A stretch of DNA of 64,000 nt from Candidatus Altimarinota bacterium (GCA_028713225.1 JAQTOS010000007.1:1-64000), one strand, 5' to 3'. Positions 1-64,000 are shown, counted from the first letter of the stretch. The notes: generated by a model from the letters alone, not told the origin. Program-made: numbers and translations.

Positions 1-10
1 AGAGTGAAAG

Positions 11-133
11 ATGAATATCATTAAGAAATTACTGTTCGAACTTTTAGTGAACACTAAAAAAGAGCTTCAGATTACTGAAACTCCTTTGTTTAGGGCTTAT
101 AAAATGTTAAAAAACCGATATGGAGGTGCCTAG
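11..133 (+). CDS. possible C-terminal end of an ORF running into tRNA-Cys
   Basis: An open frame enters from the left edge and ends at TAG inside the 3' end of the minus-strand tRNA-Cys gene. From the ATG it gives 40 residues with Lys/Leu-rich helical character, ending GGA. Upstream of the ATG the same frame stays open through one in-frame TGA, so the real start may lie outside the window. It uses AAG, CTG and CGA codons, which are uncommon in the neighbouring genes. No family is recognised, and chance read-through is quite possible. Confidence 0.2.
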   Translation: MNIIKKLLFELLVNTKKELQITETPLFRAYKMLKNRYGGA

Positions 134-194
134 CGGGTTCGAACCGCTGTGAAGGGTGTTGCAGACCCGTGCATAACCACTTTGCTAAGGCACC
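121..194 (-). tRNA. tRNA-Cys (GCA)
   Basis: The reverse complement folds as a tRNA. A 7-bp acceptor stem pairs GGTGCCT with AGGCACC, the T arm carries GGTTCGAACCC, the anticodon loop is CTGCAAC with anticodon GCA, the discriminator is U (usual for tRNA-Cys) and CCA is encoded. The outer pair of the anticodon stem appears to be a C-U mismatch. Cys is read by UGU/UGC, so this tRNA is unrelated to the UGA recoding. Confidence 0.95.
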
Positions 195-246
195 TTGAAA
201 TCTAATGTGGGAAATAAAACCCCCTTAGAAGTGAGGGGATTTTATG

Positions 247-313
247 TAAAAAAAGCGAAAAATCAAATAATTTTATTAAATAGCCTTTTATTTGATTTTT
301 AACTTCGCTTTTT
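247..313. terminator. long imperfect inverted repeat, bidirectional terminator
   Basis: A run of A, GCGAA and ATCAAATAA is mirrored by TTATTTGAT, TTCGC and a run of T across a short AT-rich loop. It overlaps the stop of the small minus-strand gene at 299-571 and probably ends transcription of that gene and of anything arriving from the left. Confidence 0.65.
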
Positions 314-571
314 ATCTAGCACAGCATCAACTTGTTTATTATATTTAGATAAAGCTGATACTACTTTTATCATCATCTGATTTATAGGAATATTTTTTTT
401 ATTATATTTTTTACAAAAAATAGTAGGATTTGATTGTCAATTTCTTAATATACTTAATATATATTCCAAATTTTCTCTAGTTAGATTTTCAAGCTCTCTA
501 TTAAAAGAATCTAATTCTTTTTTTACTAGAGACTCTACATTTATGCGATTTGTATTTTGTGTTTCAGTCAT
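299..571 (-). CDS. hypothetical 90-residue helical protein
   Basis: Opens with ATG at 571 and ends with TAA at 299, inside the terminator palindrome. One in-frame TGA is read as Gly (in LRNGQSN). The protein is charged, rich in Asn, Lys and Glu, with a probably helical first half (ESLVKKELDSFNRELENL) and a basic C-terminus. It has no signal peptide or membrane segment, so it is presumably cytoplasmic. No family is recognised. It stands alone, divergent from uvrB. Confidence 0.6.
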
Positions 572-697
572 AATTTTATAGTTAATTTCTAATTCCTAAG
601 AATGATAATATATTTAAAAAAAAATTTCAAGAATTTTTTGTTATTTTTGTTAAAAACTATATAATATCTAGCAATTTTAAATCTAAAAGAAGAAAAA

Positions 698-2827
698 ATG
701 TTTAACTTAAAATGAAAATATAAACCAACTTGAGACCAACCTAAAGCCATTGATGAACTTACAAAATACATAAATAATTGACATAAATATCAAACTTTAT
801 GGTGAGTAACAGGGAGTTGAAAGACTTTTACTATGGCAAATATTATAAACCAAATTCAAAAACCAACTCTGGTAATAGCTCATAACAAAACTCTTGCAGC
901 ACAATTAGCGGGGGAATTTAGAGAATTCTTTCCAGATAATGCAGTTCATTATTTTGTTTCATACTATGATTATTATCAACCAGAAGCTTATGTTCAAAAA
1001 ACTGATACTTATATAGAAAAAGAAGCAACAATAAACGAAGAAATTGATAGACTTAGACATGCAGCAACTGTATCGCTTCTTACTAGAAAAGATGTTATAA
1101 TTGTAGCTTCTGTATCTTGTATTTATGGTATTTGAGATATAAGTGCATATATGGGTTCTACTTTTGATATGGAAGTAGGGAAAACTTATGAAATGGAAGA
1201 AATTTTAAAACAATTAGTTTGAATGCAATTCAAAAGAGCTAGTTCAGATTTCAAACCTGGAACTTTTCATGTTATGTGAGATGTTTTGGAAATATTTCCA
1301 TCAAGCGAAGAAACTATTTATACTATTGAATTTTGGTGAGATGAAGTAACTTCAATAACTAGAAGAAATTATCTAACTGGAGAAATTTATGAAAACTTAC
1401 ATAATATCACTATATTTCCAGCTAAACATACAGTAACAACAAAAGAAAGAATAGCTGAAATAGTTCCTGAAATCAAAAAAGAACTAGATGAAAGATTGGC
1501 ATTTTTTAATGCGAATTGAGATTTATTAAAAGCTGAAAGGTTAAAGTCAAAAGTAGAATACGATTTGGAAATGATGAGTGAAGTTGGTTATGTAAACTGA
1601 ATAGAAAACTATTCTAGATACTTAGATGGTAGATGAGATTGATTAGCTCCAGCAACACTTATAGATTATTTTGGTGATGATTTTCTGACTTTTATAGATG
1701 AATCACATATGAGTATTCCTCAAATTGGTTGAATGTACGCATGAGATAGAGCTAGAAAAACTAATCTTGTAGAAAACTGATTTAGATTACCGTCAGCTAT
1801 GGATAATAGACCGCTTAGATTTGAAGAATTTGAAGCCAAACTTGGACAAGTTATGGCAGTTTCAGCAACTCCTGGAAAATACGAAATAGCGCAAAGTGTT
1901 GATACTAAAGATATAGAAAAATTCTTTGAATTTGATCCAGAAACAGATGGAGAATGGATAAGTTCTGAAGAAAATAGAATTGTTCAACAGGTAATTAGAC
2001 CAACTTGATTACTTGACCCACAAATTGAACTCATGCCAATGGAATATATGGTCGATGATATTATGAAAAATATATCTGAGGTACTAGATAATAATGAAAG
2101 AATGCTTATTACTACAATTACTAAGAGATCAAGCGAAGAATTAAACGATTATTTACTAGAAAATGGTATAAAAACTAGATATTTACACAGTGAAATAGAA
2201 ACTCTAGAAAGACTTGAAATTTTAAAAGATTTGAGAACAGGGAAAATAGATGTAATAGTTTGAGTTAATTTACTTAGAGAATGACTTGATTTACCAGAAG
2301 TTTCGAGAATTGCGATTATTGATGCTGATAAACAATGATTTTTGAGATCAGAATCAGCTCTTATACAGATAATTTGAAGAGCAGCCAGAAATAGTAATGG
2401 TAAAGTTATAATGTACTCTGAAAAATATAAATCAAGATTAAAAGATTTGGATTCAACTAAATCTACTATGAAATTCGCTCTTTGAGAATTATATAAATTT
2501 GATGAAGGGAAGTGGATAAATCCTGAAGGTTTAATTATTTCAAATGCTATGAGAAAAGCAATAGATTTAACTTATTACAGAAGATGAGTTCAAAATAAAT
2601 ATAATGAAGAAAATAATATTACACCAACAACAGTAATTTCTGAAATAAAAGAAAGCTGAATGAATAATAAGAAAAGAGATTATAGTCAAATAGATTTTCA
2701 AAGCATAGAAAAAGAAATCAAAAAATTAGAATTTGAAATGTGAGTAGCTTCATCAAATATGGATTATGAAAAAGCTCGAGACTTGAGAGATACAATTATT
2801 GAACTCAGGAAAGCAAAGAAAAAATAA
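698..2827 (+). CDS. uvrB: UvrABC excinuclease subunit B
   Basis: DNA-damage recognition helicase-like subunit of nucleotide excision repair; it loads at lesions with UvrA and recruits UvrC. The protein has 709 residues, slightly longer than the usual 660-680. Visible are the N-terminal YKPTGDQPKAI motif, Walker A GVTGSGKT at about residues 36-43 with two UGA-encoded glycines, the damage-binding hairpin [10 protein letters not shown], the DE[ST]H-type box FIDESHM, the helicase C-terminal motifs and a UVR domain at the end ([12 protein letters not shown]). The start is the ATG at 698, preceded by an A/G-rich stretch (AAAAGAAGA), because a later ATG would lose the P-loop. Many in-frame TGA codons all map to conserved Gly. 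Confidence 0.97.
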
Positions 2828-2892
2828 TTTTGATTTTTCTTAAATTTCTTTTAAAATAGGGAAGAATTTAACATAATAAATAAAATAAATAG

Positions 2893-4842
2893 ATGAAAAT
2901 TAAAGTTTTGGTATTTTTACTATTATCACTGTTTTTCAAATCAACAAGCGCTGAAAATGTAGAAAACGTTTTTCACGATATAAATAAAGATTATATTTAT
3001 TATAATGAACTTCAAAGTCTTTATGATAAATGAATGATTTTCCCAGATTCTGATGCTAAATTTAATGCAAATTCTCTAATAAAAAGAGATGATTTTGTTT
3101 GAATTACTATGGAAGTAAATTGTATGAAATGTATACAACCAAACACTCCTCTAGATTTAATTACAAAATATTCTTGATTAACTCCTTTTTTTGACGTAGT
3201 TCAAACTAATAAAAATTTTTATTGTATTTCAGAGTGAAAAGAAAATTGATTTGCTGTTTGATATGATAAATCCTATAAATGTGATAATTGAACTACAAAA
3301 ACCGGAGATGAACCTTTTTGTATAAATAATAATATCACAAAAGAAGAAGCTTTAGCTATAATGCTTAGAAAATCTTCTATTTTCACTCTAGCTGACAGTG
3401 ATCAAATTATAAAAGATATTTATAACTGAACTATTAGTGAAAATTTAGCAAATGATGTCCCAGCTAAAATAAATGGAAATCCCTATACTTTTTACTGATA
3501 TTTTAAAAAAGCATTAGAATACAAATTAGTAGAATATGATACTGCTTGAAATAAGCATGAATATAAATTAATAGAAAAAGATTCAAATGGGAATCTAAAT
3601 CCTAAAAAAGCTATAACAAAACAAGAATTTTTAAATTGGGCCTATATATTACTAAAAGCTAATTCTTGTAATATTTCAGCAAATCAAACAAAACTAAATA
3701 TATGAGTTGACTTAAATATACTTGATAAATCTTGTAATAAAACAATTTCTAGCTGTCCTAAATCTGATTTAAAAAACTCATCTGAAACAACTTATGATTT
3801 AAAAGCCATTGTTGGATGAGTAGATTTATCAAAATTAACAGATAATTCATATGTTCGGCAATTATACAATACAGATACTTGAGAATCTGCTATGATTTAT
3901 TGAGTATATATTGATAACTATAAATTCAACAATTGACATCGGAATATAAATTTAACAGTAGTAGATTCTGATTGAAATATTTGAAAAGCAAAATGAACTT
4001 TGTACGTAAATAATAACAATAATAATTGATTTTCAATAGATATGACAGCAAATCCTGTTTATTGAAATGCTTATTTATGAGTTAATTTTACATCTACAAA
4101 TTCTGACACTATAGGGAATTATACTTATTCTTGGAATTTCTGAGACTGACAAACTTGAGAATGAATGAATATAGACCATATATACCAAAATCCCTGAGTT
4201 TACGAAGCTGTTTTAATAGTCACAAATACACAAACTTGAGAAAAAGAAGAAGCTCGTGTTACAATAAAAGTTGATAATTTTATTAAATGCTCTAATTCTT
4301 GTTCTTGTGATAAGGGAAGTGTATGTACTACAAAAGATCCAAAAGTTTGTGCAGTATCATGAATTTGTATAAAAGATACTGACCTCGATTGATTAGCTGA
4401 TAACGTCGATAAATGTCCTGTGGTTTATTGACCAATTATAAATCAGGGTTGTCCTATATTATCAAATTCTTGTTCATCAAACTGTGCTTGTCCAAAATGA
4501 TCTACTTGTAGTTCAAAAGATTGAAGCGTTTGTTCAAAAATATGAATTTGTGCTCCAGATAATAGATGTAATAGCGATTGTTCTTGTGATAAGGGAAGTG
4601 TATGTTCTACAAAAGACCCAAATATCTGTTCAAAAGAATGAATATGTGTTCCAGAAAATTCATGTTTATATCCAAGTTCTGGTTCTAGTATATTCTGAAA
4701 TATGATATGTAGAACTTGTCCTTGTGATTTAAACTTTGATTTCTTGGCTTCAGTAAGGAAATGTGACACTATTTTCCCAGCTATAATATCACCAGATAAG
4801 CAAACAATATATTCAAAATGAAATAATTACTTAATTAAATAA
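2893..4842 (+). CDS. exported Cys-rich surface protein with PKD and thrombospondin-3-like segments
   Basis: 649 residues with an N-terminal signal peptide (MKIKVLVFLLLSLFF..SA). An SLH-like first half (FHDI..L.. and EALAIMLRKSS segments) leads into a PKD-type beta domain at about 370-463 (YSWNFGDG, then HIYQNPGVYEA). Next come a calcium-binding thrombospondin type 3-like motif at about 496-510 (DTDLDGLADNVDKCP) and several Cys-rich units of the form CSCDKGSVC. The Cys units are near-copies of one another at the DNA level. It was probably secreted and disulfide-bonded or metal-stabilised on the surface. It sits 65 nt after uvrB and 4 nt before the MscS-like gene. Its function is not known; an adhesive or structural role is inferred. 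Confidence 0.85.
4299..4619. repeat. near-identical intragenic repeat encoding CSCDKGSVC units
   Basis: Two copies of a roughly 40-nt segment, beginning near 4300 and 4579, are almost identical at DNA level (both start TGTTCTTGTGATAAGGGAAG). They encode the same Cys-rich peptide unit followed by STKDP or TTKDP. More diverged Cys units lie between and after them. This looks like recent internal duplication in the surface protein. Confidence 0.8.
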
Positions 4843-4846
4843 AAAA

Positions 4847-5692
4847 ATGTTAGATTTACTTGAAATATTTAAAGAATTCAGAGAGGAAATTTATTTTCTT
4901 AGTTTTGCTGCTATAATATTTAGTATAGAATATTATTTTAGAAAAGCTAAAAAATCAATAAAACAATCTCTTCATGACAAATATTGAGCAATAACTGAAT
5001 GAGAAGAAATCTCTTTGGAATCGGACGAATTCTATATAGATTATTATAAAAAAATGCAATTAATCGACTTAATAAGAGTTTCTCTTATTTTTGTCTTTAT
5101 ATTTGGTTTGATTTTATACAAAAGTCCTTCAGCATTCTCGTTTTTAGCGATTGCGGCTTGAGCAATTATAATAACTTTTAAAGATGCAATTCTATCTTTT
5201 CTAGGATTTTTCTATATTATGACAAATTATAAAATATGAGATGTTATAATAGTTTGAGAAAGCATGGGTGAAATTATTTATATAAAACCACTTTTTGTTG
5301 GAGCTATATGAAAAGATTCAAATTGAGAACATAATTGACAATTCTATATGTTTCCGAATTCCAAGTTTCTAACTGATACTGTTAAAAAAGAAGAAATCAA
5401 AATATCGAATTTTCAAAGAGAACATATTGATATATTTTTTTCAAAAGATATATTCTGAATTGATTTTTTAGAATTCAAAGAAAAACTTACATGATATTTA
5501 GATACAAAATTCGAAATAAAAACTGTAGATGATGTTTGAAATTATAAAACATATATTGGTTATAAATATAAAATGAGATTTAATTATGATAAAGAAAATT
5601 TACATATAAAATTAACATTTATCGAAAAACCAATTAATAGTTTGATATTGAGAGAGGAAATTTTTACATATATAGAATGACTTAAAAAATAA
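4847..5692 (+). CDS. MscS-like mechanosensitive ion channel protein
   Basis: 281 residues with about three N-terminal hydrophobic helices, followed by the MscS beta domain: IGDVIIVGESMGEIIYIKPL, then the FPNSKFL segment equivalent to the conserved IPN loop. The family releases osmolytes when membrane tension rises. The pore helix is the Ala/Gly-rich FLAIAAGAIIITFKDAILSFLGF at about residues 97-119; several of its glycines are UGA. It lies 4 nt behind the Cys-rich surface protein gene, so the two are probably cotranscribed, and it is closed by a palindromic terminator. Confidence 0.85.
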
Positions 5693-5716
5693 TGGCTTAT
5701 ATAAGCCATTATTTTA
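5691..5716 (+). terminator. terminator after the MscS-like gene
   Basis: A perfect 10-bp palindrome (AATGGCTTAT with ATAAGCCATT) overlaps the TAA stop and is followed by ATTTT. Confidence 0.8.
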
Positions 5717-5973
5717 ATAAAACTTAAAATTTTTCGATTTAAGCGTGTTTAAATAAAAAAGACGATATCTTTATCATAAAAATATATAAAATAACAAGGA
5801 TTTTTAGTATTTTTTCTTAAAAATATAAAAAATAGAGAAATACCTGACAAATATGTTTTTAGAAATTTTATGAAATTAAATTAATTCGAAAATAGAAAAA
5901 TCATATATTAAAATCTGAATTAAATATTTTAAAAGTAATTTATATACATATAAAAGACTAATCCCATAAAAGC

Positions 5974-6017
5974 ATTAAATTACTTAACATAAGTTATATT
6001 ATGTTAAGTAATTTAAT
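5974..6017. repeat. perfect 19-bp inverted repeat, 6-nt loop
   Basis: Left arm 5974-5992 (ATTAAATTACTTAACATAA) is exactly mirrored at 5999-6017 around the loop GTTATA. No T run follows, so it is not a typical intrinsic terminator. It could be an element end, an operator or a cruciform site. It lies about 180 nt before the apparently imported glucosaminidase gene. Confidence 0.85.
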
Positions 6018-6101
6018 TTGAAATATTCTATTCCCCAAATCTATAAAACAATATTTTTTTATAGGATATTTTTTATATTTGTCTAAGTACTTATGGCATA
6101 T

Positions 6102-6124
6102 AAACTTTTAAAAAAAGTTTTTTT
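6102..6124 (+). terminator. weak hairpin with T run
   Basis: AAACTTTT pairs with AAAAGTTT around AAA and is followed by four T. It is short and AT-only, so termination strength is doubtful. It sits just before the TATAAT box of the glucosaminidase gene. Confidence 0.35.
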
Positions 6125-6127
6125 GAA

Positions 6128-6133
6128 TATAAT
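6128..6133 (+). promoter_or_regulatory. candidate -10 box of the glucosaminidase gene
   Basis: An exact TATAAT lies 64 nt before the ATG. I see no good -35 box at 16-18 nt upstream. The gene also has a textbook Shine-Dalgarno (AAGGAG, 6182-6187, 9 nt before ATG), stronger than those seen before most genes here. Confidence 0.45.
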
Positions 6134-6196
6134 AGATAAACTACATTTCCCTAAATTAGGAATTGTGTAAATTCAACAACCAAGGAGAATCATCTT

Positions 6197-6844
6197 ATGG
6201 ATGTAATCAGGCGAAGCTTCCTTGCATTAATACTTGTTTACTCAAGTTTATTTGCAGGAACACCAAAGGAAATATTTATTTCTGGGCTTATACAAGCCAT
6301 AATGAAAGCAAAGAAGTCCTTTGCAAATGATAATATTATCATAGGGATTCCTAATAGTCTAATATTAGGACAAGCATCATTAGAATCTGATGATGGGAAT
6401 AGTCCTTTGGCTAGGAAATTTAATAACTATTTTGGTCTGACCGGTCAAAATGGTTACCTAAAGTTTGATAGTATGACTGAATCTGTTCGTACTTATTTAA
6501 AAACTTTAAAAACTCATAAAGCTTATAAAGGCTTTCGTAATGCTCGTTTAAGAGGCGAAAATAATCCCCACAAACTGATTGATTACATTGCGAAATCATA
6601 TGCCGAAGATAAGAATTATGCAAAAAAAGTGAAAGGGAGAATATCCGAACATCTTTTTACAAGATTTGATTTCATTCCTCTTGTACCTAAAAAAGATTCA
6701 GAAACAATAAATCATTCTCTTTTTGTTAATAACGAGATATGTGTATCTGAAGATAATACTTTTGATATCAATGAAGCTTTAAATATGAGTAAAAATACTC
6801 TTAAAGTCTTTAATGAATCAATTCAACAAGAAAGCCCGCTTTAA
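6197..6844 (+). CDS. exported glucosaminidase-family peptidoglycan hydrolase, probably acquired
   Basis: 215 residues. An N-terminal signal peptide (RRSFLALILVYSSLFAG) precedes a Bax/FlgJ-type N-acetylglucosaminidase fold at about residues 25-155. The expected catalytic Glu lies in LGQASLESDDGNS, followed by NNYFGLTG, the family's G-K-x-x-Y-F-G-x-K-like block, and a C-terminal tail of unknown role. The family cleaves glycan strands of peptidoglycan. All 11 Gly codons are GGN (GGG, GGT, GGC, GGA) and none is TGA; several Arg are CGT, while neighbours use TGA and AGA heavily. It ends in TAA, so it reads the same in both codes. With its strong SD and own terminator it looks like a recent transfer from a standard-code bacterium or phage. 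Confidence 0.85.
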   Translation: MDVIRRSFLALILVYSSLFAGTPKEIFISGLIQAIMKAKKSFANDNIIIGIPNSLILGQASLESDDGNSPLARKFNNYFGLTGQNGYLKFDSMTESVRTYLKTLKTHKAYKGFRNARLRGENNPHKLIDYIAKSYAEDKNYAKKVKGRISEHLFTRFDFIPLVPKKDSETINHSLFVNNEICVSEDNTFDINEALNMSKNTLKVFNESIQQESPL

Positions 6845-6860
6845 TGCGGACTTCTTTTTT
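6832..6860 (+). terminator. GC-containing terminator of the glucosaminidase gene
   Basis: AAGCCCGC pairs with GCGGACTT (one mismatch) across a TTTAAT loop, followed by CTTTTTT. It overlaps the gene's stop and the stop of convergent murD at 6859. It is more GC-rich than most hairpins in this window. Confidence 0.8.
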
Positions 6861-8184
6861 ATTTAGAATATTTCTCTATATATTTTTTAAATTGCTCAGC
6901 TTTATCTAAATAATTTTTCCAAACTGACATACTTGGCGCTGCATTCGACATTAAACAAGTCTTCCCTTTAGATGTATTTTTATAAGAAAATTTTATAGCC
7001 TCTTCCATGGATTTTGTTTTGAAAAATTTTATTCAATTAAAATCTATTTCTTTTTCATCTTCTTGTTTTTCTAATTCTGGATAAATTTTTATTCCAGTAT
7101 CAGGAAATAAAACTATATTTTCTATTTTATTTTCATCAATAATTTGTCTTAATTCCGTGAAAGTAAAACCTGAATCTTGACCTCATAAAAACAAAGTCCC
7201 TATTTTGTTTCAAAATGTTTTTATCGCAGCAATAGTCGATTCTGGTGTAGTAGCCATTGCATCATCTATAAAAGTAATTCACATGTAAGTTCAAATATCT
7301 TCCATTCTATGACTAAGCCCGGAAAAAGTTTTTAAAACTTCTTTTAAAATATTAAAATCTATTCATAAAATATCACAAACTCATATTACAGAGCTTATAT
7401 TTTTCTTATTATGTTCACCAAGTAATACTATTTCTTTATCATCAAAAATTTCATTTCATTGTACAAAAAATTTATTTCACGCGAAATTATATTTTCAGTC
7501 AGTTCCAAAATATATAGGATTTTCTATTTCAAATCTGTTAAAAAGTTCATAATTTACAAGTTTATTTTCACAATTGTAAAACAAATTAAATTTGGCTTTT
7601 GTATAATTTTCTCTTCATAAATGCCAATCTAAGTGTACATCATAAACATTATTTAAAATTCCTATAAACAATTTTGGTTTCAAAACTTCTAGCATATAAC
7701 TAGATAATTCGTAAACTATGAAATCATATTTTTCTCAAGACATAACATCTACTTCATCCAAAACTGGTGTTCAAATATTTCATACAAGCTTAACTGAAAA
7801 TCAAGCTTTTTTCAAAACCTCATAAACCAAAGTTGAAGTTGTTGACTTCCCTTTAGATCAAGTTACTCAAATAACTTTTCAATTGTAATTATCAAAAAAC
7901 ATTTGAGTTTGGCTAGTGAATTTATCCCTATATGGAGCCAAATTCTCGTTGTAAGGACTTAGACCTGGAGATTTAATAATTATATCAAAATCTTGCAAAT
8001 TATCAGCATAATTTTCTCAAGAAATGAAATTTACTCATAAATTATCACTGACTTCTCATTTATCTAAAATTGTAATATTTTCTTTTAAAATTCAGTTTTT
8101 TAATAAAAAATTCAAACTACTCTTCCCCTCTTTTCAGAATCCTAAAATTGCTATTTTTTTATTTTCTAAATCTGTTATTTTCAT
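6859..8184 (-). CDS. murD: UDP-N-acetylmuramoyl-L-alanine--D-glutamate ligase
   Basis: ATP-dependent ligase adding D-Glu to UDP-MurNAc-L-Ala in cytoplasmic peptidoglycan precursor synthesis. 441 residues, normal for the family. An N-terminal Rossmann-like domain (ILGFGKEGKSS, IIKSPGLSPYN) is followed by the ATP loop GVTGSKGKST, ELSSYMLE (ELSSFQLE in most MurD), the central-domain motif NNVYDVHLDWH and the C-terminal domain FIDDAMATTPEST. The ATP-loop Gly residues are partly UGA-encoded. Its start overlaps the end of the DedA-type gene by 10 nt, so the two are cotranscribed. MurC or MurF are excluded by the SPGLSP and ELSSY pattern. Confidence 0.93.
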
Positions 8185-8768
8185 GAGTTATTTTGTATTC
8201 TAATAAAGTAAATAAACCAAGACACAATAGCAATTACAACTATTATACTAATTTCACTTGTGTATTTATGAAATATACCAAGCATTCATTCTCACAAATA
8301 ATATCAAACTAGACTTAAAACAGCTGACCACATCGTCGCTCAAACAAAAGTTAATATTGCAAACCATTTAAAATCCATTTTAAAAATTCAAGCTGGAATT
8401 GAGATAAGATGTCTTACAACTGGGATAAATCTACCTAAGAAAGTATATAATTTATCATTTTTTAGAAATAAATCTTCTGCTATATGATATTTTTTATGAT
8501 TTATGAAAAAATATTTACCAAATTTAAGTAAAAATGGTTTTCATATAAGTTGTCATAAAATATAGTAATTCACTATAGCTCAAAGTAAACTTGCTATTCA
8601 TCAAGTCAAAATAACCAAGTAAATGTTTAAATCTCAAGTTTTAGCTAAATATCAAGCTGGTATCATAACCGCCTCAGATGGAACTGGAAAAATACTTGAT
8701 TCCATAGCCATAAGTACAAAAATTGACCAGTAATTTAGTTGTCAGAAAAGTTCTATTAAGTGTTGCAT
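8175..8768 (-). CDS. DedA/VTT-family integral membrane protein
   Basis: 197 residues with several hydrophobic segments and the DedA signature: ESSIFPVPSEAVMIPAG near residue 24, then the basic FLGRFIPVVRHLISIPAG block near residue 120. Family members are envelope proteins linked to lipid-carrier flipping and membrane homeostasis. The last codons, TCA TGA AAA TAA, overlap the murD start, and TGA must be read as Gly to reach the stop. Position between a U32-like gene and murD fits envelope biogenesis; the undecaprenyl-carrier role is inference. Confidence 0.9.
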
Positions 8769-8778
8769 ATTTTATTTT

Positions 8779-9843
8779 TTAAACAGTTATAAATGGAGCA
8801 AAAACGAATCTATTTAATTCATTTTTTGTAAATTCATCTGGAAGATAATCTAGATTTAATTCTGATCTATACGCACTATTCCCTCTTTGTATAATATTAT
8901 ATCAAACAGTTTTTAGTTTATAGAAAATATCGTACCTGTTACAAGTCCTTGGACAAATATCATCAGTCGCATAATTTCATCTGTCAGGATTTTCTATTGC
9001 TGAAGTATCACAAAGTCTACCAGTAAAAACCAAAGCCCAAGGATAGTATAAATCAGTTCAAATCGTAGAATTATTTTTATATAAATCATCTCTTTTTTCC
9101 ATAAAATCTAGAGCAAGTCTTTCTATTTTATATCTATCGAGAAATCCTATATATTCTTCTAAACTCATTTCAGCAGAACTATAGAATTTCAATTGCCATT
9201 TAATAATTTCAGCTTTTAGCAATTCTATATCTGATGCTTGTTTATTTTTGATTAATTCTCAAGCTGGATGTACTCAATATCAGTAAGTATCAATAAGTGG
9301 AGTTTTTAATAATTTATGAATAAGTCTTCAAAAAACTGGTTTTAAATTTGTATATTTTGTATTTAGAAGTCTCAAAACTCATAAATCATTTACTACAACT
9401 TCAATCGGGTTTTTGATTGATAAATTATGTAAATATTCAAGCGTTTCTTCTAAATGTGCTAACATTTTATTTCCTACATATGGAGTAACTAGTGTAAAAG
9501 CTCTAGTTTTGTGAGGTGGATATATTTTATTAAATTCTTTGAATAAACTTATAGCTTCTTCGATTTCGTGTTTATATGGGGCTAAATATTCACAATTATC
9601 AGAACCATAATATATTCAATCAATTTTTGAAAATACTTCTTGTCCAAATTTCTTTTTAATTTCTCTGATTGCCATGAAATTTATTTCATATTGTGGAGAT
9701 ATGGTTTCAGCTAGTTCTCCAGGAAAATTTTGCAAAAAGAATCAGGCCAAATCTCTGTCAGATTTCCCTTTTGAAAGTAGATTTCATTCATTTAATAGTT
9801 TGAAATATTCTAGATTTGTTCAAATATGCAAAAAAAACTCCAT
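8779..9843 (-). CDS. U32-like (UbiV/UbiU-type) protein with four cysteines
   Basis: 354 residues. The order of motifs resembles peptidase U32 proteins: SDNCEYL near the N-terminus, a VVVNDLGVLRLL strand, then SSAEMSLEEYIGFLDRYKIERLALDF (the family's RELSLEEI block), and a Cys set at GRLCDTS and ICPRTC. A lone Cys plus CxxxC late in the chain matches the Fe-S ligand pattern known for UbiV-type members, so an iron-sulfur protein is plausible. Substrate unknown. The full U32 FVHGALC motif is degenerate, so this is a divergent member. Ends 10 nt before the DedA gene. Confidence 0.6.
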
Positions 9844-9910
9844 AAAATGCTTTATTTAAAAGTAAATTATGGAGATTATATTGATTTAAAAGCTTTTTTC
9901 AAAAGTTTTA

Positions 9911-11089
9911 TTAATCTTGATTTGCTATTAATTTTTCTAATCAAGAAGCTTGAGTGGTAACTGTTTTATGATGTTCATCATGTTCATTATAAATTCTTGC
10001 TACATGACTTGGATGGACTGATAAAGAATTATTAGCAGGCTTAATAGAATCGCTTATTTCTTCTAATAAAATAGTTTTATTTCAATTTGTCTTAGCTAAT
10101 TCGATAATTCAATCTATTCTTGCTAATTGTTCATCTTTAGACACATTTAATCGTTTTTGTTCAGCTAGTTGTCTTTTTAATTCTTGAATTTCTAAATCTT
10201 TTGTAGATATCTCTGTTCTAAGCTCTTCATTTTCACCTATTAATTCATGGTTATCATTAATAGTTCTTAGATTAATTTGTAGTAAATCTTGATTTTCTTG
10301 TTCAAGTAAATCAATTTCAGTAATTCTACCAAGTTTATTTACTGAATCAAGTAGTTTGATATATAATTTAGTGTAATTATCAACTCTTCATTTTAGATTT
10401 TCTTTGTCTTTTTGCAATTCATCAATAACTTTTTGAAAATGAAGGTTTCATTGTTTTATTGGTTCAAATTGTCTTATTTGCTCCTGAAGATTCTCAATTT
10501 TTTCGTTTTTTATTCTTTTATCCAATAATTTAGCTTCTCTTAATAATCGATTTAATTCTACTATATCTTCACTTTTTTCTTGCAAATCTTCTCAATATTT
10601 TAAAATATTAGATTTAATTTTTATAACCGCCCTTTTTAAGCCCTCAGCAATTATATCTCGTTCAGATTTTAAACTTATTTTTTCTTCTCTAAGAGTTTTT
10701 ACTTCATTCTCTAATTCTTGCCTTTCTTTTCTTGCTTTTAATTCTGAATTTTGAAGATTTAAAATAGATTTATCTTTTTCATTAAGTCTTAATTCATAAT
10801 TATGTGCTATATTTGATGAAGTATGCGATACAAAATCATTTCTTTCTTTTAATAATTTTACATACTCATTATATTTATCAATGTAAGAAATAATATTATC
10901 AACATTTGAACAACTTGTTACTCAAAGTATTTTTGAAACTGATCAAGTTGCACTTGCTAAAATCTCCTTTAGAGCAAATGATAAATTTTGAGTATTCAAA
11001 AAAGGAGCTAATTCTTTTTCAAGTTCAGCTATTCTTCTGTCTAATTCTTGAGGATATTCTATAGTTTTAAATGAATTTTGACTATTCAT
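9911..11089 (-). CDS. large coiled-coil protein, function unknown
   Basis: 392 residues, almost entirely long charged helices. Clear heptad-like Leu/Ile spacing runs from about residue 100 to 340 (RKERQELENEVKTLREEK, LRTINDNHELIGENEELR). The N-terminus (ELDRRIAELEKELAP) is followed by a less charged SATGSVSKILGVTSC segment. There is no signal peptide. The C-terminal tail carries several His (HPSHVARIYNEHDEHH). It could be a filament or scaffold protein; I cannot assign a family. It starts just after a bidirectional terminator and may lead the U32-DedA-murD group 67 nt downstream. Confidence 0.8.
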
Positions 11090-11148
11090 ATTTTTTAAAT
11101 TAATTATAATTACTTTTATTTTAGCATAAAATCTGATAAAAAACAAAA

Positions 11149-11175
11149 ATTTCGCCTTTATGAAAGACGAAATTC
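11149..11175. terminator. terminator between dut and the coiled-coil gene
   Basis: AATTTCGCCTTT pairs with AAAGACGAAATT (one mismatch) across a 3-nt loop. It lies downstream of dut on the minus strand, followed on that strand by a T-rich tract. Confidence 0.65.
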
Positions 11176-11200
11176 TATTTAAAAATCAAAAAATAACAAA

Positions 11201-11629
11201 TTATTTTACTCAAGTCGTTCCAAATCAACCTCTATCCGAGTTATTCATAGTTTCTACAAGTTCAAATTCAGCTCTTTCTATTTTCACAAAAACTCATTGA
11301 CCAATTCTTGTTCCCATCTCAATAACTTGTCTTTCTTTACTCATATTCATGAATGGAAATTTGATAGTATCGTTGTCTCCACAATAATCTTGGTCGATTA
11401 TTCCAACTGAGTTAACTTGTATAAGTCCATGTTTTTTAAAAGTTGAACTTCTTGGTTGAGTTTGTAATAGATATCCAGCTGGCACTTCTACAACCAAACC
11501 TGTTTCAACTAATTTAAATTCACCTGGTTCAAAAACGACAGTTTCAGTACATTTGAAATCAAAAGCACAAGCTCCAGATGTTTCATAAGCAACTGGTAAT
11601 CAATCATGAGTTTTAATTCTTACTTTCAT
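11201..11629 (-). CDS. dut: dUTP diphosphatase
   Basis: Hydrolyses dUTP to dUMP and diphosphate, keeping uracil out of DNA. 142 residues, typical of the trimeric family. Motif 1 is AYETSGACAFDF (with Cys replacing the usual Gly/Ala context), motif 2 QPRSSTFKKHGL, motif 3 NSVGIIDQDYCGD, motif 4 GTRIGQGVFVKIE, and motif 5 DRGGFGTTG at the C-terminus with UGA glycines. All five motifs are present, so it should be active. It follows the EamA-type gene at a 62-nt distance on the same strand. Confidence 0.93.
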
Positions 11630-11691
11630 TTTCTAAAATTTAAAAAAATAATTCCACATATTTATATTTACAAATCTAAAATAATCAATTT

Positions 11692-12549
11692 TTATTTATA
11701 AATATATCAAATAACAATACATGAACTTACTGCAAAAGTTATCAAAATTGTCTTTTTTGTCGGTTTATCTCAAAACATAAAAAAAGATAAAATCAAAGTG
11801 ACAGAAAGACTTAAAAATCCAAGTAAATTCGAAACTATAAGTCATAAGTTTGAAATCAGAAATAGTGAAATTATAGAAGTTAAAGCCCCAAGCGCACTTG
11901 TTGTAAATCTTTGTTTTAAGAAACTTGGGTTTGATTTTTTGATTGTAAGAAAATCTTTACTTATAAATAAAATTACAAAAATATTTAATCCTACATAAAA
12001 TAAATTATTTAAGATAAATGCGTCAGTTACTAGTATTTCTTTCAATATGTATCACATAGAAAGTCATTTTATAGCCCGGATTCGCTTAGTTATAAGTATT
12101 AAGTAAATATTTTTGGGAAATGATATTTTTTTATAATCTAGACTTCAAAATGTTATTATTAGTACAGCAATAATTGCCATAATAAGCGAAACTACTGATT
12201 GTCCTGAAAATCGGATAAAACTTATTATAATAATAAAAATAGAATCCAAATTATTAAAAGGAGCGAGAGTAGAAATTTTCTCTTCTTTATAAAGTTTTTG
12301 TTCTATAAGTATAGCAAAACTAGATGTAATATTTATAGCTAGAAAAATAGCTAGAATAAGCAAAGGAGTATGTAATATATCTGTAGGAACAAAGAAAAAT
12401 AAACTAATCCCAACAATTAAATAAACCATATTTCACATCCACATAAAGACGTTTTGTGAAACAGGATTACTTGCTACAGATTTTTTATAAGTAATTTGTG
12501 ATAAACTTCCTATAAAAGCATTTATTATTCAGAAAAGAATTGAAGTCAT
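11692..12549 (-). CDS. EamA/DMT-type membrane transporter-like protein
   Basis: 285 residues with about ten hydrophobic helices, in the two-halves arrangement of the drug/metabolite transporter superfamily. It starts MTSILFGIINAFIGSLSQITYKK with NPVSQNVFMW following. The second half has a soluble basic stretch (LDYKKISFPKN). Substrate cannot be predicted. Stop at 11692; start 2 nt from the end of the upstream gene, so it is in the metG operon. Confidence 0.7.
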
Positions 12550-12551
12550 AT

Positions 12552-13097
12552 TTAAGTATTTTTTGTAATTAAATCGTTTTTTATATCTATAAGATTTTCT
12601 TGAACTATAACTAAATTTTTATTAAAAAATGTAATTATACTAGCTAAATTTATGATACTATAATCAGCAAAAGGATGAGTCGTATTATATAGATGAACAA
12701 GAGAATTATCTATTTTTTGAAGCAAAATTTTCTTTTTATCTTTATCAATCAATGCATTTTTTATTTCTTCTTTGTTTACTCTCAAATTAATTGGCAAAAT
12801 ATGGTCTATATTTTTAATATTTTCCATTTCATCAATTTTATCAAAAATAGCTTTTATTTCTATATCTTGGTCTATATTATCTAGTGAATTTGATAATATT
12901 TTAGCTAATTCTACACTTATAAAACCAGCTTCTACACTGGCTTTTAAATTATTTATTTTCTTTGTTGCTTCAAGTTTTTCTCTCAAAACTTCTTTTTTCT
13001 CAGAAAATTCTAATCTCTCTCTGATTTTTTCTTTTTCCTTTTTTTCATCAAATTCCTTTGATTTCTTTTCTTTCTCTGTAAATGCTTCTATTCCCAT
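12552..13097 (-). CDS. hypothetical charged coiled-coil protein in the metG operon
   Basis: 181 residues. The first 60 are a very charged Lys/Glu helix (EKEKKSKEFDEKKEKEKIRERL), and the rest is mixed helical with a short hydrophobic patch near YSIINLASIITF. No in-frame TGA is needed, simply because it has a single Gly. It lies 11 nt after metG and 2 nt before the EamA-like gene. Family unknown. Confidence 0.75.
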   Translation of the reverse strand: MGIEAFTEKEKKSKEFDEKKEKEKIRERLEFSEKKEVLREKLEATKKINNLKASVEAGFISVELAKILSNSLDNIDQDIEIKAIFDKIDEMENIKNIDHILPINLRVNKEEIKNALIDKDKKKILLQKIDNSLVHLYNTTHPFADYSIINLASIITFFNKNLVIVQENLIDIKNDLITKNT

Positions 13098-13108
13098 AAT
13101 TTATTTGA

Positions 13109-14806
13109 TTATACGATATCTATTCTCGCAAAAAGCGCATCTCACTTTTCTTTTATATTAAATACTGGAGTTTCACTTATAAGAGCTTGTAATTCTCAGT
13201 TTTCTAATCTTTCTTTGTAATTTTCAAGTCCCAATTTAACAAACATTTCGCTCATTTTTTCAGGAAAAAATGCATACAAAGCCAATCCAACTTGTCTAAG
13301 TCATTCAGCAATAGTATACAAAACTTCTCTAGTTTCTTCTTGTTTTCCTATATCTTTTATAGTTTGCCAAGGTTGTTTATCGTCAGCAAATTTATTTAAT
13401 GTATCAAGAAAATAAAAAGATTCATCTAATGTTGATTTTAATTCATACCTTTTATAATTATCTTTAATTATTCCATGATATGTTTCTATAAAGTTTTTAA
13501 AATTAAGTTGAACTATGGCTTTATTTTTATCTGGATGAAGTAAATCTAAATTTCTAATTCAATAATTAGCAAATTCAGTAAATCAATCAATATTAATAAT
13601 GTAGTTATCATCAATTCGTCATTTTAAAATTCAAGGTTTTTCTTCTAACTTCAAACTCAAAACAACAACTCTGTTTACTAGATTTCCTAGATTATTTGCA
13701 AGTTTTGCATTGTAAGTTAAAACTGCTTGTTTCTCATCAAAATCTCAATCTTGACCGATATTAAATGAAGATAGAAGATAAAGAGTAAGTAAATCTTTAC
13801 TATATTTTGCACTAAATTCTACTGGATCTATAGCATTTCCTAGAGACTTAGAAATTTTTTGTCAGTTTACTGTAAAAAATCAAGTTGTTAAAACTTGCGC
13901 AGGTAATGGAAGTCAAGCTGAATGAAGCATTGCTGGCCAATAAATAGCATGGAATCTTATAATATCCTTCCCTACTATATGTAAATCTGCTGGCCAAAAT
14001 TCTGATTCATCTTTTCCAGAATCTGATTCTCTACAAACTGTAACATAATTAAATAGAGCATCATACCAAACGTAAGTTACTTGAGTTTGATCAAAAGGCA
14101 ATTTAATACCAAATTTATTTGTTTCTCTTGATATAGAAAAGTCTTCTAAACCTCTTTTTACAAAAGCTTTAACTTCATTAAATCTATCTCCAGGCACTAC
14201 AAATTCTGGATTTTTTTCATAATAATCTATTAAGAAATCTTGATATTTTGAAAGTCTGAAAAAGTAGTTTTTTTCTTTGATAGTTTGAGGAGTTTTTAGA
14301 TGATCTGGGCACACTTTTATGATATTTTCTGATTCTTTAACTTTGTCACTTATTGGAAAAGTTTCACCTGTAGTTTTGTTCATAAAAACTAAATCTTCAT
14401 CTTTTTTAAAAGATTCACAACCAACACAATACATTCATTCATATTCACCTTCATAAATATCCCCATTATCAAAAGATTTTTGTAATACTTCAGATACAAG
14501 TTTATGATGTCTTTCTTCAGTTGTTCTTATAAAATCTGTATATTCTATTTTTAGTCCATCCCAAACAGCTTTATGTTCAGCTGCCATATAATCAAGATAT
14601 GGCATAATTTCCATATTTGCTTCCGTTGCTTTATCAAGAGCTTTTTGAGAGTTTTCATCTACTCAAGTAGAAAATTTTACTCTTTTCCCATTAATTTTAT
14701 TATATCTAGCAAGAGAATCTGCTATTATAGAGCTATAAGCATGTCCTATATGAGGAATTCCATTTGTATAGTAAATCGGTGTAGTTACAAAAAAAGTATC
14801 TTTCAT
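13109..14806 (-). CDS. metG: methionine--tRNA ligase
   Basis: Class I synthetase charging tRNA-Met. 565 residues without the optional C-terminal tRNA-binding domain. Visible: PIYYTNGIPHIGHAYS (HIGH box) near residue 10-25, the zinc-type Cys set YCVGCESF with VCPDH, VWYDALFNY, the WPADLHIVGKDIIRFH block, and KISKSLGNA as the KMSKS loop with Ile in place of Met. The anticodon-binding helical domain follows to residue 565. TGA codons fall on conserved Gly. First gene of a likely operon with the two genes downstream. Confidence 0.96.
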
Positions 14807-14870
14807 TTATTTGTATTTAATTATTGAATAATTTTGGCTTTGAATATAAGCTTTTTAGAGAAAAATGCAA

Positions 14871-14897
14871 GAAAAAAGATAAGCTTTAACTTATCTT
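14871..14897 (-). terminator. terminator of the HAD gene
   Basis: On the minus strand AAGATAAG pairs with CTTATCTT around a 6-nt loop, followed by TTTT. It overlaps the TAA stop at 14896-14898 and lies behind metG's promoter region. Confidence 0.75.
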
Positions 14898-15510
14898 AAT
14901 TTAAAATTTCTAAAATCTCATCAATTTCAGCTACACTATTTATTTCATATTTATCTTTTCAAAACTTCCCTATTCTTATAAAATCTATATCAAATTGACC
15001 TGAAAAAAGTTTATCTCATTCTCAATCTCATGTATAAACTGCTTTTTGACAGAAATCATCATCACAGGAATAGCGTATAAATTCTTCTATATGGTCTCTT
15101 CATTTAAGTAATTTATCACTTCCAAGAATAATAGCAAAATTATCTTTTATTCAGCCTTCTTCTAAGTGTTTCATAGCTGTAGGAGTTGAATTTCCAGTTG
15201 TTAGAAAAAGTGTATAATTAGCTGATAATTCTTTTATTTTTTCTATTACTCAAGGGAAAAATTCTGTTTCTAGATGTAATAATTCTTCATATATCTCATC
15301 TGTGATTTTTTGATGATTATAATCTCACTCAAAAATAGTTTCAATTTGTCTTATTAGTGGAGTCCCCATAGTATTTTCGAAAACATATCTAGATTTATCA
15401 AGTAATTCTGAATCAATTTTTTTAATATAATCATAAATAACTTCCATACTGGAATTCATACTGTGAACCAAAGTTCAATCCATATCAAAAATTAGGTACT
15501 CTTTTTTCAT
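14896..15510 (-). CDS. HAD-superfamily hydrolase (phosphoglycolate phosphatase-like)
   Basis: 204 residues. HAD motif I is FDMDGTLVHS at residues 8-17 (Gly by UGA), motif II FLTTGNST, motif III around KGRD, motif IV YTGDGEGD. A four-helix cap is inserted after motif I. Such enzymes dephosphorylate small metabolites; the substrate is unknown. The start is the ATG at 15510, 12 nt after a second HAD gene. Confidence 0.85.
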
Positions 15511-15522
15511 GTGTTTTATTTT

Positions 15523-16458
15523 TTATAATTCTATAATGTCTATATTTTCTGTTTTCATTTCAAAAATTAGATTTTTTCTTTCTATAATAAACTTATAAGT
15601 TACCCCGTTTTTCCTGTATTTTTCAAAATCTTTTAAAACTGAAACTTCTGGATTTACAAAATAAAATATTGAATTTTCTGAAAGATTAGATGATATTCAA
15701 TAATCAGCAATAGTATCTCACATTCATCAAATTATATTTTCATTTCAGGTTTCTTTTTTTAAATAATTTATAAAATTTGTTTTATGATTTCTTGAGAATA
15801 ATGGAATACAATGAGAATTATTTAATCCAAAATATGTTCAAAATCACTCTATATTTTTAGAATAATCTATTCAAGTTTCTTCTTCTATAAATATTTTAAG
15901 TAAATCTATGTAAATATCTAATGCGAAATTAGGAGCTCATGAAACAAATACGAAATCATCCCCATTTATTAAAACTTCTTTTATTTTTGCTAAAGAAAAT
16001 CTAAATGGATTTACCTTTTGTTTTTTTATAAAACTATTTCTTAAAAATACTAAAAATTCTCACCAATTTACTAAATCTCTGTATTTAAAAAGTAAAAAAG
16101 TTCCAGCATTTATATATTCATTATATTTTATTTGTTTATTATAAGCCTTCTTTTCAAGATTATTGAAATATAAATTGTCATCTAAAAATTCTTTTACTTT
16201 TGAAGTTTCAAGCGTAGTTATATCCTTGCTCTTTACAAATTTAAAAAAAATAGAAAATATTTCTTTAGTCATAGTTCACCTAAAGAATGTACCATCTAAG
16301 TCCGAAATAAATATTTTTTTATTTTTTAATGAGTTCAATTTATCTGTATAATAGGGTTCTTTTGAAAAATTTTCTTCTATTTCTATTCAAAGTAATTCTA
16401 AAATATCAGTTTTTCATTTATTATTTTGATGTATTTTTATAGCCTCTTCAAGTAACAT
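15523..16458 (-). CDS. HAD-like hydrolase with N-terminal extension
   Basis: 311 residues. Motif I is IFISDLDGTFFRG at about residues 53-65, preceded by a 50-residue helical extension. Motif II may lie at FVFVSGAPNF, and late acidic residues occur in GGMGDTIADYG, which resembles motif IV. It looks like a phosphoserine phosphatase-like HAD with a large helical cap; the substrate is unknown. It is in tandem with the smaller HAD gene and may act on the same pathway (inference). Confidence 0.7.
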
Positions 16459-16523
16459 ATTTTTAGTTTTTAAATAATTAGATTTTTATTATATTAAAAG
16501 ATTTGAAAATATTTAAAAATTAA

Positions 16524-16754
16524 TTATTCGTAAGTATAATCTTTTAGTTGTTCCAAAGGAATTAGTTCTATCATATCTCATTGCACTTTTTCTATCTCTT
16601 TTCAATTTTCTAATACTAAAATTATATTTTCTAGTATTTCTATTTGAGTTGTTCATATTTTTCTTACAAATCATCTCATTATAGCATGAGAAATATGTGG
16701 AATATTTCGTCTAAACATTTTAGTATCTCATGAAGAATTATAAAATTTTTCCAT
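16524..16754 (-). CDS. hypothetical 76-residue protein downstream of dnaX
   Basis: Start ATG at 16754, TAA at 16524; TGA read as Gly five times. The sequence KMFRRNIPHISHAIMRGFVRK is basic, and the rest is acidic and probably helical (QIEILENIILVLEN). It begins 16 nt after the dnaX stop, so it is probably cotranscribed. No family recognised; the spacing and length make a real gene likely. Confidence 0.6.
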
Positions 16755-16770
16755 AATATATTTTAAATAA

Positions 16771-18219
16771 TTATAAATCTACTTTAACTTGATAATCAAA
16801 TCATAAGTTAATTAGTTTTTGATTCAAGAGAGTTATATTATCGACTGTATTTATTTTGTCAAAGTTAAATTTAGTTTTTGCTTTGATATGAAGTTTATTA
16901 TCTTTTATATAAGTTTCGCTTCATTTTATAGCAAGGCTTAAAAATGCTTTTCCTGCTTCTTTTTTTAGTTCTGGAAAAAGTAATTCTATATTAAAATTTC
17001 AAGAATTAGTATTTTGTGTTTTTGGTTTTTCTTCTATAATAGTAGTTTCTCATACAGTAGGATCTTCATCTCAAAATACAGAAAAAATATCATCCATATC
17101 TACATTTTCTTGTTTTTCTTCCTTAATTTCCACTTTTTCTATTTTTTTAACTTCTGGCTTTTTAGATTCTGATTGTATTTCTTTTTTAGGAGTAATTTCT
17201 TCAACTAAACTATCACCTGAAATAAAAGTAATAATTGCTATAAAAAATGGGAGAATCTCATCAAAAGAATTTTTTGTTTTGATAAATGCTTCAGATAATA
17301 AATTCAAAAGTTTTAAGTTTGATGATTTTTCTTGTCAATTTATAAAATCTTCTATAAGTTTATCTCTAAGAAAAAATAAAATATCTTTGAATAATAATTT
17401 CATATTTACTCAGCTGTCTTGAATTTCTTTGATTTCATGAAGAATTCTTCTGTCTTTAGCTAGAATTTTATCTACTATTTCTTCTATTTTTTCACTTGAT
17501 ACAAGTCATAGGTTAGCCTTGATAAAATCAAAACTTATTTTTCATCAGATTATAAATTGTTCAAAAAGACTTATCGCATTCCTAAGTCATCCATCACTAT
17601 TTTTAATTATATAATCTATAGCTTTTGGATCAGCTTCAATTTCCTCTTCTGAGGCTATAAATTCAAGCCTTTTTTTGATGTCATTTTTAGTGATTTTAGA
17701 AAAATCATATCTTTGACATCTACTCAAAATAGTTTCAGGAATTTTGTTTACTTCTGTTGTTGCAAGTATGAATTTTACATGAGATGGTGGTTCTTCTAAT
17801 ATTTTAAGTAAAGCATTAAAAGCTCATTTACTTAGCATATGAGTTTCATCTATTATATAGATTTTGTATTTTGCAATATTTGGTTGAAAAACTGCTTTTT
17901 CTATAATTTCTTCTCTAATATTATCAACACCAGTATGACTTGCCGCATCTATTTCTATAACATCAGTCATTTTTCCATTCAAAAATGATTTACAATTATC
18001 ACACTCTAAACATGGATCTCAGTCATTGTTATTTAAACAATTTAGTGCCATAGAAAAAATTCTAGCACTAGAAGTCTTCCCTGTTCATCTAGGACCACAA
18101 AAAATATAAGCTCAAACTGATTTATCTTCACTTATAGTTTTTTTCAAAGTTTCTTTTATAAATTCTTGACCAACAAGTGAAGAAAAATCTTTAGGACGGT
18201 ATTTTAGATATAGAGACAT
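16771..18219 (-). CDS. dnaX: DNA polymerase III clamp-loader subunit gamma/tau
   Basis: 482 residues. AAA+ ATPase that, with delta and delta-prime, loads the sliding clamp. N-terminus MSLYLKYRPKDFSSLVGQE is the classic DnaX opening. Walker A is GPRGTGKTS at about residue 43, a zinc module of four Cys (C-x8-C-x2-C-x2-C) follows, then Walker B IIDETHML and sensor ILATTEV. Residues from about 330 on form a Lys/Glu-rich linker and a short tau-like tail. UGA encodes several P-loop glycines. Confidence 0.95.
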
Positions 18220-18287
18220 CTTATAAATTGCTAAATATTAATAATTTAAAATGATTATATTTAAAAAGTATATTCTTTCAAATAGAA

Positions 18288-18330
18288 TTAAAATAAATCC
18301 TGAAGAAATTTCCTTCAGGATTTATTTTAA
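18288..18330 (-). terminator. perfect 18-bp hairpin after the pilin-like gene
   Basis: The arm 18288-18305 is exactly mirrored at 18313-18330 around AAATTTC. The core is AAATCCTGAAG. It starts 2 nt beyond the stop of the pilin-like gene and ends its transcript before dnaX. Confidence 0.9.
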
Positions 18331-18332
18331 TA

Positions 18333-19988
18333 TTACCTTACCATAATTGAATTAACTTTTAAATAAGCCCGTCAAGATCGACAAGTACTTTGTAAAGTTA
18401 CAGCATAATTACTTGAATCTTTAATAATTTTAAAAATTAAATCTGCACTATTAGTTTCTCATCAAAATCACCGTCATGCTCAAGGTCAATAATTATTATC
18501 ACATCTTCATAATGCTCAAACTGAAAAACTATTAAATTGCATTAATCAAGTTTGTCACATTCAGTACAAAACTCATCAACAACGAGTATCTCAAGATCGA
18601 TAAGATTTTACATTATATAATACTTCTGAAAAATTTAATGCTGAAATAAATGCTGTAGTAAAACTTGTTCTTACAGGAGTATCTGTACATGAAGCACTAC
18701 CAAGTTTATTAACTAAGGTTCAATTAATTTTATTAGTTGAAACTCAAGTAGTTGATATTCAATTATTCGCAGTTAGTGCTACGATATTTCAGAAATTATA
18801 ATTTATATTAGTCCATCAACCTCAATTAGTAGTCATATCACAATATACTTGAAAAGCTGGATTTGTATCTGGTTTAATCCAATAAATTCAATCAGAGGAA
18901 CTAGTTAATTTAGTTTTTATATCCAAACAAGATAATCAAGGTAATGTAGACACAGATCATATAGCAGTACATACATTAGATATATTTGTATATCAAGTAG
19001 CACAAGTAGTAGTTTCAGCTCCATAAGATAAAGCTCAGTTTGTACATGTTGCGTCTATATTAGATGTTCATCATGTAACAGCTTTTGATATAGTTTGAGT
19101 TATTCAGTGATTTATAACAGGAATACTATATCAATTATATGTTGTAGCTGTACAATTTAGTGCGTTTACTGGTGAACAAATATCATATTTATAACTTATA
19201 TCTCAAGATAAAACTCAGTTATTACAAGTTCTTGAAATAGGGGTACAAGTTTGATTATATGCTACACTAGTTGTATTATATGAGTTTATTTGTCATCAGT
19301 TTGTTACTACTGTATTTCATAGTACACATGAATTTTGGATTATTGATATATTCGTTAATAGACTTTGTCATGAACCTGATATTGTTCATGAGTTTGTACT
19401 ATTATTTGAAAAAACTGCAGTATAAGTTCCTGTATTTGTTGTTAAATCTATACTTCAAGTAGATATTCTTTCATTTACTGGAGAATTTGTTAATGTATCT
19501 AGTAGTATTCCTACTTTATCTCAAATAGTATAGATATATCTACTTGTATAATCTATATTTCAAGCAAATGCTTGATTTAAAAATGGATTATTTTGAGATA
19601 ATAGTAATTTATTATTATTTTCTAAATATCCTGATAGTTGAATTTTTTTTCAGGTATAGTCTAGACTGTACAAAAATTTAGTATTATCTTTTGGATCTTT
19701 AAATCATTCTCATCTAATTGATTTACTAACTGTATCTCAAATATATCATTGTTTTGATACTCAAACAATATCTATATAGTCATCTGGACTTGGATATATT
19801 TGTTTTTTTACATATGAGATTGTTAATCAATCATACACTGTTTTTAGACTAGTTATTCTTGAAGAATCTCTAGCATCAGATGTATGTGATTGATATGACA
19901 TAAAACCAATAGTAGCAAGAATAGCTAATATTGTAATCACTATGATTAATTCGACTAAGGTAAAGGCTTTTGTTTGATGTTTTTTCAT
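18333..19988 (-). CDS. type IV pilin-like protein with fibrinogen-like C-terminal domain
   Basis: 551 residues. The N-terminus is a class III prepilin signal: KKHQTKA then FTLVELIIVITILAILATIGF, with Ala rather than Gly before the expected cleavage site, Phe at +1 and Glu at +5. A Ser/Thr/Gly-rich middle with paired Cys follows. From about residue 350 the sequence SCLDIKTKL..DGIYWIKP..FQVYCDMTTNGGWT is the typical opening of fibrinogen-related (FReD-like) domains, ending with further Cys. Probably exported, polymerised or tip-located on a pilus, with the C-terminus binding a glycan or protein on another cell (inference). Other pilus genes are not in this window. Confidence 0.85.
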
Positions 19989-20073
19989 ATTATGAAATTT
20001 TATTTATTAAATTGTTTATGATTTTATAGTAATTTTATATTTTTGCAAAGAAAAAAGAACTAGTTATTACAAA

Positions 20074-21243
<1,170 letters not shown>

Positions 21244-21246
21244 TTA

Positions 21247-21900
21247 TTATTTAGTTAATTCTTGTAATTTATATATATTATTTTCCTTTGTTTCTTCTCT
21301 TTCTTTTATTTCAGAATTAGAATAAAATTTATGTTTTTTAACAAATTTAAGAGAATAATGATACCAATCAGGATTAAGAATTTTAATATTTTTAATAGTT
21401 TCTAATTCTTTTTTTAATCTAGATCATTTATCAAAAAAATCTTTTCTACCTAAATTATCTGTATCAGCATCTTTTATAATAGATTCTAATAAATTTTCGG
21501 GTTGCCTTACTACTATTGTAGCTAAAATCATTTTTTCTATTTTATCTATTTTTTCTTTTGGATAAAGTATAGAATTTAGATAATTTTTTGCTATTTTTGC
21601 TCAAATAGGTTCATTATTATCATATTCTATAACAAATCACGTATCATGAAAAAGCGAAGCTATTGCTAATATTTCTATATCATCTATTGATAGATTTTCT
21701 TCTTGTCCTATATAAAGAGCTCTATACATAACTTCAAGAGTGTGTTCATAATGATGATAATAATGAAATTCTAAAGGTCAAAGTAAATTGTTTACATAAA
21801 CAATTATATTTCTTATTAAATCAGAATTTATTACTTTTTTAATATTATCATTAAATAAATCAATATTTATTTCAAGTCAATTTATTTTTTCTACTCACAT
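21247..21900 (-). CDS. HD-domain phosphohydrolase-like protein
   Basis: 217 residues. The metal-binding HD pattern is visible: HYEHTLEVMYRA supplies the first His, SLFHDTG the His-Asp pair, and DADTDNLG the distal Asp, with the usual spacing. Members hydrolyse phosphomonoesters or cyclic nucleotides; the substrate is unknown. It starts 6 nt from the end of the protease gene and runs into tgt. Confidence 0.8.
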
Positions 21901-21906
21901 ATTTTA

Positions 21907-23223
21907 TTAGTTGTTTATAATTCTACTAATATCATTATAAGCTATAATAATACTTAATCAAATCAAAAATACAAAAAATCAAGTATGAATTATAGCTTCT
22001 AGTCTTTCGTTTATTGCTTTTTTTCAAAATAATCTTAAGACAATTCAATTTATAGAAAGAAATAAAAATCTTCATCAATCAAGTGCTGGAATAGGAAGTA
22101 AATTAAATATTCCTAAATTTATGCTTATAATTGCTCATATTACGAGTATTACAATAAAACCTTGTGGAACAATTTTCGCAATAACATCTACTGTTCAAAT
22201 AGGACCAGAAACTGAAGCAATTGCATCTTGTCTATCTTTTGGAGTTTCGGGATTAAATATTTTTCTAGATAATATTCCTAAAGCTTTTAGAGTTAACATA
22301 CTTTGAGAATATGTTTCTATTGTTCAATATTTAATAGAATCGACTAATCCATATTTATATTCAAAATTTTTATTTAATTCAAGATTTTCTCAAATATAAG
22401 TTCCGATTTTTCATTCTTTACTCGGAGTAATTTTTATTTCTTTTTTGTCTTTATCTCTTTGTAATTCCAAAGTTATTTCTTTAGAAGCATTATCTTTTAT
22501 TATTTTTTGAAAAAGTTTTAAATCAGAAATTTTTTGAGAATTAATTTTTGTAATTATATCATTATCTTGTAATCCTGATGTTTGTGCCAAACTTCAAGTT
22601 AATGGAGAAACTACTATTCATTCTTTTTTTATAAAAATTCCTGACTCTTTAGCTTGTTCTATAGTAGGAATAAGTTTTATTGGAAGAGATGTATCAATTT
22701 TTGTATTTAATCAAATTGGTTGTACTCAAACAAAAAATAGTATTGAAAATACTATTATTGCGAGCATAAAATTCATAGTTACTCAAGCTAAAATCACTAT
22801 AGCTTGTTGCCAAGCTGGTTTATTTAAAAGAGATTCTGGAGAATTATTTTCAGCTAACAGTGATTTCATTTCTTCAACATTTCAAACTGGAATTTCTTCT
22901 CACTTATCATCATAAATTTTCTTTCCTTCATTTATAGCTTTTTCCAAATCTTCATTATTGAAAAGATTTCCATCTTCATCATAAACTTTAAAAGTATGGA
23001 TATTTTCTCAAGCAAGTTTTACAAATCAACCAAGAGGAAGCCAATTTAAACTATATATAGTTCATTTTTTATCTTTTCATATTTTTTTCGCTCTTGGTGG
23101 AAGTCCCAGTCAAAATTCATATACTTTTACTCAAAATATTCTAGCTGTTTTAAAATGTCCATATTCGTGAGCTAAAATTATTATAGAAAACATAAGTATA
23201 GCTACAATTATTCAAAGAATCAT
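21907..23223 (-). CDS. rseP: site-2 protease family zinc metalloprotease (RseP-like)
   Basis: 438 residues, membrane. The first helix carries ILAHEYGHF (HExxH zinc motif) at about residue 20, followed by the GLPPRAKKI basic loop. A PDZ domain (SGLQDNDIITKINSQKI) lies near 230-300, and the late LLPIPALDGGRFL supplies the third zinc ligand in LDGG. It cleaves membrane-bound signal proteins or peptides within the bilayer. The stretch SGPIGTVDVIAKIV is also typical of bacterial RseP. First gene of the rseP-HD-tgt group. Confidence 0.92.
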
Positions 23224-23291
23224 ATTTTTTTATTTAATATTTAATTACTGGTCTTATAATAATCAAATTTTTTAAAATACCAAATTTTTTC

Positions 23292-23319
23292 TTGACTTGA
23301 GAAAAAACTATACTAAACT
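23292..23319 (+). promoter_or_regulatory. candidate promoter of the exported helical protein gene
   Basis: TTGACT at 23292-23297, a 16-nt spacer, and TAAACT at 23314-23319. The gene starts at 23372. The overlapping TATACT is an alternative -10 with poor spacing. Confidence 0.45.
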
Positions 23320-23371
23320 TTGTTAAGCAAAATAAATTTGCTAATTATTATTTTTTAAACTATATAAGTTT

Positions 23372-24313
23372 ATGAAAACAAGAAATAAAAAAGTATCTAT
23401 AATAGTTGCTTCTGCACTATTTATATATCCATTACTTGCTTCTGCTGATATGTCATCTAGTGATAATAATATGAATATGGATAATACAAGTACATCAACT
23501 ATGCCAGCTCCTGTTCCACCTATGTCTCCAATTGGACAATGACAAATGATGATGTCAGGTTCTAGTTTAACAGGTTCAGGGTGGCAAACAACTAGCGAAG
23601 ATAGAACAAAAATTGATTATATTATGAAATCTTTAGAGGCTCAATTGAAAACAATTAGAGAATCTCTAACTAAAGATAATATGACTGAAATGAAACAAAA
23701 AGCTATTGATTTACAAGCTACTTACAAAGCAAAAATAGCTGAAGCTTTTCCAGATAGAGCTGCTGATGTCCAAAAAATAGTTGATTATAGATTTACAATT
23801 TTCTTTAATAATCAATTTAAAATAAGGGAACAAGTAAAAGAAATAAAAGATAATGCAAAAGATCTTGTAAATAAAGCTAAGGATGCTTGAAAAGAAGCTA
23901 TAAATAGAGCTAAAGAAATGGCTAAAAATGCAATTGATGCAGCTAAAGATGCGAAAAAAACAGAAAATAATCAAGTTAGAACTGAAAAAAAAGAAGTTAA
24001 ACAAGACTTGAAATCTCAATATAAAGCTAAATTTATAGCTCAATTAAAAGATAAACTTGATAATATTCCAGTTGAAAGATTACAATTATTAGTTGATAAA
24101 TTAAAAGTAAAGAGAGATGAAATAAATAATAATGATACTATAAGTGATTATAAAAAAGAGAGATATTTAGCTCAAATTGATGCATTGCTTGAAATATTAG
24201 ATGAAAAAATAAATCCAACAGCTAGTACTGATTTAAATTTAAATCAAATTATAAATGATACTATAAATGGATGAACTTGAACTACTAATACCGGTTCTAC
24301 TGTAACTCAATAA
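23372..24313 (+). CDS. exported helical protein with LEA-like segment
   Basis: 313 residues with a signal peptide (MKTRNKKVSIIVASALFIYPLLASA) and a Met/Ser/Pro-rich N-terminal linker. A long amphipathic helical region follows, with the LEA-like stretch AKDLVNKAKDAGKEAINRAK and further Ala/Lys/Asp heptad-like repeats at about residues 155-200, then a second helical domain and a Gly/Thr tail. Possibly a periplasm-like or surface chaperone, or a structural protein. No family certain. It is alone on the plus strand, divergent from rseP, with its own promoter and terminator. Confidence 0.8.
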
Positions 24314-24328
24314 TTTTTCTAGAAAATA

Positions 24329-24362
24329 AAAAAAAATCGGATTTCTCCGATTTTTTTTATTT
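24329..24362. terminator. bidirectional terminator
   Basis: AAAATCGGA pairs with TCCGATTTT around TTTC, flanked by long A and T runs. It closes the plus-strand helical-protein gene and reaches the stop of the convergent permease gene. Confidence 0.9.
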
Positions 24363-25487
24363 TCATTTTTTATATTTAATAAAGTCTTTTACGAAAATCT
24401 GCATAATCGCAGTTAATGGAATAGCTACGATTATTCATACAAGTCCAGCTAAAGTTGCTCAGATTGTCATCATAATCAGTACTAAAAATGGTGATAAATC
24501 TAGAGATTTAGACATTATATATGGAACAAGAAGATTATTTTCAAGTTGTTGAATTACTATATATAATATCAAAATAACAAAAAATGTAGTTGGTCACATA
24601 GAAATAGCTATAGCTAGAGCAGGTATAAGAGCAAGTATTGGTCATAAATAAGGGACAAATTCCATAAGTCCTGAAATAAGAGCTAATGTAAAATTATTTT
24701 GTAAGTCTATTCAGAAAAAACTAAGAACAGTAAGTGATATATAAACTAAAGTAAATATAGATACTGAAAGTAAAAACTGTCATTTAAGCCATTCATATAA
24801 AGAATTTATTATGGCTCATTCTCTAGTTTCTATATATTTAGATACATTTGTTGGAATTATAGTATAGAAAAATGATTTTATTTGAGTTCTTTCAAGTATT
24901 ATAAATAATGTCATTATAAGAACCATAAAAAAATCAAATAATGCTAGTCAAATTGAAGTAATTATATTTGTTCAAGCTGATGCTACATCTCAAATATGAC
25001 TTGCAATAAATTTACTCACACCTGCAAAATTATCTTTTAATACTTGGAAAATAGCATTAAAATCGATATTTACTAAATATTTTTTAGATACAGCTAATAC
25101 TTCTTTAGGTAATCCAAGTCAATCAATTCAATGTGTGTGATAAGATATTGCTAAATCATTTACATAATTTTGTAAATAATTTATAAACATTGAAGTTTGA
25201 GTTAAAAGTATTGGAATTATAGAAAAAATTGCTATAAGTATCAAAAGAATTAGAGCTATATAAATAATAATTATTCAGATAGCATCTGGAATTTTATGTT
25301 TATTTAATTTATTCAAAAATGGAGAAAAAAGTAGTGTCAAAAAAATAGAAAAAAACAGTAAATATAAAAAACTAGCGATAGAATAAAGAAAATATAGAAT
25401 CAAAACAAAGCCAATTATTATAAGCAATTTTATAGAAAATACTTTGTATTCATTTTCTTTTATAGTTTTATCTTTTTGTATAAGCAT
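24357..25487 (-). CDS. AI-2E/PerM-type membrane permease family protein
   Basis: 376 residues with seven to eight hydrophobic segments. Typical features are the YFLYSIASFLYLLFFSIFLTLLFSPF opening and the block LISGLMEFVPYLGPILALIPA. The C-terminal segment VPYIMSKSLDLSPFLVLIMMTIGATLAGLVG also fits. The family moves small molecules or sodium; function in this organism is unclear. Stop lies in the terminator shared with the preceding plus-strand gene. Confidence 0.88.
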
Positions 25488-25488
25488 A

Positions 25489-25523
25489 AATAAAGGATAA
25501 TTATTAAATAATTATCCTTTATT
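25489..25523 (-). terminator. perfect 17-bp hairpin between permease and the 862-residue protein
   Basis: Left arm 25489-25505 and right arm 25507-25523 are exact reverse complements with a single-base centre. The T-rich tail is short on both strands. It lies after the stop of the 25557-28145 gene, so it probably terminates that operon. Confidence 0.75.
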
Positions 25524-25556
25524 ATAAAAAAACTTATGAAAATACAAATTTAAAAT

Positions 25557-28145
25557 TTAGTAATTCAATATAAAATCTTTTAATTCTTCAGTTTTTGGCA
25601 TTTTACTTAAATGAGCAGCAATATATTCCTCAGATAAAATTGCCTTATTTTTAGCTAAAATAGCTAATATATCACGTATATATTTTGTAGTTAATTCTTT
25701 CAAAGCATTATCTACTTCATCTTCATTATTTAAAATAGTATTTTCAACTGATTGAATAATATTTTCTGTTAAGTCAATAATTCTTTCATTTGGTTCATCT
25801 TCGATTATTTCAAGATCATCTAAGCCTTCAATATCCTCAAGAGGATTATTTGCAAAATAAGGATCTAGAGATTCAATATCATCTTCGATTATTTCAAGTT
25901 CATCTAAACTTTCAATATCTCTAGAATCTAGTTCTTCTTCAAGATCTGAAAAATTTGATTTATATTCTTTAAATTCACTTAATAAATATCAATCATAGTC
26001 ATCTAGTAAATCAAGTATATATAAACATACTAAAGATTTAGTGCTTAAAAGTCTTTCAACAAGTAAATCAATTTTTCAAATATTTTTAAAATGATTTACA
26101 AAAAAATCTTGATATTCAAAAGATTTAGAGAAAAAGTTATCGTCTTCTAAAAATAAGTCAGATATAATATCCTCATCTTGCTCTTTTATAAAGTCAAAAA
26201 ATGCTTCTAAAAATAATTTATTTGAATTTTCCCTATCTATTAAATCAAATAATATTTTTGAATCAGCTTTTGTTCTAAATTTTAAAAAATTAGGAAAAAA
26301 AGTTTTTATATTTGTCTCAAATTTAATTTTTTCTAAATCATTTGAATGATAAGATATAGCTTCTGCAACTCTATAGTTTCCTCAATTTTTATGGTAAATT
26401 CTACCTGTAGAATTAGTTACAGTACTAGATTTATTTGAATCATTTGCAATTTTTGTTCATTTCTTAGTTTCATTATATCTTTTGATAAAATTATCAAATT
26501 CTAGTTCAAGTTTTGGTTCTAGATGATTTAAACAAGGATTATCTAATGTATTTTTATCATTTTTTTCTAGTTCTGTCCTAAAAAATATTTTTGATCTAAT
26601 TCGTTTTACTCTAGTAATTAAATTAATTCACTTTCAAATTTCTATTTTAAGTGATGTTAGTCTAAGAAATATAGATTTCAAAATATTTACTGAAAGATTA
26701 TTTTGATGAATAGTCTGAGCTTCTAATCCAAGTAGTTTTAAAAAATCTTCTTCGCTAGATTTTGTAACAAATGAAATATAAAGACTTTCTGGTAAAATTT
26801 CAAGATTAAATCTCCTTGATTTTTTAAATTCTAAAAGTCTAGAGAAAAAATCAATATCCGCAGTATATTCCAAATTTGTATCATCTACTATTTCAAAATA
26901 TTTTCTATCTTTTATTTTATATCATTCTTGTGATTTTTTTCTAGCTGCAGTATGTCTTTCTATGAAATTATTATATTGAGATTCTAAGTCCTTATTAAGA
27001 GAACTAGATTTAGTTTTTGCTAAAATTTTTCATTTTATCCCGTCAATTCTTCTTTTAAGATTTATTCAAGTTCAAAAATCTATATCAAAAGTCATTAATC
27101 TTAAAAATATAGCTTCTAATATATTTAATGATAAATAATGTTTATTTATTGTTAAAGCTTCTATATCTAATAATTTAAAAAAATCCTCTTCGCTAGATTT
27201 TTCTACAAATGATATATATAATTTTTCTGGAAGAATTTTATTATTAGATCTTTTAGAAAATCTAAATTTATCCAGTAAATCGAAGAAAATTTCAGATTGT
27301 GTATTTATAATTTCAGCAAAATCAATATCTTCAGAAATATTTAAATCTAATTTTTCTTTTTTAGTAGATTCAATTATTTCTATACCTTGTTCTTCCTCAA
27401 TGTTTTGAATTTCTGAAGATTTAGTATTGTTTTCTATTTTTGGAGTTTTAGGGTTTTTTATTCATTTCCCTTTTCATTTTTTAATAATTATATCATCAAG
27501 TTTAGCTATTAATTCTGAATTATCTACTTTTTCAGGATTTGTAATTATTTCATGACTTATATTAGAAACTTCAGATATAATAGATTCCAAACTTTCTAAA
27601 TTTAAAGTTTTTGGAAAATCAATTATTTCTATTTCATTAAATTTTAAATCTGCCTTAGATAATAAAGTTTTGAAATTTTGAATTAAAACAGTTTTTAAAT
27701 CTTTTCTATGATTTGCTCAATTTAAAGATATTTCTAAATCTGGATAAATAAATAATCCTATACTTTTAACAAACGATAAAAGATTCAAAACTCTTGCTAT
27801 ATTTGTTTCAAAAAGAAATCTTGAAAAAACTAATTTAGTAATTTGTAAATTAGTTATAGGAATTATTCAATTTCTATAGAAATCTTCAATATCTTCTAAT
27901 TTCAACTTTTCTACAAGACGAGCATAAAAAATATCTTCTAATTTTTTATTATTTCAGATATGATTTTTACAATCTGATAATGCATTTTTATAGAAATTTG
28001 GAACAGCCTTAATTACTTCTTTTGTTTGTCAGCGATCTATTCTTCTAAGTAGTTTTTCTTCAGTTTCAGTCAAAGTTCATGAAATATTTTGTAAACCTAT
28101 TGTCTCCATAAACATTGGCTTACTACCTGGATAAAATTCTGCCAT
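25557..28145 (-). CDS. large hypothetical protein with a duplicated module
   Basis: 862 residues, no signal peptide. Two related modules, at about residues 303-375 and 451-522, share YISFV.KSSEEDF.KLL, then INLxxR and similar blocks; the copies are roughly half identical by eye. The N-terminal 150 residues look helical (TETEEKLLRRIDRG). A strongly acidic stretch lies near the C-terminus (DLEIIEDDIESLDPY, and again with DEPNERI). Probably cytoplasmic. It is the last gene of a three-gene run with the next two proteins. No family recognised. Confidence 0.85.
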
Positions 28146-28150
28146 ATTAA

Positions 28151-29350
28151 TTAATTATTTATTATATATTTATCTAAAAATGAAATAAATTCCTTGGTGT
28201 CTTTATCTTCTTTTGTTAAACTTAATGATAATAAAATGAACTTTTTAAAATATTCTCTATTATTAATTTTATTCCAAAAATCTTGATTTGAATCAAGTAA
28301 ATTTAAAATATTTTTATAATCATGATTTATAATTAATGCATTTAATATTGATTCGAATTTTTCTAATTCTTCATCTACATACTCTGTAATAACAAAAGGG
28401 TCTTCTTTAGTTATTAGAATAGTATTATTTAATATAATTTCTGATTCTTCTATTTTTACATCTACTCACTCTGTAATAGAAAAAGGATCTTCTTTGCTTC
28501 CTATAGTATCAGTTTTTATACTTTTAGTTCATATTCTAAGTCATCAATCTTCTACTTTTGATAATTGAGTATTTGATTTTGAAGAAACTCCAGTATCTAC
28601 AGGATTTTCTGAGTTTTTTTCACTTTGAATAGCTTCTTCTTCTATAGTTTGTGCTAATTCTTCAATAATTTTTATTTCTTCCGTGCTATTTTTTTGACTA
28701 ATTTCTTCTGAAACTTCAATTTGTTTAATCTCTTCTGGTTTTCCTATTTCTTTTATTTCTTCCAGCGTATTTTCAATAATTTCTGTAGGAATAGTTTCAG
28801 CTTCTTTTATTGTTTCAGTATTAATTCACAATTCTTTATCTTTAGTTTTTACTAATTCTTCTAAATATTTTTCTCTAGTTTTTATTAATAATTCAAAGTT
28901 TTTATTAAGCCCATTTATTTTTTGTAATTTTTCTTCTAATAACTTTTTTTCTCTAAGATACTCAACTGCCGTTCTATTTTCTCAAGCCTTAATTCATTTT
29001 ATTAATTCTTTATAAGATTCTATTTCTAATTCTAATTTAGATAAATCAATACTTTCATAAGATTTAATTTCTGATAATAAAATATTTTCTATTTTAGAAA
29101 CAAAATCACATGTTATTTCTGTTAAAAATTTAGATTTTTCTAATTTAGAATGGATTTTTCATAAATTTGGATTATGTCATTTTGAATGATCTAAAATTAA
29201 AAGAATTGAGTCATTTATTTTACTAATTTCAGAAAAAATATCATTAGATAAAATGTCTTTATGTGATTTTAAAAAATCTAAAATATGCTTTATATTTTCA
29301 TATCAACTCTTATATAATTCCTTTGATGTTAAATTTATTTTATTATTCAT
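28151..29350 (-). CDS. hypothetical acidic coiled-coil protein
   Basis: 399 residues, no signal peptide. Helical N-terminal half (ELEIESYKELIKGIKAGENR), then long coiled coil (LREKKLLEEKLQKI), then a very Glu-rich low-complexity region. Near residues 285-320 a short motif EDPFxITExVD occurs twice. The C-terminal 80 residues are again helical. It ends 5 nt before the 862-residue gene and follows the TPR-like gene by 9 nt. Function unknown. Confidence 0.85.
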
Positions 29351-29359
29351 AATTTTAAA

Positions 29360-30931
29360 TTAAGATTTAATTAATTCTTTTATTGTTTTTGTTTCGTTAT
29401 CTAGTAATTCATCATAATTATAAGCTTTTTTAGCCATATCTTCTAAAAAAAATTTATTTTCTGAAACATTTTCACTTAAAGATAAAGAATATAAAAACAT
29501 TCCTAAGGCATCTCCAGAACCATAAAGTGAATCTTCTGAATCATCAAATAGTGAAATTAAATAAGCTTTCAAATAAGAGTTAAATGCTGTTCTATTATTC
29601 TTTCATTCATAAAACTCTCCTTCCAATAATAGATATTTATTATCAATATCAACTAAGTTATCTAGAATTTTTCTTTGAATTTTTCCATAAGAATAATTTA
29701 AATCTTCAATTTCTGTTGAAATTTTCATCTGAAATGCAAAATCATATTTTGATTCCTTTAATGTTATATTAAAATCACTTATTTTTTCGCTATAATTTAA
29801 ATTATTAAATTTATATAATTCTAGTAAAATTTCTTCCTCTAGATCAATATCTTTATTTTTTTGTGCATATTTTATAATTTTTCCAGAAGTTTCTATAAGA
29901 TTATCTTCATCGGCAATTTTTATATAAAAAATAAAAAGGTTTTTTAATCAATAAATATAGTTATTATCATCATTATGCATATATGCTAAATCAGATAAAT
30001 TTAAATATGATGAAATTAAATTTTTATTTCTATCAACTAAAGTGTATAATAATCGAATATCTGAAGAAAAGATATCTCACAAATTTTTATAATAAGTATA
30101 ATCTTTATTTACTTCTATGTGTAATTCATATAATTCAATCGCATTGTGATAAAATCCTATTTCTTCATAAAAAGATCATAATTCTCAAATGAATATAGTT
30201 TTTCATAAATCTATTGCCTCTTTATAAAGCTTTTCTATTTTTTGTTTATTTTCATCTATAAATTCTTTTTTTTCTTGTTTATTTTCTATTTTTCATAAAT
30301 CAAGTAAAAAAATATCTCTATGTAATTCAATGTATTTAGCTAAAGAGTTATCTGATCATTTTTCTATTCATTCATTTAAAATTTTTTCAGCTGTTTCTAA
30401 ATCTTTTTTATATTTATATGTATAATATCAATAATCTCAATAAGCTTCTTTATTATATTCACAAGCATTTTTACACTCTCAAAGTAAAAATTCTGTATTA
30501 TTTTCAGCTGAAAAATTTTCTCATTCATCAACAAGTAATTCAGATGTATATAAATTTAAGATTTTTTCATAAACTAATCTATTTCAATATTTTTTTGATT
30601 CATTATAAGAGTCTAAAGTTTTGTAATAATCTCATAATTCCCAAAGAAAATCTCCTAAATTTTCATATAAAAATGCTTTATGAAAATCTTTTAAATTTTT
30701 TTCATATTCTATAGCTTCTTTTATTATTTTATATCAAGCATAATAATCTCAATTTTCTTTCATAATGGCTATAGATTGAGCAATTTTTTGTATTTTTATA
30801 TCTGCATCAAGAATTTCATTAAAATCTTTTAAAACATCTAATTGTAATTTATTAGCAGTATTTGCTTGATTAGAAATATTACTATTTTCATTTAATTCTT
30901 CTTCATATCATAAATTTGATTCTTTATTCAT
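29360..30931 (-). CDS. TPR-like helical repeat protein
   Basis: 523 residues made of helical pairs with TPR-like periodicity. Examples: AFLYENLGDFLWELGDYYKTLDSY and ELGSFYEEIGFYHNAIELYE, where G-x2-Y or L-x6-A-x3-Y spacing recurs. No signal peptide. TPR proteins scaffold complexes; partners are unknown, though the next two genes (acidic coiled coil, duplicated-module protein) are obvious candidates. First gene of the three-gene run, divergent from the surface locus at 31145. Confidence 0.8.
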
Positions 30932-31144
30932 AATTTTTTCTTATAAATAAGATAAGGAATTGTTTTAATTAATTTTATCAATAAGTCAAATTTTAAAATA
31001 AGAATAAGTATATTTTTATTCTAGTTTTTATTCTAGAGTTTATTGTCTTATAAATTTAAATAAATTTGATTTTTTCTTTTTTTTTCTTATAAATTACTTA
31101 TAATTTACAAATTTTTTATTTTAATTATTTTTTATCGTCAGTTT

Positions 31145-32335
31145 ATGAAAAAAATTATCATCTTAGTTTTATCTATATTTTCTTTACTATATTTAAATAC
31201 AGCACTAGCTTGAAGTCTATGAGTTTCACCTCTTAAATACGAATTTACCGTTAATTCTTGAGATTCTAAATCTTGACTAATAAAAGTATCAAACAATAGT
31301 GATTCTCCTATGACTCTTTATACTTCAAAAGAAGATTTTATAGCTTGAGATGATACAGGTACTCCGAAATTTGTAAAACCTGAGGATCAAACTTATCCTG
31401 AATTAAGTCTAGCTAATTGGATAAAATTAGAAGAAGAAAACCTTACTCTAGCTCCTAGAGAAACAAGAGAAGTAAAATTTAAAATAAATGTTCCAAAAGA
31501 TTGAGAACCTGGATGACATTATGGTGCGATATTTTTTTCTCCATGAGTATGAGCTTCATCTCAAGTTTCTATAGTACAAAGACTTTGAGTATTACTTCTT
31601 ATAAATGTTCCTTGAGATGTTAAAATAAGTTGATTTGTTGATAAATTTTCAGTTTGACAAAATAAATCTGGAAAATTTGAAGAAAAAACAAATTTTGCTA
31701 ACTTCCCTATAAATTTTGATTTATTATTCAAAAATGATTGAAATGTTCATTTAAAACCAGTTTGAAAAATAGAAATATTAGATGAAAATAATATTCCTTT
31801 GAAAAATATATGAAGAGCTACTCTAACTTCACCAGCTTGAGCATATATATGAGAAAAAATGGTGGATTTCATTCCTCTTAATGAGACATTATGAAATGTT
31901 TTACCAAAATCGGAAAGAAAATTTGAATCTTCTTGGGAATGATTTTGATATACTGTTTTAAATACAGACTGAACTAAATCAGTAAAATTTAAAAACCTTA
32001 GTGATTATTATGCTGAAGTTGCATCAGAAAAACAAGCTTATCTAAATTTTTGGGAACAAGTACATACAAGAACAGTTTCAAAAAATATGAAAGTAGTTAT
32101 GACATTGAGTTATGAATGAAAAGATAAAGAGAAAAAAGATTTTAAAGAAGAAAAAACTATAAAAATAGCATATGATGAAAAATATGTTTGAATAAATTAT
32201 TATTTGATTTTTATATTAATTTTATTAATATGAGCTCTTTTCTATTATTTCACACAAGTTGCTCCGAAAAATCAAGCTAGAAAAGAAGAAGAATTAAAAA
32301 GAAAAATAATGGAAGAAATGAGCAAACATAAATAA
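31145..32335 (+). CDS. DUF916-like membrane-anchored surface protein
   Basis: 396 residues with a signal peptide ending LNTALA, a folded extracellular region from about residue 25, and a C-terminal membrane segment (YLIFILILLIGALFYYF) with a basic cytoplasmic tail. The opening GSLGVSPLKYEFTVNSGDSKSGLIKVSNNSDSP is like the DUF916 (WxL-interacting) family known from Gram-positive WxL clusters. A second beta domain with GEPGGHYGAIFFSP follows. It probably anchors or assembles the proteins encoded next to it (inference). First gene of a tight four-gene run with gaps of 22, 12 and 13 nt. Confidence 0.85.
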
Positions 32336-32357
32336 TATTTACTAAAATTACTCGAAA

Positions 32358-32783
32358 ATGAAAAAAATAATTTCAATATTATCGCTTACAGCAATTTTGT
32401 TTTACTATTCAAACTTAGCCTCAGCATTAAATTCAGTAGTAGTTTCTGCTGTTGTTTGAAATTTAAATCATTCTCCAGTTGTAATAAATGTAGTCCCAAA
32501 CAATAATCCAAAACTACTAAAAACTAATTCACTTCAAAATTTCAGTTTATATTTTAGAGATGATGAAAAAGATATAATTTATTATACAATAACACCTAAG
32601 GATTGATATACAAATCCTATAAATTGAGTAATAAATACAGCTAATTATGATTCAGCATCATGAGCATATATAAACTTTTCATATCTTGCTCCATCATTAA
32701 AAGTTTGAACTTCGAACGTAAATATCATATTAAATGATTGACCTAATATTGTATCTAAAGATATAAATTTATACATTTATTAA
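32358..32783 (+). CDS. small exported protein
   Basis: 141 residues with signal peptide (MKKIISILSLTAILFYYSNLASA) and a single predicted beta domain (VVVSAVVGNLNHSPVVINV, FSLYFRDDEKDIIYYTI). The pattern NHSPVVINVVPN with repeated beta strands and a DDEKDIIYY turn suggests a cadherin-like or Ig-like fold. No family recognised with confidence. Confidence 0.8.
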
Positions 32784-32795
32784 AATCTAATAACT

Positions 32796-33800
32796 ATGTC
32801 TAAATTTGCTAAATTATCCCTTGTATTAATATCACTATTTTTCTTAGTTTTTATTTCATTTTATGAACTAAGAAAAATAGATTTTTTTGATACCAATTCT
32901 ATTTTTGATTTTATTATAAAAAATAATTCTAATGATTCTGGTGTTTGAAAAGATGTTTTTTATAAAAAATGAGATAATATTGAATATACTTTTTTTATGA
33001 AAAAGGATTTTGATTGAACTATTTCAATTAATACCGATAAATTAGATAAAATAATGAAAGATTATGATATCTATATAGATGATGAAAAAATAAGTAAAGA
33101 TGATTTAAAAAATATAAAAATCAATGATAAAAAAATAATAAAATTCAAATGAACTGCTCTAAAAGATAATATAATAAAAACAAAAGATGAAACAGTTGAT
33201 GATTTAGTTGATATAAACATAATTAAAGAAGAAGAGAAAAAAGATGATGTAAAAATATTAACTTGAGCATTAGCTAATGTAAAGCTTTCTAATCTAAGTT
33301 TCAATTCAAATATAAATAATCTACTTATTATCTCTTGAGATAATTTATGAAATATTCAATATGTAAATATTTGATGAAAAACATTTACTCCAAAACTTGA
33401 TAACAATAAATTATATATATGAATAGATAAAGATTCATTTGCTAGTTGAGATTATTTCTTATTATTTCAACTTAAAAATAATCAAATACAAACTTATCAA
33501 TCAAAAATAAAATTCACTTACGATTCAAATTCTATAAATATATCACAAATAACTCCATCTTCAATAAAAAACGATATAGATAGATATCTTGTAATTCAAT
33601 GAAATAACCTATCAAAAGTTATTAGAGTACAGTTAAGTAATAATGTTATATTAAAAGATACAAGTTTTAAAGTAATAAATAATAATGTAATAACTATAAA
33701 AATTCCTGCCTGACTTAATCCATGAAATTATTTTATAAATTTTATGTGAACACAGTGAATATTTGAGCTAAAAAATTCTCAATTTACAATTACAAACTAA
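32796..33800 (+). CDS. membrane-anchored or exported protein with IPT-like repeats
   Basis: 334 residues. One N-terminal hydrophobic helix (LSLVLISLFFLVFISFY) without an obvious cleavage site, then a charged helical linker rich in Asp and Lys to about residue 150. The second half appears to hold two beta domains, with NIQYVNIGGKTFTPKLDNNKLYI and VIRVQLSNNVI typical of IPT/TIG folds. Third gene of the run. Confidence 0.75.
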
Positions 33801-33813
33801 TTAAATTTAAATT

Positions 33814-36800
33814 ATGAAAATCATGAATAATAAAACAAGTATCCTTGGGGTAAAAAAAATATCTAGCTTATTAGCACTTATATCAATATTATTTTCTATT
33901 ACTAGAATAGATTTAATTAGTGCATCAATTATAGCAGGGCCTGATTTTAATGTAAAAATATCAGCAAATAATGATTCTACATATACAACAAGTTTAACTA
34001 ATGTATGAGTAGGAACTGCTTTAAGCTTCAAAAATGTTGCAATTTTAGATAATTCTGGAACTACAAACTGAACTTATAGTGTAAACTTCCCTGCTTGATT
34101 TACTTATAATTCTTATGATGCTTCACAAAATACTTGTGGATTTTCTCTGATATCATCAACAAATTCAAGTTTTAAATATTCTTATTCAAATTCTTGAGCG
34201 ATTTGTAATTCAGTAATTATTTTAAATTACACAGTTAATTCGAGTGCAACATCTGGATTAAATAATATAAATCTTCTAGATACAACAGATATAGCACATC
34301 AAAATATTATTTGACAAGTATCTGTTGATGTAAAAACAAATAATTTTATATCTAGAGCTCAAACTCTTGATTTAAACTGAAACTGATATATTGATGCCTA
34401 TAAATTAAATTTAGCAAATTCAAATAATACTTGAACATTATCTTGATTACAAGTAAATTGAGTTTCTGTTTGAACAGTTTATTCTTCATGAACTTCTTAC
34501 ATACTTCCTTTTTCTGATGATATTTGGAATACTTGAGATTTACCTCAAATAACTTGAACTTTTGATTGACTTACAATCTGAAATAATGACATAAATGAAG
34601 AAGATCTAGCTAGACCTAAAATATTAAAAATCAATTCGACCCTATTATCTACTCTTTGATCTCAATCTTTAAATATATGAACTTGAAATCTATTGTTTGA
34701 TATTTCTGAAAATCTAATCCCTAGTAGTACTTGATCTTTTACTTTATTAAAATGAACTTGAACTATTACTTGAACTTTTTCTTTCTTAAATGATAATCTA
34801 ACAAAGCTTTATTTTGTTACAAGTTCATCTCTTTCAGTATGAACATATACATTAACAGCAACATCTTGAGCTAAAGATTGGTCATCTAATTGAAATATTA
34901 TTGATGTGAGTATTCCATCTTTAATAGTAGCTGACTCTAGTGCACCAACTTGAATTGCTATTTGAACTAGTACTTGAATAAGTATAAATGATTGAGCTTC
35001 ATTAACTAATAACAATTATGTTCAATTAACTCTAGCAGCAATAGATGATATATGAGTTAGTCAAATGATGATTTCAAATGTTTCTAATTTTTCATGAGCA
35101 TCTTGGGAAACTTATAATACTAGTAAATTAAATTGGGATTTATGAACTTGAGCTGGAACAAAAACAGTTTATATAAAATTCAAAGACGAAGCTTGAAATA
35201 TTAGTTCTACATATAGTGATTCTATAGAATATGGACCAACAAATAATTATATAAGTTTTAATAATTTAAATTCTATTTATACAAATAATTCTAGTATAGA
35301 TTTATCTTGATCTTGTAATTATATTAGTAGTACTTGATCTACATTATGAACTACTTTAAGTTGATCTGTAAATTGAGTTTCTATCTGATCTATAAATTGT
35401 AATTCTCAAATTTGGTCTCATACTTTTAATTTAGCTGATAATACTACAAATCTAATAAGATTAGAATTTGATAATAATTCAAGTATTAATAATGAAATAA
35501 GTATAATAAGGCCTATTCCAACTTGTAGTACACCATCTAATGCGACTTTAGTACCTTGAACTACTTATCCAACTTGTGATTTCACTTGTAATACAGGATA
35601 TACAAAACAATGATGATCTTGTATAGCAAAATCTACCGCTATTACAACTGCTATATCAAATTCTCGTACATTTAGTTTCACAGCATTTACACTTTATTAT
35701 AATTCTCCTCAAACTAAGTCATCACTACCATTATCAATTGCAAATTGAACCTCAACTCTTACAACTACTTTTACTCTAGCTTCAAATTGAACTGATGTTT
35801 CTCTTTCAAATTCATCAGAGGCTATATCTTGTAATTCATGATACCACGTAAGTTGAACTTCTTGTGCAATAAACCAATCTTCTTGATGAGGAGGTGGTGG
35901 ATGATCTATAACTCCAACTTGTACAGATACTATGTTACAATGTAGTCTATATAATAATTCATATATTTGGACAAGAAAATCTGGAGTAAGTTGTACTTGA
36001 TGAAATCTATGATTATCTTGTATTCCTGCAAGTCAAACTTGAACTACAAATACTTGAACAACTACTACTCAAACTGGAACCACTAACACTAGTACATGAA
36101 ATACTAATCAATGATGATGAACTAATACTGGAACAACTACTACTCAAGTTCCTGAAATAATAGAAATAGTAAAAGCAGATTGAACAAAAATATATTTAAA
36201 TGATATAGCAAACCACTTTGCTAAAAATTATATAATAGCTCTTGCATCTTCTGGAATAGTAAATGGTTATCCAGATAATACATTTAGACCAGATAATAAT
36301 ACCTCTAGAATAGAATTTTTAAAAATGCTTCTAAAATGACTTGGAAAAGATTATTCAAGTTATGCTGGACAAAAAAATCCTTTCTGGGATGTAGATGATA
36401 ATTCTTGGCAATCACGAGTAGTGGCAAAAGCTTTAGCTCTTTGAATAATTAGTCAAAATAAATATTTCAATCCAGATAAAACTATATCTAGAGAAGAAAC
36501 TATGAAAATGTTAATTAGAACTTCTTGAATAAATTTACTGAGTGTAACAAATTCTAGTTTTGCAGATTCAAATGGATGGGCAAAAAATTACATAGAAACA
36601 GCTTATAAGGCCTGAATAATTAGCTGACAAAGTATATGATGAAAATTAATCTTTAGACCTACTGATAATATAACTAGAGCAGAGGTTGCAAAAATAATAG
36701 TAAAAAGTATAGAATTACTTAATTCTTGATTAACTAATCAAACAAATACGAGTACAACTAATACTATAATTAATAAAGTAAAAGATGCTTATACTTTAAC

Positions 36801-37014
36801 AAAAGAATTAAAATTCTGAGATTATGGTGATGAGGTATGATATTTACAAGATATAATGAAACATTTCAATTATTTTGATTATGATTCTACAAAGTACTTT
36901 TGAAATATAACTAAAACAGCTTACATAAACTTTGCAAAAGATAAATTATGAATTATATCTGATTGAACTATGTTGAAGTCGGATATAAGTAAAATAATGG
37001 AATTAAACTGGTAA
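33814..37014 (+). CDS. large SLH-domain surface protein
   Basis: 1066 residues. An N-terminal hydrophobic signal segment leads to a beta-rich N-terminal domain and a dockerin-like calcium loop (DLNGNGYIDAYKLNL). Ig-like beta domains and Cys-rich linkers follow, then seven consecutive Gly at residues 691-697 and a Gly/Thr/Gln-rich spacer near 745-790. Three SLH repeats span about 790-970 (YPDNTFRPDNNTSRIEFLKML, FADSNGWAKNYIETAYKAGI, FRPTDNITRAEVAKII). A last domain at 995-1066 (LKFGDYGDEVGYLQDIM) resembles peptidoglycan-binding type 1. SLH and the last domain should tether it to the wall. Ends the four-gene run, followed by two palindromic terminators. Confidence 0.9.
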
Positions 37015-37016
37015 AA

Positions 37017-37061
37017 CAATAAATAAAGCTTTCACTTATTAAGTGAAAGCTTTATTTATTG
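37017..37061 (+). terminator. perfect 22-bp hairpin terminator
   Basis: Arms 37017-37038 and 37040-37061 are exact reverse complements with a single central T; the core is AAAGCTTTCACTTA. It starts 3 nt after the SLH gene stop. Confidence 0.85.
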
Positions 37062-37080
37062 TAGAAAAAAATTGTACAAT

Positions 37081-37112
37081 AAAAAACTCTTGGAAATTTC
37101 CAAGAGTTTTTT
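37081..37112. terminator. perfect 16-bp bidirectional terminator
   Basis: AAAAAACTCTTGGAAA is exactly mirrored, with no loop at all, giving A and T runs on either end. It lies between two convergent genes and can serve both; minus-strand gene 37145-37792 ends 32 nt away. Confidence 0.9.
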
Positions 37113-37144
37113 ATTTATTTAAGATTGCTATGAATAGCGAAAAA

Positions 37145-37792
37145 TTAGAATGAACCTACAACTGTAAAAGTAATAGTATCAGAGTAATCTGAAGCAGCAG
37201 CTGTTTGTTCAGCTGATTTAGCAGCAACTGTAAAAGTTACATCATTATTAGTAAGATCAGTTTTTTCTGGTCTATTTGATGTATATATAACTACATCTTT
37301 AGCACCAGTAGTAACTTCAGTAGCAGTAGTAACAGATGAAGTAAAATCAGCAACTGAAGAATCTACTACACCAGTAGAAGAAGCAAAAGTATATGATTCT
37401 TGTACACCATCAGTTAATTCACTATTGATTATACCTGAAGCAGTATTACTAGTTAAACCACCATTAGCAGAAGAAGCTGTAACAACTATACCATTAGTAG
37501 CGTTAGTTCCTAATTCCATACCAAGATTTGCTGATTTACCAACAGTATCTAAAGTACCTAGAGCTAAACCACCAGTAGAAACAGTCATATTTAAAACTGG
37601 ATCAACAGAAGCAGTAACGATAACTGGAGTTAATACTCAAGTTGCAGTTCCTGGGAAAGTTCCAGAAAAATCTATAGATGAAGTATTTACCCCAGTAATA
37701 GTACCAGTACCAATTTGTGCCGCCATAGCAACATTCATAGCTAACATAGAAACTAATCCTACAGAAGCTAAAGTTTTCTTAAATGTTTTCAT
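37145..37792 (-). CDS. exported beta-rich surface protein that avoids UGA
   Basis: 215 residues with a signal peptide (MKTFKKTLASVGLVSMLAMNVAMAA). The rest is a Ser/Thr/Ala/Val-rich beta protein without Cys or Trp, in the style of a structural surface or fibre subunit (TFTVAAKSAEQ, YSDTITFTVVG at the end). Only one of 21 Gly codons is TGA, in a neighbourhood where large proteins use TGA for most Gly. With a strong promoter of its own and short length, that suggests very high expression; a major surface or S-layer-like protein is possible (inference). Convergent to the SLH gene, divergent from 37988. Confidence 0.85.
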
Positions 37793-37847
37793 AAACAAAA
37801 ACTTAAAAAATAAAAATACACGCGTGTCTTTATATTCAAAGACCACA

Positions 37848-37876
37848 TTATTATGGTGATTTTTTGGAAAAGTCAA
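37848..37876 (-). promoter_or_regulatory. promoter of the UGA-poor surface protein
   Basis: On the minus strand TTGACT (37876-37871), a 17-nt spacer and TAATAA (37853-37848). The -35 box lies in one arm of the hairpin at 37866-37895. The leader to the ATG at 37792 carries a CACGCGTG palindrome (37830-37837), unusual in this AT-rich sequence. Confidence 0.6.
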
Positions 37877-37895
37877 GACTAATTTTGACTTTTCC
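37866..37895. repeat. 11-bp inverted repeat carrying two outward TTGACT boxes
   Basis: GGAAAAGTCAA (37866-37876) pairs with TTGACTTTTCC (37885-37895). Each arm holds a TTGACT on one strand, so it sits across the -35 region of the minus-strand promoter and could be an operator. A T run follows on the plus strand, so a terminator is also possible. Confidence 0.6.
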
Positions 37896-37926
37896 ATTTT
37901 TTTATCAATAAAAAAGTGTAAAAAAC

Positions 37927-37955
37927 TTGACATTTATAGCTAAATGATGTAAAAT
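37927..37955 (+). promoter_or_regulatory. promoter of the 674-residue protein gene
   Basis: Consensus -35 TTGACA (37927-37932), a 17-nt spacer and TAAAAT (37950-37955), 32 nt before the ATG at 37988. It is the best sigma-70-type promoter I see in the window. Confidence 0.75.
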
Positions 37956-37987
37956 AAGGAAGTATTTATATTTTTATTAAATTTACT

Positions 37988-40012
37988 ATGAAAAATAAAG
38001 TTACTAATTTTATTGCAGGATTAGGTCTTGCAGCACAAATTGCATCTGGACAACCTCTTCCAGATAAAACTGTTGAACAACCATCTCTTGATCAAATTTT
38101 AAAATGATCTCCTGAAAATCCTGGGTTTTGAGATATAACAAAAACAAAAGTTACTGAAATAATTGATATGGTATCGCCAGCAAGTATAGTTGAGAATATT
38201 GATACTAATTCTTCTGAAACAAAAATTTCTATTAAAAATTGAACTTCTTTAGAAACATGATTAGCTAATAATTTTTTAGATAATAATTGAACTTCTTCTA
38301 ATATTAAATGATTTAAAACTAAATCTGATACATTATTTAGTGTTTATTGAGTATCAAAAGAAATTACGGGTACTTCTTATAGTTGAGTTTGATTAGATAT
38401 TAGAGGAAAACAATTTGAAGTAAAAGCAGAAAAATGAAACAATCATACTTTACTTTGAGGTGTTTGAGTATTAAATGTAAATGAAGATGTTTATATTAAA
38501 TGATGAGCTGGATTATTAAATTTAGGTGATGTTCCATTATGAACAGAATGAACTAAATATGATTTAAAATCTACTAATATAGGAGCTGCAGTTTGATATA
38601 GATGAACTATTTCAGATTCAACTCATACAAATCTAGAGCTTTGAAGAGTTGCTAATACTGTTACTTGAACTTTTGGTAAAGTAACTTGAAATACTGACTT
38701 TATTGAAGCGGCTGTAGAAATGGATTTTAAAAATGATATGAAAGCTAGACTAGCTTGAAGTTTAGAAAGAAGTACTGCAAAAACTAATTATGGTGATAAT
38801 TTTAGTGATACTACAGCTGGTGTTTCTACTACACTTTACCCAACTAAAGATTTAGCATTTGAAATTTGATATACTGGTTTAGACTTACATAGCTGAGATT
38901 ATAATGTAAAAGCATGAGTAAGCTTCCCTTTTAGTGAAAAATGATTTGAATCAGCTAGACCATTTGTAAAAGCTGATAAAAATATTTGAACTCATACTAC
39001 TGCTTGAATTACTTATCAATCAGATATAGCAAAAGTAGATATGTCATTAAAACATACGTTTGAAAGAAATGTGTTAGCAACAAATATAAATCCTACTATG
39101 TCTAAATGAGTTGATTCTCAAGCTAAAAAATATGAAGAAGAACAAAGACTTAGAAATACTACTCCTCATGCAGTAAACGATACTACATCTACTGCATACA
39201 ATACAGCAAAAACTTGAATTGATGTTTTAGCTAATGATACTTATACTAATTGAATAGCCCCTACTTTAACTGGAGTTATAACTAACAAAGTTGGTGGTGA
39301 TTTCGTAGTTAATAATTGAAAAATTGACTTTACTCCTACTAATAATTTTTCTTGAGCTGCGTCTTGTACATATGAAATTCAAGGAACTAATTGAGTTAAA
39401 ACTACTGCTACATTAACCGTTAATGTTTGATCTGATAATATTGCACCAAATGCTCCAACATGATTATCATTAAATTCTTGAGCTACTTATACTAATTCTA
39501 CGACAGTTAACTTAGATTGATTAACTTGACCTGGAGATGCTGCATATTGGTTTGTTTCAGAATCATCTTCAGCTCCTCTTACTTGAGATGCTGGATGGGT
39601 TTCTAGTAAACCTACAAGTTATACTATGAGTTCTTGAGATGGAACAAAAACAATTTATGTTTATGTTAAAGATGCTGCTTGAAATGTGCAAAGTGTTTGA
39701 GTTAGTGATACTATAATTCTTGATACAGTAGCAGTAGCAAATAATAGTGTTAATTTTACTCAGGTAAATGAATGAGCTTGAATTAATCAAAATGAAACAA
39801 TACCTTCTTGAGAAGCAATAAAAATTGTGTCATGAGCTACAATAGGGTGAGCTGTAATCCCAACAACTTGAATATATGAAACTTCTCCAGTAGTAGCGAT
39901 TACTTGAACAGCTGGCTTATGAGGTACTTACTCTTGAACAATAACTGTTGAAGATCAAGCATGAAATCAAAAAATTATTACTATTAATTTAGTAGTAAGT
40001 ACTCCTATATAA
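37988..40012 (+). CDS. exported protein with barrel-like region and cadherin/Ig-like repeats
   Basis: 674 residues. The first 60 residues include a weakly hydrophobic FIAGLGLAAQIASG export-like segment. Residues about 85-385 show alternating strands with aromatic ends (YIKGGAGLLNLGD, DLAFEIGYTGLDLHSGDYNVKAG, VDMSLKHTFERNV), the look of a transmembrane beta-barrel. Residues about 395-480 form a cadherin-like or CshA-type domain (AVNDTTSTAYNTAKTGIDVLAND), followed by Ig-like domains with the WLTGPGDAAYWFV strand. It stands behind a strong promoter and 87 nt before the giant gene. The barrel reading is by eye and needs structure prediction. Confidence 0.8.
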
Positions 40013-40099
40013 AGTTTTTAACTTAAACAAAAACAAAAACAAAAAAATTGAAAAAAAGTAAAAAATGTTTATTATCGATTCAATATACAAATTATAATA

Positions 40100-43000
40100 A
40101 TGAAAAATATGTTTAAAAAAATCTCAGTTTTGTTTTTGATAGTCTCTTTTATATGTTCTAATATTTTAAACATTCGAGTTTTTAATATTAGTTATGCTGC
40201 GTGAATAGATCTTTATCAACAAAAACTAAGTAATGATACTAGTTCTGCTTTTTCTAATCCTACAGATAATTTAGCAATACAGCCTGATCAATATTTTAGA
40301 TTTGAATCATATCTAAGAAATAATGAAGCAACTACTATAACAAATGTATCATATTACACAAATTTTCCATCGGATATAGTTTATAGTGGAACAACAACGG
40401 CTGCAACTCAAGTTAATTGAGTTTCGACATATGTTGTACCTATAACATCATTCAATCCTCCCACATCTATTCCTAATTATATAAATTGATTAAGTAGTCT
40501 TACTACTTGATCAGTTTATGCTGTTAGAAGGGTATTACTAAAATTCCCTACAAATCACGGTGTTTATAGTAATAATTTATCTACTTATTTTACAGCTAAT
40601 TCTTGATTAACATCAAATACTAGAAATAGTATTGTATATGTAAATGTAAAACCACATATAATAGATTATAGTTTTTCAAAATCATCTATAGTGTGAAATG
40701 GTAGTGATTCTACAGATTTAACAGTTAAAGTAAAAGATTATAATTGATGTACAAATATTGATGGCTGAGTAATTACAGCTAATTTATCTAGTTTATGATT
40801 ATCTAGTACTGAAAGTTTAACATATGATTCTTGTGATATTGATGGAAAAACAGCTATATTTAAAAAAATATGAATTACTAGTTTGTCCGCTGTATGAGAT
40901 AAAACTTTATCTTATACAGATTTTTATGCTAAAGATGAGGATAACAATCTAACAGATCCAAATGATACAAATACAAGTTTCTGAACTGAAGATAAAAAAA
41001 CAAATTTAGTATTAAATATAGCTAGTTCAAATGCACCTGTTATTACTCTATGAGTACCTAGTTTATCAAAAGTATCAACAATATCACCATATAATACTTC
41101 TGATATGAGCTTTTCTTCAAATCAAGTTGGTTTATATAAGATAGCTTTATCTAATTGTAATAATACTGCTATACGAACTTGATCTTATGATACAATATGA
41201 GCAAATTTAACGTATACTATAAATTCTTCTTTATTACGAGATTGAGATAATACAATATTTGTTTGTCTAACAAATATTAATTGAGACGTATGATCATCAA
41301 ATGTACTTATAACAAAAGATACAAGTGCTCCTAATATTTATTCAATGTGATTATCTCCATGAGCTGTTGTTTTAAATAATTCGACAGGGAGTATTTACTG
41401 TTCAGAAGATTGACAATTCAGATTTTGAGTTTGATCTAATTACACTTCTTATAAAACAAGTGTAAAAGATATTAAAAATGATGACACTATTCTAAATTCT
41501 TGGTTAACTTTATGATCTAATACTGTTAATGCTTATTGTAAAGATAATGTATGAAATGAATCTACAACAAGTTTAAGTATAACAAAAGAAGCTTTACCTC
41601 CTGCTATGAGTTCTAGCTGATTAACTTTAATTGATAATGACATTGCCTGGGACTGAGTTGATGGTAGAGATTTAAAAGTAACCTGGGATGCTAGTATTTG
41701 AGCATCTTATTCATCATTTGAATCATATAGAATATATGTATTACCAGAAAATACTGCATTTACTTGAACTTGGATATGAGCCATTTATGATAAAAATATT
41801 AATATGTGGACTTGATCAAGTAATATAGTAAACGATAGTTTATGAAATCCTCTTGCATGATGAAAATATATAACATATGTTGCAATAATGTGAACATCGT
41901 TAAATCTTTGAAATCCAGCAAGTGCAACGTGAACTTTAGTATCAGATATAGTTCCTCATCCATCTGTATTATCTGCAACATTCACAAATACTCAAAATTT
42001 ACAAGTTAAATTTGATGCTCCATTAAAAACAGATTTAAGTATACATAGTGCTAGTTGATTTATTTTTCAAGTAGCTTGAACTACTTATACATGAACTAGT
42101 ATAAGCTCAGTATCAAATGATACAATAAATGTTACTATTCCTAATATTATAAATACCGCTGCAACTTGAACCCTTAATGTTCTTACTTGAGCTACTTGGG
42201 GTGTTCCAGTTGATGGATCTTATAATAATGCTACTTGATGAGTATTAATTAGTGATTCTATAGCTCCTAATATTAGTAATTTTGCAACTTGATCTACAGC
42301 TTATTATCAAAATTATTATTCTTGAAGTATTGATTTTAATTATACAATTTCTGAAGCGTTAAAGTCTTGATGATCTACAAATATACAATTTACAAGAGTG
42401 TGAGGAAATAATGATGCCTTAAAAACATACTATATTACAAATATCTCTAATCTAACAACTGGTTCTCATACTGAACATATTAATTTAGCTAGTTTATGAC
42501 TTGTTTCATGAACTTATTATGAAGTTAGATTTATTGCCCAAGATTTAATTTGAAATAATACAATAAGTTCCCCAGTAACTATAAAATTTGATAATGCTTG
42601 ACCAAGTATAGTAAATATAAACCCTTTTGGTCCTCAAAAGGTACTTGGTATATTAAATCCTACTTTTACATGGTTAACATCTACTGATGACTCTTGAAAT
42701 GGATCTGGAGTAAAATGATATAAATTAAGAGTTTATACTTGAAATACTTCTTATACTTCTTGGAATACATGTACTTGATCATATACTGAATATAATATTA
42801 CGAATTTATTAGATTTATCTAAACAAGCTACATTAGCTAATTTATATAATTATGCTTGGTGAGTTTTTGCTTATGATAATATGGAAAATATTTGAACAAC
42901 CTCTACTTGTGATAATTTCTATATAAATAATCTAGTTCCTAGTTTCTCAAATAGTTCTATAACAGATACTATATTAAATACTACAAGTTATACTAAATGA

Positions 43001-46000
43001 TGAAATAATCTAGTTATTAAATCAACTATAACAAATTCAAATTCTTCTAATATATGGTTAAATGCTTCTAGTATAAAAGATAGTTCTTATTCTAATATTT
43101 CTTGTTCTAGTCCAGTATCTGGTGTAACTTGTAATTATAGTGCAAATATTGCTACTTATACTTTTTCAGCTTGAGCTTTAGCTTCCATATCAAGTTGAAC
43201 AAAACAAGTACAATTCACAGCTGCAAATACGTCATGAATAAATACTTGAACAACTCTAGCGTCAATTACTCTTGATAACACAGTACCTATTGTTGCTAGT
43301 GATACTTTAACAACTCCTATTTCTTGAACTATAGGTTGAACTACAACAAATATTACTTGGACTCCTAGTAAAATAAGTGATAATATATGAGTTTCTTATG
43401 TAAAATTAGAATATTCTTCTGATTGAGGTTCTAACTGGAATCTTATTTCAACGTGAGCAAATTCTGGATCTTATCCTTGGGATATATCAAGCTTAACTTC
43501 TTGATCTAATTACAAAGTAAAAATATCAGCTTATGATTTAGTTTGACAATCAGATTTTGCTATTTGATGAACATTTGCTATAGATAAAATAGCTCCTACC
43601 GTCCCCTCTACCAGTATAACTTATCCAAGTAATACTTGAATAAAATTAAAATGATGATCAAATGTAAACATAACTTGGAATAATGCTTGAATAACAGACA
43701 ATATAGGACTTGCTGCAAATCCTATAACTTTATACTATTCTATTGATGGATGAACTAATTACACTCAAATAGCTACTAATTTAGTAAATAATTGAACATA
43801 TTCTTGGACTGTTCCTAGTTTGAATAATACTACAATGAAAATCAAATTAGAAGCATCTGATAATGTTGGAAATAAATCTTTTGATATATCTGATAATAAT
43901 TTTGAAATTGATTCTACTGCTCCTGTTTTAAATATTACTTATGCGTGAAATGGGTGAAATACTCCTCAAACAAATAAATATATTAATAATTCTTGAATAG
44001 ATTTAAGTGCTACTATTACAGATACAAATTTATCTTGATGAGATGCTACTTACTCATTTTATGATCAAACAACTAATACTTATTGGAATTGAACTACTTA
44101 TGTAGGAACAGAAGTTTATAATACTATAACTTCTCTTAATGCTGCATCTTATAATTTAGCAAATACTATAAATCCTAGTATAACTAATTGAGATACATAT
44201 AAATTGAAAATAAAAGCTAGTGATATAGTTGGAAATTCTTTTACGACTACGCAAATAACATACCAATGAGATACAGTTAATCCTAATGTATGATTTATAA
44301 ATTGAAATACTGTTTATTCTAGTTGAACTGTACTTATTGCTTGAACATCTAGTGATGCTAGTTCTGGAGTAAGTGCTGTAAAGTTAGAAATAACAAATTG
44401 ATCTAATTATTTTGATTGATCTTCATTTCAATGATCTTTAACACAACTTGCAACTACTACAAGTAATTCTTATACTAATTGGAATTATAATTTTACTATT
44501 CCTGGGATAGTAGCTGATTGAACTAGTATAAATGTAAAATCTATTGCTTATGATAAGGCTTACAAAACTCCAAATTTCTGATCTGGAAATATAACAGTAA
44601 TAAAAGATACAACTGGGCCTATGATTTCAACTTGAGTTATAACATATCCTGCTGGATGAGAATCTTTCAGATGAGGACAAAATATAAATATCACTTGGAA
44701 TACTTGAGCAATAAGCGATGCTGTTTCTTGAATAGCTACAAATTCTATATCTTTGGAATATTATAATTGAACTGCTTGGCTTCCTTTAGCTAGTGGTATT
44801 CCAAACTCTTGATCTTATAACTGGAATATTGCAACTATTGATTACAATAATGCAAAAATAAGAATTACAGCTACTGATAATGTATGATTATCAACTTCTC
44901 AATTAAGTGCATGATTTTTGGTAGATAGTCTACCACCTCATGTAAGTAATGTAGAAACTATGGATAATGATGCTAATGGACAAGTTGATTGATTACTTGT
45001 TAGTTTTAGTGAACCTATAAAAGATAATTCTATAAATACTAGTAAATTTTCTATCTCAAATTGAATAAATATAACTTGAACTGCTACAGCTTGAATTACA
45101 GATGATAATCAAATAACTTTATATTTCACAAATACTTGATCGAGTAATCTCACACCAACTTTGACTTATACTTCATGAGCTGTAACAGATTTCGTTGGGA
45201 ATAATCTTATTCCTTGAAATATGTTATCAGTAGATAAAGTTGTTCCTAGAGTGCAAAGTGTCCAAATTTTTGATACTAATGCAAACTGAAAATTAGATAA
45301 AATAGAAGTTGTAATGAGTGAGGCTCTTGCTGCAAGTTCTGTAAATAATTGATGGACTATAGATAATGCTTATAATTGAATGAGTATTGCTTCAGTAAAT
45401 ACTTCATCAAACAAAATAAATTTGATATTAAATGAATCTAGTGCTTTTAATACAGCAACTGGGAATTTAGCGCTTAGTTTAAATAATTCAACTTATAGTG
45501 ATTTAGCTTGAAATTTAGCTTGAAATATAACATCTACTCCTATAGAAGACAAAGCTAGTCCTGTTTTACTAAGTTCTAGTACAAGCGACAATAATTCAAA
45601 TTATAAGGTTGATAAAATTGATTTATTATTTAGTGAAAATATAGCAAATATTACTCAGAGTAATTTAAGTTTATCTTATTTATCTACTTGATCTAGCATA
45701 ACTAGTCTTACATGAACTGGAACTTCTACATTAAGTTTAAATCTAGCTGAAACTAGTTCAGATAATGATTCTTCTTATAAACCAAATGTAATTTATAGCT
45801 GAACTTCTCTAAAAGATTCATCAAACAATACTACTGCTAATTTTAACAATACTGTTACAGATTGAGTAAGCCCTAAAATAATTTCTAGAGAAACTCTTGA
45901 TTTAAATAATAATGGGAAAGCTGATGCAGTTAAAATAAGTTTTAGTGAAAATGTTAATTGAGATATTTCATCTACTGTTGCTTGAGTAAATTCATATAAT

Positions 46001-47695
46001 ATAGCTTCTTATGCAACTTGATCTAATTATATAATTGCAAATGTTGATGAAAAAGATACTATAGATACTTCCCTATTACTTGATTCGAAAATCATCTCAA
46101 ACTCATCTCTAAAAGATTCTGATTGAAACTTAGTATTAGCTGAAGTATGATATTCTAGTTCTACTGATAAAATGTGACCCGTTATATCTTTTGCTAGATT
46201 TGATTGAATAGATAAACTATATCTTAGTTTTAGTGAGAATATTACAAATGCTAGTTTGATTCCTTCAAATTTTGTATTAAATTGAAGTACTGCAAGTATA
46301 ATATGAGTAAATTTCTGAGCTTGAACAAACTCAGCTATATTAACTTTGAATTCTGCAAATATAACATATGCAACATCAACTATAAGCTTTGCTATAAATA
46401 CAGCTATAGATTCATTATGAAACAAACAATCTAATCAAGTATTTGCTCGTATAAGTCCATCTGTTGTAATAAATGAAGTGATGTATTCTAGTACTCAAGC
46501 AAATCAATATATAGAACTTAGAAATATGTGAAATACTTCTGTTTCTATGTCTGGCTGGGTATTACAAAATACTGCTAATTCTGGAACTACAAATATAAGT
46601 CTTCCAGCTTGAGCCTCAATTGGAGCTAATTGATATTATTTAATAGCAAACTCAAGTTCAGCTATATCTATATTATCTTGATCTATAACACCAGATTTAA
46701 TAACAAGTTCTTTGAGTCTAAATAGTATAAGTCAATCAAATATTGTTCTTAAAGACAGTATTTGAACTAATTATGATTCAGCTGTTGCATCTCCTTGGCC
46801 AGCTTGAAATGCAAGTCAAAATATATCTATGGAAAGAAAAAATGTTCCTTGAAACTGAACAGTTGGAACAAATTGGTATAGTGCAGTAGCATCTATTTGA
46901 TTTGATGATACTAATCCTAAGTGAACTCCGGGATCTGCTAATAAAATAGATGTAACTCCTCCTGTTATTTGATCATTTAGTCCTTCTGACAATACTCTAT
47001 TCCCTATCTGAGATAATATAAATTTAACTTATAATTATTCTGATGATATAGCTTGAGTATCAACTTGAACTTCTAATATAGTTATAGAAAAATATAATTG
47101 AGCTTCATTTGATATTATAGCTTCTCGAATAAGTACTAGTACTATTGACGTAACATCTGCAAACTATACTTTAAATCATCTTAATTTTGGTAAATATAAA
47201 GCAACATTTACTATAGATGATAAAGCTGGGAATACTGTAACTCAAGTTATAAATTTCTATGTTGATAAAGTAGAGTTTGTAGTTTCAACTTGAAGTATAG
47301 ATTTATGAAGTGTAAAAGCTAATATATGAAAATATGCTACGGTAGAAGAATCTATAACAGTTAAAACACTTTGAGCATGATTTAATTTATATAACTGAAA
47401 ATCTGGAGCATTAAGTAAATGATTAACGGATATTCCTGATTATTCTTGAGCTACTAATTATTGATTTGGTTTTGATTTATATAAAAATGAAGCTTGAGTT
47501 ATAACAGATTATAGTTCAATTATAAATCCAATAAATAATACTATTGTTTGAAATTCTATAAAAGATGTATCAACTTCAGATTGAACACAAAAAACGTATT
47601 TTTATAAACTTAAATATTATGTTAAGGTTTGAGATGAACAAGCTGCTTGAAATTATTCTACAAATGCTAATTTTAGTTTAATTCTAAATTATTAA
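40100..47695 (+). CDS. giant repeat adhesin-like protein with lamin-tail domain
   Basis: 2531 residues. An N-terminal signal segment (KKISVLFLIVSFICS) is followed by about twenty Ig-like or fibronectin-like beta repeats. Recurrent signatures are STAPV or DSTAP starts, ITWN, YSWDI, ASDNVGN and SDGG.NW; SbsA-type Ig-like units (VDKVVPRVQSVQIFDTNANGKLDKIEV) come later. A lamin tail domain lies near residues 2115-2200 (VINEVMYSSTQANQYIELRNMG, then SGWVLQN). The C-terminal 150 residues are an atypical beta region without sortase motif or SLH. Most Gly are UGA. Size and composition suggest a long surface stalk or adhesin; attachment would have to come from partner proteins. Confidence 0.9.
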
Positions 47696-47731
47696 AAAAA
47701 AGAGAGATTTTAAAAATCTCTCTTTTTTTTA
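47694..47731 (+). terminator. terminator after the giant gene
   Basis: AAAAAAGAGAGATTTT pairs with AAAATCTCTCTTTTTT through a minimal loop, with a T run after it; it begins within the stop codon. Confidence 0.85.
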
Positions 47732-47829
47732 ATTTAAACACAATAATATAACAAAAAGTCAATATTTATTATTTAGTATAATATAGATAATATGTTAGAA
47801 TACTTACAAATATATTTAAACTAATAAAT

Positions 47830-48600
47830 ATGGAAAACTATAGTTTTAAAATACTTGGAAAAAAATACTATTTCAATAATGAAAATGAGTTAGCTCAAAT
47901 AATGCAAATCTTATCTTGAGATGACAATATAAGTGAATTAATTCATTGGAATATAATAATGCAATTGAATGATAAGCTTTTAGATATAATAAAAACTCAT
48001 AAAGGGCTTTTGAAATTGCTTAAAACATTAAGTAGAAAAAACTACATGCTACTTTTGCTTAAAATATGAGATAATCTAAAAGATATAATAGGAACATCTA
48101 AACATTTATGAGAAATCTTAGCTAGAATACCTGAAGAAGAAAATAAAACAGTTTTAATAAAAAGACTAAGATTAAAATGATTAAAGTTGTTTATAAGAGA
48201 TGCTCATGATTTGAAAAATATATTTGAATTCGTATATGGAGAATCAGAAACTGAGTTACTTGAACTTCTTTGAGAAGATTTCATAAGAGAAACTTTTACT
48301 AGAACTAATGAAATAATAATGACTCTTCATTACTTAGCTAATGATAACAAAGATAAACTTATAAATATGCTTTGACTTAATAATGTATATAAAAAAATCA
48401 AAACTTACAAAGATTTACTAGTAATGTTTAAGTGATTATCATTAAAGCAAGCAACAGATTTACTTAAGTTATATAAAAAAGAAGAATTAGTTAACTTTTT
48501 CTTAAATGATGAAGAATTTCATTATTTTTTACTTAGACTACCTCATGATAAAGAAAAAATATTTTTAAATTATTTATGAACACAAGTATGACAATATTAA
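47830..48600 (+). CDS. hypothetical leucine-rich helical protein
   Basis: 256 residues, helical throughout, with repeating Leu/Ile pairs and charged faces: HKGLLKLLKTLSRKNYMLLLLKI, then GETELLELLGEDFIRE. HEAT-like or alpha-solenoid structure is likely, but no family is clear. No signal peptide. It overlaps the amidohydrolase gene by 13 nt, so the two are translated from one transcript. Confidence 0.8.
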
Positions 48601-49730
48601 AAAAATCATTAAATAAAACCAATAAAAAGATTTTATGAGCTATAAATCCTAATTTTATAGAAAAAAAAATAAAAAATGAAGTTAAAAAAAATAAAACTAA
48701 AACTGTTTTTTTAGAAAAATTAGAAAAGCTTGAAAAGAGTATAGGTCCTAAATATCCTATTGTTGACGCTCATGTACATATAGTTGATTTTTTATGAGAA
48801 ACTGAGTGACTAAAAAATTTACTTTATTATATGAATAAATCAAATATAGATAAAGCTGTAATTTTTTGAACTTCTGTAAAAAAAATATGGTCTGAAAATG
48901 AAAGAGAAAGGCCTGAATATTATCTAGATGATGATAATGGATGTTATTATGATTCTTCTACTGATACAACAGTAGCAAATGAATATAATAAATTATCGAA
49001 ATCTGATAAAGATAGATTTTTCCCTCTTATGTGCTGATTTAATCCTATGGATATAGATGCTATAAATTATATAAAAAGAACTTTTAAATATAATCCTGGA
49101 GTATTTTGTGGAATTTGAGAAATTCTTTATAGACATGACGATTTAACTTTCCAAACTCAGTGAGAAGCTCCAAGAATGAATACAAAAGCTACTTCAAAAA
49201 TATTAGAATTTGCTTCAAAATATGATCTACCTGTAATGATTCACAATAACATCACTTCCCCAGGAGTTTCTGATTATCCAAAATATTTACATGAAATGGA
49301 ATCAATGTTAATGGAATATCCTAAAGCAAAAATAGTATTTGCTCATTGCTGAGCATCTAGGAGATTAAATGCTCCATATTATGCTAAAATGATAGATAGA
49401 TTACTTAGTGAATATCCTCGATTATACGTAGATTATTCTTGGGTAGTTTTCGATGATATAATTTCTATAAATAATGTAAGCGTGGATGAATGGTTAGCTT
49501 TGACAGAAAAATTTTCTACTAGAGTAATGATTGGCTCTGATATACTTGGAAATGGATTTTATAAAATTTGAGCTACAAATTCTAGATTTAATAATTTTCT
49601 TGATGCACTTAGTCCTGAAACTAGAGAAAAAGTATGTAGAACAAATGCTATTAATTTATATCAAAACGCAAGAAATAAAGTAGAAAATTGATTTGAAATA
49701 AAATATCCTAAATTAAGCGAGATTAAATAA
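48588..49730 (+). CDS. amidohydrolase-2 family metal-dependent hydrolase
   Basis: 380 residues. A 55-residue basic N-terminal stretch is followed by a TIM-barrel fold: PIVDAHVHIVDF (HxH metal motif) near residue 65, GIGEILYRHDD, LPVMIHNN, IVFAHCGASRR and MIGSDILGN (last metal Asp). These correspond to the amidohydrolase_2 (PF04909) pattern. The substrate, perhaps a lactone, decarboxylation or deamination compound, cannot be told. Start is the ATG at 48588, within the previous gene; no nearer good ATG is present. A strong palindrome terminates it. Confidence 0.85.
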
Positions 49731-49731
49731 T

Positions 49732-49768
49732 AAAAAATCCTTACTTGAAATCAAGTAAGGATTTTTTA
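49732..49768 (+). terminator. terminator of the amidohydrolase gene
   Basis: AAAATCCTTACTTGA pairs with TCAAGTAAGGATTTT around AA, followed by a T run. Confidence 0.9.
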
Positions 49769-49782
49769 TGTTTGCTTTTTAA

Positions 49783-49857
49783 TGGCTGGGATGGTAGGAT
49801 TCGAACCTACGAATGGCGGAGTCAAAGTCCGCTGCCTTACCACTTGGCGACATCCCA
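49783..49857 (-). tRNA. tRNA-Gln (UUG)
   Basis: Reverse complement has acceptor TGGGATG paired with CATCCCA, discriminator G, encoded CCA, T arm AGGTTCGAATCCT and anticodon loop CTTTGAC with anticodon TTG, reading CAA/CAG. The 5' U is usual for bacterial tRNA-Gln. Confidence 0.95.
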
Positions 49858-49911
49858 ATATTTAGTGCTGGCTTATTATATAAAAAAATAGAGAAAGTCA
49901 AAGTTTTTTTT

Positions 49912-49942
49912 AGAAAAATAAGGAGCTAACGCTCCCTATTTC
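49912..49942 (-). terminator. terminator of the 336-residue protein gene
   Basis: On the minus strand AAATAGGGAGC pairs with GCTCCTTATTT (one mismatch) around GTTA, followed by a T run; it contains the TAG stop of the gene. Confidence 0.8.
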
Positions 49943-50946
49943 AAAAAGTTTAGTATTTTGTCTATATTTTTATTAATTTCTATAGTGAAATTCTTTATAG
50001 CTCCTGATGGATTTATTTTCGTAGAGTTTTCTAATCTATTTATTCTTGGAGATTGATTAAAACTTTCTAAAAATAATCTATTTGGTCTTTTTCAAGGCAA
50101 AGTAAATCCATCTGGAAAGCTTTTAAATTTTTTAAATATTTTAAATTCGTAAGTATTTAAATTTTCATTATAAGATATATAAAAATTATCTTGTTTGTTT
50201 CAAATTTTTACAGTCTTTCTCATATGTTCTAATCATTTGATTTCATTAATTTCTTCAGTTTCATATTTAAAAAAACGTTTATTTGAAATGATATTTTTCA
50301 AAACATCTCAAAGTTCTTCATATTTAAGTCATCTAAATCCTCTTTCAAATATTTTCTTCAATTCCCTATTTTCCGGATTGTATTTAGTTTCTAAAAATAA
50401 TTCTATAGAATGAGTTAATGCTTCAAAGTTATCATTTGGTATAGCTAAATGAAATTCTCAATTATAGAAGCCTAAAAATGGTGATTCTTCGGCTGTTTCC
50501 ATTTCAATATCGTGTTTTATATCATTTCATAAAATTCTTCAAGCAACTGTAGTTCTCTGATTTGTACTAGTTCGTCCTGCATCTCTCAAACTTGTTAACA
50601 TATGAATATGTTTTTCTTTTCAGGTTGATTCAAAAAAATCAATCATTCATCATGAAGCTAAAACAATTTTACTAGAATCTTTTATCTCAAAATTAGCTCA
50701 AGCTAAAGTTTTAATATTTCATTTTGTTAATGAATTTAAATCCAAAATAGAAACATCTTTATTTTCATTTAATCATTTTAGATTATCTAATTGATTTTCA
50801 AAAGCAACTAAACAATTATCAAGTAATTTTAATTCAATTTCTTCGTCATTTTCGCTTATAAGTTGGTAAACTCAATAAAGTTTATCATAGTTTAATTCAA
50901 GTAAATTTTCTCTAGAATTAGAATTATTTAAAGTATTGATATTCAT
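49936..50946 (-). CDS. hypothetical 336-residue protein
   Basis: Starts ATG at 50946, ends TAG at 49936. It has a helical N-terminus (NYDKLYGVYQLISENDEEIELKLL). A central block SKIVLASGGMIDFFEST, then HMLTSLRDAGRTSTNQRTTVAGRI, looks like an enzyme core. The C-terminal half is mixed alpha/beta with PGKRPNRLFLESF. No signal peptide, no membrane segment. I do not recognise a family. Isolated between tRNA-Gln and the polysaccharide genes. Confidence 0.75.
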
Positions 50947-51100
50947 ATTTTTATTTTTTGAGATATTAAGATTTTCTTAAGTTTAACATTTTAAAAGCAA
51001 AAAATCAAATATTCCCTTATTTAAACTTAAAATATATCCTTGATTTATCTCAATTTTACATATAATCAAATAAATCTAAAAAATAAGACAAATAAAAAAA

Positions 51101-52441
51101 ATGAAAATAAGTATTTTTGGTACTGGATATGTATGACTTGTTAGCTGAGCTTGTTTATCAGAACTTGGACACGAAGTAATGTGTATTGATATCGATGAAA
51201 AAAAGATAGAAAACCTAAAACTTGGAATAATCCCCATTTATGAACCTGAACTTGATGAACTTGTTAAAAGAAATTATAAACAAGGGAGATTATCATTTTC
51301 TACTAATATTCCTGAGTGAATAAAATTTGGGAAAGCTATTTTTTCAGCTGTTGGAACTCCTCCAGATAAAGAAAATAATAATAAGGCTGACTTGAAATAT
51401 GTAGAAGAAGTAGCTAAGACTTTTGGTAAAAATATATGAGAATACAAACTTTTTATAAACAAATCTACAGTTCCAGTAGGAACAGGAAAAAAATGTAGAG
51501 ATATAATCAAAAAAGAAATTCAAAAAAGAGGCAAAGATATAGAATTTGATGTTGCTTCAAATCCAGAATTTCTTAGAGAATGAAGTGCTATATATGATTT
51601 TCTAAATCCTGACAGAGTAGTTTGCTGAGTACAAAATGAAAAAGCTAAACAAATAATGGAAGAGATTTACAAACCTCTAGCAAATAAAACTGAAATCATA
51701 ATAACAGATATTGCTTCAGCTGAAATCATCAAATATGCAGCGAATGCATTCCTCGCTACAAAAATCAGTTTCATAAATGAAATAGCAAATTTTGCTGAAA
51801 AAGTAGGATGAAATATTTGAGATATAAGCAAGTGAATCTGAGCGGATAATAGAATATGAAATAAATTCCTAGAATCTGGAATCGGTTATGGATGATCTTG
51901 TTTTCCAAAAGATATAAAAGCTTTTATAGAAACTTGAAAAGACTTCAATCACGAATTCAAAATAATTAGAGAAACTGAAAATGTAAATGAAAGACAAAAA
52001 ACTATAGTTATAGATAAACTTATTGAAAGTGCTTGAGATTTAAAATGAAAAAGTATAGCTATTTGGGGGCTTGCATTTAAACCAAATACTGACGATATTA
52101 GAGAAGCTCCAAGTATTTCAGTTATAAATAGACTTTTAGAACTTTGAGTAAAAGAAATCAAGACTTTTGACCCAGCTTGTATGACTCATATGGAAGCAGT
52201 ATTTAAATGAAATAATGAAGTCCAATTTTGTGAGACAAATTACCACGCACTAGAAGATACTGATGCTCTTATAATATTAACTGAATGGAATGAATTTAAA
52301 ATTCCAGATATCAAAAAAATAAGAAAATCTATGAGATGAAATATCATAATAGATGGTAGAAATATCTGGGCTGATGAAAATATGCTGGAGGAATGATTTA
52401 TCTACAAATCTATCTGAAAAGCTAGTAAAAAACATTTATAA
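51101..52441 (+). CDS. ugd: UDP-glucose/UDP-sugar 6-dehydrogenase family
   Basis: Two-step NAD-dependent oxidation of a nucleotide sugar to the uronic acid for surface polysaccharide. 446 residues, typical size. Motifs: [19 protein letters not shown] (Rossmann loop), [37 protein letters not shown], and the catalytic-Cys block [29 protein letters not shown] follows in the C-terminal NAD-like domain. The second Gly of GGSC and the Rossmann VG are UGA. UDP-glucose is the most probable substrate, but GDP-mannose or UDP-ManNAc relatives cannot be excluded. Confidence 0.92.
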
Positions 52442-52445
52442 AGAC

Positions 52446-52476
52446 CTCACCCTAACCCTCTCCTCAGAGGAGAGGG
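52446..52476. repeat. GC-rich CCCTAACCCTCTCC-type palindrome
   Basis: CCTCACCCTAACCC leads into CCCTCTCCTC (52456-52465), one A, then GAGGAGAGGG (52467-52476), a perfect 10-bp stem. The composition is wholly unlike its AT-rich surroundings. The same CCTCACCC-TAACCC-TCTCC layout is seen between genes of many unrelated bacteria (memory, not searched). It sits 4 nt behind ugd. Confidence 0.8.
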
Positions 52477-52509
52477 AAGAAAAGGAAATTTATTTAATAA
52501 TACAAACTT

Positions 52510-53466
52510 ATGAAATTAATAATACAAATTCCTTGTTATAATGAAGAGAAAACTTTGCTTTCAGTTTTGGAGGAATTACCGACTCAAATTGATTGAGTAG
52601 ATGAAATTGAAACTATGATTATTGATGATGGTTCTAGTGATAAAACTATAGAAGTTGCTACAAAATTTGGAGTGGATTATATAGTTAAACATATTGGAAA
52701 TAAAGGACTTGGAAATAGTTTCAAATCAGGAGTTCATAAAGCACTTCTTGAAGGAGCTGATATTTTGGTAAATACTGACTGAGACAATCAATATCCAAGT
52801 AAATTTATTCCAGATTTGATAAAACCTATCTTGGAAGGAAAAGCTGATTTTGTTATGTGAAATAGACAAACTAAAAAAATCTCTCACTTTTCATTTTTAA
52901 AGAAATTTTTTCAATGGCTTGGAAGTGCTATGGTAAGATATTTATCAGGAACAAATATTCCAGATAGTGTTTCTGGTTTTAGAGCTTATTCTAAGGAAGC
53001 ATTATTAAAACTAAATGTAACTTCTGATTTTTCTTATGCTGTTGATACACTTATTCAAGCTGGTAGAAAAAGAATTAAAATAGTTGATGTTGATATTACT
53101 ACAAATAAACCAACAAGACCTTCAAGATTATTCAAAAATATGTGGCATCACATGTATAAAACTACTCAAATTATGATTAGAGTTTATGCTATGTATAACC
53201 CAATGAGAATATTTTTTGCTCTTGGAACACCATTTTTAGTTTTAGGATTACTTGGACTTTCTAGATTTATGTATTTCTATATGATGAATCCTGTTGATAC
53301 TGGTAAAATTCAATCTCTTGTGATTTCTGGAGTTTTCCTAATGATTGCTATACAATTTTATGCTCTTGGTATAATCTGAGATTTGATAGCTAAAAATAGA
53401 AGACTTATAGAAGATGATTTGTATCTAACAAAAAAACAATATTACGAAAAAAATAAATGATATTAA
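52510..53466 (+). CDS. family 2 glycosyltransferase, DPM1-like with C-terminal membrane helices
   Basis: 318 residues. Start of the GT-A fold: IIQIPCYNEEKTLLSVLEELP, then MIIDDGSSDKT (DDGSSD) and VNTDGDNQYP (DxD-like), acceptor-side SGFRAYSKEALLKLN. Two membrane segments near the C-terminus (FFALGTPFLVLGLLGLSRF and VISGVFLMIAIQFYALGII). Such proteins transfer a sugar from a nucleotide to a lipid carrier or glycan. Follows ugd by 68 nt with the GC palindrome between them. Confidence 0.9.
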
Positions 53467-53500
53467 GAAAAAAGAGCTGAGATTAAAATCTTAGCTCTTT
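53467..53500. terminator. terminator between two convergent genes
   Basis: AAAAAGAGCTGAGATT pairs with AATCTTAGCTCTTTTT (one mismatch). The stop codon of the convergent epimerase-like gene lies inside it. Confidence 0.85.
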
Positions 53501-54246
53501 TTGATTATTATTTCAAAATTCTTCTCTTCCCCACTCTTCAAAATAAGTGGATTATCAAGTAAAGCATCTTCATCTCCATAAACTGGTTCTATACAGATAA
53601 AATCTTTTCCTATTTCCGACCGTATCCAAAGCTTCTTATATGAAGAATCATAGTTTAATTCAAGAGTTTTTCAATCCGGAAAAATAACTTGTATACTTCC
53701 TGGATTATCTAGATAAACTGTTTCTCAATTTATAAAACTATAATCTTCTAAAAGTTTTTCTCAAAGCAATATTTTTAAATCCTTTTTATCATCATTTCTC
53801 ACGAAATAATATGGATGTAAGCCTACTCGTGAAGGCAAATCTATGCTTCCAGTATTTACTATTTTTTGAGTTATTTTTACTATTTTATCAGAAATTATTT
53901 CTGAAATTATTTCTATTCTAAAATCAAAAGGAAAAACTTCTTTTGTTTGAGAATCTGATTCCAAAAACATCATAAATTTAGTATCAGATATTTTTTCTGA
54001 GTTCCAAGATTTATTTCTAGCAAATCAATGTTGAGATAGATTATAAAGAGAGTTTTCTCTAAGTGGTCAAGCATTTGGAAACATAACAGGAATACCTCCT
54101 CTTACGTTTTTTTCTAGATTATGAAGTGTTTCTTCATTTAGAAAAAGTATCTCTTCAAAAGCTAATTTAATAGATGTTATTAATCATCATCTTTCAGGAA
54201 TATGAGAGATGGAAGTTCACTCTTGTGAAATTATGTGGATTTGCAT
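53491..54246 (-). CDS. aldose 1-epimerase-like (galactose mutarotase superfamily) protein
   Basis: 251 residues, mostly beta, resembling the aldose 1-epimerase/hexose-phosphate epimerase group: GGIPVMFPNAG early, RVGLHPYYF with the catalytic-type His in the middle, and CIEPVYGDEDALLD late with the Glu-Pro. Acts on the anomeric carbon of a sugar, probably in carbohydrate metabolism of this region. No signal peptide. Stop is inside the shared terminator. Confidence 0.8.
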
Positions 54247-54340
54247 AGTGGATTATTTAAAAATACTATTATAATCTAATAATAAGTTTGGATTTTTCAA
54301 GTTTTTTCTTATAAATAAAGTAATTAATACAATACAAAAT

Positions 54341-55492
54341 ATGGGGAAAAAAACAATTTTAATAATATTATATACACTTCATCGCTCTAGATGAACAGAA
54401 AAAATAGCAACAATACTTGGAAATAATTTTATTGAAATTTGATATAATGTAAAATATCTTACTTTTTATAATAGCACAGATAAATTTGATTTTATATGAG
54501 AAGAATTTTGTTTAAATCAAAGAAAATCAAAGAATTTATTTATAGAAATTATTAACTTCTTTAAAATATCATATAAAATAGCTAAATATTGCAGAGAAAA
54601 TAATATAGATATTTCTTTTTCTCACTGAGAAGAGGCTAATTTTCATAATATAATTAGTAAAATATTTTTCAGAAATCCTTCAAAAATATTTATACAGATA
54701 CATTCTGCTGTGAATGCTTTAAATAAAATTCAAAAATATTTTATCAAAAAATTATATAATTATACAGATAGAATAATTACAATTGTAAAGGAAGAAGAAA
54801 GCAATTTGATAAATAATTATAATATATCAAGTTCTAAAATAAAAACCATTTATAATCCTGTTGATATTAAAAATATTGAATCATTAAAAAATGAAGATTT
54901 ATGAGAATATTATGAATTATTTGAAAATAAGAAATTTACTTTTATAAATATTGCTAGATTATCTCCAGAAAAAAATCAAGAATTTTTACTAAACTCATTT
55001 GAAATATTTAATAAAAAATATAAGAATTCTCAACTAATAATATTATGAGATTGACCATTAAAAGAAAATCTTAATAAACAAAGAGAAACCTTAGAATCAA
55101 AAGAAAATATACATTTTTTAGGAAATCATAAAAATCCTTACAAATTTCTAGATAAAGCTGATTGTTTTGTATTAACTAGTAATACAGAATGATTACCATG
55201 AGTAATACTTGAAAGTTTAGCCTTATGAATTCCTATTATATCAACAGATTGTAAAACTTGACCAAAGGAAATATTAAGAAAGACCATTAATAATTTTGGT
55301 GAAATTTCAGATTTAAGCCTAGAAGAATATTGAATTTTGATACCATTAAATAATGAAAACTTATGTTTTGAAGCTATGGAAAAAATATATTTAGATAAAA
55401 GTTTAAGAGAAAATTATAAAATAAAATGATTAGAAAGAAGTAAATATTTTCAATTTGATAAAATAATGAAAAATTGGAAAGAAATTTTATAA
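54341..55492 (+). CDS. family 4 (group 1) glycosyltransferase
   Basis: 383 residues, GT-B fold. N-terminal domain begins ILIILYTLHRSRGTEKIATIL; the middle has IKTIYNPVDIKNIES and INIARLSPEKNQEFLLNSF, and the C-terminal nucleotide-sugar site NTEGLPGVILESLALGIPIISTDC contains the E-x7-E pattern. Retaining transferase for polysaccharide or glycoprotein; donor unknown. UGA encodes several of the Gly. It starts a plus-strand group that runs to 59112. Confidence 0.92.
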
Positions 55493-55569
55493 GAAGTTTT
55501 CTAATAATAAGTTTGATTTTATCAAGTTTTTTGCTATAAATAAATGAATTTATTTTTTAAAAAATATAG

Positions 55570-56562
55570 ATGTTAAAATATATTATATCGATTTTACTAT
55601 TTATAGTTTCATATAATTTATCATATTCCTATGAGAATCAATGATTTGTAAATTATAAAGAATATTGAGAAAATACATCATTTAAATGTGATAAACAGTG
55701 TTTTGTTGTTATAAATAAAAAAGATGTAAATAATTATCTTGAAATAAATTGAATTATAAAATGAAATTGAGTTATTTGATATTGATTTTTTAATTGAAAA
55801 CAAATTATTCCTGGAGAATTTATTGAGATTAAAAATGATAATAATTTAGATAAAAAATTTCTATTCAAGAATCTAGCTTTTTATGATCAACTTGTTCCTG
55901 AAATTCCTGTAGTTTTAGTTATGCAATGAAATATAGAATCAAATAATCTTTCATTTAATCTTTGAAAAACTACTTTTTCAGAAAATATCACATGAGCTTG
56001 GGAAAATTTCTGGCAAATAGAAAGTCTTACTCCATATACTATAAATCTAAGATATTGAGTAAAAATTAACTGAACATCTATTATATCAATATTCTATGTA
56101 TTATTTTTTATAATTTTCATAATCTTATTATTTATCAAAAAATATAGAAATAAAGAAAGTTTTATTATTTTATGAATAATATTTTTTATGTTTGTATGAT
56201 TTAGAAATCTTTACACATATTGAAATATTGTAAATGACTGATTAAAATCATATACTTTTCAAAATTATGAAGACAAAACTTTTTTTGATTTATGAGATTA
56301 CTTAGTATTTACTGATAAAATAAGAAAAGAATTAAATTTAGATACTGAAAAAAATAGAAAATGTAGTATTTATGCTGAAAGTTTCCAAGATTGGCCTTTT
56401 ATAGCTCATTGGAATTTATATCTAAAACCTTGTAAAATCACAGCTGATATAAAAACAGCTGATTACATAATATATTATAAAAAAGAGCTTCCAAAAGACT
56501 TAAATGCAAAAGTATTAATAAACTGGAATAATAATTATCTTTTAAAAAATAATAAAAAATAA
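55570..56562 (+). CDS. membrane protein of unknown function
   Basis: 330 residues. Signal or anchor helix at the N-terminus (IISILLFIVSYNLSYS), an exported beta-rich middle (YLEINGIIKGNGVIGYGFF), then one or two membrane helices at about 180-225 (IISIFYVLFFIIFIILLFIKK, FIILGIIFFMFVGF) and a cytoplasm- or surface-facing C-terminal domain with Cys and Trp. It is 1 nt from the next gene, which is a GT-C-like protein, and may supply a partner for it (inference). Confidence 0.8.
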
Positions 56563-56563
56563 T

Positions 56564-58003
56564 ATGTTTGAAACTTCTATTTTGCTTTTACTAAAAGCCC
56601 TTATAATAAATATTATCATCCCAATAATTACTTGAATTTTATTTATATATTTATTTTTCTGAACAAAATTTAGAGGAATTATTTTATATATAATATCATT
56701 TTTTATCTGAACTTGAGTTATAGCTTTTAGTTTATTTAATCTACAATTTATATATTTTTGAATCTGAATTTTAGAATATTTGTTATTGAACATATTTTTA
56801 CTATTAGCTTTAATAATAAAAATTTTCTACAAAAAACAGAATTTTTGAAATTATATTCAAGCTTTAAAAATTAGTTATGAAAATATTAATTTAAATGAAA
56901 TAAATTTAAGCCAAAAATTAGTTGTAATATTTTGATCTATATTTGTAGTTATATCATCTATAATAAGTTTTTTATATGTTGCAAACTTCCCTAGTTATGC
57001 TGATGATGCTTTTTGAAATTGGCATATTCCAGTTTTGAATATATATGAAGATTCTTGAGTAAAAATATTTTGAGATAAATCCGAAATACTTGGGAAATGA
57101 AGGCTTGGTTATCCTATTTTCATACCTATATACAAAGTAATAATAGCTGATTTTTTCTGATGAATTAACGATATTTATATAAATTTATGGCAATATCTTA
57201 GTTTTATTTTATTTTTGATATTTGTATTTTATATATCTATAGAAAAAACGAAAAATCCATTTTATTCTATACTTCCCTTGATTTTAATACTTTGATTACC
57301 TTTGGTATTTTTTCATAGTGTAGAGGGGTATTTAGATTTAGCTTGTGCTATATATTCTGTATTTAGTATATATTTTTTATACTTATTTTTAGAAAAAAAA
57401 GATTATGATTATTTGAGTATGTGACTTCTTTTTTGATTTATATTATCTAGTATAAAAAATGACTGATTAGTTGTTTATTTCGCATGAATTATTATAGCCT
57501 TTATAATAATTCTTGTACTTAAAAAAGAATTTAAAAAAATAGTTCTAAATTCTATAAAAGAAAAAACAATGATTATAAAATCTGGATTTTTTGCTTTATG
57601 GTTTTTGATTCCTTTTATTGCTATAAAATCTTATTATTGATTAGGCTACAATCAAGCTGCTTGAGAAGCTGCATGAGTATGAGTTTCGGATAAGATACAT
57701 TCTGAGATTTTTTCTATGTTTAGTCCAATATTTTTAAAAATGGATAACTTCAATCTTGCTTTGATTTTTATTGCTATAATCTGATATATTGTCTTGAAAA
57801 ATATAAAGAAAAATATAGAAAACAATAATCTTTTTATAATCCTTAGTGCTGTGATGATTTTCTTAGTTTTGATAGCTGTATTTTTGTTTACTGAAAATTA
57901 TCTATGGGTTATGAATCAAACTACAGTAAATAGAGTTTTTACTATGGTTTTTATTATATTATTTGCTTTTACTTGATTTTTATTACATGAAAAAAAAGAT
58001 TAA
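56564..58003 (+). CDS. polytopic membrane protein, GT-C glycosyltransferase-like
   Basis: 479 residues with about twelve hydrophobic segments. Between the early helices lies a soluble loop with SYADDAFGNWHIPVLNIYED, where the DD pair is at the place of the acidic motif of GT-C transferases using polyprenyl-phosphate sugars. It probably adds a sugar to an exported glycan or protein from a lipid donor. The family could be the PMT/ArnT-like or DUF2029-type; I cannot choose. Overlaps GtrA by 17 nt. Confidence 0.8.
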
Positions 58004-58382
58004 AAAATTATTTTCTCAGAAAATTATAAAATACATTATTTGATGATGAATGGCTGCGCTAATAGATTTGGCTTGTTTATATATAGCTGTAGAATTTTTC
58101 TGATTATACTATATAGTTTGAGCTATTTTAGCATTTGTTGTATCATTTATATTTTGATTTTTATTCCAAAAATATATAACTTTTTCGAATTTCGATAAAA
58201 AACATCTTCATCAATGATTTTTATTTTTTGTTTTTCAGATAATTTGATTATGATTAAACATATTATTACTTTTTGTACTAGTTGAAAAATTTTGATTTCA
58301 TTATATGTATGTAGCAATTTTTAATAAATTTATTGTATTTATATGGAATTTTTTAATGAATAATCGCTTTAATTTCAAATAA
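57987..58382 (+). CDS. GtrA-like lipid-linked sugar flippase family protein
   Basis: 131 residues, four hydrophobic helices in the GtrA arrangement: KYIIGGGMAALIDLACLYIAVE, ILAFVVSFIFGFLFQKYITF, LFFVFQIIGLGLNILL, and IFNKFIVFIWNFLMNNRFNF. GtrA proteins are thought to translocate bactoprenol-linked glucose. Here the GT2 gene next to it would make the lipid-linked sugar and the GT-C-like protein would use it, together the Gtr three-part scheme (inference). Confidence 0.93.
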
Positions 58383-58386
58383 TAAA

Positions 58387-59112
58387 ATGAAGAAAAAACT
58401 ATCTATAATTATCCCCTTTTTAAATGAAGAAAAAACTATAAAACAAATTCTTCAAAAAATAGTAAATCTAAAAAATTTAAATTTAGAAAAAGAAATAATT
58501 CTTGTTAATGATTGATCTAGTGATAATAGCAAAAATATCATAAATGAATTCATTTCTAAAGAGTATGAAAATACAAGTTTTATCTATATAGAAAATGAAA
58601 CTAATAAATGAAAATGATATTCATTAAAAGAGTGATTTAAAAAATCAACTTGAGATTATTTAATAGTACAAGACGCTGATTTGGAATATAATCCTGAAGA
58701 TTATTCAAAAATAATAAAAAAACTAGAACAAGAAAATCTTGATTTTGTATATTGATCTAGAACTAGATGATATTTTGAAAATTGATTTAGATATTCTTAT
58801 TTAAGTTTCTTATTTTGATGACTTGTTATATCTTTTCTAAGTTCATTAGCAACATTAAAAATTATAACAGATGAACCAACTTGTTATAAACTATTTAAGT
58901 CTAGTCTAAAAGATTTACTTATAGTGCCTACAGAAAATTGATTTGAATGGGAACCCGCTATAACTGTTTTTTTGATAAAAAAATGATTCAAATACTCTGA
59001 AGTCCCTATAAGTTATTTCCCTAGGAAAAGTAGTGAATGAAAAAAAATAAAATGGATTGATTGAGTAAAAGCAATACAAACTATAATAAAACGGAGAATT
59101 AAAAAAGACTAG
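58387..59112 (+). CDS. family 2 glycosyltransferase, polyprenyl-phosphate sugar synthase-like
   Basis: 241 residues. GT-A motifs: LSIIIPFLNEEKTIKQIL, EIILVNDGSSDNSKN, DYLIVQDADLEYNPEDY (DxD) and KLFKSSLKDLL. There is no membrane anchor, as for dolichol/polyprenyl-phosphate mannose or glucose synthases of the GtrB type without helices. It follows GtrA by 4 nt. Ends in TAG within a palindromic terminator shared with the opposite gene. Confidence 0.92.
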
Positions 59113-59132
59113 AATAATTTCTAGTCTTTTTT
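59101..59132. terminator. perfect 12-bp bidirectional terminator containing both stops
   Basis: AAAAAAGACTAG and CTAGTCTTTTTT flank AATAATTT. Read from either side the palindrome encodes Lys-Lys-Asp-stop (TAG), and both convergent genes end this way. Confidence 0.9.
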
Positions 59133-59825
59133 AATAATAAGAACTGTAAGATATCATTGAAAATTGAAAATTCTATCTAAAAATTTAAATATAAATTGAA
59201 ATCTTCACCAAAAATCAAAAATATTTTTCTTACAAACAACATTTCTTTCAATTAAAGTTAATCAAGATGCAATAATTTCTTTTTTTAAATCATAAATTTT
59301 ATATTCTTCTGGATACTCCCATTTATTAAGAAAATTTGATAATAAATAAGCTAATCTATATACAAAACTATAATGATTTGGAATTGCTATTATAATAAAT
59401 CAATCATTTTTTAATATTCTTTTATATTCAATTAATGCATTTTTTATATCATCTGATAAAAAATGTTCTAATACTCAAGCATTAAAAACTATATCAAAAC
59501 TTTCATCTTCAAATGGCATATTAAACATATCAGCTACAACAAAATCTGCAGTTTTTCACATATTTAAAAATGTTGATTTAGCTTTATCTATAGCATTTAT
59601 ATCTAAATCTAATAATGTCTTTGATAAATCATTATTTAGCACAAAGCTATTAACTCAAAATTGACTTCAAACTTCTATTATTTTAGACCCATTTTTTATA
59701 TTTGGTAATTTTTCTATAATATCCTTTAATTTAAGATGAAAACATTGTGGATTATTATATAAATAATTAATCTCTTCCATAGAAGTTTTATTTGACATCT
59801 CTGCCCATATATCTTTTTGTATCAT
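59121..59825 (-). CDS. SAM-dependent methyltransferase, class I
   Basis: 234 residues. Motif I IIEVGSQFGVNSFVL (Gly by UGA), acidic loop LLDLDINAIDK, motif for VADMFNMPFEDESFDIVFNAGVLEH and the following LKNDGFIIIAIPN. C-terminal part is helical. Typical Methyltransf_11 fold. In this gene context it may methylate a sugar; the substrate is unproven. Confidence 0.9.
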
Positions 59826-59839
59826 AAATATAATCTATA

Positions 59840-61036
59840 TTAATTAATAAATTTTATCAAACTATTCCAATCATATTTTTTTCAATATTCTTTTATATTT
59901 TTTATATATTCTTCTGATTTAGTTTTTTCTAAAGCTATCTTTATATTATCCAAAAACTCATATTTCCCTTTTGAAATAAAACAATAATCCGAATGTTTTA
60001 ATATTTCGTAAAATCATGTTGTTATAACTGGCTTTCATTGAACAAGATATTCAAAAAATTTAACTGGACTTACTCAATCTGTAAGTTTATTTATTTTAAA
60101 TGGAATAATTGATACATCAAATAAACTTGAATAATACTTTAATTCTGAATATGGTTTATATCATATAAATATTAAATTTTTATATTGTAATAGTCATTTA
60201 GTCTTTAAAAGGTTTTTATTATCAATTCATATTATTAAAAGAGTGTAATTATTATTTTTTAATATTTCTTCTAATATATCAAAATCTATCCAATCTTCTA
60301 TTGCTCAATAAAATCATATAATATTTCAATGTAAATTATACTTTAATTTTATATCATTAAATTTATCAATATTATCTATTTCCCAATCATTCAGAGATAC
60401 TCAATTAGGTACGTATAGAACATCTTTTCTATAATTTAAAATTTGATCTTTTAATTTATCTGCTGTAGTACAGACTAAATCTGCTGATAATATTGCATTT
60501 ATATGGTCTTTTTCTATATCAATATCACTGATAGAAATATCATCTAAATAATCATATATTATTTTATTAGTCTTAAAATAATATTTAAAATTATTTATAA
60601 AATTATTATAAAATATATAATAATAATAAATAATATCTATAGTATATATTCAATTATTCTTTAAAATTCTTTTCAAATAAGAAAAAGAATTTATTTGCAA
60701 TATATTATAGCCATCTATTCTTTCAATACTTGGCTTAATTCCTAAAAATGGAATATATAGATATATTAAATTATATTCTTCTCAATATTCATTTAAAAAT
60801 GCTTTAGCTAATTGTTGTGGCCTTTGAGTCATTATGTTGAATGGTATTGTAGAAAAAAATATAGCATTTTTCTTTTTTTTATCTAAAAAATCATAAACTA
60901 TTTTTTTTTGATTCCTATAAAAAATATATCATATAATTCAACGTAAATTATCAAAAACACCAAAAACAAAAAAAATTGTTTTTTTTTCGTTTCATAATAT
61001 TAAAATAAGTATTTTTTTTATTATTTTTATAAACAT
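59840..61036 (-). CDS. GT4-type glycosyltransferase-like protein
   Basis: 398 residues. It opens with a Lys-rich, Ile-rich segment (KIIKKILILIL), then IFFSTIPFNIMTQRPQQLAKAFLNE as in GT4 transferases acting on spore-coat or wall sugars. The second domain has VLYVPNGVSLNDWEI, NIIGFYGAIEDWIDF and GVSPVKFFEYLVQGKPVITT, which carries the E residue of the C-terminal site. Gap of 9 nt to the next gene. Confidence 0.9.
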
Positions 61037-61045
61037 ATATAATAA

Positions 61046-61678
61046 TTATTTTTTACATATAAACCAAGGATCTAATCATAAAAATTTAAAAAATGGTTGC
61101 ATTAATTTCAAATAAGTCTTATTAGAGCTTAGTAAACCATTAAAATATGTTTTATTAATATTGAATCATGTCTTTTTTATTATATATTCCCATCATTTAT
61201 AATTCATAGCATAATAATGTCATTCAAAATCCCAATTATTATATATTTTTGTATCGCAATTAGGAACTCCTAAAAGTAATATTCCTCCTGGTTTCAAAAT
61301 TCTATGACATTCAGTTAATGCCAAAACTGGTGAGTATAAATGTTCTAAAACATGTGAAAATAATATAAAATCAAATGAATTATCTTCAAATGGATAAGGA
61401 TAATTATTTAAATCATGCTTAATTATATTATTATAACCTTTAGCTTTTAAATGTTTTATATTTACATCAGTTAATTCTATACTAGTTAAAGATTTTGAAT
61501 TTTTTAAATATTCATAATAAACTCCTGTTCAAGATCATATTTCAAGAGAATCTCAATTAAGATATGTTTTCAATTCTTCAGCCAAAACACTCCACATATG
61601 TTCTGGAGTTTTTGTATTTAATTGAATGGTTCAAAGTTCCTCATTCTCATAAAAAGATATATTTTTATTTTCTATCAT
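61046..61678 (-). CDS. SAM-dependent methyltransferase, class I
   Basis: 210 residues. Motif I DSLEIGSGTGVYYEYL, TSIELTDVNIKHL, DNSFDFILFSHVLEHLYSP and LKPGGILLLGVPNCD. A second methyltransferase in the same minus-strand run, not closely similar to the one at 59121. Many aromatic residues near the C-terminus (NNWDFEWHYYAMNYKWW). Probably modifies a glycan; substrate unknown. Confidence 0.9.
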
Positions 61679-61683
61679 AAAAA

Positions 61684-62849
61684 TTAAATTAATTTGTAAA
61701 TATTTTCTAGTATATTATTTTTAGATTTAATACTAAATTTTCAATTCTTAACTTTTTCAAATCAATTTAGTATAAATTCATTTCTAACTTCTCTATTATT
61801 AATCAAAAACTCCAATTTATCAACTATTTTATTAATAATATCATTTTTTTCTTCATTATTAATTTTTTCTAATAAAGTATCTATATTTAAATTGTATTTA
61901 TCTATATATTGATATTTCATAGTGTGAAATTTATTTTTATAATCAATAACAAATCAATCATTTCAATCATTTATTATATTATTAATAGCAAATGTATCTA
62001 TACTTATAGGAATAGATCAATAAGTAAATGCTTCTAAAAAAACCATTCCAAATATATCCTGAATAGTTGGCATTATATAAAAATCAGATTTTTTAAAATA
62101 TTCCATAACTTCATCTCTAGAAATAAGTCACAAAAAATGTATTTTGGTACTATTTTCATATTTTTTTAACATATCACTATTTACTTGAGAAATAAAAGTA
62201 AAATGTATATTTTCATATTTTTGAATTAAAATATTAGCAATATCAAGGAGTATATGTCATCATTTCCTTTCAAAAAATTGTTTTCAAACAAAAAGAATAT
62301 TAATATTGTCTTTTTGTTTCCAATTTAAAATATTTTCAATAGTATGATTAACTTTTATAGCTGGATATAAAATTTCTAATTTATAATCTAAATCATTTCA
62401 TAAATATGATTGAAATCAAATCTTTGCATTATCTGACCAAAATACTATTTTTTACACCTTTTTTGTTTTAATAAAAATTTTACAATAAACTTATTTATAA
62501 TATTTTCAGAAATTTTATTACTAAATCTATTTAATGATTCATAACAATCTAAATCCAAAACATAATCTCAAAATAATGGAATTGATTGACAAGAAAAAAT
62601 AATATCTCAAGGTAATTTTTTAAAAGTTATATTTGGTAAAAAATAATATTTTTTTATAAAATTAATTATATTTTGTTTTAAAAGTTCAATATTATTAAGG
62701 TTATTAGTATTATTTATAGCAGTTTTTTGATAATTTTTTCAAAAATCATCTTTATTTATATATTCAATTCACTCTGGTGGATTATCAAACATTTCTTGAT
62801 AAACTGGATGAATATTTCAAGGGATATGATTAAAATATACTTTTTTCAT
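61684..62849 (-). pseudogene. GT4 glycosyltransferase gene with a frameshift at an A6 run
   Basis: Frame starting at ATG 62849 gives 134 residues (MKKVYFNHIPGNIHPVYQEMF) and stops at TAG 62445-62447, right after six A (T run 62448-62453 on the plus strand). With one extra A the frame continues KKIVFWSDNAKIGFQSYLG into a normal GT4 C-terminal domain: INILFVGKQFFERKGGHILL, IHFLGLISRDEVMEYF, MPTIQDIFGMVFLEAFTYGSIPI (E-x7-E), ending at TAA 61684. Combined length, about 388 residues, is normal. It may be a true loss, polymerase slippage on the A run that restores the frame, or a sequencing error. Confidence 0.75.
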
Positions 62850-62851
62850 TT

Positions 62852-64000
62852 TTATTTATTAAAAATAAATTCACTAATTTTGTTAAAATAAGTATCTGAA
62901 CTAAAATTAGTTTTTACAGAGTCTATAGAATTTATAATAATTTTTTCTTTTTCATTTTCAGAAAAATCAAAATATAAATTAATCTTTTTAACAAATTCAT
63001 CTATATTTTTCTCTTCACATAAAAATCAATTATATCAATCTTTTATTAATTCTGTTAATCCTCATATATTTGATGCTATAACTGGTATTCAACAGGCCAT
63101 AGATTCTATAGCGGATATAGAAGTAGCTTCTATTACTCAATTAGAATTTATGCTTGGAATAATCACCATATCACTTATGCAATAATAATCTTTTATTTTT
63201 TCATTAGAAATATCTCAAGTTAAAATAATTTTACTTAATACTCATAAATTGTTTATTTTATCTAAAACCTTATTTTTTTCTTGTCATTCTCATGTGATAA
63301 TAAGTAAAAAATCTTCAGACAGCTTATTTATTATATCAATTGTATAAATTACTCAATTTTTTTCTACTAATCTTCTAGGACAAAAAATAACTTTTTTATC
63401 TTCTAAAATTCAATATTTTTTTCTTAAATTATTTTTTTCATTAAATTCTATTGGTGAAAATTTGGAAATATCTGTGAAATTTGGAAAATTTTTTATTTTA
63501 TCCGAATTAATTCAAAAAGAAATTGCATGATTTTTTAGTCTTTCATCTACTGCAATAATTTTATCAGCTAATTCATATCATGATTTTTCTATGAATAAGC
63601 TATAATCATATCATTTAGAATTATTTTTAACTATTTTATCTGATAAATTCATATTTGTTAAATCTCAATGAAGAGTTAGAATTTTTAGATTATTTTTTGA
63701 TAAATATTTAGAAATATAATATAGACTAACTACATCTTGAAAATGAAAAATAGTATTATTTATATTTTTATTAGAAATTTGTTTATAAATAATTTTTGAT
63801 AATATAAAATAATATAAATTTATTCACTTGTTATTATTTATTAAGTAAATAATTTTTGAAATAAATATAATAAATAAATTAAAAATACTATTAATAGAAT
63901 ATGGTGTTACTATTTCAGAATTTACTCAATTTGATAAATATAAATTATTAAGATTTTTTACATAAGTAGATAGTCATCAACTTTTATTTATATCATAAAT
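62852..64000 (-). CDS. GT4 glycosyltransferase, 5' end outside window
   Basis: 383 codons, open from the right edge to TAA at 62852. The first visible residues, IYDINKSGGLSTYVKNL, are the N-terminal GGxxxxV-type motif of GT4 transferases, so only a short start is missing. Then FHFQDVVSLYYISKYL, ILTLHGDLTN, KVIFCPRRLVEKNGVIYTIDII and NSNGVIEATSISAIESMACGIPVIASNIGG with the E-x7-E site. The start of the frameshifted gene is 2 nt downstream, so they are one operon. Confidence 0.92.

Follow-up and report, generated by a model that had tools for sequence, protein, structure and literature searches.

The closest described systems are the WxL (Csc) clusters of Firmicutes, in which a small WxL protein and a large WxL protein are encoded with a WxLIP of the order DUF916-DUF3324-TM, the small and the large proteins having a terminal domain in common (PMC9772566). 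A search of the literature found no paper connecting WxL with Gracilibacteria or Patescibacteria. Giant surface proteins are carried by related lineages, which live as predators or depend on a host (PMC8080830, PMC11452946), and those of Vampirococcus lugosii have been proposed to serve in prey attachment; the part of that report available to us describes no anchoring partners for them (PMC8080830). Here we describe a locus of seven genes that we read as a surface-display system working like the Gram-positive WxL cluster, with a DUF916 protein as the putative dock for the terminal domains of a small protein and a giant protein (probability roughly 0.6).

The resemblance in logic to WxL clusters, which an earlier note made from the sequence alone had pointed out, is borne out by one DUF916 protein clustered with a small and a large protein that carry a common C-terminal domain, the same composition as in the published clusters (PMC9772566, PMC10599100), with a domain that is not filed as WxL. 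As in Csc clusters, there are three parts, the large protein carries the domain C-terminally, the small protein consists of little beyond the domain, the DUF916 protein has a signal peptide and a C-terminal membrane helix, and an extra wall-anchored protein is encoded. Unlike in Csc clusters, the terminal domain is without both WxL motifs and unrecognised by PF13731, DUF3324 was not detected, SLH takes the place of LPxTG in the extra anchor, the giant reaches 2531 aa against 500-1000 aa there, and the genes are written in code 25 in a different phylum. With the giants of V. lugosii (PMC8080830), the locus has in common a very large adhesin-like surface protein in a related lineage.

Genetic code and gene content of the locus

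Translation with table 25 (TGA = glycine) placed 91% of the window, the whole 64,000-nt stretch of DNA that was analysed, in ORFs of at least 150 aa, as compared with 3% for table 11, which leaves almost no coding sequence and is ruled out by this near absence of ORFs. The window is of gracilibacterial origin, with TGA read as glycine. The named relatives nearest to it are MAGs of 'Candidatus Gracilibacteria', and the genome assembly that contains it is 1.24 Mb in size and 97% complete.

The seven exported proteins that the earlier note had described as encoded together correspond exactly to table-25 ORFs at 31145-47695 (Table 1), and all seven look exported as judged by eye: the signal peptide is clear in five, an uncleaved membrane anchor stands at the N-terminus of the 334-aa protein, and the signal of the 674-aa protein is weak, the weakest of the seven. 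The genes do not, however, form one operon. Three groups alternate in direction, the first with four plus-strand genes (31145-37014; gaps of 22, 12 and 13 nt), the second with a lone minus-strand gene (37145-37792) that lies between the two plus-strand groups, and the third with two plus-strand genes (37988-40012 and 40100-47695). A promoter scan gave no excess over shuffled sequences.

Table 1. Features of the locus (positions counted from the first letter of the window).
Feature	Position	Strand	Family or remark
DUF916 (WxLIP-type) protein, 396 aa	31145..32335	+	PF06030
141-aa exported protein	32358..32783	+	without known family
334-aa protein, N-terminal membrane anchor and C-terminal IPT/TIG	32796..33800	+	PF01833
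SLH protein, 1066 aa	33814..37014	+	PF00395
Small partner	37145..37792	-	A2 family; adjoins DUF916 gene in most relatives
674-aa exported protein	37988..40012	+	PF17963
Giant partner, 2531 aa	40100..47695	+	signal peptide, many Ig-like domains, lamin-tail
Giant C-terminal common domain (residues 2390-2531)	47267..47692	+	A4 family

The gene for the 141-aa protein comes after the DUF916 gene in close relatives, and relatives of the protein were found in eight loci; those of the 334-aa protein, of which the PF01833 match is at the cut-off (E 4e-4), were found in nine. These two are the small beta proteins that had been seen to follow the DUF916 gene, and the 22-nt gap is as claimed, but neither corresponds to the small protein of a WxL cluster; its counterpart is the product of the minus-strand gene at 37145-37792.

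The 1066-aa protein, previously called wall-binding, does contain three SLH domains (residues ~796-960; PF00395, E 7e-31 over three stretches), preceded by an Ig-like region and followed by a peptidoglycan-binding-like segment at the C-terminus (residues ~997-1053), for which a SleB-type match is weak (E 0.005). Since SLH motifs are present at several other sites of the same genome, together with one gene for a CsaB-type pyruvyl transferase (PF04230, PS_pyruv_trans, above cut-off), SLH anchoring is plausible in this organism. The three SLH domains and the PS_pyruv_trans gene are as in CsaB-dependent SLH S-layer proteins, the wall polymer being predicted here; unlike in S-layer systems, SLH is found on one member of the locus, and the giant and the small protein are without it.

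The 674-aa protein had been described as barrel-like after its repetitive N-terminal beta region. This region is followed by Big_9/cadherin-like and Ig-like domains (PF17963, E 2e-10), and the recognised domains are only of the Ig/cadherin-like type. An outer-membrane barrel is not supported, as Omp85 (PF01103) had no match in the genome, in agreement with the published view that Gracilibacteria have no outer membrane (PMC6851277).

The DUF916 protein and its membrane helix

The 396-aa protein consists, in this order, of a signal peptide, DUF916 (residues 32-132), a beta region, a C-terminal membrane helix and a short charged tail. Its reading as DUF916/WxLIP-like, which by the earlier note a lack of HMM support would have refuted, was upheld by PF06030 with 33.4 bits (E 5e-8) against the curated cut-off of 27.3, and by comparison with the profile of Firmicutes WxLIP, which was matched by the profile of 24 DUF916 relatives (E 8e-16, in the DUF916 part) and by that of a closer subset (E 7e-12, 185 columns), the two matches spanning 137-185 columns. 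A search of the whole genome found it to be the sole PF06030 copy (37.1 bits). Reading of the sequences recognised in the window protein and in its relatives the signal peptide and C-terminal TM helix of WxLIP. DUF3324 (HBD), the second WxLIP domain, was not detected, there being no Pfam match past residue 137, and the C-terminal half of the family aligned with WxLIP only around the membrane helix.

The tail after the helix is Lys-rich and zinc-ribbon-like in several relatives (L044, L045, L049 and L053 among them), with the pattern CxxC...CPYCG. These tails suggest a cytoplasmic C-terminus for the DUF916 protein and a helix placed in the bacterium's own membrane, which argues against the published proposal that the C-terminal helix of WxLIP goes into host membranes (PMC10599100).

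The terminal domain common to the small protein and the giant

The small partner is composed of a signal peptide and a single ~190-aa beta domain with the end 'DYSDTITFTVVGSF'. Its layout, with AGxYxDTxTFTVTGNF at the end, is similar to that of the terminal domain of the giant, which carries KTLGAGFNL and 'AGNYSTNANFSLILNY' and lies downstream of the lamin-tail domain (residues 2120-2227; PF00932, E 3e-13). In the A4 family of giant domains T, G and F of KTxGAGFxL are invariant, as is a Y close to the C-terminal end. Direct comparison of A4 with the profile of the gracilibacterial small family gave a match over 28 columns only, but when relatives of the small family from all Patescibacteria were added, the match spanned the whole domain (118-120 columns) with E 6e-7 and a score of 45.4, the column-permuted controls reaching 14.7 at most (n=60). 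A separately made alignment gave an hhalign E of 2.1e-7 over 120 columns, the scores in the two alignments being 45-48, and four other beta-domain families of the locus had no comparable match with the small superfamily (scores of at most 15). This match, well above the controls, shows by profile comparison that the giant ends in ~140 residues whose homologues form a family spread over Patescibacteria, with the small partner as a member. The same ~140 aa constitute a candidate docking domain, contrary to the earlier view of a giant without its own anchor.

The absence of a WxL motif, as earlier remarked, is correct for the literal motif: in place of the two Trp-x-Leu motifs stand F-x-L in the giant, and V-x-V and F-x-V in the small partner. 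PF13731 (WxL) gave no match in the genome at E <= 10, nor to any member of the small- or giant-domain families. It is possible, if doubtful, that the common domain is a highly diverged WxL domain in which Trp is replaced by Phe, Tyr or Val, the locus being then a plain WxL cluster of a different phylum. Where WxL domains have GAGWxL and WTL, the giant has GAGFNL and NFSL, phylum-wide relatives have Tyr or Val, and in PF13731-positive proteins from two same-class genomes Phe or Tyr already stands in place of the first Trp. When WxL sequences from Firmicutes plasmids and PF13731 matches from Patescibacteria were taken for comparison, the last ~40 columns of the small family aligned with the WxL profiles (E about 1e-3), the terminal ~42 columns scoring 27.9 where permuted controls reached at most 13.8, and the Firmicutes WxL profile ranked the small family over other exported ORFs, modestly (p 0.007; p at least 0.89 in 40 permuted controls). 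However, this alignment is limited to the terminal motif, with a probability of about 20%, and the giant domain is no nearer to WxL than are unrelated beta families; its rank enrichment with the WxL profile is also given by column-permuted profiles and was rejected as an effect of composition. The solved WxL chain 9i25 is not reached by the sequence profile of the family and is not among the 50 fold matches listed, although it may not be in the fold library. Given no PF13731 match, a resemblance restricted to the ~40 residues at the end and the absence of a WxL fold from those listed, the common terminal domain is not filed here as WxL; its identity as WxL is a possibility.

The AlphaFold2 models of the small partner (mean pLDDT 79, mostly at least 90 from residue 61 onward) and of the terminal region of the giant are good. 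The fold search with the latter returned generic Ig domains only, partly because an Ig-like domain is included in the model. For the small partner, the best solved folds by Foldseek were pilins (CfaB, PapG, Fim pilins, CsuA/B), TasA, a cannula protein and other beta-sandwiches. Such folds would be in line with a donor-strand assembly, an unlikely reading in our estimate, in which the small and giant domains are incomplete sandwiches that receive a strand from the DUF916 protein, a chaperone or anchor bound to the membrane, and the small protein may polymerise like pilins or TasA. The low confidence of the N-terminal ~60 residues of the model, the insertion of a DUF916 strand into WxL predicted by others (PMC10599100) and the tandem small copies of some relatives point in the same direction; on the other hand, the Foldseek E values are weak (best 3e-3), the TM-scores are low, and many beta-sandwiches resemble pilins. 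A bolder form, rather improbable, would see here a so far unrecognised family of C-terminal docking domains in Patescibacteria, distinct from WxL, for which the DUF916 protein acts as a PapD-like, membrane-bound strand donor, folding and displaying giant adhesins or fibres.

Gene linkage and the proposed display system

The DUF916 protein is present in 48 of 60 relatives. Linkage was counted by coordinates, the counts being lower bounds because of the ends of draft contigs: among the 44 relatives having both a small and a DUF916 gene, 37 have the two within 6 kb, small and large genes are clustered in 22/42, and all three are clustered in 20/41. The conservation of gene order among relatives, suggested as a check by the earlier note, was therefore observed. 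The small gene and the DUF916 gene are on different contigs in G043, G045, G049 and G050. Two modules can be told apart, module A with the order large protein - small protein - DUF916, and module B with the order DUF916 - 141 aa - 334 aa (TIG) - SLH, the latter kept in about ten relatives, L035, L036 and L043 among them. Both are joined in one stretch in close relatives (e.g. L034, L038, L040), where the giant gene stays beside the cluster; in more distant relatives of the same family only module A is kept and the DUF916 protein is longer, and about half of the relatives have the large gene at another place in the genome. Some relatives carry two copies of the small gene in tandem. The window has both modules in rearranged form, the small gene being inverted. 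DUF916, small and large proteins make up the core unit, whereas the SLH protein is part of a second module that can be separated from it.

Among 287 sampled species of Patescibacteria, PF06030 was found in 88 (about a third), domains of the small-partner (A2) type in 32, and PF13731-like matches in 15, five of these above cut-off. When coordinates were compared by hand, PF06030 and A2 genes were within 10 kb on one contig in 14 of the 19 genomes having both, that of the window excluded, and PF06030 and PF13731 genes were within 5 kb in 11 of the 13 having both, two of them in the same class. As DUF916 genes adjoin A2 genes in some genomes and PF13731 genes in others, the DUF916 protein has, judged from gene neighbourhood, two alternative kinds of small partner in Patescibacteria. 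The PF13731-type pairs (e.g. G326, G147, G101; G214 and G276 in the same class) agree with our locus in phylum, in the DUF916 partner and in the adjoining small exported beta protein, but the WxL domain is recognisable there and not in the family of the locus. A GAGW-type small protein beside a DUF916 gene in Clavibacter suggests that the pairing extends beyond Patescibacteria; on reading, the DUF916 neighbours on Deinococcus and Weissella plasmids included no clear partner.

The three gene groups alternate in direction, and relatives may have the large and SLH genes apart from the rest. Still, the least probable of the readings is a loose island of surface genes without relation to one another, in which DUF916 protein and adhesin would not work together, as single-copy families (a single match in the genome for each of A2, A4 and PF06030, all within the locus) are co-located here and repeatedly in relatives, and two of the proteins have a common domain.

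From the genes, homologies and linkage described above, we infer docking, its mode and an adhesive role for the WxL-like display system as follows. The DUF916 protein would be exported and held by its C-terminal helix in the cell's own membrane, reaching into or through the peptidoglycan. The DUF916 protein and/or the wall would serve as the docking site for the homologous beta domains of the small protein and of the giant. The giant's Ig-like arm, of ~2,400 residues, would thereby project outward, most likely for attachment to a host or prey bacterium. The SLH protein may bind a secondary wall polymer and reinforce the layer, its SLH and peptidoglycan contacts serving to stabilise it. The opposed direction of the small gene, between two gene groups, counts against a joint system.

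The locus is a good candidate for attachment to other cells, and bears on the question of how wall-bearing Patescibacteria without an outer membrane may fix giant adhesins and hold on to their hosts. For this question it names a defined, single-copy and testable set, the DUF916 protein, the small partner and the giant with the common terminal domain, in a phylum in which true WxL/DUF916 pairs also exist, outside Firmicutes.

Hairpin and slots near the DUF916 gene

A hairpin followed by a run of T separates the opposed small gene from the 674-aa gene of the window (see table), and looks like the terminator of the four-gene run. Among members of one taxonomic order (L041, L042 and L043 versus L035, L036 and L040), the G+C content spreads widely from 0.23 to 0.53, and in-frame TGA ranges from 5 to 68 per 1000 codons; table 25 may not apply to all of them. 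The protein in the SLH slot differs strongly from relative to relative, and the small-partner slot of L039 and L041 is occupied by larger proteins, for which BLAST detected no link to the small family but which a WxL profile places at rank one.

Coordinates of the features
Locus	Position	Strand	Feature
Window	37865-37896	+	hairpin, 14 pairs, then seven T
L035	12580-14886		slot region compared
L036	12772-15924		slot region compared
L039	2273-3436		slot region compared
L041	4298-5209		slot region compared
L112	3-365		end of signal-peptidase-like gene, immediately upstream of WxL gene
L120	2069-3367		DUF916-like, LysM-like stretch
L130	2071-3210		DUF916-like, LysM-like stretch
L130	3-1133		DUF916-like, LysM-like stretch
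L062	4056-5870		Clavibacter plasmid, region with 208-aa protein beside DUF916 gene

C-terminal ends of DUF916 proteins

At eight loci (L044, L045, L048, L049, L052-L055) the membrane helix of the DUF916 protein is followed by a Lys-rich terminal tail with CxxC...CPYCG; this zinc-ribbon-like tail suggests that the C-terminus is cytosolic. Three DUF916-like proteins carry a LysM-like stretch (KKGDHL...) after the helix, on the unexpected side of the membrane as judged by topology.

WxL proteins outside Firmicutes

WxL has been described as near-exclusive to Firmicutes. PF13731-type WxL proteins were found at Patescibacteria loci L112-L122, L125 and L127-L131, the majority adjoining DUF916 genes, in genomes G326, G073, G139, G147, G101, G133, G214, G276, G083, G119, G161 and G203, five of which exceeded the Pfam cut-off. 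The gene order at L112 recalls SipW/TasA pairs. The small Clavibacter protein, bearing GAGWYVL and AGDYSSTITLSL, is encoded beside a DUF916 gene and glycosidases, and with the DUF916 protein it is a WxL-like pair in an actinobacterium.
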